Assembly (NCBI GenBank): GCA_026708055.1
Contig: JAPOVS010000017.1
Coordinates: 1 to 43,245 of the forward strand
Direction: 5' to 3'
Length of the DNA stretch: 43,245 nucleotides
From: a bacterium
GTDB lineage: Bacteria > Actinomycetota > Acidimicrobiia > Acidimicrobiales > CATQHL01
Part shown: positions 1 to 43,245 of the stretch, one piece after another
Numbering within the stretch: the first letter of the stretch is position 1
How the letters are laid out: every line of letters starts with the position of its first letter
Position numbers and translations under genes: made by a program
Notes under the pieces: generated by a model
The model's input: the letters and a program-made list of their open reading frames with translations, nothing else
Database searches by the model: none
What the model was told of the DNA's origin: nothing

Positions 1-2
1 CC

Positions 3-533
3 GAGCGCAACCTCTACTACCGCCCCCAGCCCAACACCGCCTTCGTCGTCCCCGACCTCTTCGTGAGCTTCGGCGTGGACCCCGGCGCCCTCGAGTTGGA
101 CTTCAGCTACCGGCTCTGGGACGCCGGCGCGCCGCCCGCCTTCGTCCTGGAGATCGCCTCGGAGAAGACCCACAACAGCGACCTCAACGTCAAGCCCGCC
201 GTGTACCTCGAAGTCGGAGTCGGCGAGTACTGGCGCCTCGACCCCACCGGCGGCGACTACTACACCCCCGCCCTGCAGGGCGACCGCCGCGCCGGCGACG
301 CCTGGGCACCCATCGCAGTGGACCGCGACGGCGACGGCCGCCTCCGCGGGCACAGCGCCGTCCTCGGCCTCGACCTGCACGCTGAACCGCACCGCCTGCG
401 CCTCCGCGACCCGCAGACCGGCCTCTGGCTCCCCGACCACGACGAGACCCGCCGCCAACGCGACGCCACCGAAGCCGAAGTGGCCGCCCTGCGCGCCCGG
501 CTGAACGACCAGACCGGCGACACGGCCCAATAG
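3..533 (+). CDS. Uma2 family (DUF820) putative endonuclease, 5' end cut off
   Basis: The reading frame is open from the left edge of the window to a TAG stop at 531-533, so the N-terminus is missing. The visible protein has the Uma2 core: a strand ending VVPDLF, then FVLEIASEKT, a short helix with a conserved Lys (NVKPAVYLEVGV) and EYWRLDP. Uma2 proteins have a PD-(D/E)xK nuclease-like fold; the Asp of PDLF and the Glu of VLEIAS fit the acidic positions. The C-terminal 35 residues (from about PDHDETRRQRDATEAEV) look like a short coiled coil, which is common in this family. The biological role of most Uma2 proteins is unknown. No partner gene is visible. A GTG at 63 is an internal Val codon rather than the start, because family-like sequence lies before it. 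Confidence 0.75.
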   Translation, partial: ERNLYYRPQPNTAFVVPDLFVSFGVDPGALELDFSYRLWDAGAPPAFVLEIASEKTHNSDLNVKPAVYLEVGVGEYWRLDPTGGDYYTPALQGDRRAGDAWAPIAVDRDGDGRLRGHSAVLGLDLHAEPHRLRLRDPQTGLWLPDHDETRRQRDATEAEVAALRARLNDQTGDTAQ

Positions 534-888
534 CAGCGAACCGCGCGGCCTCTCGACCGCCGGAGCGCGCCCGGACGGCTGCCGCCGTCGGTTTCGCCTT
601 CGCGGCGCGGGCAACGGCCGACGCGTCGCCCGCTGTTCTGGTCCTGGTGTTCGAAACCTGTGACGGCGCCAGAGGAGGCGGCGCTCGAGCCTCGACCCCC
701 AGACGACACGCACCGACCGATGGAACTCAGCCTCCTGTGTGCTGAACGTCTCTCCACGCCCACACACAGGAGCCCGACCCCAACCGGTGGACCCCCGGGA
801 TGGGGAATTTCAGTGGTCAGAAGTGGGGAATTTCAGTGATCGCCGTATCCAAGCCCACCGCCCCACCCCTCAGACACCCACTCCCCGC
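534..888. other. Gene-free interval with an inverted repeat and an IS-end-like direct repeat
   Basis: This interval lies between the convergent Uma2-like gene and hicB. I see no convincing gene. It holds a 10-bp perfect inverted repeat (CTCCTGTGTG at 732-741, CACACAGGAG at 763-772, 21-nt loop), which could act as a terminator or be a remnant of a mobile element. It also holds an 18-bp direct repeat at 801-841, listed separately. Confidence 0.5.
801..841. repeat. Two 18-bp direct repeats, possible IS21-type end remnant
   Basis: TGGGGAATTTCAGTGGTC at 801-818 is repeated at 824-841 with one change (GTGATC), a period of 23 bp. Short repeated TGGGGAATTT-type motifs near the termini are a feature I associate with IS21-family elements, but no istA or istB gene is visible. 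The assignment is by memory of the motif only. Confidence 0.4.
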
Positions 889-1263
889 TCAAATCCGAAG
901 AGCCAGCAATCGGCGCACCGCATGCGCCGACAGGCCGAGCCGGATAGCGAGAGCGGCGTTCGTGACACCCTGCTCTCGCATCGCCGAATAGAGGGCCAGT
1001 TTCGCGGCAACGACAGGCGGAACCGGGATGACTACCTGCCCGTCGTCCGGCGGACTGGGCTCGGGAATGTCCTCGCCGGCCTTGACGTACATCCCGAGAG
1101 CGACCGACAGGCAGTCGTGCGCCAGATCGTAGGTCTCGGTCCACGACCAGCCGCCCGAATTGGCACCGTTGAGATCCGGGAACGTCACCATCCAGGCCTC
1201 CCGCCCGCTGACCCGCGCCTCAGCCCCATCTCGGACGATGCTGCACGGGTAGGCGTACCGCAT
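889..1263 (-). CDS. hicB: HicB-type antitoxin, orphan
   Basis: This 124-aa protein starts MRYAYPCSIVRDG and carries WMVTFPDLNGAN, the strand pattern of the HicB partial RNase H-like fold. A linker follows (GEDIPEPS) and then a C-terminal helix-turn-helix (LAAKLALYSAMREQGVTNAA-LAIRLGLSAHAVRRLL in two pieces). HicB neutralises the HicA mRNA interferase and represses its own operon. No HicA (a 60-80 aa double-stranded RNA-binding fold with a catalytic His) is seen on either side: only 41 bp separate the gene from the AbiEii-like gene upstream. It therefore looks like an orphan antitoxin, or one that acts with a distant partner. It lies at the 3' end of the secA-prfB-toxin/antitoxin series on the same strand. 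Confidence 0.8.
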   Translation of the reverse strand: MRYAYPCSIVRDGAEARVSGREAWMVTFPDLNGANSGGWSWTETYDLAHDCLSVALGMYVKAGEDIPEPSPPDDGQVVIPVPPVVAAKLALYSAMREQGVTNAALAIRLGLSAHAVRRLLALRI

Positions 1264-1304
1264 GACCCAGAACTCCTGTCTGTCGATACGGGTGGCATGC
1301 TAGT

Positions 1305-1982
1305 TCAGGTCCGGGAACTCGGGCCCTGCATGACAGAGCGGACGATTGCGGGGTGGCGGGCGGTGAAGAATCCGACGACGCGATCACGAACGTCCTCGCC
1401 GACCATGCCCCGCAGGATGGGATCGTCCATGACATCGTCGAAATAGCCGAACCCTCTCACGAGTGCATGCACCGAACCGTGGTTGACGGAGAGCCCGTAC
1501 TTCTGCAGATACAGCGCGAACCCTTCCTCGACGGTGATCCCGGCGAGCTGCTCGAGGGACATGACGTCGAAGTAGTCGCGCAGCAGATGGCGGGAGCTGA
1601 TGGCGCGGAATTTCGTAGCCATGATGTCCTGCAGCGACCCGACGGGGATGCCAGCGACAAGCGTGGGCGGGCGTAGTGTCGCCGCGTCGGCACCCCAGAG
1701 AATGTCGATCTTGACGCCGTCGAAGGTTCCGTGGAGGTGTCCTTGGGATTTGCGGGTGAGGCGGAAGTCGCCCCGCGCCTCGAGCGCGGCGTGCAGCGGA
1801 TCCGGGTCGAAGGCGTGGGGCGTGAACAAGTCGAGGTCCTCGCTGCGGCGATGCCTCAGCTGCATCGCCAAGGCGGTTCCGCCCATCAGGACAGTCCCGG
1901 CGGGGACCGTCTCTGCCACAGCGGGCCAGGCTGCGCGTGTGGCTGGCCCGAGTACCTCGGCGAACTCACTCAGTGGGCTCAC
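1305..1982 (-). CDS. AbiEii/AbiGii-type nucleotidyltransferase toxin, copy 1
   Basis: This 225-aa protein has the AbiEii nucleotidyltransferase signature: MGGTALAMQLRHRRSEDLDLF. The GG-T-A loop and the DLD acidic pair, plus a third Asp in VKIDILW, form the expected metal site. The later motif KFRAISSRHLLRDYFDV carries the Lys and Asp typical of the family. AbiEii toxins transfer nucleotides to an RNA target, often a tRNA acceptor stem, and cause growth arrest or abortive infection; the target here is unknown. The GTG start at 1982 overlaps the 3' end of the upstream partner gene by 17 bp, so the two are probably translationally coupled. A paralogue with the same layout lies at 13130-13813; by eye the two proteins are about 55-60% identical. 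Confidence 0.85.
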   Translation of the reverse strand: MSPLSEFAEVLGPATRAAWPAVAETVPAGTVLMGGTALAMQLRHRRSEDLDLFTPHAFDPDPLHAALEARGDFRLTRKSQGHLHGTFDGVKIDILWGADAATLRPPTLVAGIPVGSLQDIMATKFRAISSRHLLRDYFDVMSLEQLAGITVEEGFALYLQKYGLSVNHGSVHALVRGFGYFDDVMDDPILRGMVGEDVRDRVVGFFTARHPAIVRSVMQGPSSRT

Positions 1983-2559
1983 CGCGCTCGCTGAGGGCGT
2001 TACGGATCATGGCCTTGACTTCCGGCGGGATGCACTCCTTGTCGGCGACGCGCTCGAGAGCCTCCCGGGGCAGCGCCTCGAGCGCCCACGCCCACGCGTC
2101 GATGTCGTGGTAGGTGAGAAGGTGTTCGGCGACGAAAGCCGCGTCGCGGGGGAGCTCGATCAGGTCCGGGTCTCCCCACCAGAACAGCTTGGCGAAACGC
2201 TCCGGCAACCTCTCCGGCATCGGGGCACGCGGCAGCTCGGGAAGTTCCACGGTTCGCACAGCGTCGGCCACGCTGAACCAGGCGTCTCCGGCGACGAGAC
2301 GCCAGACGGTCCGCTCCGCTGACGCGGCGGGGGGCACACCCGTCTCGGACTCGGGTGTCACGAGCCCGCGATCTTCAAGATCATCGAGCGCTGAGGCCAC
2401 ATCGGCTGGTGCCAGGGCAGTGACGAACGCGACAGCGCTCACCCCTCTGAGGCCCCGGGGGCGGCGCGAGAGAGCCGCAAGGACGCACATCTCGGTGGAC
2501 GACAGACCAAGCGGCGGTTCGGCGAGACTGGCGACATCGGGCCGTGTCACAGTAGTCAC
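1966..2559 (-). CDS. Winged-helix protein with DUF6922-like C-terminus, putative antitoxin, copy 1
   Basis: This 197-aa protein comes first in the two-gene unit with the AbiEii-like toxin. Residues about 12-70 look like a winged helix (LGLSSTEMCVLAALSRRPRG, then ADVASALDDLEDRGLV). The C-terminal part, FAKLFWWGDPDLIELPRDAA to VKAMIRNAL, resembles DUF6922, a small domain I know as a frequent partner of AbiEii-like toxins; this is recognition by eye, not a search. The expected role is DNA-binding antitoxin and autoregulator. The GTG at 2559 is 11 bp after the prfB stop; a second GTG at 2550 is possible. The frame stays open far upstream through prfB, but that sequence is out of frame with prfB and is not real protein. 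Confidence 0.7.
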   Translation of the reverse strand: MTTVTRPDVASLAEPPLGLSSTEMCVLAALSRRPRGLRGVSAVAFVTALAPADVASALDDLEDRGLVTPESETGVPPAASAERTVWRLVAGDAWFSVADAVRTVELPELPRAPMPERLPERFAKLFWWGDPDLIELPRDAAFVAEHLLTYHDIDAWAWALEALPREALERVADKECIPPEVKAMIRNALSERGEPTE

Positions 2560-2570
2560 TGCCCCGAATT

Positions 2571-3692
2571 CTACTGTCCGGCAGAGACCTCCTGGGAGCG
2601 GCACCAGCGCAGGTAGGCGGCCACGAAATCGTCGATGTCGCCGTCGAGGACCGCCTCGGGGTTGGAGGTGGAGTGCTCGGTGCGCAGGTCCTTCACCATC
2701 TGGTACGGGTAGAGGACGTAGGAGCGGATCTGGCTCCCGAAGCCCATCCGCTGGGCGGCGCCGGCGATCTCGGCCACCTCGTCGGTGCGTTTCTGGCGCT
2801 CGAGATCCAGCAGTTTGGCGGCCAGCATCTGCATGGCGCGCTCCCGGTTCTGGTGCTGGCTGCGCTGCGCCTGGCTGGAGGTGACGAGACCGGTCGGCAG
2901 GTGGGTGATGCGCACCGCCGAGTCGGTGACGTTGACGTGCTGGCCGCCGGCGCCCGAGGAGCGGTAGGTGTCGACCCGCAGCTCCGACTCGTCGATCTCC
3001 ACCTCCTTGGCCATCTCCGGGAAGAAGGGCACGACCTTCACCGATGCGAAGGCCGTCTGGCGCTTGCCCTCCTTGTTGAACGGTGAGATGCGCACCAGCC
3101 GGTGGATGCCGTGCTCGCTGCGCAGCAGCCCGTAGGCGTGGCGCCCCTTGACGCTGAACTCCGCCGAAGTGATCCCCGCCTCCTTGCCCTCGGTCACCGA
3201 CTCCACCTCGAAGCTGAAGCCCCGGCGCTCCGCCCAGCGGCCGTACATGCGCAAAAGCATGGAGGCCCAGTCCTGGGAGTCTGTGCCGCCCTCGCCGGAC
3301 TGGATGCTGCATACGGCGTCGCGCTCGTCGTAGCTGCCGGCCAGCAGCGCACGCAATTCGAGGGCGTCGAAATCGGTCCGCAGGGAGTCCACGGACTCGG
3401 CGATCTCCGCCAGCACCGAGTCGTCGTCCAGCTCGGTGGCCAGCTGCCACAGCGTGTCGGCGTCCTCGAGACGCGCCTGCAGCCGCTCGAAGCTCTCGAT
3501 GTCGTCGTTCACCGCCGCCAGATCCTGGGCAACCCGGCGCGCCCGCTCGGGGTCGTCCCAGAGTTCGGGGCGGGCCGCCTCGATCTCCAGAGCCGGTCGC
3601 CGGGCGCGCAGGCCGGCGATGCCCAGGTAATGCTCGGACTGCTCCAGGCGCCGGCTCAGTTCGGCCAGATCATCGCTGAAGTCCTCGTTCAC
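2571..3692 (-). CDS. prfB: Peptide chain release factor 2
   Basis: RF2 releases the finished peptide at UGA and UAA stop codons. The 373-aa length fits the family. The stop-codon recognition tripeptide SPF is at residues 203-205, which distinguishes RF2 from RF1 (PxT), and the catalytic GGQ is at 249-251. The GTG at 3692 (protein MNEDFSDDLAELSRRLEQSE) gives the normal N-terminal length. There is no internal in-frame UGA near codon 25, so the programmed +1 frameshift known from enterobacterial prfB is absent. The gene follows secA on the same strand with 76 bp between. In many actinobacteria ftsE, ftsX and smpB come next; here a toxin-antitoxin-like pair follows instead. Confidence 0.95.
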   Translation of the reverse strand: MNEDFSDDLAELSRRLEQSEHYLGIAGLRARRPALEIEAARPELWDDPERARRVAQDLAAVNDDIESFERLQARLEDADTLWQLATELDDDSVLAEIAESVDSLRTDFDALELRALLAGSYDERDAVCSIQSGEGGTDSQDWASMLLRMYGRWAERRGFSFEVESVTEGKEAGITSAEFSVKGRHAYGLLRSEHGIHRLVRISPFNKEGKRQTAFASVKVVPFFPEMAKEVEIDESELRVDTYRSSGAGGQHVNVTDSAVRITHLPTGLVTSSQAQRSQHQNRERAMQMLAAKLLDLERQKRTDEVAEIAGAAQRMGFGSQIRSYVLYPYQMVKDLRTEHSTSNPEAVLDGDIDDFVAAYLRWCRSQEVSAGQ

Positions 3693-3768
3693 GGGCGCTC
3701 CGGGGGGACGGGACGGCGGGCGGGGGACGGGATCGCGTTGCCGCGCACTGGCGGCGGCCTCCGGTCGC

Positions 3769-6495
<2,727 letters not shown>

Positions 6496-6508
6496 GTCCG
6501 CGTCGAGT

Positions 6509-7003
6509 CTACGAACCGGTGGGCCCGCTCACCGCGCCGACGGCGACGTCGACGACACGGGCCTCGGCGAGTCGCGCCAGCTCGCCGGGCGCGATCGGGA
6601 AGCAGGCGTCGGGGGTGCCGGCCGCCGCCCACACCTCCTCGAAATCCAGCAGTCGCCGGTCCAGGAAGGTCTCCAGCTTGCGGGCGTGGCCGAAGGGCGG
6701 CACGCCGCCGATGGAGAACCCCGTGGCGTCCGCGACCTCCTCGGCACGGGCCTGGCGGGCATCGCCGGCACCGGCGGCGGCACCCAGGCGTCCGGTGTCG
6801 ACCCTGTCGGCGCCGGAGACCAGCGCCACGACAACCCGGCCACCGGCCACGAACACCAGCGACTTGACGATCTGGGCCAACTCGCAGCCCACCGCCGCGG
6901 CTGCGTCCCGGGCGGTTCGGGTCCCGGTGGGAAAGCGGGTGACACGCAAGTCCACGCCGAGGCCGGCAGCCGCCGCCGCGAACCGGTCGACAGCTCTGCT
7001 CAC
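6509..7003 (-). CDS. YbaK/EbsC family aminoacyl-tRNA deacylase-like protein
   Basis: This 164-aa single-domain protein has the YbaK/ProX editing fold: GCELAQIVKSLVFVAGG with the conserved Lys at about residue 47, and FSIGGVPPFGH near 96-105. Proteins of this family hydrolyse mischarged tRNAs, such as Cys-tRNA(Pro) or Ala-tRNA(Pro), in trans. Which substrate this one uses cannot be told from sequence alone. The start is GTG at 7003, 9 bp after the ftsK stop, and the gene ends 13 bp before secA, so the three genes are probably co-transcribed. Confidence 0.85.
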   Translation of the reverse strand: MSRAVDRFAAAAAGLGVDLRVTRFPTGTRTARDAAAAVGCELAQIVKSLVFVAGGRVVVALVSGADRVDTGRLGAAAGAGDARQARAEEVADATGFSIGGVPPFGHARKLETFLDRRLLDFEEVWAAAGTPDACFPIAPGELARLAEARVVDVAVGAVSGPTGS

Positions 7004-7012
7004 CGGCTCAGC

Positions 7013-9466
7013 CTACGAACTCCCGCCGTTCCGGTGGGCGGCGGCCTGCTCGGTGGCGAACTCCTGTGGAGTCATGAGCACCTCGCGGGCCTTGGAGCCC
7101 TCTGACGGACCGACCACACCGCGCTGCTCCAACAGATCCATGAGGCGCCCGGCCCGGGCGAACCCCACGCGCAGCTTGCGCTGCAGCATGGAGGTGGAAC
7201 CGAGTTGGCTGTCCACCACCAACTCCATGGCCGCCTCCAGCAACTCGTCGTCGTCGGGGTCGCCGGAGTCGCGGCTGCCCATCAGGGTCGGAGTCGCCAG
7301 ATCCTCCGCGGTGATCGCCTCGGACTCGGGCCGGCGGACGTTCTGGCGGCACCAGACAGCCGTCACGCGACGGACCTCCTCCTCGCTGACCCAGGCCCCC
7401 TGGATGCGCTGGGGCGTCCCCGCGGTGCCGTCCAGCAGCAGCATGTCGCCGTTGCCCACGAGCCGCTCCGCCCCGGCCTGGTCCAGGATGACGCGGCTGT
7501 CGGTGAGGCTCGACACCGACAGCGCCATGCGCGCCGGGATGTTGGCCTTGATGACCCCGGTGATGACGTTCGTGGAGGGTCGCTGCGTGGCGATCACGAG
7601 ATGCACTCCCACGGCACGGGCCATCTGCGCCAGGCGCCAGATGGCGTCCTCCACCTCGCGCGGGGCGACCATCATGAGATCCGACAGCTCGTCCACCACG
7701 ATGACGATGAACGGCAGCCGCTTCAGCGCCTCCTCCTCGTGGTCGCCCGCAGCTTCGCCACCACCGGCGGCCAGCGACGCCTCGTACATCTCGTTGTAGC
7801 CGGTGATGTCGCGGCAGCCCACCCGGGACAGCAACTCGTAGCGGCGCTCCATTTCCCGCACCGCCCAGCCGAGGGCGTTGGCGGCCTTCTTCGGATCGAT
7901 CACGGGCTGGGTCAGCAGGTGCGGCACGTTGGCGTACTGCCGCATCTCCACCATCTTGGGATCCACCAGGATCAGCCGCACCTGCTCGGGCGTGCAGCGC
8001 ATCAGGATCGTGGTGATGATGGAGTTGAGGCTGGACGACTTGCCCGATCCGGTTGCGCCGGCGATGAGGATGTGCGGCATCCGCCCCAGGTTGACCATGA
8101 CGGCCTGCCCGGTGATGTCGCGCCCGAGGGCCACGTCGAGGGGATGGGAGGCGGCCGCCGCATCATCCGAGGCCAGGATGTCACCCAGGGTCACCGCGTG
8201 GCGCGCCGGGTTGGGAACCTCCACACCGATGGCCTGCCGGCCGGGAATCGGAGCGAGAATGCGCACCTCGGCCGAGGCCAGGGCATAGGCGATGTCGCGG
8301 GACAGCGCGGTGATCCTGGCCACCTTCACCCCCTCGGCCAGAACCAGCTCGTAGCGGCTGACCGTCGGGCCCACCACCACGTCGGCGAGCGTCGCCTCCA
8401 CGCCGTGGGCGGCGAGCGCCGCCTCCAGCGCCCGCCCGCGCTCGCTGATGAGGCGGCCATCCACCTCCTGGGCGGGCGTCCGCTTCAGGATCCCCAGGTT
8501 GGGGCGCCGCCACTGGCCGCTGTCATCCCCGGCCGCTGCCACCTGAGCGGCCGGCGACTCCGCCTGCCGCCCCCGCCGGCGGGATCCGGGGGCGCCTTCG
8601 GGGGATGGGGGCGCCTGCTCCGCCGGCCGCGGACCGCCCGACAGGGGCGCGGCGGCGGGTATCACCACCGGCGGCTGCCCAGCGGCGCCAGGAGGCAACT
8701 CCCCGGAGGTGGTCTCCCCCTCCGGGACCGGACCCTCAGCCGCGCCGGCACCTTCCGCGGGCTCCTCGTCCTCACCCTCCGAGCGCCGGTCGGACACCAC
8801 GAGGCGGACCACAGCAGCCAGACTCAGTCCCACCCGGCGCAGCACCCACCAGATCCCGCGCCCCACGGTGCCGAGCGACATGCCGCTGAGGGCCAGCCAC
8901 CCCAGCAGACCAACCGCCACCAGCACGACCACCGCGCCGGCAACCCCGGCCAGCAGGGCGAGGGCACCGCCGGAGGCGAAGCCCACGTAACCGCCGGCAC
9001 CCTCGAAGTCCACCAGGCCGTCGCCCCAGGTCGGACGGCCGGCGGCGAGGTGGAGGATGCCGGCGAGCGCCGTCATCACCAGGCCGCCGCCCAGGATGCG
9101 CACCGAGGGTTGCCGGTCACCATCGGTCTCGGTGGGTTCGCGGGAACGGCCGATGATCAGCAGCACGCCCACCGCGGCCAGCGCCGGCGGCACCAGCAGT
9201 CGCCCCCAGCCCACGGTCACGCCCGCGGCGCGCCGGAATGCCGCCCCGACGAGCCCGCCGAAGTCGCCGTAGACACCCAGGGCGCTCAGCAGGGCCAGCA
9301 CGAAGGCCAGAAGCGCCCAGATCTCCGCTCGATACGCCCGGTAGAAGCCGGCGAGGGCCGACGGCTCCTCGGGTGGCGTACCGCCGGCGCCCGAGCGACG
9401 CGCCGGCGGCTTCGAGCCTGCTGCGGGCGCGCTTAAACGGCTGGCTGCCGGAGCGGACTTTGCCAT
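7013..9466 (-). CDS. ftsK: FtsK/SpoIIIE DNA translocase
   Basis: FtsK-type proteins sit at the division septum and pump chromosomal DNA, clearing the closing septum and aligning dif sites. The 817-aa protein has about four hydrophobic segments in its first 200 residues, then a Pro/Glu/Gly-rich linker, an alpha-beta motor with Walker A AGATGSGKSSS near residue 470, a Walker B region VIVVDELSDLMM, and ATQRPSTNVITG. A C-terminal winged-helix gamma domain (STSMLQRKLRVGFARAGRLM) would read orienting DNA sequences. I chose ATG 9466 (MAKSAPAAS) over the longer GTG start because it is a conventional Met start; the extra ten residues add no recognisable feature. The protein is on the short side for FtsK and matches the SpoIIIE/actinobacterial form. 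Confidence 0.93.
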   Translation of the reverse strand: MAKSAPAASRLSAPAAGSKPPARRSGAGGTPPEEPSALAGFYRAYRAEIWALLAFVLALLSALGVYGDFGGLVGAAFRRAAGVTVGWGRLLVPPALAAVGVLLIIGRSREPTETDGDRQPSVRILGGGLVMTALAGILHLAAGRPTWGDGLVDFEGAGGYVGFASGGALALLAGVAGAVVVLVAVGLLGWLALSGMSLGTVGRGIWWVLRRVGLSLAAVVRLVVSDRRSEGEDEEPAEGAGAAEGPVPEGETTSGELPPGAAGQPPVVIPAAAPLSGGPRPAEQAPPSPEGAPGSRRRGRQAESPAAQVAAAGDDSGQWRRPNLGILKRTPAQEVDGRLISERGRALEAALAAHGVEATLADVVVGPTVSRYELVLAEGVKVARITALSRDIAYALASAEVRILAPIPGRQAIGVEVPNPARHAVTLGDILASDDAAAASHPLDVALGRDITGQAVMVNLGRMPHILIAGATGSGKSSSLNSIITTILMRCTPEQVRLILVDPKMVEMRQYANVPHLLTQPVIDPKKAANALGWAVREMERRYELLSRVGCRDITGYNEMYEASLAAGGGEAAGDHEEEALKRLPFIVIVVDELSDLMMVAPREVEDAIWRLAQMARAVGVHLVIATQRPSTNVITGVIKANIPARMALSVSSLTDSRVILDQAGAERLVGNGDMLLLDGTAGTPQRIQGAWVSEEEVRRVTAVWCRQNVRRPESEAITAEDLATPTLMGSRDSGDPDDDELLEAAMELVVDSQLGSTSMLQRKLRVGFARAGRLMDLLEQRGVVGPSEGSKAREVLMTPQEFATEQAAAHRNGGSS

Positions 9467-9559
9467 CGTTGGCAACACTAGCACCGCGGGCCACACCAGC
9501 CCCGCGGCGGGCCGGTGGTGCAGGGTCGGATCGTCCCCGGCACCGGCCGGGGCGTCAGG

Positions 9560-9853
9560 TCAGTACTCGAACTGCACCGCGGCCCGCGCCTCGAGGATGG
9601 GACGCACCCTCGAGGCGATGAACGCCTGGTGGCCGCCGTCGTCGCGGTAGGAGACGAATCCCGCTTCGTCGTCGAAGTCCACCGTGACAGCGAAGTCGTG
9701 GTTGCCGGCATTGATACCGGCGTCGCCACCGTGGGCGAAGCCCCGCACAGCCTCGTGCGTCTCGAGCAGCTCCACGAGGCCCTCGAGAAACGCCGCCCGC
9801 TTGGCGTCGTCTACTTCGTCGTTCCACTTGAACAGCACGCAATGGCGGATCAT
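9560..9853 (-). CDS. Dabb family (stress-responsive A/B barrel) protein
   Basis: This 97-aa protein begins MIRHCVLFKWNDEVDDAKR, the standard N-terminus of the Dabb dimeric alpha/beta barrel family, with the conserved His and the FKW strand. The middle, NHDFAVTVDFDDEAGFVSY, and the Dabb-like 'HQAFIASRV' near the end agree. Some members are small-molecule enzymes such as polyketide cyclases; most are of unknown function. It is upstream of ftsK on the same strand (93 bp gap) and 82 bp from the divergent amidohydrolase gene, so the interval 9854-9935 should hold promoters for both. Confidence 0.85.
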   Translation of the reverse strand: MIRHCVLFKWNDEVDDAKRAAFLEGLVELLETHEAVRGFAHGGDAGINAGNHDFAVTVDFDDEAGFVSYRDDGGHQAFIASRVRPILEARAAVQFEY

Positions 9854-9935
9854 GGCCGCTCCTTCGGTCGGGGCCGGAATTCCCCGCGAGGATAAGCTGA
9901 TCCGGCCCCGACCGCCGTATGGGAGCGACCGCACG

Positions 9936-11297
9936 ATGAGCACACCGGCGACAAGCGACGAGGCGTCCCCCGCCGGCGGTGGCGAGATCCTCATCTCCGG
10001 CGGCACCCTCATCGACGCCACCGGCGCGCCGGCACGGCCCAATCCGGGTGTGCTGCTGCGGGGCGACCACATCCAGGTCGTCGGACCGGCAGCTGCCGAG
10101 GCCGCGTCCGCAGGGGCCGAGCGCATCGACGCCGGCGGACGGACGGTCATGCCGGGGCTCATCGACGCCCACTGCCACGCCACCTTCGACGACGTGCAGT
10201 CCAACGACGAGCTCTTCTTCCACCGCGACCCGGCGACGGCCGCGCTGGTGGCGGGCCAGAACCTCACCAAGATGCTGCGGGCGGGGGTCACCGCCTATTG
10301 CGACCCCGACACGCTGTTCTCCATGGGTCCGTCGCTGCGCAACGCCGTCGAGGCCGGCGTCGTGGCGGGGCCGCGCATCAGCACCGGTGTGCAGGCGCTG
10401 GTCACGGCCGTCGGCGGCACCGCCGGGCGGCTGATCCCCGACGAAGGCGTGGTGGGCTACGCCCAAGTGGTCAACTCCCTCGACGAGGCCGTGATGTGGA
10501 CCCGCCGGCACATCAAGTACGGCGCCGACTGGATCAAGATCCACGCCACCGGGCTGTTGCCGGGACGCTCCGGCGAGGTCCTGGGATGGAGTCGCGACGA
10601 GTTGCGGGCGGTCTGCGACACGGCGCACGAGCTCGACACCTCGGTGATGGCGCACTGTCGCAGCCCCGAGAGCGTGACCGCCTGCGCGGAGGCCGGCGTG
10701 GACATGCTGCTGCACGCCTCCTTCATGGACGCCGAGGGACTCGAGGCAGCGATCCACTCCGGCAGCGCCCTCTGCCCCACCTTCACGTTCCTCGCGAACC
10801 TGGCGGACTTCGGCTCGACGGTGGGAGCCGGCGCCGGCATGGAGGACATCTTCCGGGGAGAAATCGCCGCCACCGCCAAGATGATGCGCGCCGCCTACGA
10901 CGCCGGTGTGCCGCTGTTGTGCGGTTCCGAGGCCGGGTTCGCGCTCACCCCCTACGGGCACTGGCACGGCCGGGAGGCGGAGATCCTCGTGAACGAGTTG
11001 GGCCTCAGCCCCATGGAAGCCATCGTCTGCGCCACCGCCAACGGTGCCATCGCCATGCGGCTCGAGGGCCGCATCGGCACCATCACCGAAGGCTGCCTGG
11101 CCGATGTGCTGGTGCTCGACGGTGATCCGCTGGCCGACATCCGGCTGCTGAACGACCGCAGCCGCATCAGCGAGGTCATCAGCCGGGGCCGGCGGGTGGA
11201 CCTCAGCGGCCCCTGGCCGGCCCACGGGCCGATCCCCGGCGACAAGGTGCGCAACTGGGCGGAGGAGATCCTCACCTACGAGCGGGCCTACGGCTGA
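9936..11297 (+). CDS. Amidohydrolase superfamily metal-dependent hydrolase
   Basis: This 453-aa protein is of the imidazolonepropionase/prolidase-like group. The N-terminal small beta-sandwich (ILISGGTLIDATG) is followed by the TIM-barrel metal site: LIDAHCHATFDD (His79, His81), the putative carbamylated Lys in DWIKIHATG (Lys201), His240 (VMAHCRSPES) and His260 (MLLHASF). The last metal/catalytic position, usually Asp in a GTDAG motif, reads CGSEAGF here, a Glu at about 332. The C-terminus returns to the sandwich (GCLADVLVLDGDPLADI). It probably hydrolyses a cyclic amide or a related C-N bond; the substrate is unknown. The start ATG 9936 gives MSTPATSDEAS; the frame is open further upstream but without homologous-looking sequence. 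Confidence 0.88.
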   Translation: MSTPATSDEASPAGGGEILISGGTLIDATGAPARPNPGVLLRGDHIQVVGPAAAEAASAGAERIDAGGRTVMPGLIDAHCHATFDDVQSNDELFFHRDPATAALVAGQNLTKMLRAGVTAYCDPDTLFSMGPSLRNAVEAGVVAGPRISTGVQALVTAVGGTAGRLIPDEGVVGYAQVVNSLDEAVMWTRRHIKYGADWIKIHATGLLPGRSGEVLGWSRDELRAVCDTAHELDTSVMAHCRSPESVTACAEAGVDMLLHASFMDAEGLEAAIHSGSALCPTFTFLANLADFGSTVGAGAGMEDIFRGEIAATAKMMRAAYDAGVPLLCGSEAGFALTPYGHWHGREAEILVNELGLSPMEAIVCATANGAIAMRLEGRIGTITEGCLADVLVLDGDPLADIRLLNDRSRISEVISRGRRVDLSGPWPAHGPIPGDKVRNWAEEILTYERAYG

Positions 11298-11300
11298 GAT

Positions 11301-11326
11301 CCGACCGCTGTTGAGCGCCCGGTCGG
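11301..11326. terminator. Candidate hairpin terminator between convergent genes
   Basis: CCGACCG (11301-11307) and CGGTCGG (11320-11326) form a 7-bp stem with a 12-nt loop just after the amidohydrolase stop. GTGGTTTC follows on the plus strand. There is no true U-tract, so efficiency as an intrinsic terminator is uncertain. Confidence 0.4.
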
Positions 11327-11360
11327 GTGGTTTCGGCGGCCCGGTCCGAGAGGGCGGCTG

Positions 11361-11822
11361 CTACAGCACGTGCCGCGTGGTCTCGTGGACGGTGCGGATG
11401 GCGAAGCTGGACCGCAGCCGCGACACACCGGTGAAGCGCGACAGGTAGCGGTTGAAGATGCGTTCGAAGTCGCGATGGTCCTTGACCGCCAGGTGCAGCA
11501 GGTAGTCGGCATCGCCGGCCACCAGGTGGCAGGACATCACCTCGGGGCAGTCCCCCACCTCCGACTCGAAGAGCCGTAGCGACTCCTTGCTCTGGCTGAG
11601 CAGCGACACCTCCACGAACACGTCCAGGTCGCGGCCGATGGCCTTGCGGTTCACGATCATCACGTACCCGGCGATGAAGCCGCTGGCCTCCAGGCGTCGC
11701 ACCCGCCGGTGGCACGCCGAGGTGGACAGGCCGACTCGCGCGGCCAGCTCGGCGTGCGAGACGCGACCGTCGCTCTGCAACTCGTTCAGGATCTGCCGAT
11801 CCGTGGCATCCAGCGATTCCAT
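11361..11822 (-). CDS. Lrp/AsnC family transcriptional regulator, probable regulator of ald
   Basis: This 153-aa protein has an N-terminal helix-turn-helix (ILNELQSDGRVSHAELAARV, then STSACHRRVRRLEASG) and a C-terminal RAM ligand-binding and oligomerisation domain (PEVMSCHLVAGDADYLLHLAV). Lrp/AsnC proteins bind amino acids and wrap DNA as octamers. It is divergent from the alanine dehydrogenase gene across about 130 bp, the arrangement of aldR and ald in mycobacteria. I infer that it controls ald, probably in response to alanine. The start ATG at 11822 gives MESLDATDRQ, the usual N-terminus. Confidence 0.9.
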   Translation of the reverse strand: MESLDATDRQILNELQSDGRVSHAELAARVGLSTSACHRRVRRLEASGFIAGYVMIVNRKAIGRDLDVFVEVSLLSQSKESLRLFESEVGDCPEVMSCHLVAGDADYLLHLAVKDHRDFERIFNRYLSRFTGVSRLRSSFAIRTVHETTRHVL

Positions 11823-11953
11823 GGCGAGTATTGTGCGCTATTGCATCGGATTGCGCAAATCTTGTGCACGACTTGGGAATTCTCCAAATGGGTGACTTGT
11901 TACTTCGCCATACAGCGCACTATTCTTGTGATTGACACGACGAGGAGGTGATC
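11823..11953. promoter_or_regulatory. Divergent Lrp-like/ald control region with promoter and RBS
   Basis: A candidate ald promoter has TTGTTA at 11897-11902 and TATTCT at 11921-11926, an 18-nt spacer. A strong ribosome-binding site, GAGGAGG at 11942-11948, fixes the ald start at ATG 11954 rather than the in-frame GTG at 11948. GATTGCGCAAATC at 11849-11861 contains the palindrome TTGCGCAA and is a plausible Lrp-type binding site; the related TTGTGCGC (11831-11838) and CTTGTGCACG lie on both sides. The region is AT-rich compared with its neighbours. Promoter and operator calls are by eye. Confidence 0.5.
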
Positions 11954-13069
11954 ATGCACATCGGCGTCCCGAAGGAGATCAAGAACGAGGAACGGCGCGT
12001 CGGGCTGACCCCTGACAGCGTGCAAGAGTTGGCGGCCCGGGGTCACGATGTGTTCGTCGAGCACCGTGCGGGTGCGGGCGCCGGATTCAGCGACGAGGAC
12101 TACGCGGCCCGCGGGGCGACGGTCGTGGCGAGCGCGGACGGCATCTTCGACGTGGCCGAGCTGATCGTGAAGGTGAAGGAGCCGCAGGCCGCCGAACGTG
12201 CCCGGCTGCGCTCCCATCACACCCTGTTCACCTACCTGCACCTGGCGGCCGATCCGGAGCAGGCCTCGGAACTCCTGGCGAGCGGCGTGACCGCGATCGC
12301 CTACGAGTCGGTAACCGACAGCGCCGGCCGGTTGCCTCTGCTGGCACCCATGTCGCAGGTGGCGGGTCGGATGGCCATCCAGGCCGGCGCCCATTGCCTC
12401 GAAGGTGCCGCCGGCGGCCGGGGCGTTCTGCTGGGGGGCGTGCCCGGCGTCGCCGCCGCCCCGGTCGTGGTCCTCGGCGGCGGAGTGGTCGGCAGCAACG
12501 CCATCCAGATGGCGCTGGGGCTCGGCGCCGACGTGACGGTGCTGGACAGAGACCCGGTGGTGCTGGGGAAGCTCGCGGCGCGCTTCGGCCCGTCGTTGAG
12601 GACCCGCCGCTCCGACGCTGGGGCCCTCGAGAGCGCCGTGGTCGGTGCCGACCTCGTCGTCGGGGCCGTGCTGCTGCGCGGCGCCCGGGCTCCCCGGCTG
12701 ATAACCCAGCAGATGGTGAAGGAGATGCGGCCGGGTGCGGTGCTGGTGGACGTGGCGATCGACCAGGGCGGTTGCGCGGCGACCTCACATCCCACGACCC
12801 ACGCCGATCCCACCTTCACCGCCGAAGGGGTCGTTCACTACTGCGTGGCGAACATGCCCGGCGCCGTGCCGCGGACCTCCACCCTGGCGCTCAACAACGC
12901 CACCCTCCCGTACGTGCTGCGGATAGCGGATGTAGGTCCGTTGGCGGCCATGCGAGCCGACGCCGGACTGCGCGACGGACTCAACGTGTACGAGGGCCGC
13001 ATCACCGAACCCGCCGTGGCCAAGTCCCTGGGCCTCCCCTACACCGCCCCGGCGGTCTGCCTGAACTGA
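11954..13069 (+). CDS. ald: Alanine dehydrogenase
   Basis: The enzyme interconverts L-alanine and pyruvate plus ammonia with NAD(H). The 371-aa length equals the usual size. It starts MHIGVPKEIKNEERRVGLTP, the family hallmark. The pyruvate-binding Lys lies in VKVKEPQ (about residue 75) and the catalytic His in TYLHLAAD (about 96). The Rossmann motif VVLGGGVVGSNA (about 173-182) is followed by the acidic end of strand 2 in VLDRD. The C-terminal region retains the NMPGAVPRTSTLALNNATLP block. With the divergent Lrp-type regulator this forms a standard alanine utilisation locus. Confidence 0.96.
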   Translation: MHIGVPKEIKNEERRVGLTPDSVQELAARGHDVFVEHRAGAGAGFSDEDYAARGATVVASADGIFDVAELIVKVKEPQAAERARLRSHHTLFTYLHLAADPEQASELLASGVTAIAYESVTDSAGRLPLLAPMSQVAGRMAIQAGAHCLEGAAGGRGVLLGGVPGVAAAPVVVLGGGVVGSNAIQMALGLGADVTVLDRDPVVLGKLAARFGPSLRTRRSDAGALESAVVGADLVVGAVLLRGARAPRLITQQMVKEMRPGAVLVDVAIDQGGCAATSHPTTHADPTFTAEGVVHYCVANMPGAVPRTSTLALNNATLPYVLRIADVGPLAAMRADAGLRDGLNVYEGRITEPAVAKSLGLPYTAPAVCLN

Positions 13070-13092
13070 CTGTACGGCGCCGCGAACAGGCC

Positions 13093-13110
13093 AGCGGCTC
13101 AGCCGCCGCT
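13093..13110. terminator. Weak hairpin between convergent ald and toxin-like gene
   Basis: AGCGGC (13093-13098) pairs with GCCGCT (13105-13110) around a 6-nt loop in the 60-bp gap between two convergent genes. No U-tract follows on either strand, so the terminator role is only suggested by position. Confidence 0.25.
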
Positions 13111-13129
13111 ACAGGTCCGCCCGGCGTTA

Positions 13130-13813
13130 TCAGACATCGGCCGCGAAGCCCAGGCCGCGTTGAAACGCCCGCACGATCTGTGGGTGCCGTTCCTGGAAGT
13201 GCCGTGCCACGCTGTCTCGGACATCCTCACCCACCGTGGCGCGCAACATCGGATCGTCCTTCACGTCGGCGAAATAGCCGAGCCCTCGCACGAGCGCGTG
13301 GATGGACGAGTGCCGCAGCGAAAGCCCATATCGTCGGGCATAGAGGACGAGGCCCTGCTCGATGCTGATTCCGCCGAGAGTCTCGATGCACATGACGTCG
13401 AAGTAGTCGCGCAGGATGTGGCGGTCGGTGATGGCGGCGAGTTTGGCCGCCATGATGTCAGGAACCGAGCCGACGTCGAGACCGGCGACGGGGATCGGCG
13501 CCTCGAGTGTGACGGCACCGGCGTTCCACAGAATGTCGAGCCTCACCGAGTCGAGGGTCCCGTGCAGATGCCCCGCAGACTTTCGGGACAGCACGAATTC
13601 GCCGACTCGTCCCAGGGAATCCTCCAAGGGGTCCGGGTCGAACCTGTCGGGCGTGAACAGGTCAAGATCCTCGCTCCGACGGTGACGCAACCAGGTTGCG
13701 AGCGCCGTTCCCCCCATTAGCACGGTGCCCTCGGGAACCACGGAGACGACCTTCGGCCAGACAGCGATTGTGCTGTCGCTCAGAACCTCGACCAGTTCAG
13801 ACAGCTTCCGCAC
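13130..13813 (-). CDS. AbiEii/AbiGii-type nucleotidyltransferase toxin, copy 2
   Basis: This 227-aa paralogue of the protein at 1305-1982 has MGGTALATWLRHRRSEDLDLF, a third Asp in VRLDILW, and KLAAITDRHILRDYFDV. Motifs and gap-free alignment over nearly the whole length indicate the same fold and reaction. Substitutions are spread along the protein, so the duplication is not recent, or the two copies were acquired separately. As in copy 1 it overlaps the 3' end of its upstream partner by exactly 17 bp. The predicted role is the toxin of a nucleotidyltransferase toxin-antitoxin or abortive-infection pair. Confidence 0.85.
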   Translation of the reverse strand: MRKLSELVEVLSDSTIAVWPKVVSVVPEGTVLMGGTALATWLRHRRSEDLDLFTPDRFDPDPLEDSLGRVGEFVLSRKSAGHLHGTLDSVRLDILWNAGAVTLEAPIPVAGLDVGSVPDIMAAKLAAITDRHILRDYFDVMCIETLGGISIEQGLVLYARRYGLSLRHSSIHALVRGLGYFADVKDDPMLRATVGEDVRDSVARHFQERHPQIVRAFQRGLGFAADV

Positions 13814-14402
13814 ACCGCTCGGCCAAAGCGTTACGGACCATCGCCGCGGTCTCCGGCGATGTGGTCTCGTCTGCGGCCACCTGCTCCAGCACGTCGGCGG
13901 GCAGCGTCGAGATGACCCATGCCCACGACTCTATGTCGTCGCAGGAGAGCAACTGTTCGGCCACGAACGCCGCGTCGCGCGGCAGCCTGATGACCGAGGG
14001 GTCGCCCCACCAGAACTGCTGGTGGAATCTCTGGGGCAGGCGATCCGTCATCGGCTCGGGAGGCACCGTGGGTATCGGAGTGCGCTGCACCTCGGGCGCC
14101 GCGGCAAACCACTGCTCGCCCACCCGCAGCCGCCACACGACCTCCCGGCGCACGGGACGGGAATGAACGACCTCCACGTCGCCGCTCACCAGCCCCAGCG
14201 CTTCCAACCGTCCGAGGGCCTGACGAACCTCGCCGTCGCCGACCCCGGATGCCACTGCGACCGAGGCGCATCCGGCGAGCCCGAGGGGACGCCGCGCGAG
14301 TGCGGCGAGGACCCGCTTCTCGTCCGGCGACAGCACCGGGCGAGGGGGACCGGATTCGCCGGGAGCGGCTGTCGTGACGCCTTCGACCAGCGGTTTTATC
14401 AC
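13797..14402 (-). CDS. Winged-helix protein with DUF6922-like C-terminus, putative antitoxin, copy 2
   Basis: This 201-aa paralogue of the protein at 1966-2559 shares LSPDEKRVLAALARRPLGLA (winged helix) and, at the C-terminus, FHQQFWWGDPSVIRLPRDAA, FVAEQLL, ESWAWVISTLP and TAAMVRNALAER. I chose the GTG at 14402 (MIKPLVEGVTTAAPGESG) because upstream sequence is repeat-derived and carries no family-like residues; the frame itself stays open to 14549. This copy has its own upstream space (174 bp to the SMC-like gene), unlike copy 1, which sits directly behind prfB. Confidence 0.7.
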   Translation of the reverse strand: MIKPLVEGVTTAAPGESGPPRPVLSPDEKRVLAALARRPLGLAGCASVAVASGVGDGEVRQALGRLEALGLVSGDVEVVHSRPVRREVVWRLRVGEQWFAAAPEVQRTPIPTVPPEPMTDRLPQRFHQQFWWGDPSVIRLPRDAAFVAEQLLSCDDIESWAWVISTLPADVLEQVAADETTSPETAAMVRNALAERCAEAV

Positions 14403-14499
14403 GCTCAGGAGTCTACCCGAGCAGCGTCGACACAGTGCGGGCCACTGCGCGGCCAAGCCCCCAAGTGCTGAGCAATCGGTGGGGGAACCGGTCGGGAGG

Positions 14500-14545
14500 C
14501 CGAGCCCTGCACTCCGGCCTGCGCCGGTACGACGATCAGGGATGT
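14500..14545. repeat. Dispersed hairpin repeat, GGATTCCGGC-type, degenerate copy
   Basis: CCGGC (14514-14518) and GCCGG (14523-14527) form a short hairpin followed by TACGACGATCAGG. It is a diverged copy of the ATTCCGGC-loop-GCCGGAAT repeat seen intact at 21400-21419 and 40873-40892. It lies in the gap between the SMC-like gene and the second toxin-antitoxin-like pair, a region without a gene of its own. Confidence 0.5.
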
Positions 14546-14576
14546 CCACCGGCGCGGGAGGCGCCCAGCACAGCGT

Positions 14577-17213
14577 TCAGTCCGGCAGCGTGACAACCGT
14601 GGCGTTGCCGACATAGGCGTAACGCCCGGGGGTGCAGGTGAGCACGATCACCTGGCAGTTGCGGCCCGCGGCGGCGATGGCGGTGCCCATGCCGACGAGG
14701 CGTGACGGGTCGCTCCATCCGAGCGCGTCGTCGATGACGACGGGCGCACCACCGCCGTCGGGACTGACGATGGCCGCGCACGCCAGCCGGGCCAGCACGC
14801 CGAGTTGCTCGCGGGCGCCGACGCTCAGCTGCTCGACTTCGAGCGTGACGCCGTCCAGCGTGCGGCGGGTCAGACGGAGATCGTCGTCGAGCTCCACCTC
14901 GAAGGTCGGCCCGAAGACGATGCGACCGAACCCGTCGATGCGCTGCTTGAGGGGTGCCAGGTAGCGCCTGCGGCTCTCGGTGCGGCGCGCCTCGAAGGTG
15001 TCACAGAGAAGCTTGGCGGCCGCGGCCCGCGCCTCGGTGCGTTCGTAGGTAGCGGAGAGGTGCTCTTCGCGGCGGCGCGCCTCGTCAAGACTCTCGGCAA
15101 GCCCCTGCTCGCCGCGTAGCTCGAGGCTGATGCGCAGCTCCTGACGAGCGTGCAGGTTGGCCTGCAGGTCCCTTCCGGCCCGCTCCAGGGTGTCTCGGGC
15201 GTTCTCGAGCAGCTCCTCCAACGAGGCGGGATCGGCGGCCGCCAGAGTCTCGGTGGCCTGCTTCAGGTCTTCGGCGGCGGCGTCCAGCGCCTGCTGCGCC
15301 GCCAACAGATCGGCTCCGAGCGCCGCGTCGTCGCGTTCGTCGCGGGCGGCGGCGAGGGTTTCGGCCGCGCGAGCTCTTGCGCTGCGGGCGATGTCGATCC
15401 TGCCGGCCAGGTTGGCCTCGGCCAGTTCGGCCTCCCGGCGAGCATCGACGGCCCGCCCGGCGAGTGCCTCGCAGCGGTCGCGCTCGGTCGCACGGTCGTC
15501 CGCGGCGCGGTCCGCTTCGGCGGCGAGCCGCTTCGCCTCCTCGAAATCGGCGGGAGCGGGCGGGTCACTCGATCTCTCGGCGCTGTAGCGGGCGACGCGC
15601 CGGTGGAGCCGCTCCACCTTGTCCGCCAGCGCCTCCACGGTGAGGTCGCGTAGATCCTGCTCGATGACCTTCCGGGCATCGACGACGGCGCGCTCGGCCG
15701 CCCGCCGAGCCTCGGCCGCCTGCTGCGCCCCGGCGAGGTCTCCCACTCCGCCCTGCGCGCACAGCCTCCCGAACTCGGCGCGGGCGTCGTCCAGAGCGGC
15801 GACGAGACCCCGCGAATCGCCGCCGGCCCGCACGCACACGGCGACGACGTCCGGCACCCGTATCTCCGCCTCGGCTTCAACGGTGGTCGTATGGGCAGCC
15901 CCGGCCCGGAGAGCCATCTCGTCGCCGGCGACGTGCACCGTGAGGTCGGCCAGCGCGGTCGTCTCCACCGAGGCGGCTGCGGCAGTGGAAGCGGCCTCGG
16001 CGCGCGCCACAGCCATGTGCGCCCGTTCGATGCGTGCGAGGAGTTCGTCGTCCACGACGGCTGACTCGAGGTGGGCCTCGGCGTCGCTCCGGGCACCCTG
16101 CGCCGCCACGACCCGCTCGTGGCGCTCACCGAGCTGGGCCAGCTCGATCCTGTTGCGATGGTGATCACGGTCGTCGCCGGCGCGGGTCTTCTCGCTCTCG
16201 GCGGCCTGCAGCGCGACTCGGGCGTCCTCGAGGGCAGCGACGGCGCGATCGTTCTCAGTGATCGCTGCGGTCAGCGCCGGAGCGGCGCGAGCGGCCTCGG
16301 CCTCGAGGTCCCGCTGTTCGGCGCTGCGGGCCTCCAACTCATCGGACTGCTGCCGCCTCCGCTGCAGCTCGCCGTCCGCTCGCTCGCGGCGATCCTTCGC
16401 AGCGCTTTGGACGACGGTGAGTCCATCGATTTCACGCCGGAGTCCTTCGATCCCCGCCCATCGTTCGCTCAGCTCTTGAAGGGCTCGCTCGCTCGAGTCC
16501 TGCGTGCTCAGAAGATTCGCCTCGCAGGCGTCCAGCCGGGCCACTTCGACAGCGTCCTTGTCGATGTCCGCCATCTCTGCCGCAAGCCTGTCGACTTCTG
16601 CCCGTGCAGCCTCTACGTCACGCGCCGAGTCGACCCGATCCTTCAGCGGACGCCCGGTGGGCGTCCAGTAGCGGTCACGCTCGGCGACGATCCGCTGACC
16701 GAGATCGTCCTCGCGGCTCTCGGACAGCTCGCCGCCGGCGGCGCGGTCGAGAGCTCTGCCCAGCGACGGCACGGCGAGGTGTGGCAGGAGGAGTTCGGTG
16801 CCCTGCTCAACCCTCAATGCACGCCAGAGTTCGGCATCGAGAGTCTCGTCGAGGATCGCCTCGACCCGGTCGTGAGCGTCGCGCCCGGTGAGATTCCGGG
16901 GGAACGGGGCGAGTACCGCCAGGTTCGTCTCCGGACGGCGGAGCCACCGCTTGGAGTACCTGAACCGATACTGGCCCGAGGACATCTCGATCTCCACCTC
17001 GGGCCCCGCGTCGCGGTGTACTGGCTCTATGTCGCGGACCTTGCGGGCCTTCGAGTTGTCCGGCATGTCGATCAGCAGATCCAGCGCCTCGGGGATGCAG
17101 GTCTTGCCGACCTCGTTGGGCCCTTCGACCACGGTCACGCCGTCGACGGCGAAGGTCACGGTGCTGTCGAGGACGCCGCGGTAGTTCTGCAGCCGCACAC
17201 GATGGAGCCTCAT
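14577..17213 (-). CDS. SMC/RecN/SbcC-like (YhaN-type) ATPase
   Basis: This 878-aa protein has an ABC-type head split by a long coiled coil. The N-terminal head begins MRLHRVRLQNYRGVLDS with Walker A GPNEVGKT at residues 31-38; the GxNExGKT form is typical of YhaN-like proteins rather than classical SbcC. Residues from about 170 to 780 are mostly Ala/Glu/Arg-rich coiled coil, and I find no CxxC zinc hook at the apex. The C-terminal head carries the signature LSVGAREQLGVLARLA and Walker B PVVIDDALGWSD, with Asp-Ala where many relatives have Asp-Glu. It is 95 bp downstream of an Mre11/SbcD-like phosphoesterase, so the two likely form a DNA end-processing complex. Confidence 0.85.
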   Translation of the reverse strand: MRLHRVRLQNYRGVLDSTVTFAVDGVTVVEGPNEVGKTCIPEALDLLIDMPDNSKARKVRDIEPVHRDAGPEVEIEMSSGQYRFRYSKRWLRRPETNLAVLAPFPRNLTGRDAHDRVEAILDETLDAELWRALRVEQGTELLLPHLAVPSLGRALDRAAGGELSESREDDLGQRIVAERDRYWTPTGRPLKDRVDSARDVEAARAEVDRLAAEMADIDKDAVEVARLDACEANLLSTQDSSERALQELSERWAGIEGLRREIDGLTVVQSAAKDRRERADGELQRRRQQSDELEARSAEQRDLEAEAARAAPALTAAITENDRAVAALEDARVALQAAESEKTRAGDDRDHHRNRIELAQLGERHERVVAAQGARSDAEAHLESAVVDDELLARIERAHMAVARAEAASTAAAASVETTALADLTVHVAGDEMALRAGAAHTTTVEAEAEIRVPDVVAVCVRAGGDSRGLVAALDDARAEFGRLCAQGGVGDLAGAQQAAEARRAAERAVVDARKVIEQDLRDLTVEALADKVERLHRRVARYSAERSSDPPAPADFEEAKRLAAEADRAADDRATERDRCEALAGRAVDARREAELAEANLAGRIDIARSARARAAETLAAARDERDDAALGADLLAAQQALDAAAEDLKQATETLAAADPASLEELLENARDTLERAGRDLQANLHARQELRISLELRGEQGLAESLDEARRREEHLSATYERTEARAAAAKLLCDTFEARRTESRRRYLAPLKQRIDGFGRIVFGPTFEVELDDDLRLTRRTLDGVTLEVEQLSVGAREQLGVLARLACAAIVSPDGGGAPVVIDDALGWSDPSRLVGMGTAIAAAGRNCQVIVLTCTPGRYAYVGNATVVTLPD

Positions 17214-17308
17214 CGGCGCTGCTCCAGGCTCGCCGCGCCGCTCATCGGGGCCGCCCCATCAACCGAACCACCGGAGCCACGTCGCACCCGGAGAGCACAC
17301 GGCGGGCC

Positions 17309-18451
17309 TCATCCGTTGCGCCCCGCCAGGCGGTGCAGCAGAGCGAGAGCGTCTTGGGCGACGACGGCCCGGCCTTCGTCGCTGGCGGCGGCCAGTCCGC
17401 GGAGATCATCGAGCGTCTCGGCGGCGAAACCGGACAGTCCGAGGTCGTCGACGTCGGCATCGTCGGGGAGCACGGCCAGATCGCTGCGGCGCTCCCAGGT
17501 CTCCAAGGCGGCGAACGGGTCGGTGTGGTCGTCGAGCAGGCTGTCGAGTCGAGCCTTCTGGGCGAGGGAGACCTGGCCGACAAGCGCCAGCTTGAGGATT
17601 GTGCGCTCCTTGTCCGCCAAGCCTCCGAGCCAGTGGGCGAGGCGCTCGATGTCCCTGTCGCCGCTCAGTTCCCATTCGCGGCGCACGAACCGCCACACGC
17701 CCACGGTTCGGACGTCCACCCCCACCCGACCCTCGGCGGCGTCTAGTTCGACGACTACGACATTGCCGGGGTCGGTCTCGTCGTAGTCGGTGGGCTCGGG
17801 AGCGCCCGAGTACCAGATCCGTTCGCTGCGGCCGACTTCGGTCGTGGAGTGACGATCGCCGAGCGCCACATAGTGGATCGAGCCGGCACGCAGCAGGCCC
17901 TCGACCCGCTCGAGCCCGATGAGCGCCGGGTTGTCGCGATCCGGGGACATCGAGTCGAGCGCGCCGTGACCGGCGATGATGCGGATCGCCCCGGTGGGTT
18001 CGAGCCCCTCGCAGGCACCGGCGACCAAGTCGGTAGTCGGGTGCTTGTTGAACCACGGCGCGGCGACCAGTTCCACGCCGGGCGCCACGTCGACCGGCAC
18101 CGAGTCCCCCAGCACTACCACGTTGGCGGGCCGGTGCTTGCTGAAGGTGGGCGACCCGTAGACCGAAGCCGCATCCAGCGGGTCGTGGTTGCCGGGCAGC
18201 AGGTAGAAGGTCACGTCCGGCGTAGCCGCCATGGCGCCGAGCGCCCGGACGACGACCTGGCGACTCACCTGGTTGGTCTCGAACACATCACCGCAAACCA
18301 CAACGAAACCGCAACCCTCCTCGGTGGCAAGCGCGCCGATCCGGCGAACCGCGTCAATGCGCGCGCCGCTGAAGCGGGCCTGGGCCTCATCGGCGAGGAA
18401 ATGCCTCGTCATACCCAGCTGCCAGTCGGCTGTGTGAAGGAACTTCACCAT
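17309..18451 (-). CDS. Mre11/SbcD/YhaO-like metallophosphoesterase (putative DNA exonuclease)
   Basis: This 380-aa protein has the calcineurin-like phosphoesterase motifs in order: FLHTADWQLG (Asp, with Gln in place of the second His), VVCGDVFE, LPGNHDPLD, IIAGHGALD and ALGDRHST. These form the two-metal site of Mre11-family nucleases. The C-terminal third (about 285-380) is a helical region that in relatives caps or contacts the SMC partner. ATG 18451 (MVKFLHTADWQLG) fits the family start; the open frame upstream crosses repeat DNA. With the downstream coiled-coil ATPase it forms an SbcCD/YhaNO-like pair. Such pairs act in repair and, in some cases, phage defence. Confidence 0.88.
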   Translation of the reverse strand: MVKFLHTADWQLGMTRHFLADEAQARFSGARIDAVRRIGALATEEGCGFVVVCGDVFETNQVSRQVVVRALGAMAATPDVTFYLLPGNHDPLDAASVYGSPTFSKHRPANVVVLGDSVPVDVAPGVELVAAPWFNKHPTTDLVAGACEGLEPTGAIRIIAGHGALDSMSPDRDNPALIGLERVEGLLRAGSIHYVALGDRHSTTEVGRSERIWYSGAPEPTDYDETDPGNVVVVELDAAEGRVGVDVRTVGVWRFVRREWELSGDRDIERLAHWLGGLADKERTILKLALVGQVSLAQKARLDSLLDDHTDPFAALETWERRSDLAVLPDDADVDDLGLSGFAAETLDDLRGLAAASDEGRAVVAQDALALLHRLAGRNG

Positions 18452-18768
18452 GCCCAGAGCATAGGAAGGGGGTGTGACACTCCCGGCCCGGCCTGCGCGG
18501 TGCCAGCCGGACTGCCGTCGTTCCCCGCACAACCCGCGCCCGCGGGCGAGGTCATCCCTGAGCTTGTCGGGCTCGGGCGCCGCGGGTTCGGAACCCGTTA
18601 CCGCGGGCGAGGTCATCCCGCGCCGTCCGCCGGGTTGCTGTCTGCCAGCACGCCCGAAGGCATATTCCGGGACGTGATGCGGACACCCGATGCGGAATGC
18701 GGACAGCTAGTGCATGATGCGGACATTCAATGCGGAATGCGGACAGCGAGTGCAGGTAGCCTGTATGT
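18452..18768. repeat. Divergent intergenic region with two direct-repeat families
   Basis: This 317-bp interval separates the phosphoesterase gene from the AAA ATPase gene. A 19-bp direct repeat CCGCGGGCGAGGTCATCCC is at 18540-18558 and 18601-18619. Between the two lies the odd palindrome CGGGTTCGGAACCCG (18583-18597). A 40-bp tandem repeat with TGCGGAC motifs follows at 18676-18755 and is listed separately. No gene is supported here. Confidence 0.6.
18676..18755. repeat. 40-bp tandem duplication rich in TGCGGAC, just before the AAA ATPase
   Basis: Units 18676-18715 and 18716-18755 match at about 34 of 40 positions. Each contains GATGCGGACA and TGCGGAATGCGGACAG, so TGCGGA occurs six times in 80 bp. 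The array ends 13 bp before the GTG start of the ATPase gene and could be an operator or a transposon-end remnant. Confidence 0.7.
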
Positions 18769-20061
18769 GTGGCCAGCGACAGTACACAGCACGGCAATCC
18801 GTTCTCGCCCGGTTTCGGGAGGTCGCCAGCCGAACTAGTGGGGCGAGACGCCATCCTGGACGAACTGGGCTCGGAAATCGCAGCAGCTCCGAGCGGACAC
18901 CGGGTGTGCTCAATCCTGATGGGCGTCCGGGGCTCGGGAAAGACCTCGTTGCTGAACGCCGCCGAGGACATGGCCCATGAGGCGGGCTGGATGGTGCTCG
19001 CTCTGGACACCACCACGAGCGGACTACCCCGACGAATCGCCAGGGCGGTGGCCGCAACCGAGGAGACTCCCGCCGCCGGGTCCGCCGATCGGAGACCCAG
19101 GCGGCGGATCAACAGCCTGCGCCTGCCGCCGGGCATCGCTCTCGGATGGGAGTACGCCGCCGAGCAGACCGACGACGACCCTCGGTACTTGCTAAGCCGC
19201 CTGGCCGAGACTGCCGCGGAGCGAGGCGGAGGCCTGCTCGTGACCCTCGACGAGTTGCACTCGGGCGAGCGCGACGAGGTGCGACGGTTCGCCGCTGACT
19301 TTCAGCACACAGCCGAACGCGAGGGCCTGCCCATCGGGCTCCTCGGAGCCGCGCTCCCGGAGATCCAATACACCGTCCTAGAGGACAGGAAGCTGACATT
19401 CTTCCATCGGGCAACTCTGCTGCCGCTGCAACCTCTGACGGCCGAGCAGTCGTTCCTGTGCCTGCGGGCCACGGCGACAGGCGGCGGGGGCACCTTCGAC
19501 GCCGACGCCCTGTGCGCAGCGGCCGCCGCTGTCAACGGCTCGCCCTACCACCTGCAACTGCTTGGCCGCTCGGCCTGGGAAGCGGCCGGTGCCCCGAAGG
19601 CAACGATCGACCTCGCGGCGTGCCAGCTGGCGGTCGGCATGGCCGGCCAGGAGTTCCGTCGGAGCATCAGCGCACCGGCGTGGCACCAGCTGTCCGACAC
19701 CGAGCAGGACTACTTGCACACAGTCGCCCGCCTGCACCCGGCGGCCACACGCCGGGCGGTCGCCGGAGAAATCGACGCCGGGACCAAGTTGCTGGCACGC
19801 ATCGAGCGGCGGTTGACGATCTCGGGCTACCTCCGCATGACCGACGGGGGCACCCTGGAGCTCGCGGAACTGATGCAGCGAGACGACGTGCTCGACTTCG
19901 CCGAACACGAGTTGGGGTACCGGCGCCAGGAGGACGGGCCGAGAACCGCGGATGCCAAAGCGGTGCCGGCCGGGCAGGTGTGCGGCGAGTGGATGCCGGT
20001 GGCGAAGGCCCGCTGCGCCCTCGGACGCGGCCATAAAGGAGGCCATCGGGCGCGTCGCTGA
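18769..20061 (+). CDS. Standalone AAA/P-loop ATPase with Cys/His-rich tail
   Basis: This 430-aa protein has Walker A MGVRGSGKTS (about residues 51-60), Walker B LLVTLDELHS (about 157-165), and a helical plus winged-helix-like C-terminal half (LSDTEQDYLHTVARLHPAAT). This is the layout of Orc1/Cdc6- or MalT-like ATPases that act as molecular switches. The last 30 residues, CGEWMPVAKARCALGRGHK followed by GGH, form a small Cys/His cluster that may bind zinc. The start is a GTG preceded only by AGGT, a weak ribosome site. It is divergent from the SbcCD-like pair. I cannot name a specific function; an ATP-driven defence or replication-initiation switch are both possible. Confidence 0.75.
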   Translation: MASDSTQHGNPFSPGFGRSPAELVGRDAILDELGSEIAAAPSGHRVCSILMGVRGSGKTSLLNAAEDMAHEAGWMVLALDTTTSGLPRRIARAVAATEETPAAGSADRRPRRRINSLRLPPGIALGWEYAAEQTDDDPRYLLSRLAETAAERGGGLLVTLDELHSGERDEVRRFAADFQHTAEREGLPIGLLGAALPEIQYTVLEDRKLTFFHRATLLPLQPLTAEQSFLCLRATATGGGGTFDADALCAAAAAVNGSPYHLQLLGRSAWEAAGAPKATIDLAACQLAVGMAGQEFRRSISAPAWHQLSDTEQDYLHTVARLHPAATRRAVAGEIDAGTKLLARIERRLTISGYLRMTDGGTLELAELMQRDDVLDFAEHELGYRRQEDGPRTADAKAVPAGQVCGEWMPVAKARCALGRGHKGGHRARR

Positions 20062-20327
20062 CCTCTGCGGCGAGCGGCCCTGCCGGAGACGACGGAGAGG
20101 GGCGGTCGATGACTCGCGACGGTGGTCTTGCCCGATGCCCCGGCTCACGCAGCTGCCGGAGGCGGCGGAGACGGGCGGGCGAGGTCTGGCGGCTGGAGGG
20201 GTCGTCGCGGCCCGACGGCCTTGCCCTCCCGGCGGGACCCCGATACGGCTCAGGGCGCACGGTCGGCGCGCGACCGGACTCTCGACGCCCCTTGCCCTCC
20301 CGGCGGGTACCCGATACGGCTCAGGGG
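20062..20327. repeat. Gene-free interval with a 36-bp direct repeat
   Basis: Nearly identical 36-bp sequences lie at 20220-20255 and 20291-20326. Each begins CTTGCCCTCCCGGCGGG, continues with CCCGATACGGCTCAGGG, and differs at a dinucleotide in the middle (AC versus TA). The second copy abuts the end of the MaoC-like gene. I see no gene in the interval. Confidence 0.65.
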
Positions 20328-20798
20328 CTATTCGGGCAGCAGGACGGTGGCGGTGCCGGTGAGGACGGCCTCGGTGCCGTCGCGGGCCAGCCAGACGTCG
20401 CAGTCCACGAGCCGGCCGTCGGGGCTCGGGCGCACGCCGGTGACCTTGCCGCCTGCGACTAGGCGGTCCCCGGCGAAGACGTTGCCGCCGAACCGCACTT
20501 TCAGTCGCCGGAAGTTGGCCGGACCGCCGGCCCAGTCCGTAAGCATGTCGATCACGTAGCCCATGTTGTTGGGTCCCTGGTTGACCGGGCGGTCCCCCAG
20601 GCCCAGCCGGCGCACGTCGTCGGCGTCCCAGTGGATGGTGTTGGGGTCGCCCAGGAGCGCCGCCATGGTCTTCATCTTCTCGGCGCTGACCGACTCGATG
20701 ACCCGCCGGGGCAGCTCGTCGCCCGCCTGCACGGTGCAACCGGCTGCCGGTGGTGGCGAAGGGATCGCCCCTGCGTCCGTCCCGCTGCCGGCGCTCAC
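20328..20798 (-). CDS. MaoC-like hydratase/dehydratase, catalytic subunit type
   Basis: This 156-aa hot-dog-fold protein has the hydratase-2 motif: LLGDPNTIHWD, with catalytic Asp51 and His56. The hallmark of enoyl-CoA hydratase 2 and HadB-type dehydratases is this Asp-x4-His. The C-terminal strands (LKVRFGGNVFAGDRL, VTGVRP, VLTGTATVLLP) fit. The GTG start overlaps the stop of the upstream MaoC-like gene by 4 bp (GTGA), so the two proteins are probably made together as a heterodimer, as in HadAB or the mycobacterial ChsH1-ChsH2 steroid hydratase. It probably hydrates a 2-enoyl-CoA in the catabolic pathway encoded around it. Confidence 0.82.
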   Translation of the reverse strand: MSAGSGTDAGAIPSPPPAAGCTVQAGDELPRRVIESVSAEKMKTMAALLGDPNTIHWDADDVRRLGLGDRPVNQGPNNMGYVIDMLTDWAGGPANFRRLKVRFGGNVFAGDRLVAGGKVTGVRPSPDGRLVDCDVWLARDGTEAVLTGTATVLLPE

Positions 20799-21232
20799 AG
20801 TTCCCTCGGGAAGATGAACGAGTTCGTACACACGCCGGCCACCTCGCCGTCGGGCGCCACGACCTCCAAGCAGAACGTCAGCAGGTCGAACGTGCCGATG
20901 GCGCTGCCCTGCTTGCGCTTCACGTCGGTGATCTCGCCCCGCACTGCGTAGTTCACGCCGGTGCGCAGCGGCAGGCGCACCTCCATGTCGCACTCGCCGA
21001 ACATGGGACCCTCGTCCGCGCTGCTGTGGGCCAGCGCGAACAGCTCGCCGATGCTCAGACCCATGCCGCCCATGGCCGCGTAGTAGCAGAACATCGGGTG
21101 GGCCAGATCGTCGTCGCGCTGCGGCGAGCCGATCACGTCGTTCGTCAGCCAGTTGCGGTAGTGCTCGAGGTCGAACGAGCCGCCGGGCAACTCCGTCCCG
21201 ACGAGGTCCTGCATCTGCTCGAAGGGGACCAC
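20795..21232 (-). CDS. MaoC-like protein, structural (non-catalytic) partner
   Basis: This 145-aa protein looks like the FAS1_DH/MaoC N-terminal hot-dog domain (LVGTELPGGSFDLEHYRNWL, then LRTGVNYAVRGEITDVKRKQG and FDLLTFCLEVV). The Asp-x4-His motif of the catalytic partner is absent. It ends CTNSFIFPREL. I take the GTG at 21232 (MVPFEQMQDLVG), with GAGG some 10 nt upstream, over the internal ATG at 21214; this choice is not certain. Expected role: the structural or substrate-binding half of a heteromeric hydratase with the gene at 20328-20798. It follows the sugar-type ABC transporter genes after a 283-bp repeat-bearing gap. Confidence 0.75.
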   Translation of the reverse strand: MVPFEQMQDLVGTELPGGSFDLEHYRNWLTNDVIGSPQRDDDLAHPMFCYYAAMGGMGLSIGELFALAHSSADEGPMFGECDMEVRLPLRTGVNYAVRGEITDVKRKQGSAIGTFDLLTFCLEVVAPDGEVAGVCTNSFIFPREL

Positions 21233-21515
21233 CGCTACGGCCCTCGACCGAAGAACGCACGACCGAGGGAGGGGGCACCGGGGGCCGGCCGGCGGAGCGA
21301 TTTCGCCAGACGCTCCCGCCGACGGCCACCGCCGCCCCCGACCGGACAACGACGCCAGGACGGATTCCGTCCTGGGCCGGTCTGACGAAGCTCGACTGGA
21401 TTCCGGCCCCCGCCGGAATGACGAGACTCGGCTGGATACCAGCCCCAGATTGAGTCCGGAACAGGCTCTTCGCCGACATGACAGAGGGAGAGAATCACAA
21501 CTGGGAAGAGGCTGC
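21233..21515. repeat. Gene-free interval with two dispersed hairpin repeats
   Basis: From 21261 to 21350 lies a copy of the second palindromic repeat type: GAGGGAGGGGGC at its left end, a hairpin with arms GGCGGAGCG (21291-21299) and CGCTCCCGCC (21311-21320) around ATTTCGCCAGA, then GCCGCCCCCGACCGGACA. At 21400-21419 is an intact GGATTCCGGC-type hairpin: ATTCCGGC, four C, GCCGGAAT, followed by GACGAG. A degenerate second hairpin copy precedes it (21362-21390). The interval separates two genes on the same strand. Confidence 0.7.
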
Positions 21516-23105
21516 TCAGAGTTCGTCGCTGCCGGCGAGGGCGGCGTCGGGGCTGTGGCCGTAGCAGTGCTCCAGCAGCCGGGCCTCGGTGATCTCGTCC
21601 CCGACGGCCTCGCCCACGATCTCACCCTCGCGCATGGCAATGACCCGGTGGCAGACCCCCACCAGCTCGCCGAACTCCGAGGAGATGAACACGACCGCCT
21701 TGCCCTCGGCGGCCAGCTGCTCCATGAGGCCGTAGACCTCCTCCTTGGCGCCCACGTCGATGCCGTGGGTGGGCTCGTCGAAGATCAGCACCGAGGCGCC
21801 CGAGCGCAGCCAGCGGCCCAGCACCAGCTTCTGCTGATTCCCGCCCGACAGCCAGGCGGCCGGCGTGAGGTCCGAGGGGGTCTTGATGTCGAGGTCGCGC
21901 ACCGCCGCCAGGGAGGCCTCGCGCTCCTTGGGCCCCGACGGCATCGGCAGGCGCCGGGCCATGCGGAACCTGGCGAGGGTTCCCAGGGTGATGTTGCGGC
22001 GCACGTTGAAGTCCCTGATGAGTCCCTGGTTGCGCCGGTCCTCCGGCAGCAGCACGATGCCGGAGGCGATGGCGTCGGCGGGCTTGCGGATCGTGACCTC
22101 GGCGCCGTGCAGGCGGATTGTGCCGGCGCTGCGGTGATCGGCGCCGAAGACCGCCCGCATCAACTCGGTGCGCCCCGCGCCCATGAGCCCGGCCACACCC
22201 AGGATCTCCCCCTCGCGGATGCTGAACGACGCATCGCGGATGCGCCCTGGCACCTCCACGCCTTCGACTTCCAGCACCATCGGGGTGTCGGGCGGACCGC
22301 CGATGCCGTGGCTGCGGCGACGCTGCAGCGCCGTCTCGCTGGCGTCCTCGCCGGTGATCTCCTCAATGAGCGTGCGCGCCTCGAACGCCTCGGTGGGCCG
22401 GTCATCCACGACGGCGCCGTCGCGCATCACCACTACCCGGTCGGTGATCTCCAGGATCTCCTCGAGGCGGTGCGACACGTACACCACGGCCACGCCGGCT
22501 GCCGACAGGTCGCGGATCACGGCGAACAGATGGCTGGTCTCCTCGTCGGTGAGCGACCCTGTGGGCTCGTCCAGAACGACCAGGCGGGCCTGGGTCACCA
22601 GGGCGCGGGCGATCATCACCAGCCGCTGCTGCGCCACCGGCAGCGTGCGGATCGCCACTTCCGGGGCGATGCCGCCGCCGAGGCGGGCCAGCACGTCGCG
22701 GGACTGCCGGCGCAGCTTGGCGAAGTCCACCAGCACCCCGGCCCGGCGGGGGTATCCGAGCCCCAGTTCCACGTTCTCAGCCACCGACAACTCGGGGACC
22801 ACCGAGAGTTCCTGGTGGACGAAGGACAGCCCCAGCAACGTGGCGTCGTGCGGGTTGTGGATCTCGATCTCCTCGCCGTCGAGCAGGATCTGCCCCTCGT
22901 CGGGGGCGGTGGCACCGGCCAGGATCTTGATGACCGTGCTCTTGCCGGCGCCGTTCTTGCCGACCAGGCCGACAACTTCTCCTAACCGGATGGCGAGGGA
23001 GACACGATCGGCGGCGCGCACGCCCGGATAATCCTTGACCAGTCCCCTGACCTCGAGGAAGACCTCGCCGGTCGTCGTGACGGGGGCGGTGGCAGTGGCA
23101 TTCAT
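21516..23105 (-). CDS. Sugar-type ABC importer ATPase with two nucleotide-binding domains (RbsA/MglA-like)
   Basis: This 529-aa protein has two fused ABC domains. Domain 1: Walker A GLVGKNGAGKST (about residues 47-57), Walker B ARLVVLDEPTGSL, and a diverged signature LPVAQQRLVMIARAL. Domain 2: a degenerate P-loop AGLMGAGRTELM and signature LSGGNQQKLVLGRWL, then Walker B VLIFDEPTHGIDVG. This asymmetric pair is the standard of the CUT2 family that imports ribose, galactose, xylose, AI-2 and similar compounds. It is 15 bp downstream of the permease gene. The substrate is not evident; the catabolic neighbours suggest something other than a common sugar. Confidence 0.93.
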   Translation of the reverse strand: MNATATAPVTTTGEVFLEVRGLVKDYPGVRAADRVSLAIRLGEVVGLVGKNGAGKSTVIKILAGATAPDEGQILLDGEEIEIHNPHDATLLGLSFVHQELSVVPELSVAENVELGLGYPRRAGVLVDFAKLRRQSRDVLARLGGGIAPEVAIRTLPVAQQRLVMIARALVTQARLVVLDEPTGSLTDEETSHLFAVIRDLSAAGVAVVYVSHRLEEILEITDRVVVMRDGAVVDDRPTEAFEARTLIEEITGEDASETALQRRRSHGIGGPPDTPMVLEVEGVEVPGRIRDASFSIREGEILGVAGLMGAGRTELMRAVFGADHRSAGTIRLHGAEVTIRKPADAIASGIVLLPEDRRNQGLIRDFNVRRNITLGTLARFRMARRLPMPSGPKEREASLAAVRDLDIKTPSDLTPAAWLSGGNQQKLVLGRWLRSGASVLIFDEPTHGIDVGAKEEVYGLMEQLAAEGKAVVFISSEFGELVGVCHRVIAMREGEIVGEAVGDEITEARLLEHCYGHSPDAALAGSDEL

Positions 23106-23120
23106 GTCGCCGGCCTCCGG

Positions 23121-24173
23121 TTACTTGCGCCGGAGCATCGTCTGGCTGACCAGCACGCCGAAGACCAGAATCACACCCTTGGCGATGTTGACCCAGGCGT
23201 TGGAGATCTGCAACAACAGCAGACCGGTCTCGATGACACGCAGGAACAGCGCTCCCACGATCGTCCCGGGGATGCTGAACTGCCCCGGACGGAACACGGC
23301 CGCGCCCACGAACACCGCCGCGTAAGCGTCGAGCAGGAAGGCATCACCCAGGTTCAGCCGGATACCCGAGTTGCCGGCGGTGAGCAGCAGCCCCACCAGG
23401 GAGGCCAGCAGGGCCACAATCACGAATCCCTGCGCCCTGATGCGAGCCACGGGAATGCCCGCGAGGCGGGCGGCCTCGGGGTTGCCGCCGATGGCGTACA
23501 TGTAGCGGCCGATCTCCGTCCGGTCCATGACGATCCACGCAACCGCCACGATGGCGAAGGCGATGTAGACCGGACGACCCAGATTCCAGAACTCCTTGTT
23601 GCGGGCCAGGTCGACGAAGAAGGGCTGATCCCCGACCGGGATGTTGATGGAGCGATTGCTCGTCCAGAGTTGCTCGATGCCCTTGAGCCCTATGTATCCG
23701 GCCAGGGTGATCACGAACGATGAGGCCCCGAGGTAGGAGATGACATAGCCGTTGAACACGCCGACGGCCGCACCCACCCCGAGCGCAGCCAGGATCGCGA
23801 CCCACACGGGCTGTTCGAAGTTGACCATGAGGGCCACGGCGGTTGCCCCGGCGAGACCCACCATGCTGCCGAATGACAGGTCGAAGTCGCCCATCGCCAG
23901 CACGAACGTGAGGGCCGTCGCCAGTAGCAGCAGCGGCACGAACGACGAGGACAGGAACAGCACGTCCTGCACATGGCTCTGGGTAAGGAAGTTCTCCGGT
24001 CTGAGACCCTTGAAGATCAGGACCACGGCCCCGAAGACCACCAGCAGGCCGTAGCGGGCCAAGAAGTCCCGCAGGTTGACCCGGCTCGAGCGACTGTCGG
24101 TTGTGGGGATCGCCTCGCTCGCAGGAGCGTTCGAGCGGGCCCCGTCGCTTCCCGTGCCTGTGTCGTCGCTCAC
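23121..24173 (-). CDS. ABC transporter permease, RbsC-like (CUT2)
   Basis: This 350-aa protein is mostly hydrophobic, with roughly nine to ten membrane segments after a polar 30-residue N-terminus. The family motifs are present: MGDFDLSFGSMVGLAGA near residue 110 and GGNPEAARLAGIPVARIRAQGFV near 230, the loop that docks on the ATPase, followed by a C-terminal GTIVGALFLRVIETGLLLL. It sits between the lipoprotein and ATPase genes on the same strand. The GTG start has GGAGACG about 6 nt upstream. The 152-bp gap before it holds a stable hairpin that may set the ratio of binding protein to membrane subunits. Confidence 0.92.
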   Translation of the reverse strand: MSDDTGTGSDGARSNAPASEAIPTTDSRSSRVNLRDFLARYGLLVVFGAVVLIFKGLRPENFLTQSHVQDVLFLSSSFVPLLLLATALTFVLAMGDFDLSFGSMVGLAGATAVALMVNFEQPVWVAILAALGVGAAVGVFNGYVISYLGASSFVITLAGYIGLKGIEQLWTSNRSINIPVGDQPFFVDLARNKEFWNLGRPVYIAFAIVAVAWIVMDRTEIGRYMYAIGGNPEAARLAGIPVARIRAQGFVIVALLASLVGLLLTAGNSGIRLNLGDAFLLDAYAAVFVGAAVFRPGQFSIPGTIVGALFLRVIETGLLLLQISNAWVNIAKGVILVFGVLVSQTMLRRK

Positions 24174-24238
24174 GTGCGTCTCCTGAGTCGATCGGCCTCT
24201 GCAACCTAGTCGCGGAGCACTAGGTGCCTCACAACGGC

Positions 24239-24274
24239 GGAGGGGGACGCAGCCAAGCGACCGCGTCCCCCTCC
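24239..24274 (-). promoter_or_regulatory. 12-bp perfect hairpin between binding-protein and permease genes
   Basis: GGAGGGGGACGC (24239-24250) is perfectly complementary to GCGTCCCCCTCC (24263-24274) with a 12-nt loop. In the minus-strand transcript it lies after the binding-protein stop and before the permease start. No U-tract follows, so it fits an mRNA-stabilising or partial-termination hairpin better than a full terminator. A smaller CCTAGT/ACTAGG hairpin (24205-24224) follows. Confidence 0.7.
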
Positions 24275-24325
24275 TGCTTGTGTCTTGTGCCCGTCACGGA
24301 TTCCCGTCACGGGGTTCGGCCGCTG

Positions 24326-25912
24326 TTAGCCGATGTTGCTGTACGCCGCTGCCCAGCGAGCCTCGAAGAAGTCCACATAGTCTGCCCAGCGCGGATCCGT
24401 GGGCGTGGGATACGGGCCGCGGCCCGGGTCACACTCGTCGCCCACGTCCTCGGGCGTCACGATGAACGGGATCGAGAACTGCCAGGCGTTGCCGTCGGCG
24501 TCCTCGTAGTAGGGACGCAACTCGTCGGTGAACTGGACGCCCTTGGCGTAGTACGAGGCGATCTGGTCCATGGCCACGTAGCTGCCCCACTCCAGGTTCT
24601 CCTCCGAGGAGGCGTCCACGCCGCCTGCAAGCATCTGCTGCTGCGTGGTGCAGTTGGCGTAGAACGTCAGCACCATCGGGCGGTCAGGGGGCGACACCCC
24701 GGCGAACCTCTCGGTGATCACCGGGCCGACACCCACCGCGGCCAGGTCGAACGTCAGCCAGAAGGCCAGCGAGTCCGGCGCCTGCAGCAGCCAGTTGGCC
24801 GCCAGATCGGCGGCGGTGCCGATCACGTCGGCGAAGTCGACCATCTCCACAGCGCCGATGGTGACGCCGGTGCCCTCGACGGCGGCACGGAGCTGATCCT
24901 CACGGTCGGATCCCCACTTGGCGAAACCGGCGCTGGAGATCTGGACCGGGCCGTCCTTGCCGCGGTTCTCCATCATCCACTCGGCCAGCACGCGGCCCAA
25001 CTCGGAGTCGTTGGGGTTGAAGGACGCCGCGTACAGGTGGTAGAAGCTCTGGGTTCCGCCGGTGTTCACGAAGGGGATGCCCGCTTCGCGTGCCTGGGCG
25101 AGACCCTCGACGATCACCTCAACGGTCGTGCCGTCGGTGACGATGGCGTCCACGCCGGAACTGATGAAGCCCGCCAGGCAGGTCTGCATCTGGTCGGGTA
25201 CGCCCTCGGCGTCGCAGTATTCCCAGTCCCAGCCCAGGTAGTCCACGGCGTCCTTGGCGGTGAACTCGAGACGCTGCGCGGCCTCCGAGGCGCCGAGCAC
25301 CTGCAGGTAACCGATCGTGAGCTGCGGCAGCTCGGTGGCCGGGCCGGTCGGCCAGGCGATGGCGGTGCCCATCGAAGCCTCCGGAGGCGTCCAGCCCTCG
25401 GGCTTGTCCACCAGCGCGGGCGGCGCCATGTCGTCCATGGGCTCCTCGTCGTCCATGGGCTCCTCGGCCGGCGGCGGCGGGGGTGGCGGCTCCGGTGCGG
25501 TGGCTGCGGCCTCTGCCTCGGCCTGCGCCGCGGCGGCGGCCTCGCGGGCCGCATCGGCCTCGGCCTGCGCCGATGCCGCCTCGTCACGGGCGGCTGCCGC
25601 GGCGTCCTGCGCCTCGGCCAGCGCCGCCTCGGCGGCGGCCACTGCGTCCTGGTTGCCCTCGGCGGTGGCCTGGGCCAGCTCCGCGGCCGCCTGTGCGGCC
25701 TCGGCTGCCCTCAGCGCCGCCTCGGCCGCGGCGCCGGCGGCCGACGCGTCGGCGAGTGCGGAATCCGCCTCGCTGTTGGCGGCGGTCGCCTCAGCCAGGG
25801 CGGCGTCGGCGGTGTCGGCGGCACCGTCATCGCTGGCACAGGCCGCCGCCAGCAGCGACAGAGCCAAGCCGAGCGACAACAGTCGCCAGAGCGTTCGTTT
25901 GCGGTTGGGCAT
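24326..25912 (-). CDS. Substrate-binding lipoprotein of sugar-type ABC importer with Ala-rich stalk
   Basis: This 528-aa protein is the extracellular solute receptor of the importer encoded downstream. A signal peptide (RKRTLWRLLSLGLALSLLAAAC) gives a lipobox Cys at 25. Residues about 31-139 are an almost unbroken Ala-rich helix with Glu/Gln/Asp heptads, predicted as a coiled coil, followed by a Pro run and acidic PMDDEEPMDD linker (140-165). The periplasmic-binding-protein fold (LPQLTIGYLQVLGASE, SSGVDAIVTDGTTVEV, PFVNTGGTQ) fills the rest. A stalk of this length between lipid anchor and receptor is unusual. ATG 25912 has GGAGGGGAG just upstream. Confidence 0.9.
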   Translation of the reverse strand: MPNRKRTLWRLLSLGLALSLLAAACASDDGAADTADAALAEATAANSEADSALADASAAGAAAEAALRAAEAAQAAAELAQATAEGNQDAVAAAEAALAEAQDAAAAARDEAASAQAEADAAREAAAAAQAEAEAAATAPEPPPPPPPAEEPMDDEEPMDDMAPPALVDKPEGWTPPEASMGTAIAWPTGPATELPQLTIGYLQVLGASEAAQRLEFTAKDAVDYLGWDWEYCDAEGVPDQMQTCLAGFISSGVDAIVTDGTTVEVIVEGLAQAREAGIPFVNTGGTQSFYHLYAASFNPNDSELGRVLAEWMMENRGKDGPVQISSAGFAKWGSDREDQLRAAVEGTGVTIGAVEMVDFADVIGTAADLAANWLLQAPDSLAFWLTFDLAAVGVGPVITERFAGVSPPDRPMVLTFYANCTTQQQMLAGGVDASSEENLEWGSYVAMDQIASYYAKGVQFTDELRPYYEDADGNAWQFSIPFIVTPEDVGDECDPGRGPYPTPTDPRWADYVDFFEARWAAAYSNIG

Positions 25913-25957
25913 CTCTCCCCTCCTTCGCCCGGATGGGCGATCTTTTCCCTGGATATC

Positions 25958-25981
25958 AAACGAGAGTTTGGTCGCGACAAA
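25958..25981 (-). promoter_or_regulatory. Candidate operator and promoter upstream of the ABC importer operon
   Basis: TTTGGTCGCGACAAA at 25967-25981 is a near-perfect palindrome centred on TCGCGA; AAAC-GAGA-GTTT (25958-25969) overlaps it. CG-centred palindromes of this kind are used by LacI-family sugar regulators. In the minus-strand reading TTGTCG (25980-25975) could be a -35 with TGATAT about 16 nt further. The spot is 46 bp before the lipoprotein start and is AT-rich compared with its surroundings. Confidence 0.35.
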
Positions 25982-26035
25982 CTAGCAGCGCAAACGCGGT
26001 GTTCAACCTGCGTTCACCTCCCGTCGCCGGCGGCG

Positions 26036-27118
26036 CTACCAGCGGCAGGCCTCGGGAATCGCCGGGTGCTCGATCGCCGGGTACTTCTTGTGCAGCGGCT
26101 GCACCACCTCCTCGCCGAAGCGCAGGATCTGCTCGGCGGCGGCCTCGAAGCCGGGGCCGGTCACCATGCGGAAGCGCATCGTGAAGTACTGCACGCCGTA
26201 GGTCTCGTGATAGTGCTCGAGGCGCTCCCGGCACTGGGCGGGCGTGCCGACGACGATGTGCTCGCGGGCGCTCTCGGCGGTGATCTTCTCGGGGCTGTCG
26301 AAAGCCGGGTGGTGCGCCAGGATCCCCTGGGCGCAGTAGAACCGCATCTCCGAGACGTAGTGCGTGCCGAACTCCGCCGCCGCCTGCTCGAAGCTGTCGG
26401 CCACCCAGCCGTTGCGCATGAGCACCACGAACGGCTCCTTGCCCAGCGACTCGGCGCGGGCCCGGTAGGCACCCACCTGCGACTCCCAGACCTCGGCGAG
26501 GATCGGGAAGTCGTCGCACGTCCAGCTCTCGGCGTAGGTCGCGCATCGCTCGATCGAGGGTGGGAACTGCCCCCCGCCCCAGAACGGGAAGCGCGGCTGC
26601 TGGTAGCACTGCGGCGACAGCAGGCCGTCGCGCACCGAGTAGAAGTCGCCGTCGACACTGAAGCGCTCCCCCTTCGACAGCAGGGCCTGCTCGATGATGC
26701 GCACGCTCTCGAGGTAGCGCCCCAGCATGCGCTCACGCGGCACCCCGAACTGGTCCCAGTACCCCTCGTGGAACCCCCGGCCCCAGGTCATGAAGAGCCG
26801 CCCCCGGGACAGGTTGTCGATGATGGCGCACTGCTCGGCCACGTGCATCGGGTGATAGAGGGTGTTGACCAGGCAGTAGGCGCCGATGCCCACGCGGCGG
26901 GTCTCCCGCGCCAGGATCATGAGCAGGTTCAGCGGCGAGCCGAAGTACGACTCGGTACGGCCGTGGCGGTCGGGCACCTGGATCGAGTGGAAGCCGGCGC
27001 GCTCGGCCAGCACGCACTCCTCCACCAGCGCGTGCAGAGTTTCGGCGGCGTTGCGCCGGTCGGGGACGGGCTGGTCGTAGCCGCCCGCGTTGGTGTCCAC
27101 GAGATAGCCGATGCGCAT
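26036..27118 (-). CDS. LLM class flavin-dependent oxidoreductase
   Basis: This 360-aa luciferase-like (F420- or FMN-dependent) protein starts MRIGYLVDTNAGGYDQ and carries HALVEECVLAERAGFHSIQVPDRHG-type barrel segments, IGAYCLVNTLYHPMHVAEQC, and LSRGRLFMTWGRGFHEGYWDQFGV. The family catalyses monooxygenation or hydride transfer on diverse substrates; actinobacterial members often use F420. The cofactor cannot be settled by eye. It is upstream of the ABC importer on the same strand and downstream of the acyl-CoA ligase, so it probably serves the same catabolic route. Confidence 0.87.
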   Translation of the reverse strand: MRIGYLVDTNAGGYDQPVPDRRNAAETLHALVEECVLAERAGFHSIQVPDRHGRTESYFGSPLNLLMILARETRRVGIGAYCLVNTLYHPMHVAEQCAIIDNLSRGRLFMTWGRGFHEGYWDQFGVPRERMLGRYLESVRIIEQALLSKGERFSVDGDFYSVRDGLLSPQCYQQPRFPFWGGGQFPPSIERCATYAESWTCDDFPILAEVWESQVGAYRARAESLGKEPFVVLMRNGWVADSFEQAAAEFGTHYVSEMRFYCAQGILAHHPAFDSPEKITAESAREHIVVGTPAQCRERLEHYHETYGVQYFTMRFRMVTGPGFEAAAEQILRFGEEVVQPLHKKYPAIEHPAIPEACRW

Positions 27119-27159
27119 GGGTGACTCCAGCCAGTCGTACTTGAGTTTCTTCGTCTCCG

Positions 27160-27245
27160 GTCCGGTCGGGGGCCCGGGGTGCCGTTCGCTCCTTCAGCGC
27201 GGGCGCAAGGCGTCGCGAATCGGCCCCCCGACCCCCTCCCTCGTC
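27160..27245 (-). repeat. Palindromic dispersed repeat copy (PAL-1 type)
   Basis: Minus-oriented copy between the ligase and the LLM gene. The conserved core is CCTTCAGCGCGGGCGCAAGG, flanked by arms GTTCGC (27183-27188) and GCGAAT (27214-27219). CCTCCCTC lies at its outer end and GTCCGGTCGGGGGC at the other. I see no gene in this 160-bp gap. Confidence 0.75.
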
Positions 27246-27280
27246 GGTCCGCGATTCATTTCGCTCGGAGCCTCAGGCTG

Positions 27281-28840
27281 TCAGACCTGGCGCTCGGCGC
27301 CTTCCCAGTACGGCTCGCGCAGCTTGCGCTTCAGGATCTTGCCGGTGGGGGCCTTGGGCAGTTCCGCCACGAACTCCACCGAGCGGGGCTTCTGGTAAGA
27401 GGCCAGGTTCTGGCGGGCGACGCCGATGATCTCGTCCTCGCCGGCGCTCATTTCGGGCTTCAGCACCACGAACGCCTTCACCGACTCGCCCCAGGTGTCG
27501 TCGGGCACGCCGATGACGGCGCACTCCAGCACCGAGGCGTGGCGGGCGATGGCCTCCTCCACCTGCACCGAGTAGATGTTCTCGCCGCCGGAGATGATCA
27601 TGTCCTTGGCCCGGTCCACGATGAACACGTAGCGCTCGTCGTCCCAGCAGGCGATGTCGCCGGTCCACATCCAGCCGTCGCGGATGGTCTGGTCGGTGAG
27701 GTCCGGGCGCCGGAAGTAGCCGAGCATGTTGGCCTCGGAGCGCACCACGATCTCACCCGGCGTCTTGCCGTCGGTCGGCACGTCGCTGCCGTCGGGGTGC
27801 ACCACCCGCACCGAGGTCACGAAGCCCTCCCGCCCGCAGGAGCGCAGCCGCTCGGGCCGGTGCTCTTCGTGGATCGCCCGCAGGTGGTCCTCCTGGGACA
27901 GGAAGCACATCGTGGTGCCCTCGGTCTGGCCGTAGCCCTGGATGAGCGTGCAGGGGAACCGGTCGAGGGCCTCGGTGATGACCCGTGACGGCATGGGGCC
28001 GCCGCCGTACTGGATGTTGCGCAGGCTGGAGATGTCGTAGCGGTCGAAGCCCTCGGTCGCCATCATCCAGTTCAGCATCGTGGTGACGCCCAGGAAGGCC
28101 GACACCCGCTCGGCCTCGATGAGGTCCATCGCCAGGCGGGCCTCGAAGTTCATCAGCACCAGCGGGCAGCCGTGCGCCAGGTAGTTGACGGCCAGCACCA
28201 CCGGGATGTGGAACATCTGCCCGGTGAGCATGTAGACGTCGCTGGGCACGATCCGTTCGGCCACCGTCTGGTTCAGCATCCCGAACCAGCAGCTGCGGTG
28301 GCTGTGCAGCGCACCCTTGGACTCGCCCGTGGTGCCGCCGGTGTAGAGGATGAACAGCGGGTCGTCGCCGCCGATGGCCCCTGAGCCCGCCGGCTCGTCA
28401 TCGGAGGCGCTCGCGGTGAGACGCTCGTAGCTGCCGTCCCCGTCGGCGCCGTACTGCAGCCAGTGCTCCACGCTGTCCACCATTCCGGCCAACTCGGTGG
28501 CAACCGCGTGGTAGTCCGGCCCGCTGATGTAGGCGCGCGGCTCACCGTTGTCGGCGATCTTCTTCAACTCAGGCGGTGAGAGTCGCCAGTTCATGGGCTG
28601 CGCCACCAGCCCCGTGCGGCCGCAGGCGAAGTACACCGCCGCGTACTCCATCGAGTTGCGGCTCAGCACGCCCACACGGTCGCCCCGCTCCAGACCCAGG
28701 CCGCGCAGGCCGTTGGCCAGGCGCCTGACGTGGTCGTCGAAGTCGGCCCAGTTCACCCGCTGCCCGGTGGTGGCATCGATGACAGCGGTGCCCCGGGGCG
28801 TCTGGCGGGCCCACTTCGCCGGAATCTGGCCGATGTTCAT
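27281..28840 (-). CDS. Acyl-CoA synthetase (AMP-forming)
   Basis: This 519-aa ANL-superfamily enzyme would activate a carboxylic acid to its CoA thioester with ATP. Motifs in order: the P-loop-like LYTGGTTGESKG near residue 170, YGQTEGTTM near 305, the hinge-region WMWTGDIACWDDERYVFIVDR with KDMIISGGENIYSVQVEEA, and the C-terminal catalytic Lys in PTGKILKRKLRE. I chose ATG 28840 (MNIGQIPAKWARQTP), the usual start of the family, over a longer open frame; it leaves 2 bp after the SnoaL-like stop. The acid it uses is unknown. Context: SDR, SnoaL, LLM and MaoC genes for CoA-linked breakdown. Confidence 0.9.
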   Translation of the reverse strand: MNIGQIPAKWARQTPRGTAVIDATTGQRVNWADFDDHVRRLANGLRGLGLERGDRVGVLSRNSMEYAAVYFACGRTGLVAQPMNWRLSPPELKKIADNGEPRAYISGPDYHAVATELAGMVDSVEHWLQYGADGDGSYERLTASASDDEPAGSGAIGGDDPLFILYTGGTTGESKGALHSHRSCWFGMLNQTVAERIVPSDVYMLTGQMFHIPVVLAVNYLAHGCPLVLMNFEARLAMDLIEAERVSAFLGVTTMLNWMMATEGFDRYDISSLRNIQYGGGPMPSRVITEALDRFPCTLIQGYGQTEGTTMCFLSQEDHLRAIHEEHRPERLRSCGREGFVTSVRVVHPDGSDVPTDGKTPGEIVVRSEANMLGYFRRPDLTDQTIRDGWMWTGDIACWDDERYVFIVDRAKDMIISGGENIYSVQVEEAIARHASVLECAVIGVPDDTWGESVKAFVVLKPEMSAGEDEIIGVARQNLASYQKPRSVEFVAELPKAPTGKILKRKLREPYWEGAERQV

Positions 28841-28842
28841 GG

Positions 28843-29247
28843 CTAGTAGGGCAGGTCGAGGTGCAGGTGGCGGCGTTGGAGCTTCCACGCCCCGTCCACC
28901 AGAACCACGGTGTCGGTGTACAGACCGCTGGACAGCACCGTGAGAGCGCCGTTCTCCACCGAGATGAGGATCAGGTTCGAGACGGCGGTCACTGACGTGT
29001 CGGTCTCGTCGGTGAAGTAGACGTTGGTGATGCAGTGACGCCGCTGGTCGGTCTGGGTCTCGTGGGCGCCCTCGAACAATGCCCTGATGTTCTCCCTGCC
29101 CGCGAACACCATGGGCTCGTTGCCGGCGATCACGAGTTCGAAGACGCTGTCCTCCAGGAACAGGTCCATGATGAACTCCAGGTCGCCGGTGTCGTACGCC
29201 GTCCCGGCCCGGTTCAGCAGGCCGGTGATCGCAAGTGTGTCAGCCAT
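28843..29247 (-). CDS. SnoaL-like/nuclear transport factor 2 family protein
   Basis: This 134-aa cone-shaped alpha+beta barrel protein has the pattern LLNRAGTAYDTGDLEFIMDLF, then a 'FAGRENIRALFEG' loop, HCITNVYF and WKLQRRHLHLDLPY at the end. NTF2-like proteins in such clusters act as small isomerases, cyclases or hydratases (for example steroid delta-isomerase) or as non-catalytic subunits. It is translationally close to the acyl-CoA ligase (2 bp gap). The start ATG 29247 has AAGGAGCATCCCC-type sequence upstream (GGAGC about 7 nt away). Confidence 0.83.
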   Translation of the reverse strand: MADTLAITGLLNRAGTAYDTGDLEFIMDLFLEDSVFELVIAGNEPMVFAGRENIRALFEGAHETQTDQRRHCITNVYFTDETDTSVTAVSNLILISVENGALTVLSSGLYTDTVVLVDGAWKLQRRHLHLDLPY

Positions 29248-29532
29248 GGGGATGCTCCTTCGGTTTGGGTTCGTTGATCTGTCGGCGGTTCTGTCCGGGC
29301 AGCGGTTCTGTCCGGTCGGGGGCCCTGTCCGGTCGGGGGCGGCGGTGGCCGTTCGCTCCTTCGCGCGGGCGCAAGGCGTCGCGAATCGGCCCCCGGCGCC
29401 CCCTCCCTCGGTTGTTGCTTTCGGATCGGGCGTGGTTGGTCTCCAATAGGCGTCGCGAATCGGCCCGCTGCGCCCCTCCCTCGGTTGTTGGTTCGGTTAC
29501 GTCGGTACCTCGGACCCTGCAGGGTCGGGCTG
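29248..29532. repeat. Gene-free interval with one full and one partial palindromic repeat (PAL-1 type)
   Basis: A full minus-oriented copy spans about 29329-29412: arms GGCCGTTCGC (29347-29356) and GCGAATCGGCC (29381-29391) enclose CCTTCGCGCGGGCGCAAGG. With one bulged A the outer arms pair over 10 bp. A partial copy (GGCGTCGCGAATCGGCCC to CCTCCCTCGGTTGTTG) is at 29449-29490, sharing the exact CCTCCCTCGGTTGTTG end of the first (29402-29417). GTCCGGTCGGGGGC also repeats at 29309-29342. No gene is seen. Confidence 0.8.
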
Positions 29533-30348
29533 CTACTCGAGGCCGATCTGGTCGACGGTGCCTCGCCAGGCCAGGGAGCCGCCGTCGATGAGAATGTAGG
29601 CGCCGTTGATGAACGATGCCTGCGGGCTGGCCAGGAAGCAGACCAGCTCGCCGACCTCGGAGGGGAGGCCCAGGCGCGGGATCAGGCTGGTGTTGACGAG
29701 CGCCTTCTCGAAGGCCTCCGGGTCCTCGGCCTGCTGCACGAAGCGGGTCACCATCTCGGTGGCGATGGCGGTGGGGCCGTAGCAGTTGACCCTGATGCCG
29801 TAGGGCGCCAGATCCACGGCCAGGTTCTGGGTCTGCAGCCGGATGCCGCCCTTGGAGGTGCCGTAGGCGGAGTTGCGGGGGTAGGCGGACTGCGACCCGG
29901 TGGAGGCGGCGTTGATGATCGAGGCGTAGTCGCTCTCCTTGAGGTAGGGCACCGCGGCTTTGGCGCACACCCACGGGGCGATGGCGTTGACCTCCACGAC
30001 CCAGCGGAACACTTCCACGGGCATGGTCTCCAGGGACGTGTCCTCCCCGGCCCGGGCGGTCTCGTGCACACCGGCGTTGTTGTGCAGCACGTCTATGCCG
30101 CCGAAGCGCTCGGCGGCGGCGGCCATGAGCGCCTCGACCTGCTCGGCGTCGGTGACGTCGCAGGTGAAGAAGTCCGCCTCGCCTCCGGCGGCGCGGATGT
30201 CGGCGGCGACCCGCTCGCCGGCCTCGGCGGAGGAGGCCAGGTCGCTGACCATGACGGCCGCACCCTTGGAGGCAGCCACCCGAGCGGTGGCGGCACCGAT
30301 GCCGGCGGCCGATCCCGTGATCACGAAACGCATTCCCTCTATACCCAT
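29533..30348 (-). CDS. Short-chain dehydrogenase/reductase
   Basis: This 271-aa classical SDR has the NAD(P)-binding motif TGSAAGIG (about residues 11-18), an acidic residue at the end of strand 2 (MVSDLAS, favouring NAD), NNAG at about 90, and the catalytic Ser plus YGTSK. The C-terminal IDGGSLAWRG is usual. It oxidises or reduces an alcohol or ketone, substrate unknown. ATG 30348 (MGIEGMRFVITGSA) has GAAGGG 8 nt upstream. It diverges from the DUF35-thiolase gene across a 173-bp region with candidate operator sequences. Confidence 0.9.
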   Translation of the reverse strand: MGIEGMRFVITGSAAGIGAATARVAASKGAAVMVSDLASSAEAGERVAADIRAAGGEADFFTCDVTDAEQVEALMAAAAERFGGIDVLHNNAGVHETARAGEDTSLETMPVEVFRWVVEVNAIAPWVCAKAAVPYLKESDYASIINAASTGSQSAYPRNSAYGTSKGGIRLQTQNLAVDLAPYGIRVNCYGPTAIATEMVTRFVQQAEDPEAFEKALVNTSLIPRLGLPSEVGELVCFLASPQASFINGAYILIDGGSLAWRGTVDQIGLE

Positions 30349-30451
30349 TTCAGTCCCTTCGTTGTTGTTGCCGGACTCGGAGACGATCCGGACTGGCGGC
30401 CTGTTGTGCCTGCTCATGGACACCCGACGGCCCGCGGTCGTGGCCGAACGA

Positions 30452-30492
30452 TACCAAACGAGCGGTTGACAGTCATACGTCATTGGTACAGT
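30452..30492. promoter_or_regulatory. Candidate promoter and operator between divergent SDR and DUF35-thiolase genes
   Basis: TTGACA at 30466-30471 and TACAGT at 30487-30492 could be a plus-strand promoter, though the 15-nt spacer is short. They are framed by an inverted repeat TACCAA (30452-30457) and TTGGTA (30483-30488), and overlap TGACAGTCA (30467-30475) with another GTCA at 30479. Such nested inverted repeats suggest a TetR- or FadR-like repressor site. Confidence 0.4.
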
Positions 30493-30521
30493 CCTACCGT
30501 GTGGAGAGCGGCGTCGGGACG

Positions 30522-32246
30522 ATGAGCACCGGAGGCGATCCGGCGGTGTTCGCCCGCGAGGGGCCCGGTCACGATCCGCGGCCCGACGCCACCGCCGAGG
30601 GACTGCGCGGCGGGCGCTGCGCATCGTGCCGGTATCCCATGCTCTACCTGCCGCCGCTTTGCCCCTCCTGCGGCGGTTCGCCGGTGCAACCTGCCTGCTT
30701 CGGCCCGGGCGGAACGGTCTGGAGTTCGACCGTCCTGCGCATTCGCGTTGCGGACCTGCCCCCGCCGGCGGTTCTGGCCTACGTGGACTTCGACGAGGGC
30801 CCCCGCTCGCTCGTGCACGTCGACAGCCCTGCCGACGAGCCGCTCCGGCCGGGTACGCGGGTCAACCTGCTCGGCCGCGACGACCGCGGCGACCCCCTGG
30901 TGACCCCGGCCGACCTCGACGCCCGCGCCGGCAGGGGTGGGACCTCGGGCAACCGCCCCCCGCCGCCACAGCCGGTCGCTGCCGCGACCCCCGACCGGAC
31001 GGACCGACACGCGAGGGAGAGGGCACCGGGTGCCGACTCGCGACGCCTTACGTCCGCGCCGAAGGAACGAGCAGCCACCGCCGCCCCCGACCGACCCGCA
31101 CCTGTGTCCGTCCGGGGGGTCGGCACCAGCCGCTTCGCCCGCCAGCCGGAGACCCCGCCGAGGCACCTCGCCTGGCAGGCTGTCACCGAGGCGCTCGCCG
31201 ATGCCGGCATCACACCCGCGGCTGTCGAGGCCGTCTACGCGGGCACCGTTTTCGGTGACCCCGGCGTCACCACGCGGACTCTGCAGCACCTGGGGATCAC
31301 CGGCGTGCCGGTCGTGACGGTGGAGAACGCCTGCGCCAGCGGCACGACGGCGTTTCACGAGGCCCAGGCGGCGGTCGCCGAGGGGCGATACGAGACGGTG
31401 CTGGCGTTCGGGATCGAGACTATGACCGCTGTCTTCGACGGGCCCATCGAGCCACTGGCCTCGGACCCCGAGGGCGCCCAGGGCTTCGCCATGCCCAGCC
31501 TCTACGGCATGGCGGCGCGCCGCTACCAGCACTGCTACGGCGTCACCCCCGAGCAGATGGCGCTGGTTGCGGTGAAGAACCGGCGCCACGCGCTGGGCAA
31601 CCCTCGCGCCCAGCACGCCGGCAAGTTCACCGTCGAGCAGATCCTGGACTCGCGGCCGATCTCGGACCCGTTGACGCTGCTGCAGTGCTGCGACATCAGC
31701 GACGCCGCCGCCGCGGCGGTGCTCGGCCCGGCGCGCACGGCCGGCAGCGGCTCGGACGTGCCGGTGCGGGCCTCGGCGCTGGCCTCGGGCCAGGCCTGGG
31801 ACCACACCAGCGACCTGGTCTGGGGCTGGCAACTCGTGTCCGAGGTGGCCACGGCCGCCTTCGAGAACGCGGGCATCGGGCCCGAGGACATCGACGTGCT
31901 CGAGGTCCACGACGCCTTCACGATCGGCGAGATCGTCACGACAGAGGCGCTGGGCCTGTGCGAGTTGGGCGGTGGCGGGGCGCTCGTGTCCTCCGGCCGC
32001 ACCAGCCTCGGCGGCGCCCATCCCGTCAACCCGTCCGGCGGCCTGCTGGCCAGGGGGCACCCCCTCGGCGCCACGGGGCTGGGACAGATCGCCGAGATCG
32101 TCTGGCAGTTGCGCGGCGACGCCGAGGGTCGCCAGGTGGACGGCGCCCGCATCGGCGTGGTGGAGACGATGGGCGGCGGCACCGCCGGCATCGACGGCAA
32201 CGCCTGCGTGGTGGCGGTGCTGGAGGCGCCCGGAGGCCGGCGGTGA
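30522..32246 (+). CDS. Fusion of DUF35 (zinc ribbon plus OB fold) and thiolase-like protein
   Basis: This 574-aa protein joins two units normally made as separate subunits. Residues 30-130 are DUF35: zinc ribbon CASC-x10-CPSC (Cys33, 36, 47, 50) and an OB fold (GTVWSSTVLRIRV, AVLAYVDFDEGPRSLVHVD). Residues about 196-574 are a thiolase of the SCP2/non-decarboxylating type: VSVRGVGTSRFARQP, VENACASGTTAF (nucleophile Cys271), VHDAFTIGEI, GGLLARGHPLGATG and GGGTAG. DUF35 proteins scaffold and activate thiolases and retro-aldolases such as Ltp2. The linker (residues 163-191) is encoded by a dispersed DNA repeat. ATG 30522 is preferred; GTG 30501 is possible. The stop overlaps the P450 start (GTGA). 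Confidence 0.88.
   Translation: MSTGGDPAVFAREGPGHDPRPDATAEGLRGGRCASCRYPMLYLPPLCPSCGGSPVQPACFGPGGTVWSSTVLRIRVADLPPPAVLAYVDFDEGPRSLVHVDSPADEPLRPGTRVNLLGRDDRGDPLVTPADLDARAGRGGTSGNRPPPPQPVAAATPDRTDRHARERAPGADSRRLTSAPKERAATAAPDRPAPVSVRGVGTSRFARQPETPPRHLAWQAVTEALADAGITPAAVEAVYAGTVFGDPGVTTRTLQHLGITGVPVVTVENACASGTTAFHEAQAAVAEGRYETVLAFGIETMTAVFDGPIEPLASDPEGAQGFAMPSLYGMAARRYQHCYGVTPEQMALVAVKNRRHALGNPRAQHAGKFTVEQILDSRPISDPLTLLQCCDISDAAAAAVLGPARTAGSGSDVPVRASALASGQAWDHTSDLVWGWQLVSEVATAAFENAGIGPEDIDVLEVHDAFTIGEIVTTEALGLCELGGGGALVSSGRTSLGGAHPVNPSGGLLARGHPLGATGLGQIAEIVWQLRGDAEGRQVDGARIGVVETMGGGTAGIDGNACVVAVLEAPGGRR
31011..31095 (+). repeat. Palindromic dispersed repeat copy inside a coding region (PAL-1 type)
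   Basis: The copy runs from GCGAGGGAGAGGGCACCGGG to CCGCCCCCGACCG. The core GCGACGCCTTACGTCCGCG has diverged, but stem CTCG (31037-31040) and CGAG (31067-31070) keep complementarity with different bases from other copies. Its length keeps the reading frame of the DUF35-thiolase fusion open and it encodes residues 163-191. Confidence 0.75.
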
Positions 32247-33496
32247 GCAGCGTCATTGGCGCGGGCGGCGTGGACCTGCTCACACCCGAGCGGGTCACCG
32301 ACCCCTACCCGATCTTCGCCGAGCTGCGGCACCGGCAACCGGTGTTCTTCAACGAGCACTACCGGGCCTGGTTCATCCACCGCCACGACGATCTGCTGAC
32401 GGCGCTGAAGGACACCCGATTCTCCTCCGACCGCATCCGGCCGGTCTTCGAGCACAAGCTCACCGAGGCGCAGCGCCAAGAGCGCGCCCCCACCTACCGG
32501 ATCCTCGGCGAGTGGATGGTGTTCCGCGACCCGCCCGATCACACGCGGCTGCGCAAGCTCGTCAGCCGGGCCTTCACCCCCCGGGCGATCTCGCTGTGGC
32601 GTCCCCGCATCATCGAGGTGGTCGACAGCCTCATCGACGAGTTGGCCCCGCGCGGCCACATGGACGTGATTGCCGACTTCGCCCACCCGCTGCCGGCGGT
32701 GGTGATCGCCGAGATGATGGGGGTGCCCCCCGGGGACCGCGACCTGTTCAAGGACTGGTCCGACGACCTGATGGTGCTGGTGTTCGGGGCGCGGGGCGTC
32801 GAGGGGCGTCGCGAGCGCGCCCAGAACGGCCTGCTGGAACTGTCGGAGTACCTCGGCGGCCTGGTTCGGCGGTTCCGGAGCGCGCCGGAGGAGAACCTCA
32901 TTCACACCCTCATCCGCGCCCAGGAGGGCGACGACACGCTCACCGACGACGAGATCGTGGGCACCTGCATCCTGCTGCTGTTCGGCGGGCACGAGACCAC
33001 CACCAACCTCATCGGCAACGGGCTGGGTGCCCTGCTGAGGCACCCCGACCAGCTCGAGCGCCTGCGGGCTCACGACGGCGGCGACTACCTGCGGGCGGCC
33101 ACCGAGGAGATCCTGCGCTTCGACGGGCCGTCGAAGATGCAGGTCCGCATGGCCGCCACCGACATCGAGGTCGGCGACCACGTGATCCGCCGGCACGACA
33201 TGGTCTACCTGGTGCAGGCCGCCGCCAACCGCGACCCGGAGGTCTTCGCCGAGCCCGACCGCTTCGACCTGGAGCGCAACCCCACCGAGCACGTGGGCTT
33301 CGGTTTCGGTTTGCACTACTGCCTCGGTGCCGCGGTGGCCCGCCTGGAAGGGTCGATCGCCCTCGACGCGCTCGCCCGGCGGCTGCCCGACCTGCGCCCC
33401 GGCCCCGAGCCCCCCGAGTGGCACCCCACCCTCATCAGCCGGGGCATGTCCTCGTTCTGCGTGTCCTACACCCCCAGCGAGGGGGCGGCGGCGTGA
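32243..33496 (+). CDS. Cytochrome P450
   Basis: This 417-aa soluble bacterial P450 has the I-helix oxygen-activation motif LLLFGGHETTTN, K-helix EEILR, and the haem Cys loop FGFGLHYCLGAAVAR. The N-terminus (LLTPERVTDPYPIFAELR) and WMVFRDPPDHTRLRKLVSRAFTPR are typical. It inserts oxygen into an organic substrate and needs a ferredoxin partner, not found in this window. Its GTG start overlaps the thiolase stop, and its own stop overlaps the next SDR's GTG, so the three genes form one translationally coupled unit. Role: probably an early hydroxylation in the same pathway. Confidence 0.95.
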   Translation: MSSVIGAGGVDLLTPERVTDPYPIFAELRHRQPVFFNEHYRAWFIHRHDDLLTALKDTRFSSDRIRPVFEHKLTEAQRQERAPTYRILGEWMVFRDPPDHTRLRKLVSRAFTPRAISLWRPRIIEVVDSLIDELAPRGHMDVIADFAHPLPAVVIAEMMGVPPGDRDLFKDWSDDLMVLVFGARGVEGRRERAQNGLLELSEYLGGLVRRFRSAPEENLIHTLIRAQEGDDTLTDDEIVGTCILLLFGGHETTTNLIGNGLGALLRHPDQLERLRAHDGGDYLRAATEEILRFDGPSKMQVRMAATDIEVGDHVIRRHDMVYLVQAAANRDPEVFAEPDRFDLERNPTEHVGFGFGLHYCLGAAVARLEGSIALDALARRLPDLRPGPEPPEWHPTLISRGMSSFCVSYTPSEGAAA

Positions 33497-34269
33497 GCAC
33501 ATCGGCCAGCGACTCCGCTGTGACTTCCCTGGCCGGCAAGCGGGCCGCCGTCACCGGCGCCAGCGGCGACATCGGGGGGGCCATCGCCTCCGCGCTCGCC
33601 GCCGCCGGGGCCGACGTGGCACTGCTGGCGCGCCGGCGGGAACGTCTGGAGACCCTCGCCGGCGAGATCCGGGCGACGGGGCGCCGAGCCGCGGTCGTGC
33701 CCGTCGACGTGACCGACGGCGAGGCCCTGGCCGCCGCCGCCGCTGCCGCCGCCGAGGAGTTGGGACCCATCGACATCCTCGTGAACAACGCCGGCGGGGC
33801 CCGCTTCCTGGCCCCGGCACTGGAAGTCGCCGAGGCCGGCTGGACAAGGACGGTGGCGCTCAACCTCACAGCGCCGTTCCTGTGCGCCCAGGCATTCGGT
33901 GGCCCGATGGTCGAACGGGGCGGTGGCTCGATCGTGAACGTGGGCTCCGTGGCCGGCTTGCGCCACCTCGCCGGCATGTCGGCCTACAGCTCGGCCAAGG
34001 GGGGACTCTTCGCCCAGACCCGCGCCCTGGCCCGCGAGTGGGCCCCCCGCGGCGTGCGGGTCAACGCCGTCGCCCCCGGCTACGTTGCCACCTCCGGCTG
34101 GGACGCCTTCGACCGCGGAGAGGTCACTGCGGCCTCGGCGCTCAGCATCCCGCTGGGCCGCTGGGCCACGCCCGCCGAGGTGGCCGGCCCCGTCGCCTTC
34201 CTGGCCTCCGACGCCGCTTCCTACATAACCGGCGCCACCCTCATCATCGACGGCGGGATGCTGGCATGA
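33493..34269 (+). CDS. Short-chain dehydrogenase/reductase
   Basis: This 258-aa classical SDR has TGASGDIG (nucleotide binding), LLARRRERL at the end of strand 2, which favours NADP, NNAGG, and catalytic YSSAK. It ends TGATLIIDGGMLA. The GTG start overlaps the P450 stop by 4 bp (GTGA), so it is the third gene of a coupled set and may oxidise the alcohol made by the P450. It is a different subgroup from the SDR at 29533-30348. Confidence 0.9.
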   Translation: MSTSASDSAVTSLAGKRAAVTGASGDIGGAIASALAAAGADVALLARRRERLETLAGEIRATGRRAAVVPVDVTDGEALAAAAAAAAEELGPIDILVNNAGGARFLAPALEVAEAGWTRTVALNLTAPFLCAQAFGGPMVERGGGSIVNVGSVAGLRHLAGMSAYSSAKGGLFAQTRALAREWAPRGVRVNAVAPGYVATSGWDAFDRGEVTAASALSIPLGRWATPAEVAGPVAFLASDAASYITGATLIIDGGMLA

Positions 34270-34307
34270 CGGCACCGATCCAGACCCTGCAAGGACGGAC
34301 CAACAAT

Positions 34308-34491
34308 CGAGGGAGGGGGGCGGGGGGCCGAACTGCGACGCCTTGCGCCCGCGCGAAGGAGCAGAGCGGCACCGCGGACCCCGCCCGGACCGCAGCAAAC
34401 CGACCAGGGCAGGGGCCGGGGGGCCGAACTGCGACGCCTTGCGCCCGCGCGAAGGAGCAGAGCGGCACCGCGGACCCCGCCCGGACCGCAG
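34308..34491 (+). repeat. Two palindromic repeat copies in tandem (PAL-1 type), 74 bp identical
   Basis: A 74-bp block at 34322-34395 is repeated without a mismatch at 34418-34491 (period 96 bp). Each has the core GCGACGCCTTGCGCCCGCGC with AAGG, flanked by arms CTGC and GCAG, and ends CCCGCCCGGACCGCAG. GAGGGAGGGG lies at the left end of the first copy. The interval 34270-34533 contains no gene. Confidence 0.85.
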
Positions 34492-34533
34492 ACAAAGTCC
34501 GATCGAACCCCTGAGACCACAAGGAGAGGCAAC

Positions 34534-35082
34534 GTGACCAGCGACCTGGAGCGCCGAATCGCCCGCATCGAGGCCCGCGAGGCGATCCGCGAACTGGTCT
34601 TCGACTACTCGGTGGCCGTTGACGACCGGGACTACGACCGCATCGGCGAGATCTTCTGCGATGACGCCACGTTCGCCCACGCCGACGGCCGCGACTCCAC
34701 CGAGGGCCGCGACGCCATCGTGGACTTCTACCGGTACCGCACCGGCCTGATGGGGCCCACCTACCACTATCCCCACAGCCACCGGATCGACTTCGACGAC
34801 GACGACCACGCCACGGGGACGGTGCTCGCCCACGCCGAGCTGGCGCTGGAAGGAACCACCTACCAGGTGGGACTCCGCTACGCCGACACCTACCGGCGCC
34901 AGGACGGCACCTGGCTCTTCGGCTCGCGCACGGTCTGCTTCCTGTACTTCATGCCGCTGAGCGAACTGGTGGACGGGGGCCTCGGCGCCCCGGATCGCAA
35001 GCGCTACCCCGACGTCGGCCCCGTGGCCGCCGACCTGCCCGAGACGCTGGCAACCTGGCGTGCCGCCAAGGGTTCCCGCTGA
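34534..35082 (+). CDS. SnoaL-like/NTF2 family protein
   Basis: This 182-aa protein has the SnoaL_4-type pattern: LERRIARIEAREAIRELVFDYS, FCDDATFAHADG, GRDAIVDFYRYRTG, then YHYPHSHRIDF and a final LFGSRTVCFLYFMPLSEL. Relatives include small dehydratases, isomerases and ring-hydroxylating dioxygenase beta-like subunits; no specific reaction can be assigned. GTG 34534 has AAGGAGAGG about 6 nt upstream. It follows two tandem repeats and is the last catabolic gene before the restriction-modification island. Confidence 0.85.
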   Translation: MTSDLERRIARIEAREAIRELVFDYSVAVDDRDYDRIGEIFCDDATFAHADGRDSTEGRDAIVDFYRYRTGLMGPTYHYPHSHRIDFDDDDHATGTVLAHAELALEGTTYQVGLRYADTYRRQDGTWLFGSRTVCFLYFMPLSELVDGGLGAPDRKRYPDVGPVAADLPETLATWRAAKGSR

Positions 35083-35141
35083 GCACCATCGAGTCGCCGC
35101 CCCCCCCCTCCAGCTCCTTTCACTATGACTGACACATGGCG

Positions 35142-35153
35142 AGTGACGTCACT
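35142..35153. repeat. 12-bp perfect palindrome at the 3' end of the methyltransferase gene
   Basis: AGTGACGTCACT overlaps the methyltransferase stop codon in a 66-bp gap between convergent genes. A run of nine C (35100-35108) lies nearby. Its role is unknown; it could be a protein site or mark an island junction. Confidence 0.4.
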
Positions 35154-36318
35154 TGAGCATGTCGAGCACACTCTCAGCAATGGCTTGACCCAGCAGCGGC
35201 GGCACGGCATTACCAATCTGCTTCGCGATCTGAGTCCGTGTCCCAGAGAATGAGAAGTCGTCGTCGAACGACTGAAGCCTTGCCCCCTCGCGCAGGGTGA
35301 GCGCCCGGTCCTGGAAGGGATGAATGCACTTGTTGGAAGCGGGATGTACGAAGTTGACCGTCAGGGTAACAGCTGGCTCGTCGGGATCCAATCGCGAATA
35401 GCACGAGGAGAATCCCGACGAGATCAGGTGTTGCGGCACAGAGCTGATGTTCGAGCCAGCGTGTCGGATGATCTCTAGCATCCGCTTGGTGTGATCGGTT
35501 GCTACATGTAACTCAAGACGCGGGGCGCGTCGGCGGCGGGCTGCTTGATAGTCGTTCTGCGGTAGAAGTTCATACTCGTCGGCCGTCTGGCCGGCGCCCA
35601 CCGGGGGGAGGTCCCCAATCCCTTCCATGACGGTGAGCGCCTCTGGCAACTTGGGCTCGTCACACGCGAACAGGCCGAGTTGCTCGGTCGGCGTCGAAGG
35701 TTCGAGTCGTCGTGTCCGATCACGGATCCCGATCGTCCTGAATTCGCCGGTGTGGGTAGGGGAGGGAAACCGAGCGCGAACTCCGTGCTGCCCGCCGATC
35801 ATCACGAGGCGCTCCCTCTTCTGAGGAACGCCGAAGTGGGCGGCATTGACTATCCGCCAATCCGATGTATAGCCGAGCCCGCCGAAGCACTGCTGTATCT
35901 GTTCGATGGTGGCCCCCCGGTTGTGGGTCGCCAGACCCACGACGTTCTCCATCACGAACACCCGGGGCCTGAAATAGTTGACGTAGCCGGCGAATTCCTC
36001 GAAGAGCGAGTTGCGCGGGTCGTCCTCCGACGCAGACCGAAACGGCCGGATCGAGGAGAAGCCCTGGCACGGCGGCCCGCCTACGATGACATCGACCTCG
36101 CCGCGCCCCAACCCGGTGCGGCGGGAGACCTCCCCGAGCCGCACGTCGCGCACATCGGCCGCCAACGCGACGGCCTGCGAGTGATTGAGCCGGAAGGTCT
36201 CCACCGCAACCGGTAGCACGTCGATGCCGAACACGACGCCGAATGCGCCGGCGTTCTCGAACCCCTTCGAGAACCCGCCGGTTCCACAGAACAAGTCCAT
36301 CACCTTCATGCGCGCCAT
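35149..36318 (-). CDS. DNA (cytosine-5-)-methyltransferase
   Basis: This 389-aa type II C5 methyltransferase would protect host DNA from the divergent nuclease. Motif I VMDLFCGTGGFSKGF, motif IV VGGPPCQGFSS (catalytic Cys), motif VI VMENV, motif VIII PQKRERLVMIGG and motif X KQIGNAVPPLLG are all present. The variable target-recognition region between VIII and IX (about residues 190-310) should set the sequence recognised, which cannot be read off. I chose ATG 36318 (MARMKVMDLF) because AGGTGG lies about 8 nt upstream; ATG 36309 is the alternative. The gene is divergent from the HTH-nuclease fusion with 91 bp between. Confidence 0.93.
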   Translation of the reverse strand: MARMKVMDLFCGTGGFSKGFENAGAFGVVFGIDVLPVAVETFRLNHSQAVALAADVRDVRLGEVSRRTGLGRGEVDVIVGGPPCQGFSSIRPFRSASEDDPRNSLFEEFAGYVNYFRPRVFVMENVVGLATHNRGATIEQIQQCFGGLGYTSDWRIVNAAHFGVPQKRERLVMIGGQHGVRARFPSPTHTGEFRTIGIRDRTRRLEPSTPTEQLGLFACDEPKLPEALTVMEGIGDLPPVGAGQTADEYELLPQNDYQAARRRRAPRLELHVATDHTKRMLEIIRHAGSNISSVPQHLISSGFSSCYSRLDPDEPAVTLTVNFVHPASNKCIHPFQDRALTLREGARLQSFDDDFSFSGTRTQIAKQIGNAVPPLLGQAIAESVLDMLK

Positions 36319-36357
36319 CCGAGGCCACCTCCCTTCTGTAGGGGCGTATTGCCGGGG

Positions 36358-36390
36358 GAGACTATAGTCTCTGACTTGGGTCCTGCGCAA
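36358..36390 (-). promoter_or_regulatory. C-box-like palindrome overlapping a methyltransferase promoter
   Basis: GAGACTATAGTCTC (36358-36371) is a perfect 14-bp palindrome containing GACT-AT-AGTC. Controller proteins of type II restriction-modification systems bind GACTnnnAGTC boxes, so this is a one-base-shorter version. Reading the minus strand, TTGCGC (36390-36385) and TATAGT (36366-36361) make a promoter with an 18-nt spacer; the -10 lies inside the palindrome. The HTH domain of the divergent gene product is the obvious candidate to bind and repress here. Confidence 0.6.
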
Positions 36391-36409
36391 GCACCTACGA
36401 TCCTATGTC

Positions 36410-37312
36410 GTGGGTGAGACAGCACCCGGGGATCCTGCAGACGAGGCAGCGAGAACCCTCGCCCGCGCCGTGGGCGCAGTCGTCGCTCGTCTCCGACGCG
36501 AACGCGGGTGGTCGCTTGAAGACCTAGCGGACGAAGCGGGCAGGCACCGTACCTACGTGGGACTGATTGAGAGGGGCGAACGGCACCTGAGCGTCGCAAC
36601 AGCCTTTCGCATCTCACAAGCTCTCGGACTCTCCCTCTCAGAACTCATCGACCTCGCTGCGGCACAGGCGTCAGGCACCGTCGACCCGGTCCGCTTTCCC
36701 AGAAGGATCCCACCACCGAATGCCGCCCGTGGAGCCGAAGCGGTCAAGGCGAGCACCGGACTAACCGAGAGGTGGGTTCCCTCCGCCGTCGAAGCGACCT
36801 ACGAGACGCTAGATCGTATTGACGAGCAACTCGTCAATACCGGCTCAGAGCCTCTTGCCAAGGTCGTCGAACTAGCGAATCTATCAGCGATCGTCGGCAA
36901 CCTTATGCGATCAGCTCTGCAAGGACACTCTGACGGCGCCTATCGGAGCAACGCGCCTCACACCTTTCCAGATCTCGTTTCCGAGTCTGACCGGTTTCAA
37001 GACCTTGAAATCAAGATCGCCCTCGAAGGGAACATGCCCAAGGGTCATCTGCCAAAGCCAGGAGCGCACCTCATCTGCCGTTACGTGCTCGCCGAACGTG
37101 ACGCCACCTACTCCCGCGGAGACCGAGGCCATGTTGTGTGGATTTGGGAGGCTAGACTCGGAGAGTTGTCCAGACACGACTTCAACACATCCAACACTCC
37201 TAGCGACTCAGGCAAGACGGCAGTTGTAAAGGCTGACTCCCTCTACCGGCTCACTTGCGTCTATTACGACGAGCGTTTCCTTCCCCTAGCCAAACCTCGT
37301 TCAGGACACTAG
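36410..37312 (+). CDS. XRE-type HTH fused to a PD-(D/E)xK nuclease-like domain, probable restriction enzyme
   Basis: Residues 16-82 of this 300-aa protein are an XRE/Cro-type helix-turn-helix: VVARLRRERGWSLEDLADEA, then HRTYVGLIERGERHLSVATA, as in restriction-modification controller proteins. Residues about 115-300 look like a type II restriction enzyme: PHTFPDLV (Asp188), then 11 residues later LEIKIALEGN (Glu200, Lys202), a PD-x(n)-ExK active site, followed by KGHLPKPGAHLICRYVLA. The nuclease call rests on this motif and on the divergent C5 methyltransferase; I cannot name the specificity. The GTG at 36410 lacks a clear ribosome site, so a leaderless message is possible. Base composition is lower in GC than the catabolic genes. 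Confidence 0.75.
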   Translation: MGETAPGDPADEAARTLARAVGAVVARLRRERGWSLEDLADEAGRHRTYVGLIERGERHLSVATAFRISQALGLSLSELIDLAAAQASGTVDPVRFPRRIPPPNAARGAEAVKASTGLTERWVPSAVEATYETLDRIDEQLVNTGSEPLAKVVELANLSAIVGNLMRSALQGHSDGAYRSNAPHTFPDLVSESDRFQDLEIKIALEGNMPKGHLPKPGAHLICRYVLAERDATYSRGDRGHVVWIWEARLGELSRHDFNTSNTPSDSGKTAVVKADSLYRLTCVYYDERFLPLAKPRSGH

Positions 37313-37329
37313 TTGAAGCGGAGATCAGA

Positions 37330-39101
37330 ATGAGCGATGTTCAGGTTGCACTTGAGCAGCGTGAAGTTCGACAAGCATTTGAGAGCGTCGGAGATGGCCC
37401 GTGGACGACTCTCTATGAGTCCTGGGAGGGAAGGGACGGGTTCAGGCTGCTAGTGGTAGTGCTCGCTCCGAAGAAGCGGAGATCCGATATCCTCTTGGAC
37501 CACGTTCATCTCCCACCTCTTGACTTTGGCGCTCCAGGCTTCGTGGAGTCGTACAGGAGCGGCCGCAAACAACGGAAGTACCTGAGATTCGGCGGCGACG
37601 AGGGATATGAGCCCCTCGTGATCCTTCAAGACCACTACCCCGTGCGTCCTCGTATGCTGCCGCAGCTTAGCGAAGAGTTCCGGCTCTACCACAACCTGTG
37701 GGCCAGCTAGGAGGGAACGGAGTGCATCAAGGTCAACTCCGATGGCTCTGAAGAGATCGCCGCTAAGATTACTCCGGACTCCGCAAAGGTCCGGACGAAG
37801 TTCGTCCGGCAGTTTCAGGCAGGCAGACAACTGGATCAGTGCTGAGGCTTAGCTCAATGACTTAGAGGGTGCGCGGATAGGCTCTGAACAGGGGATTTGC
37901 TATTCGTCTGGCGAACCTGTTTGTGCTGGTGGCGAGCGGCGAAGCATGCCGGATCGGTGTCTCTGGGGCGGTGCTGATCACCTATCCGCGCACGCTCTTA
38001 CGTCGATGACCCCAGAGAAGTAGCCCAAATCGGTGAGATAGCCCCTCGCCTGGGCCGGAGCGACATGAGTCTCAGCATCTACGTGTCGACGGAGGCTCGG
38101 GGCAGCAAGATGCCTTCTTCAAGCCTGTACGGCAGGAAGGTGCTGAAGGCTCCCCCTCGGACCAAGGCTGGCATCTGGCCCTTCGATAAGCAAGAGAAGA
38201 GAATCTACCACGAGTTCATCATCGCCGAGAATTCTGACGGCGAGCCTGTTGAGCACACCTGTAACCCCGATCACCTTGCCAACAACTTCGGGGCAAACCC
38301 GGACGCGCCCCACTACCTGACGCCCGTCTATTTTCGCCGTGAGGTTCTTCAGCGCTATTACGAGTTCCCCGAGAAGTTCTCGATCGAAGCAAGCTACCTG
38401 TCCTGCGGCGGCCTCTGGGGCCTATCCATCGACAACGACCACCCCGACCATGTGATGGTCTTTCTGGGTGACCTCGGACGAGATCTTCCCGAGTCGGAAC
38501 GACCCTACTGGCGAACCTTCAACATAGCACCAATCGGCAGACCGAGCCGAACGGCGATCAGGCGGTCGCTCTTCGCTCTACCCACCGCTCCAGAAGCTCC
38601 CGACCTGAGATTCAAGTCGGCATATCGACTGTTCAAAACGGAATGGCAAAACAGTTTAGCTGGCCACTATTTCAAGAGCCCAAGCCCGACGACGCCCACG
38701 TTATTCAGCGGCTTCGCATCCCGCTCAACAGTAGTCAACCGGAATTCGAAGACCAAATCGTCAGCTTGACCAAGCTCATGGTCGATGCCCTGAACGAAAG
38801 GGAGATTCAGAAGCTGCTTCCCGACCGACAGCCGAACGAGAAGGGCATCAGCAAGCTGGAACGATGGATGCGCCAAGAGCAGTATCCTTTCGTTGAGCGC
38901 GACATTGCGTTCCTGAGACGACTTCAACGTCTCCGCAGCAAGCTCGCAGCGCACCGCAAGGGTGCCGACTACACCCAGGTACTTGCGGACGAGGATGTCA
39001 ATGCCGACCCCATCCAAGAAGTCGCCAACATGCTCTGCGACGCTGAACGCCTGCTGTATAGCCTGGCCTCTCACGCTAAAATTGACCTGAAAAAATACTG
39101 A
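37330..39101 (+). pseudogene. Decayed large gene of unknown function next to the R-M system
   Basis: The ATG at 37330 (MSDVQVALEQREVRQAFESV) opens 126 codons ending in TAG at 37708-37710. The same frame continues as convincing protein (ECIKVNSDGSEEIAAKI, VRTKFVRQFQAGRQL) to a TGA at 37843. After a MITE, coding resumes (YVDDPREVAQIGEIAPRLG, through MSLSIYVSTEARG at 38065, to RLFKTEWQN near 38650) in a frame one base off that of the first part. It then shifts again to the frame starting near 38643 (FSWPLFQEPKPDDAHVIQRL to the stop at 39101). Lesions: an amber codon, an apparent frameshift near 37820-37840, the MITE, and a frameshift at an AAAA run (38648-38651). Joined, it would be roughly 540-550 aa. 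I do not recognise the family. Confidence 0.75.
37865..37997. mobile_element. 133-bp MITE with 17-bp terminal inverted repeats
   Basis: The left end GAGGGTGCGCGGATAGG (37865-37881) is the inverse of the right end CCTATCCGCGCACGCTC (37981-37997) with one mismatch. TTA flanks both sides (37862-37864 and 37998-38000), a likely 3-bp target duplication as made by some IS5-group transposases. The 99-bp interior has no reading frame of note. The element sits inside the decayed gene and would rely on a transposase encoded elsewhere. Confidence 0.8.
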
Positions 39102-39248
39102 AGACCCGGCTGACCCCCACAGCAGACACATCTGGATCGGCGCTGAACCGCCAGTCAGCGGTTCCATATGGCTGTAGTCTGAGCGGCCCGAGTGCCGGGC
39201 CGCCTGCAGGCCCGGGGCCGCGACACGTCGCAGACAGGAACACCCACT

Positions 39249-39947
39249 ATGAGCAGCTCCGCAGACGAGACCTCCTCCAACGTGACCGGCGACATCGTCA
39301 CCGCCTGCCGGGCGCTCGCCGCCAACGGCTGTGACACCGGCATCGGTGGCCATGTGAGCGTCCGCGCCCCCGGCGAGGAGGCGCTGTGGATCAACGCCTT
39401 CGACCGGACGCTGGGCGAGGTGGGCCGTGACGACGTCATGAAGCTCGACTACGAGGGCAACCTGCTGGCGGGCAACCGCTTCGTGAGCCCCGGCTGGGAG
39501 TTCCACGCCGGGATCTACGGCCAGCGCCCCGACGTGAACTCCATCGTGCACACGCACTCGTTCTGGGTCTGCGCCCTGGCCTCGATGGCGCGACCGCTGA
39601 AGATGCGCCACAACCTCTGCACGCTCTTCTACCAGGACCAGGTCATGAGCCCCGACGATCATTTCGACTCCATCGGACCGGTGATCGGCGACTGCTCGAC
39701 GGTGCTCATCCCGTGGCACGGGGGAATCACCGTCGGGCGCAGCCTGCCCCGTGCGGCGGCCCTGCACGTCACCCTCGACCAGATGGCCCGGTTGGACGTC
39801 ACGCTGGAGCCGACCGGGGCCCCCGAGCTCCCCGAGGAGGCTCGGCTGCCGATGCGCAAGCTCATCGACGAGGTGGCCGGCTACCTGGAGCAGACCTGGG
39901 ACCTGATGGTCCGTCAAGCGGCCGACTACCGCCACCGCGGAGTCTGA
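39249..39947 (+). CDS. Class II aldolase/adducin family protein
   Basis: This 232-aa protein has the family's zinc site: IVHTHSFW (two His), a third His in LIPWHGGITVG, and a Glu in GWEFHAGIYG. The N-terminal half has IVTACRALAANGCDTGIGGHVSVR, the usual substrate-phosphate loop region. Members split or epimerise sugar phosphates (fuculose, ribulose) or act as decarboxylases and dehydratases on other carbonyls; the catabolic setting leaves the reaction open. ATG 39249 gives MSSSADETSSN; AGGAAC is a weak ribosome site. It is the first gene after the restriction-modification island. Confidence 0.87.
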   Translation: MSSSADETSSNVTGDIVTACRALAANGCDTGIGGHVSVRAPGEEALWINAFDRTLGEVGRDDVMKLDYEGNLLAGNRFVSPGWEFHAGIYGQRPDVNSIVHTHSFWVCALASMARPLKMRHNLCTLFYQDQVMSPDDHFDSIGPVIGDCSTVLIPWHGGITVGRSLPRAAALHVTLDQMARLDVTLEPTGAPELPEEARLPMRKLIDEVAGYLEQTWDLMVRQAADYRHRGV

Positions 39948-40000
39948 GCGACACCAGGCGCTCGCACCGGATCCCGACCCCACCCGAGGAGGCCCGAGCC

Positions 40001-40126
40001 ATGACAGCCGTCGCCGCAGCCGGACCGGACATCCTGTCGCCGGAATCCGACGCGGACCCGTACCCGTTCTACGCCGGGATGCGGGAGCGCTACCCGCTGT
40101 ACCGCCGCGATTTCCTGCTCGGCTGA
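40001..40126 (+). pseudogene. Truncated cytochrome P450 N-terminus
   Basis: An ATG with a strong GAGGAGG (39986-39992) opens only 41 codons: MTAVAAAGPDILSPESDADP, then YPFYAGMRERYPLYRRDFLLG and a TGA. DPYPFYAGMRERYP matches the N-terminal strand of bacterial P450s, including the one at 32243 (DPYPIFAELRHRQP). The rest of the P450 is missing, and an isochorismatase-like gene starts 18 bp later. It is probably a deletion remnant, though the intact start signal means the peptide may still be made and may couple translation to the next gene. Confidence 0.7.
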
Positions 40127-40144
40127 AGACCCACCCGGAGTAGC

Positions 40145-40861
40145 GTGCAGGGCACAAGCGACTCGGGCGAGGTGAACAGCGAGGCCCGGCGCGCCGCCGA
40201 GCGTCTCTCCCGCGTGAAGCCGCTGTGGAGCCTGGCCGAGAAGGTGGCGCCGGCCCACACCGCCCTCGTCGTGGTCGACGTGCAGAACGACTTCTGCTCG
40301 CCCGAGGGGATGATGAGCGCCGAGGGGCTCGACGTCAGTTCGGCGGTGACCACGGCGCAGCGGCTGGAGGGCTTCATCGCCTCGGCCCGGCGGGCCGGCG
40401 TGCTGGTGGTGTTCGTGCGCAGCGTCCTCTCCAGCGACGACAACCGCTACCTCAGCGACGTGATCCTGGAGCAGGCCACCCGGCGCCGCGCCGGCAGCTA
40501 CACGCTGCGGCCGGTCTGCATGGACGGGTCCTTCGGCGGCGACTACTACGGCAACGTGCGGCCCGCTCCCGGTGACCCCGTCGTCACCAAGCACCGCTAC
40601 AGCGCTTTCCTGCGCACCGACCTGGAGACGATCCTGCGCACCGCCGGCATCCGCACGGTCGTGCTGGCCGGGGTGGCCACCAACGTGTGCGTCGAGACCA
40701 CCGCACGCGACGCCTTCATGCGCGACCTCTACGTGGTGCTCGCCTCCGACGGCAGCGCCGCCTACAGCGACGCCGAGCACGAGGCCACCCTCACCACCAT
40801 CGACCGCTTCTTCGGCCAGATCGCCTCCATAGCCGAGCTCACCGCCGCCTGGAACCGGTAG
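40145..40861 (+). CDS. Isochorismatase-like cysteine hydrolase
   Basis: This 238-aa protein has the family's catalytic triad: Asp45 in VVVDVQNDF, Lys149 in VTKHRYSAF and Cys182 in GVATNVCVETTARDAF. The family hydrolyses amides (nicotinamide, carbamoyl compounds, biuret), vinyl ethers or ureido compounds. Substrate unknown. The 30-residue N-terminal extension before the core is longer than in nicotinamidases and is like those of ureidoacrylate/N-carbamoyl hydrolases. The GTG at 40145 is the furthest in-frame start after the truncated P450; other starts are possible. A hairpin repeat follows the stop directly. Confidence 0.88.
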   Translation: MQGTSDSGEVNSEARRAAERLSRVKPLWSLAEKVAPAHTALVVVDVQNDFCSPEGMMSAEGLDVSSAVTTAQRLEGFIASARRAGVLVVFVRSVLSSDDNRYLSDVILEQATRRRAGSYTLRPVCMDGSFGGDYYGNVRPAPGDPVVTKHRYSAFLRTDLETILRTAGIRTVVLAGVATNVCVETTARDAFMRDLYVVLASDGSAAYSDAEHEATLTTIDRFFGQIASIAELTAAWNR

Positions 40862-41207
40862 CGACAGCCTGGATTCCGGCCTTCGCCGGAATGACGAGTC
40901 AGCGAGGGTGGCGACACCGGGGGGCGGCGCCGGATCGATTTCGCCAGACGACCCGCCGACGGCCACCGGCGGCTCCGCCCGGACAACCGCAGGACGGCGA
41001 GGGAGAGCGGCCGGGGGCCGATTCGCGACGCCTTGCGCCCGCGCGGAATGAGCGAACAGCACCCAGGCGGCCCCGACCGGACAACCGCGAATCCGCGAGG
41101 TTGGGAACCGTTCTTATTGTTGAGTCTTTTGGTCGGGAATCCGGTAGCCTGCTCCGGTCGGCCGACGGCCGGCGCAGAATTCGCACCGGAGAACCGGAGG
41201 ATCACTC
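40862..41207. repeat. Gene-free interval with three hairpin repeats and the carbonic anhydrase leader
   Basis: An intact GGATTCC-type hairpin (ATTCCGGC 40873-40880, loop CTTC, GCCGGAAT 40885-40892) lies 11 bp after the upstream stop. A copy of the CGATTTCGCCAGACG repeat type spans about 40918-40985, and a PAL-1 copy spans about 40998-41086 (GATTCGCGACGCCTTGCGCC and later GAGCGAAC). Then an AT-richer stretch (41108-41135) and TAGCCT (41145-41150) may hold the promoter of the carbonic anhydrase gene, whose ribosome site is GGAGG at 41196-41200. Confidence 0.7.
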
Positions 41208-41702
41208 ATGTCCGAGACAGCAACGATGCTCGAAGCCAACGCCGCCTACGTCGACGGCTTCAGCGAGGGCAACAAGCCCATGCCCCCCGCCCGCGGCGTG
41301 GCCGCGGTGGTCTGCATGGACGCCCGCATCCACCCGTCGGAGATGCTGGGCCTGACCCTCGGCGACGCGCACGTGATCCGCAACGCCGGCGGGCGGGTTT
41401 CCGATGACGCCATCCGCTCGCTCATCATCTCCTCGACCCTGCTGGGCACCAAAGAGTTCATCGTCGTGCACCACACCGACTGCGGGATGCTCACGTTCTC
41501 CAACGACGACCTGCGGGGCATCCTGGCCGAGCGGCGCGGCAGCGACGCCGGCGACATCGACTTCCTGCCCTTCGGCAACCTCGAGCAGAGCGTCCGCGAT
41601 GACATCGCGACCATCCGGGCCAGCGCTCACCTCGACCAGTCGATCCCCGTGCGGGGGTTCATCTACGACGTGGACACCGGCGCACTCCACGAGGTGAACT
41701 GA
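41208..41702 (+). CDS. Beta-class carbonic anhydrase-like protein
   Basis: This 164-aa protein has the zinc site of beta-carbonic anhydrases: Cys36-x-Asp-x-Arg in VVCMDARIHPS, and His89-x2-Cys92 in VVHHTDCGM. HVIRNAGGRVSDDAIRSL is the conserved dimer-contact segment. It would interconvert CO2 and bicarbonate; close relatives also act on CS2 or COS, so hydration of those compounds cannot be excluded. The size is on the short side, as in the Rv1284-like group. GGAGG lies 7 nt before the ATG. Confidence 0.9.
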   Translation: MSETATMLEANAAYVDGFSEGNKPMPPARGVAAVVCMDARIHPSEMLGLTLGDAHVIRNAGGRVSDDAIRSLIISSTLLGTKEFIVVHHTDCGMLTFSNDDLRGILAERRGSDAGDIDFLPFGNLEQSVRDDIATIRASAHLDQSIPVRGFIYDVDTGALHEVN

Positions 41703-41773
41703 CACTCGACGGCGCCGCCGACCCACACCCCCAGTGTTTCGAGCGGCGGGGCGGATGCGACTACCTTTGCCTC

Positions 41774-43245
<1,472 letters not shown>

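Follow-up and report, generated by a model that had tools for sequence, protein, structure and literature searches.

A hairpin repeat in the linker of a predicted DUF35-thiolase fusion protein and its likely presence at the junction before the two genes were joined

Introduction

The origin of linkers in fused bacterial proteins is rarely seen directly. A locus at which it may be followed lies in a stretch of 43,245 nt, hereafter the window, from a draft genome of the Acidimicrobiales (contig JAPOVS010000017.1), where a DUF35 unit and a thiolase unit occupy one open reading frame and the segment between them contains a copy of a dispersed repeat. The original prediction held that this repeat had once been situated between two separate genes and that an in-frame event had converted it into a linker. 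This raises the question which came first, the repeat or the fusion, by what change the two frames were joined and whether the product is really one polypeptide. The window genome is referred to as G000, its congeners as G001 to G007 and a genome of the sister genus as G008; all are draft assemblies. Several of the congener MAG series are presumably sponge-derived.

Results and discussion

A DUF35 unit and a thiolase unit in one reading frame

The first unit of the frame (Table 1) is a DUF35 protein with a ChsH2-type OB-fold. OB_ChsH2_C (PF01796) matched residues 61-115 with 41 bits at a Pfam cut-off of 27.1, and a four-cysteine zinc ribbon (CxxC...CxxC) could be read from the sequence; matches of this unit to 7pxp_A and 9myr_B were weak. 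The second unit is predicted to be an enzyme with an SCP2-type, thiolase-like fold. The Pfam thiolase domains, which scored above cut-off, begin at about residue 209 and the NCBIfam thiolase models at residue 194, and the active-site motifs are present, with Cys270 in ENACASG followed by HDAFT and GHPLGATG. The unit is of the SCP2-thiolase/archaeal thiolase kind and is 34-36% identical to its best solved relatives, the best of which was SCP2-thiolase type-1. The joining of the two units in one frame, as originally predicted, is borne out by the open 574-aa frame together with the Pfam and NCBIfam domains. The same fusion was carried by G004 (COS4_bin_33), the proteins being 96% identical. Upstream of the DUF35 start, at about 30467-30500 of the window, a TTGACA-like string and the bases following it were conserved in G001, G003, G004 and G007; this string is perhaps the operon promoter.

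Table 1. Coordinates in the window of the fused frame, its parts and the further repeat copies.
Feature	Position	Strand	Evidence or remark
Fused DUF35-thiolase open reading frame, 574 aa with Met	30522..32246	+	ATG 30522, TGA 32244-32246; no internal stop
DUF35 unit (zinc ribbon and OB-fold, PF01796)	30522..30914	+	Pfam; AlphaFold pLDDT mostly about 85-95
Fusion point, 5 nt net shorter than G002, DUF35 stop (GTGACC) lost	30930..30942	+	NTGACC here in G001, G007 and G002
First half of linker	30943..31009	+	Common to G002; weak similarity to 3' end of the repeat
Copy of the 85-nt hairpin repeat, hairpin lost	31010..31097	+	In frame, residues 163-192 counted from Met
Thiolase unit	31101..32243	+	Pfam, NCBIfam; conserved Cys270, His462, His512 (numbering without Met)
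In-frame GTG, possible start of a stand-alone thiolase (MSVRGVGTSRF)	31104..31106	+	Reading of sequence
Divergent (variant) repeat copy, 30.8 bits	21262..21348	+	Covariance model
Intergenic repeat copy	27159..27245	-	Covariance model
Intergenic repeat copy, closest to linker copy	29326..29412	-	Covariance model
Intergenic repeat copy, first of tandem pair	34306..34391	+	Covariance model
Intergenic repeat copy, second of tandem pair	34402..34487	+	Covariance model
Intergenic repeat copy	40996..41083	+	Covariance model

The repeat is a palindromic element with a conserved hairpin

The repeat measures about 85 nt and is imperfectly palindromic. Its consensus folded far better than shuffled sequence, with a z of -4.8 as RNA and of -3.5 as DNA. 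Over 84 distinct copies, both partners were changed in 17 of the 25 pairs, the corresponding numbers being 6 for shuffles and 4-9 for slid controls; the counts lean towards the tested structure, as the alignment had been fitted to it. The repeat is a dispersed palindromic element with a conserved hairpin. With a covariance model (E up to 0.01) it was detected in all 8 genomes of the genus, in 5 to 35 copies each, and no copy was detected in G008, which belongs to the sister genus of the same family. Neither was it found in a sample of 115 genomes that represented other genera of the order. This suggests that the element is restricted to the genus. Its copies lie mostly just behind gene ends, 65 of 85 having a coding-like stop on one or both sides at a distance of no more than about 400 nt, and the other copies in the window (Table 1) confirm that it occurs between separate genes elsewhere.

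As a short GC-rich hairpin with many copies in one genus, mostly near gene ends, the element resembles REP and MITE-type palindromes. It differs from REP in that no REP-associated Y1 (RAYT) transposase was found in the 8 genus genomes by a search for an autonomous mobile partner that consisted of PF01797 (5 of 14 control genomes were positive), and the repeat had no match in Rfam at gathering thresholds. Its classification as a REP mobilised by RAYT was rejected because PF01797 was absent from these 8 genomes.

Some other repeats were seen in the window. A second, shorter palindromic repeat (CTGGATTCCGGCC..CGCCGGAATGACGAG) is located at 14507-14536, 21396-21425 and 40869-40898, and a 20-bp tandem repeat (TGATGCGGACA...) at 18675-18754. 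GCAG units are repeated at the end of the contig (43182-43241), perhaps where the assembly stopped.

A repeat copy in the linker

The linker extends from about residue 131 to 193 and is rich in Pro, Arg and Ala; the peptide stretch GTSGNRPPPPQPVAAATPDR lies in this region of the fused frame. A repeat copy had been recognized in residues 163-191, and its presence was confirmed with practically these limits (Table 1). The copy is 88% identical to the one at 29330-29410 (E 2.7e-22). It scored 52.9 bits (E 1.6e-7 in the whole genome) with a covariance model that was built from nine other copies only and from which the linker copy had been left out, so that the match is not due to chance. The hairpin itself is gone in the linker copy, the fold of which had a z of +0.8, compared with the strongly negative value of the consensus. 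The first half of the linker was considered as another partial repeat, but its similarity to the repeat was weak (p 0.02 in G000 and 0.005 in G002).

Separate genes at the same locus in relatives

In G002 (SB0661_bin_55) the repeat was found at the same place (32.5 bits), and the DUF35 frame is closed by a TGA inside GTGACC. The thiolase of this genome is in a different frame from DUF35, and from the DUF35 stop to the thiolase core the thiolase frame offers a single ATG, GTG or TTG, which is the GTG of GTGA. Because the only nearby start overlaps the DUF35 stop in this way, translation of the repeat as an N-terminal extension of the thiolase probably predates the fusion. This intermediate comes from one genome and one MAG contig, which starts inside the DUF35 gene. 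It supports the claim that the repeat sat between separate DUF35 and thiolase genes before these were fused.

In G001 (SB0668_bin_6) and G007 (IRC4_bin_37) the DUF35 stop lies in the same NTGACC string and is followed by a spacer and by a thiolase gene with an ATG. The covariance model recognized no repeat in these spacers. A faint hint of a decayed repeat was obtained for the G007 spacer (p 0.006; 12.9 bits, E 0.012), and the G001 spacer was negative in this respect. G003 (277c_6), where a run of N stands in place of the linker and the bases that follow it are similar to the repeat's 3' end, was left out of the junction series. G008 and further genomes of the order carry two separate genes with a short overlap, usually NTGA. 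Likewise, among 41 loci from named genomes, the great majority of those with both domains had separate genes, many of them with NTGA. The comparison of homologous loci that had been proposed with the original prediction thus yielded the expected series: separate genes without recognizable repeat (G001, G007, G008 and outgroups), separate genes with the repeat (G002) and fused genes (G000 and G004).

The joining change

The conserved strings CGCGCC and ACCTC are separated by 12 nt in the window genome and by 17 in G002. With the 5 nt that are lost net, the TGA disappears and DUF35 comes to lie in the frame of the thiolase. As the second frame of an NTGA overlap lies one base before the first, the loss of 2 (or 5) bases or the gain of 1 is sufficient to merge the two. 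The presence of NTGACC in G001, G002 and G007 implies that the stop is the older state. The predicted conversion of an intergenic repeat into a linker is supported, with a refinement of the route. The repeat was probably present before the fusion, as G002 indicates; the joining, however, was not an in-frame event but a net indel of 5 nt that changed the frame, and by then the repeat was probably translated already.

As all genomes are drafts and the region is very GC-rich, the 5-nt difference might be an artefact of assembly or sequencing, the genes being separate in reality. This is hardly credible, given that the same junction is present in two separate assemblies, those of the window genome and COS4_bin_33, which differ from each other by 5-9% outside a shared tract. 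In this tract of about 2 kb (about 29.4-31.5 kb), which includes the fusion junction, G000 and G004 are nearly identical, the divergence being found on both sides of it. The fused junction was probably exchanged recently between the two lineages by recombination. Because of this near-identity and its probable cause, selection since the fusion could not be measured at the junction.

Is the linker translated?

The linkers of G000 and G002 differ by three indels of 6, 3 and 3 nt, which are all multiples of 3 and fit with a reading frame that has been kept. Their substitutions are spread evenly over the codon positions, and no purifying selection on the linker was seen between these two genomes (dN/dS 1.05; the values for DUF35 and the thiolase were 0.22 and 0.14). 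In the AlphaFold model (pTM 0.84) both domains were well predicted and residues 136-187 had a pLDDT below 50. The best reading of these data is that the linker is a disordered tether that would act by its length and flexibility, its exact sequence being of little importance.

Alternatively, the fusion might exist on paper only, a stop having been lost by chance in a GC-rich genome. The thiolase would then be made mainly from the in-frame GTG at 31104, which gives a normal thiolase N-terminus, and the repeat would still be a spacer in effect. A linker dN/dS of about 1 agrees with this, as does the composition of repeat and linker, to which their few stops can be ascribed. Indeed, the absence of stops from the repeat is not unusual, 35% of composition shuffles being likewise open in six frames. 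However, without a stop after the DUF35 unit ribosomes must continue into the thiolase, no Shine-Dalgarno sequence was evident by eye before the GTG, and the linker indels kept to multiples of 3. We therefore consider a fusion on paper only unlikely. A separate thiolase start at this GTG could nevertheless be used, and a mixture of fused and short thiolase forms may be produced. Translation through the linker into one polypeptide is the reading adopted below.

The repeat probably preceded the fusion in this genus

The original prediction had named homologous fusions with unrelated linkers in distant taxa as a sign that the fusion came before the repeat. Such a fusion was found in Actinomycetes bacterium ZJ4.bin53 (L105, 3001-4533), with the same domain order in one frame and a short Gly/Arg-rich linker unrelated to the repeat. 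DUF35-thiolase fusions have also been mentioned in the literature (PMC2954200, from 2010). Both agree with an old DUF35-thiolase fusion into whose linker the repeat was inserted later, the unfused relatives being fissions. However, the close relatives and most outgroups have separate genes with the same NTGA overlap, and G002 carries the repeat without the fusion. Moreover, the fused genes are not grouped together in the thiolase tree: those of G000 and G004 are nested well within a clade of unfused genes, with the L105 fusion far away from them, so that two separate origins were needed in 200 of 200 bootstrap trees. L105 is for this reason no evidence that the fusion came first, and is better regarded as an independent fusion. 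An old fusion is rejected by the outgroups and the thiolase tree and largely refuted by G002, and we consider it very unlikely. Judged from these sequences, the fusion did not precede the repeat in the genus. As L105 with its unrelated linker shows, DUF35 and thiolase can be fused without the repeat; in this genus the repeat may have helped to bring about the fusion or may have been carried along.

G002 is grouped with G000 and G004 by its DUF35 part and by the junction. In the thiolase tree this grouping is not firm (support about 80) and was drawn open. As the two parts differ on the placement of G002, the repeat may be older and have been lost in G001 and G007, or the junction may have been moved by recombination.

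The following history is regarded as likely. The ancestor would have had two translationally coupled genes, DUF35 and then thiolase, with the 4-nt NTGA stop/start overlap that the sister genus and most outgroups have today. In the genus, a copy of the 85-nt palindromic element would have come to lie just after the overlap and in the thiolase frame, as it does in G002. By use of the GTG start the thiolase would have gained a repeat-encoded N-terminal extension while DUF35 was still stopping. A net loss of 5 nt at the overlap would then have removed the stop and given rise to one predicted 574-aa polypeptide with the repeat inside a disordered tether of roughly 50 residues. Such a fusion would most likely be a tethered form of a DUF35-thiolase complex, comparable to ChsH2-Ltp2, BbsAB and Shy-Sal. 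As both families form complexes, tethering them is plausible.

Comparison with known systems

DUF35-aldolase/thiolase complexes have been documented for ChsH2-Ltp2 and Shy-Sal (PMC11321319), and also by the structures of ChsH2-Ltp2 (6ok1) and BbsAB (7pxp). In these systems and in Shy-Sal the same two protein families work as a complex, whereas here they would form one chain, DUF35 followed by thiolase, with a repeat-derived linker. From this chain the L105 protein differs by its short unrelated linker and its separate origin. Bacterial gene fusions that arise by deletion are being surveyed (PMC12803068). There, as here, a deletion joins two reading frames; the fusions described concern fragments of distant genes, whereas in the present case only 5 nt net were lost and both genes are whole.

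Rickettsia palindromic elements (RPE) occur in frame inside protein-coding genes (reviewed in PMC10969869, which cites Ogata et al., 2000, on RPE). The present element works like RPE in so far as it is a small dispersed palindrome that is also found in frame in unrelated protein-coding genes (DUF35-thiolase and prmC) and adds a peptide segment to them. This likeness is functional and membership in the Rickettsia families is not claimed. In contrast to RPE, the element is seldom found inside genes (131 copies gave two gene loci) and then stands in spacers between conserved blocks; frequent in-gene insertion was rejected on the basis of this number. A further difference is that one of the segments is the joint of a two-gene fusion of which an unfused relative still has the repeat. 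In the literature, which was covered in part, no description was found of a dispersed repeat as fusion linker for which the unfused repeat-bearing state was also seen. Here the unfused, the repeat-bearing intermediate and the fused state all occur within one genus, and the joining change is a 5-nt difference; NTGA overlaps place two frames one small indel from fusion. The locus suggests that Rickettsia is not the only group in which dispersed hairpin repeats can become disordered spacers of proteins.

A second gene with the repeat

When the 131 repeat copies were screened for a coding-like frame on both sides, 6 were found in such a position. These belong to only two gene loci, DUF35-thiolase (G000 and G004) and prmC (G000, G003 and G005); the G002 copy at the former locus was counted as a terminal extension. 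The identity of prmC was established by NCBIfam TIGR03534, which scored above cut-off. In this gene the repeat is antisense and in frame, and separates the RPETE motif from the DLGCGSG motif (L136 1006-1092; L188-L191; G000:C22:26166-27155). The spacer between these motifs has 27-30 residues in G008, G001 and G006, and 62 in G007, 68 in G000, 80 in G005 and 99 in G003. In G000 the model detected a single copy and in G003 a tandem pair; the copy in G005 was weak, and all were antisense. The repeat has evidently entered proteins at least twice, each time in a spacer between conserved blocks.

More tentatively, with somewhat more doubt than confidence on our part, the genus-specific hairpin element may repeatedly supply flexible interdomain spacers. 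It would have done so in prmC, by element copies that extended the spacer from 27 to 99 residues, and in the overlapping gene pair, where it would have preceded and accommodated the fusion. If this is true, the pool of intergenic repeats is a source of ready-made, stop-poor linkers, rich in Pro, Ala and Arg, that make the fusion of coupled genes tolerable. The empty and filled prmC sites, which were compared by eye for target-site duplications, were strongly diverged.

Follow-up and report, generated by a model that had tools for sequence, protein, structure and literature searches.

A C protein-restriction endonuclease fusion with a single conserved C-box-type operator predicted to serve both divergent promoters of a Type II restriction-modification system

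Fusions of a controller (C) protein with a restriction endonuclease (REase) have been described for the PvuII type, in which CR.NsoJS138I and four others were reported and one member was found to have both activities (Liang and Blumenthal 2013, PMC3850674). In EcoRV, according to the account of Semenova 2005 in PMC6237814, a single C site of high affinity activates the promoter of c-res; it also overlaps the divergent methyltransferase (MTase) promoter and represses it. An earlier note on the DNA analysed here had proposed the fusion and a single C site for one or perhaps both promoters; both ideas were preceded by these systems (PMC3850674, PMC6237814). The PvuII-type C-REase fusions and the dual-use site of EcoRV were already known; new at the present locus are what appears to be another REase family, with no Pfam match, and its single operator (one detectable conserved site instead of two or three), together with relatives that keep the classical layout.

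The present locus was found to resemble the PvuII-type fusions in containing C at the N-terminus and the REase at the C-terminus of one polypeptide, with C-boxes upstream, whereas the PvuII-type fusions contain R.PvuII orthologues and classical candidate C-boxes and the present locus contains what appears to be another family, with a predicted NaeI-like fold, a C5 MTase and one 14-bp operator. EcoRV, as presented in PMC6237814, shares the single C site for activation and divergent MTase repression, which is predicted here from geometry, whereas its C protein is described there as separate and as repressing its own synthesis through a second site of low affinity; in the present system C and R form one protein, and a second site was undetectable in most loci. 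The operator OM of Esp1396I, which controls the MTase gene, has the core GAC-TATA-GTC in common with the present box and is bound by an HTH homologous to that of the fusion (PMC3758141, PMC4041747), whereas in Esp1396I the operators are three and separate, the C protein is not fused, and the C/R and MTase genes are convergent. The C protein of Kpn2I represses a strong MTase promoter overlapping a divergent promoter (PMC6237814), but the site it uses coincides with the -35 of the MTase and is located within the C gene, and R has its own promoter.

The window, that is, the whole stretch of 43,245 nucleotides which was analysed, was found to contain a C5-cytosine DNA methyltransferase of 389 aa on the minus strand (35149..36318, ATG at 36318), followed by the presence of a C-REase fusion (CR) of 300 aa on the plus strand (36410..37312) with a GTG start and one open frame. 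The genes were divergent, with a gap of 91 bp between the MTase start (36318) and the fusion start (36410). The MTase, which the earlier note had called a C5 enzyme, matched PF00145 at 2.1e-62 and PADLOC MTase_II at 7e-100, and a Shine-Dalgarno sequence rated as good (AAGGGAGGTGG) was found at 36335-36325 on the minus strand. With a C-like HTH linked to a REase and an MTase, and with a C-box-type palindrome upstream, the locus is probably a C-protein-controlled Type II restriction-modification (R-M) system whose C protein and restriction enzyme form one polypeptide.

The region 3′ of the CR gene was found to contain a directly following ORF of 126 aa (window 37330-37710) with a plausible Shine-Dalgarno sequence and no family match. 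Two further ORFs (38065-38769 and 38643-39101) overlapped in different frames and may be one frame-broken gene (window 38065-39101), again with no family match. An element of about 135 bp (window 37861-37998) with the terminal inverted repeats GTGCGCGGATAGG / CCTATCCGCGCAC adjoined the R-M system; one near-full copy at 89% and about 11 partial matches were found elsewhere in the genome, and by its appearance it may be a MITE, a small mobile element without coding capacity.

Relatives were collected by searching with the nuclease half of CR. They were found in a genome of the same class (52% identity), one Psychrobacter plasmid, one streptococcal phage, one viral contig and 64 loci in genomes of many phyla, one of which was the same-class genome again; many of the loci came from metagenome bins. 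Viral contigs gave 0 matches in a single-sequence scan and 1 match in an alignment-based search. No mention of the Psychrobacter plasmid by name was found in the literature searched.

The fusion consisted of one 300-aa ORF, and 39-40 fused relatives were aligned with it. Residues 20-80 (36467..36649, plus strand) were found to contain a C-protein-like HTH matching PF01381 (3.6e-13) and the PADLOC control protein (2.1e-14), in agreement with the earlier note, which had placed an HTH at the N-terminus of the nuclease; PADLOC Control_protein matched 39/39 fused members. The HTH was followed by the presence of a linker at about residues 85-118 (36662..36763, plus strand), which contained 25-47 residues in the relatives. 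Both the HTH and the nuclease folds were supported by the structure model (whole protein: mean pLDDT 89, pTM 0.74). The matches of the HTH in the PDB included C.BclI, C.AhdI and C.Esp1396I, and R47, T48, Y49 and R58 of CR aligned with R35, T36, Y37 and R46, the DNA-contacting residues of C.Esp1396I (PMC4041747).

The C-terminal half gave no convincing Pfam match, and the 39 aligned fused members matched almost only HTH families, with a few weak one-off matches. A PD-(D/E)xK site from PD 187-188 to EIK 200-202 (36968..37015, plus strand) was nevertheless recognised from invariance and model strands: P187, D188, E200 and K202 were invariant among the aligned fused members, as expected from the nuclease motif named in the earlier note, and the predicted fold, which that note had proposed as a check, placed PD and ExK on the adjacent core strands 189-191 and 199-205. 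Model residues 110-290 matched the NaeI endonuclease domain (PDB 1iaw) with Z 10.2, 152 aligned residues and rmsd 3.5 at 9% identity. The nuclease half appears tied to NaeI by fold only in this model, and at 9% identity cleavage specificity is not inferable from NaeI. R.PvuII was absent from the sequence and fold matches of CR, the fold lists being filled by the HTH half. A frame-broken relative of the nuclease, without the HTH, was found in Streptococcus phage phi-SsuHCJ31 (L011, 3423-4772); its tandem neighbours there are an ORF that bears the annotation R.SnaBI and a SinI-like MTase.

The gap was found to contain a perfect 14-bp palindrome, exactly as the earlier note had read it, with GAGACTATAGTCTC at 36358..36371. 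It was the sole match in the window allowing up to 3 mismatches, and GAGACWATWGTCTC occurred once in the 3.9-Mb genome. A perfect palindrome of at least 14 bp arose in 0.7% of simulated 91-bp sequences of the same make-up and nine were present in the whole window, so that the palindrome alone is weak evidence. A chance palindrome was ruled out by conservation across loci: GAC-N4-GTC was found in the gap of 41/41 loci in which this nuclease occurred together with a C-type HTH and a divergently oriented MTase, and the identical 14 bp in 26 of these 41. The 41 loci spanned Actinomycetota, Pseudomonadota, Thermodesulfobacteriota, Bacillota, Verrucomicrobiota, Acidobacteriota and Deinococcota, and the 40-60 bp flanking the box were 15-45% identical between distant loci. 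In 32 non-redundant loci the nucleotides GAC and GTC, the T in position 8 of the box and its last C were invariant; the outer G and C of the box and its AT-only centre were likewise conserved. In the comparison of homologues suggested by the earlier note, the box was present in every fused divergent relative, including a fused Micromonospora locus (L026), and in a single case (L045) a nuclease without the HTH was found with no box either. GACTATAGTC was not found in an R-M context in the literature searched; some key older papers and REBASE lay outside that search, and an earlier description is possible.

The specific C-box contacts of C.Esp1396I are GAC and GTC, and the optimal site contains a TATA spacer (PMC3758141). 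The core GAC-TATA-GTC of the box equals this optimal site, and the box is therefore classed as a C-box, a single operator standing at the position of the classical OL. The earlier proposal of a C-box-type operator was thereby upheld by the core, whereas its reading as GACT-nn-AGTC departing from a C-box was not, the half-sites being GAC and GTC around TATA. From the aligned contact residues and the core, CR itself would be the protein that binds the box. An RNA hairpin at the box was ruled out, since the box is located outside both predicted transcripts.

Outside the Acidimicrobiia, the box was found with asymmetric conserved flanks, CCGGTG-box-GTGGA, which are possibly remnants of a tandem C-box or outer C-protein contacts. 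In the Acidimicrobiia clade (L013, L014, L015, L023 and L024, the window itself not) the flanks were self-complementary though differing in sequence, with 4.3 of 8 pairs vs 2.2 across loci (permutation p 0.0001, kinship uncorrected); by their position these extended flanks do not form an mRNA hairpin.

The predicted -10 of the MTase promoter, TATAGT (36361..36366, minus strand), was located inside the box, with a start point probably near 36354, mainly on the evidence of the relatives. At least 5/6 of TTGACA was found 17-18 bp upstream of the in-box TATAGT in 15/24 non-redundant loci outside the Acidimicrobiia clade, and in several Verrucomicrobia the MTase ATG was found 5-8 bp past the box, as in a nearly leaderless message. 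The window contained a weak -35-like TTGCGC (3/6; 36385..36390, minus strand) with an 18-bp spacer, not conserved in its own clade, and a -35 with at least 5/6 of TTGACA was found in 0/8 non-redundant loci of that Acidimicrobiia clade. The overlap of the box with a minus-strand -10, as drawn in the earlier note, is thus carried by the outside loci, with little from the -35 of the window or its clade. The box is predicted to span about -16 to -3 of the MTase promoter; because it overlaps the -10, it should repress the MTase gene, and on this position the MTase repression put forward in the earlier note is predicted here as well.

On the plus strand, the box was followed directly by a weak -35-like TGACTT (36372..36377), a putative element read from the sequence, and by a predicted CR -10, TACGAT (36396..36401), beginning at the 25th base after the box; in the relatives, positions 2-5 beyond the box tend to read T.GA. 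A TANNNT hexamer began 25 plus or minus 1 nt past the box in 23/31 loci, as against at most 8 in 500 shuffles, and was missing at the expected place on the CR strand in 8/31 loci. At this -10 distance the box centre would be near -43.5, an activator position, and the box would span about -50 to -37 of the CR promoter. Lambda CI at OR2 stands at a similar position, as an activator contacting sigma. The earlier note had allowed that the protein represses "perhaps itself"; the position of the box relative to the CR promoter predicts self-activation instead. The predicted CR start near 36408 is located two bases before the GTG, so that the CR message would be almost leaderless, and leaderless messages are common among C genes (PMC4824078). 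By the positions of the -10 elements, the locus appears to contain the dual-use geometry of EcoRV, one site overlapping the MTase promoter and upstream of the CR promoter.

When a second operator (OR) was sought in the divergent loci, only L036 and L046 gave a site that surpassed the shuffles. The classical tandem C-box (OL + OR) and the second low-affinity self-repression site of the EcoRV type were both undetectable, these two loci apart. In L036 and L046 (Verrucomicrobia) the second box stands at a distance of 34-35 bp from the first one, where it covers the predicted CR -10, and is possibly a regained repressing site. Loci with the same nuclease family and a convergent MTase were found to contain a small separate C gene together with tandem boxes, such as ACTTATAGTCCGTAGACTTATAGTC, in L066, L069 and L070; tandem boxes were also found in L065, where C is fused, and in weaker form in L041, L048, L052 and L054. 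Some relatives of this nuclease family contained GAC-N5-GTC boxes. In the classical relatives a -10-like hexamer started 31-33 bp from the OL dyad, and in the divergent clade the -10 started 32 bp from the box dyad, so that the single box stands in the place of OL.

Many convergent relatives were found to contain an N-terminal HTH on the C5 MTase (clear in L041, L048, L057, L063 and L067, weak in L066), whereas in the divergent clade the MTase starts beside the box and is without an N-terminal HTH. On one reading, control moved from two regulators to one. In L041 and L048 the HTH-bearing MTase was found together with a separate C gene, and two regulators may run one R-M system there. In a tree made by a quick method with no bootstrap, the divergent fused state clustered and the cyanobacterial fusion L065 was placed next to the separate-C locus L066, from which the C-REase fusion probably arose more than once in this nuclease family. 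In L031, where the box reads GAGACCATAGTCTC, C and R are encoded by two genes that overlap; as an ancestral unfused state it was rejected, because the tree places it inside the fused clade, and its split more likely arose secondarily or reflects a frameshift in the assembly.

The sequences establish the fusion, the box with its conservation and the spacing of the promoter elements. The arrangement probably provides one operator at which a CR dimer represses the MTase and activates its own gene, leading from protection to restriction with positive feedback. On cell entry the MTase promoter would fire first and CR would be made slowly from a weak promoter. The CR dimer would then bind GAGACTATAGTCTC via its HTH and cover the MTase -10 (about -16 to -3), turning the MTase promoter off, and the same bound CR, which would occupy about -50 to -37 on the CR promoter behind it, could recruit RNA polymerase for its own gene. 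A single binding event would thereby turn protection into restriction, reinforced by positive feedback. CR binding, repression, activation and timing are here what we infer from the arrangement.

The same layout would also let CR only repress the MTase and rise passively as the overlapping, competing MTase promoter falls silent. The MTase -35 is located inside the CR promoter spacer, so the promoters overlap, and passive promoter release was described for C.Kpn2I and the HTH-bearing methyltransferases Ecl18kI and SsoII, with promoter competition documented in related systems (PMC6237814, PMC3874152, PMC12707154). The fixed distance from the box to the CR -10, matching the classical distance from OL to -10, is however needed by an activator and not by competition, and we consider passive release unlikely. 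The invariant core GAC-N4-GTC would further suit an R-M recognition site, GACNNNNGTC, in the MTase promoter, whose methylation controls that promoter, and MTase promoters that sense methylation are known (PMC6237814). This is very improbable: relatives of the same nuclease family contain GAC-N5-GTC boxes, the genome shows no avoidance of GACNNNNGTC (1287 sites vs 980 of the mirrored control), conservation extends past such a site to the outer G and C as well as to the AT-only centre, and the box tracks the HTH.

Equally improbable, in our estimate, is that a host regulator binds the box, or that a C domain made as a protein of its own does so, with the HTH of the fusion only targeting the nuclease to DNA. 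This would agree with L031, in which separate overlapping C and R genes accompany GAGACCATAGTCTC, and with a Met in the linker region of 17/40 members. The box, however, is found with the R-M system in one phylum after another, on a mobilizable plasmid and a viral contig too, and is present once in this genome; L031 lies inside the fused clade with a split that looks secondary or like an assembly frameshift, and a PvuII-type fusion gave full-length protein only on Western blots (PMC3850674).

In the preferred reading, with repression and activation by CR at one operator, the box would occupy the place of the activating OL of classical C-boxes, with the repressing partner OR undetectable in nearly all loci. 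With OR missing, classical theory would predict runaway CR, and in one classical system harm was reported once the repression site had been lost (PMC12707154). A more tentative extension, to which we give somewhat less than even weight, is a widespread lineage of self-controlling REases with one operator and no OR, the repressing site regarded as the safeguard of C-controlled restriction, in which the methylase is switched off and the nuclease on in one step and the level of CR is self-capped, e.g. by competing dimer interfaces.

Two sites, one for activation and one for repression, are required in classical C control, and it is reported that a system deprived of the repressing one does harm when it enters a new cell. 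In the present clade, spread over seven phyla, most loci show the activating site only, merged with the site that would repress the MTase, and the controller would be the REase itself. How control may have been rewired is illustrated by relatives that have the same nuclease but a separate C, tandem boxes and MTases bearing an HTH. The question of Liang and Blumenthal, whether both halves dimerise at once and whether this sets the delay from protection to attack, would become testable in a natural family.
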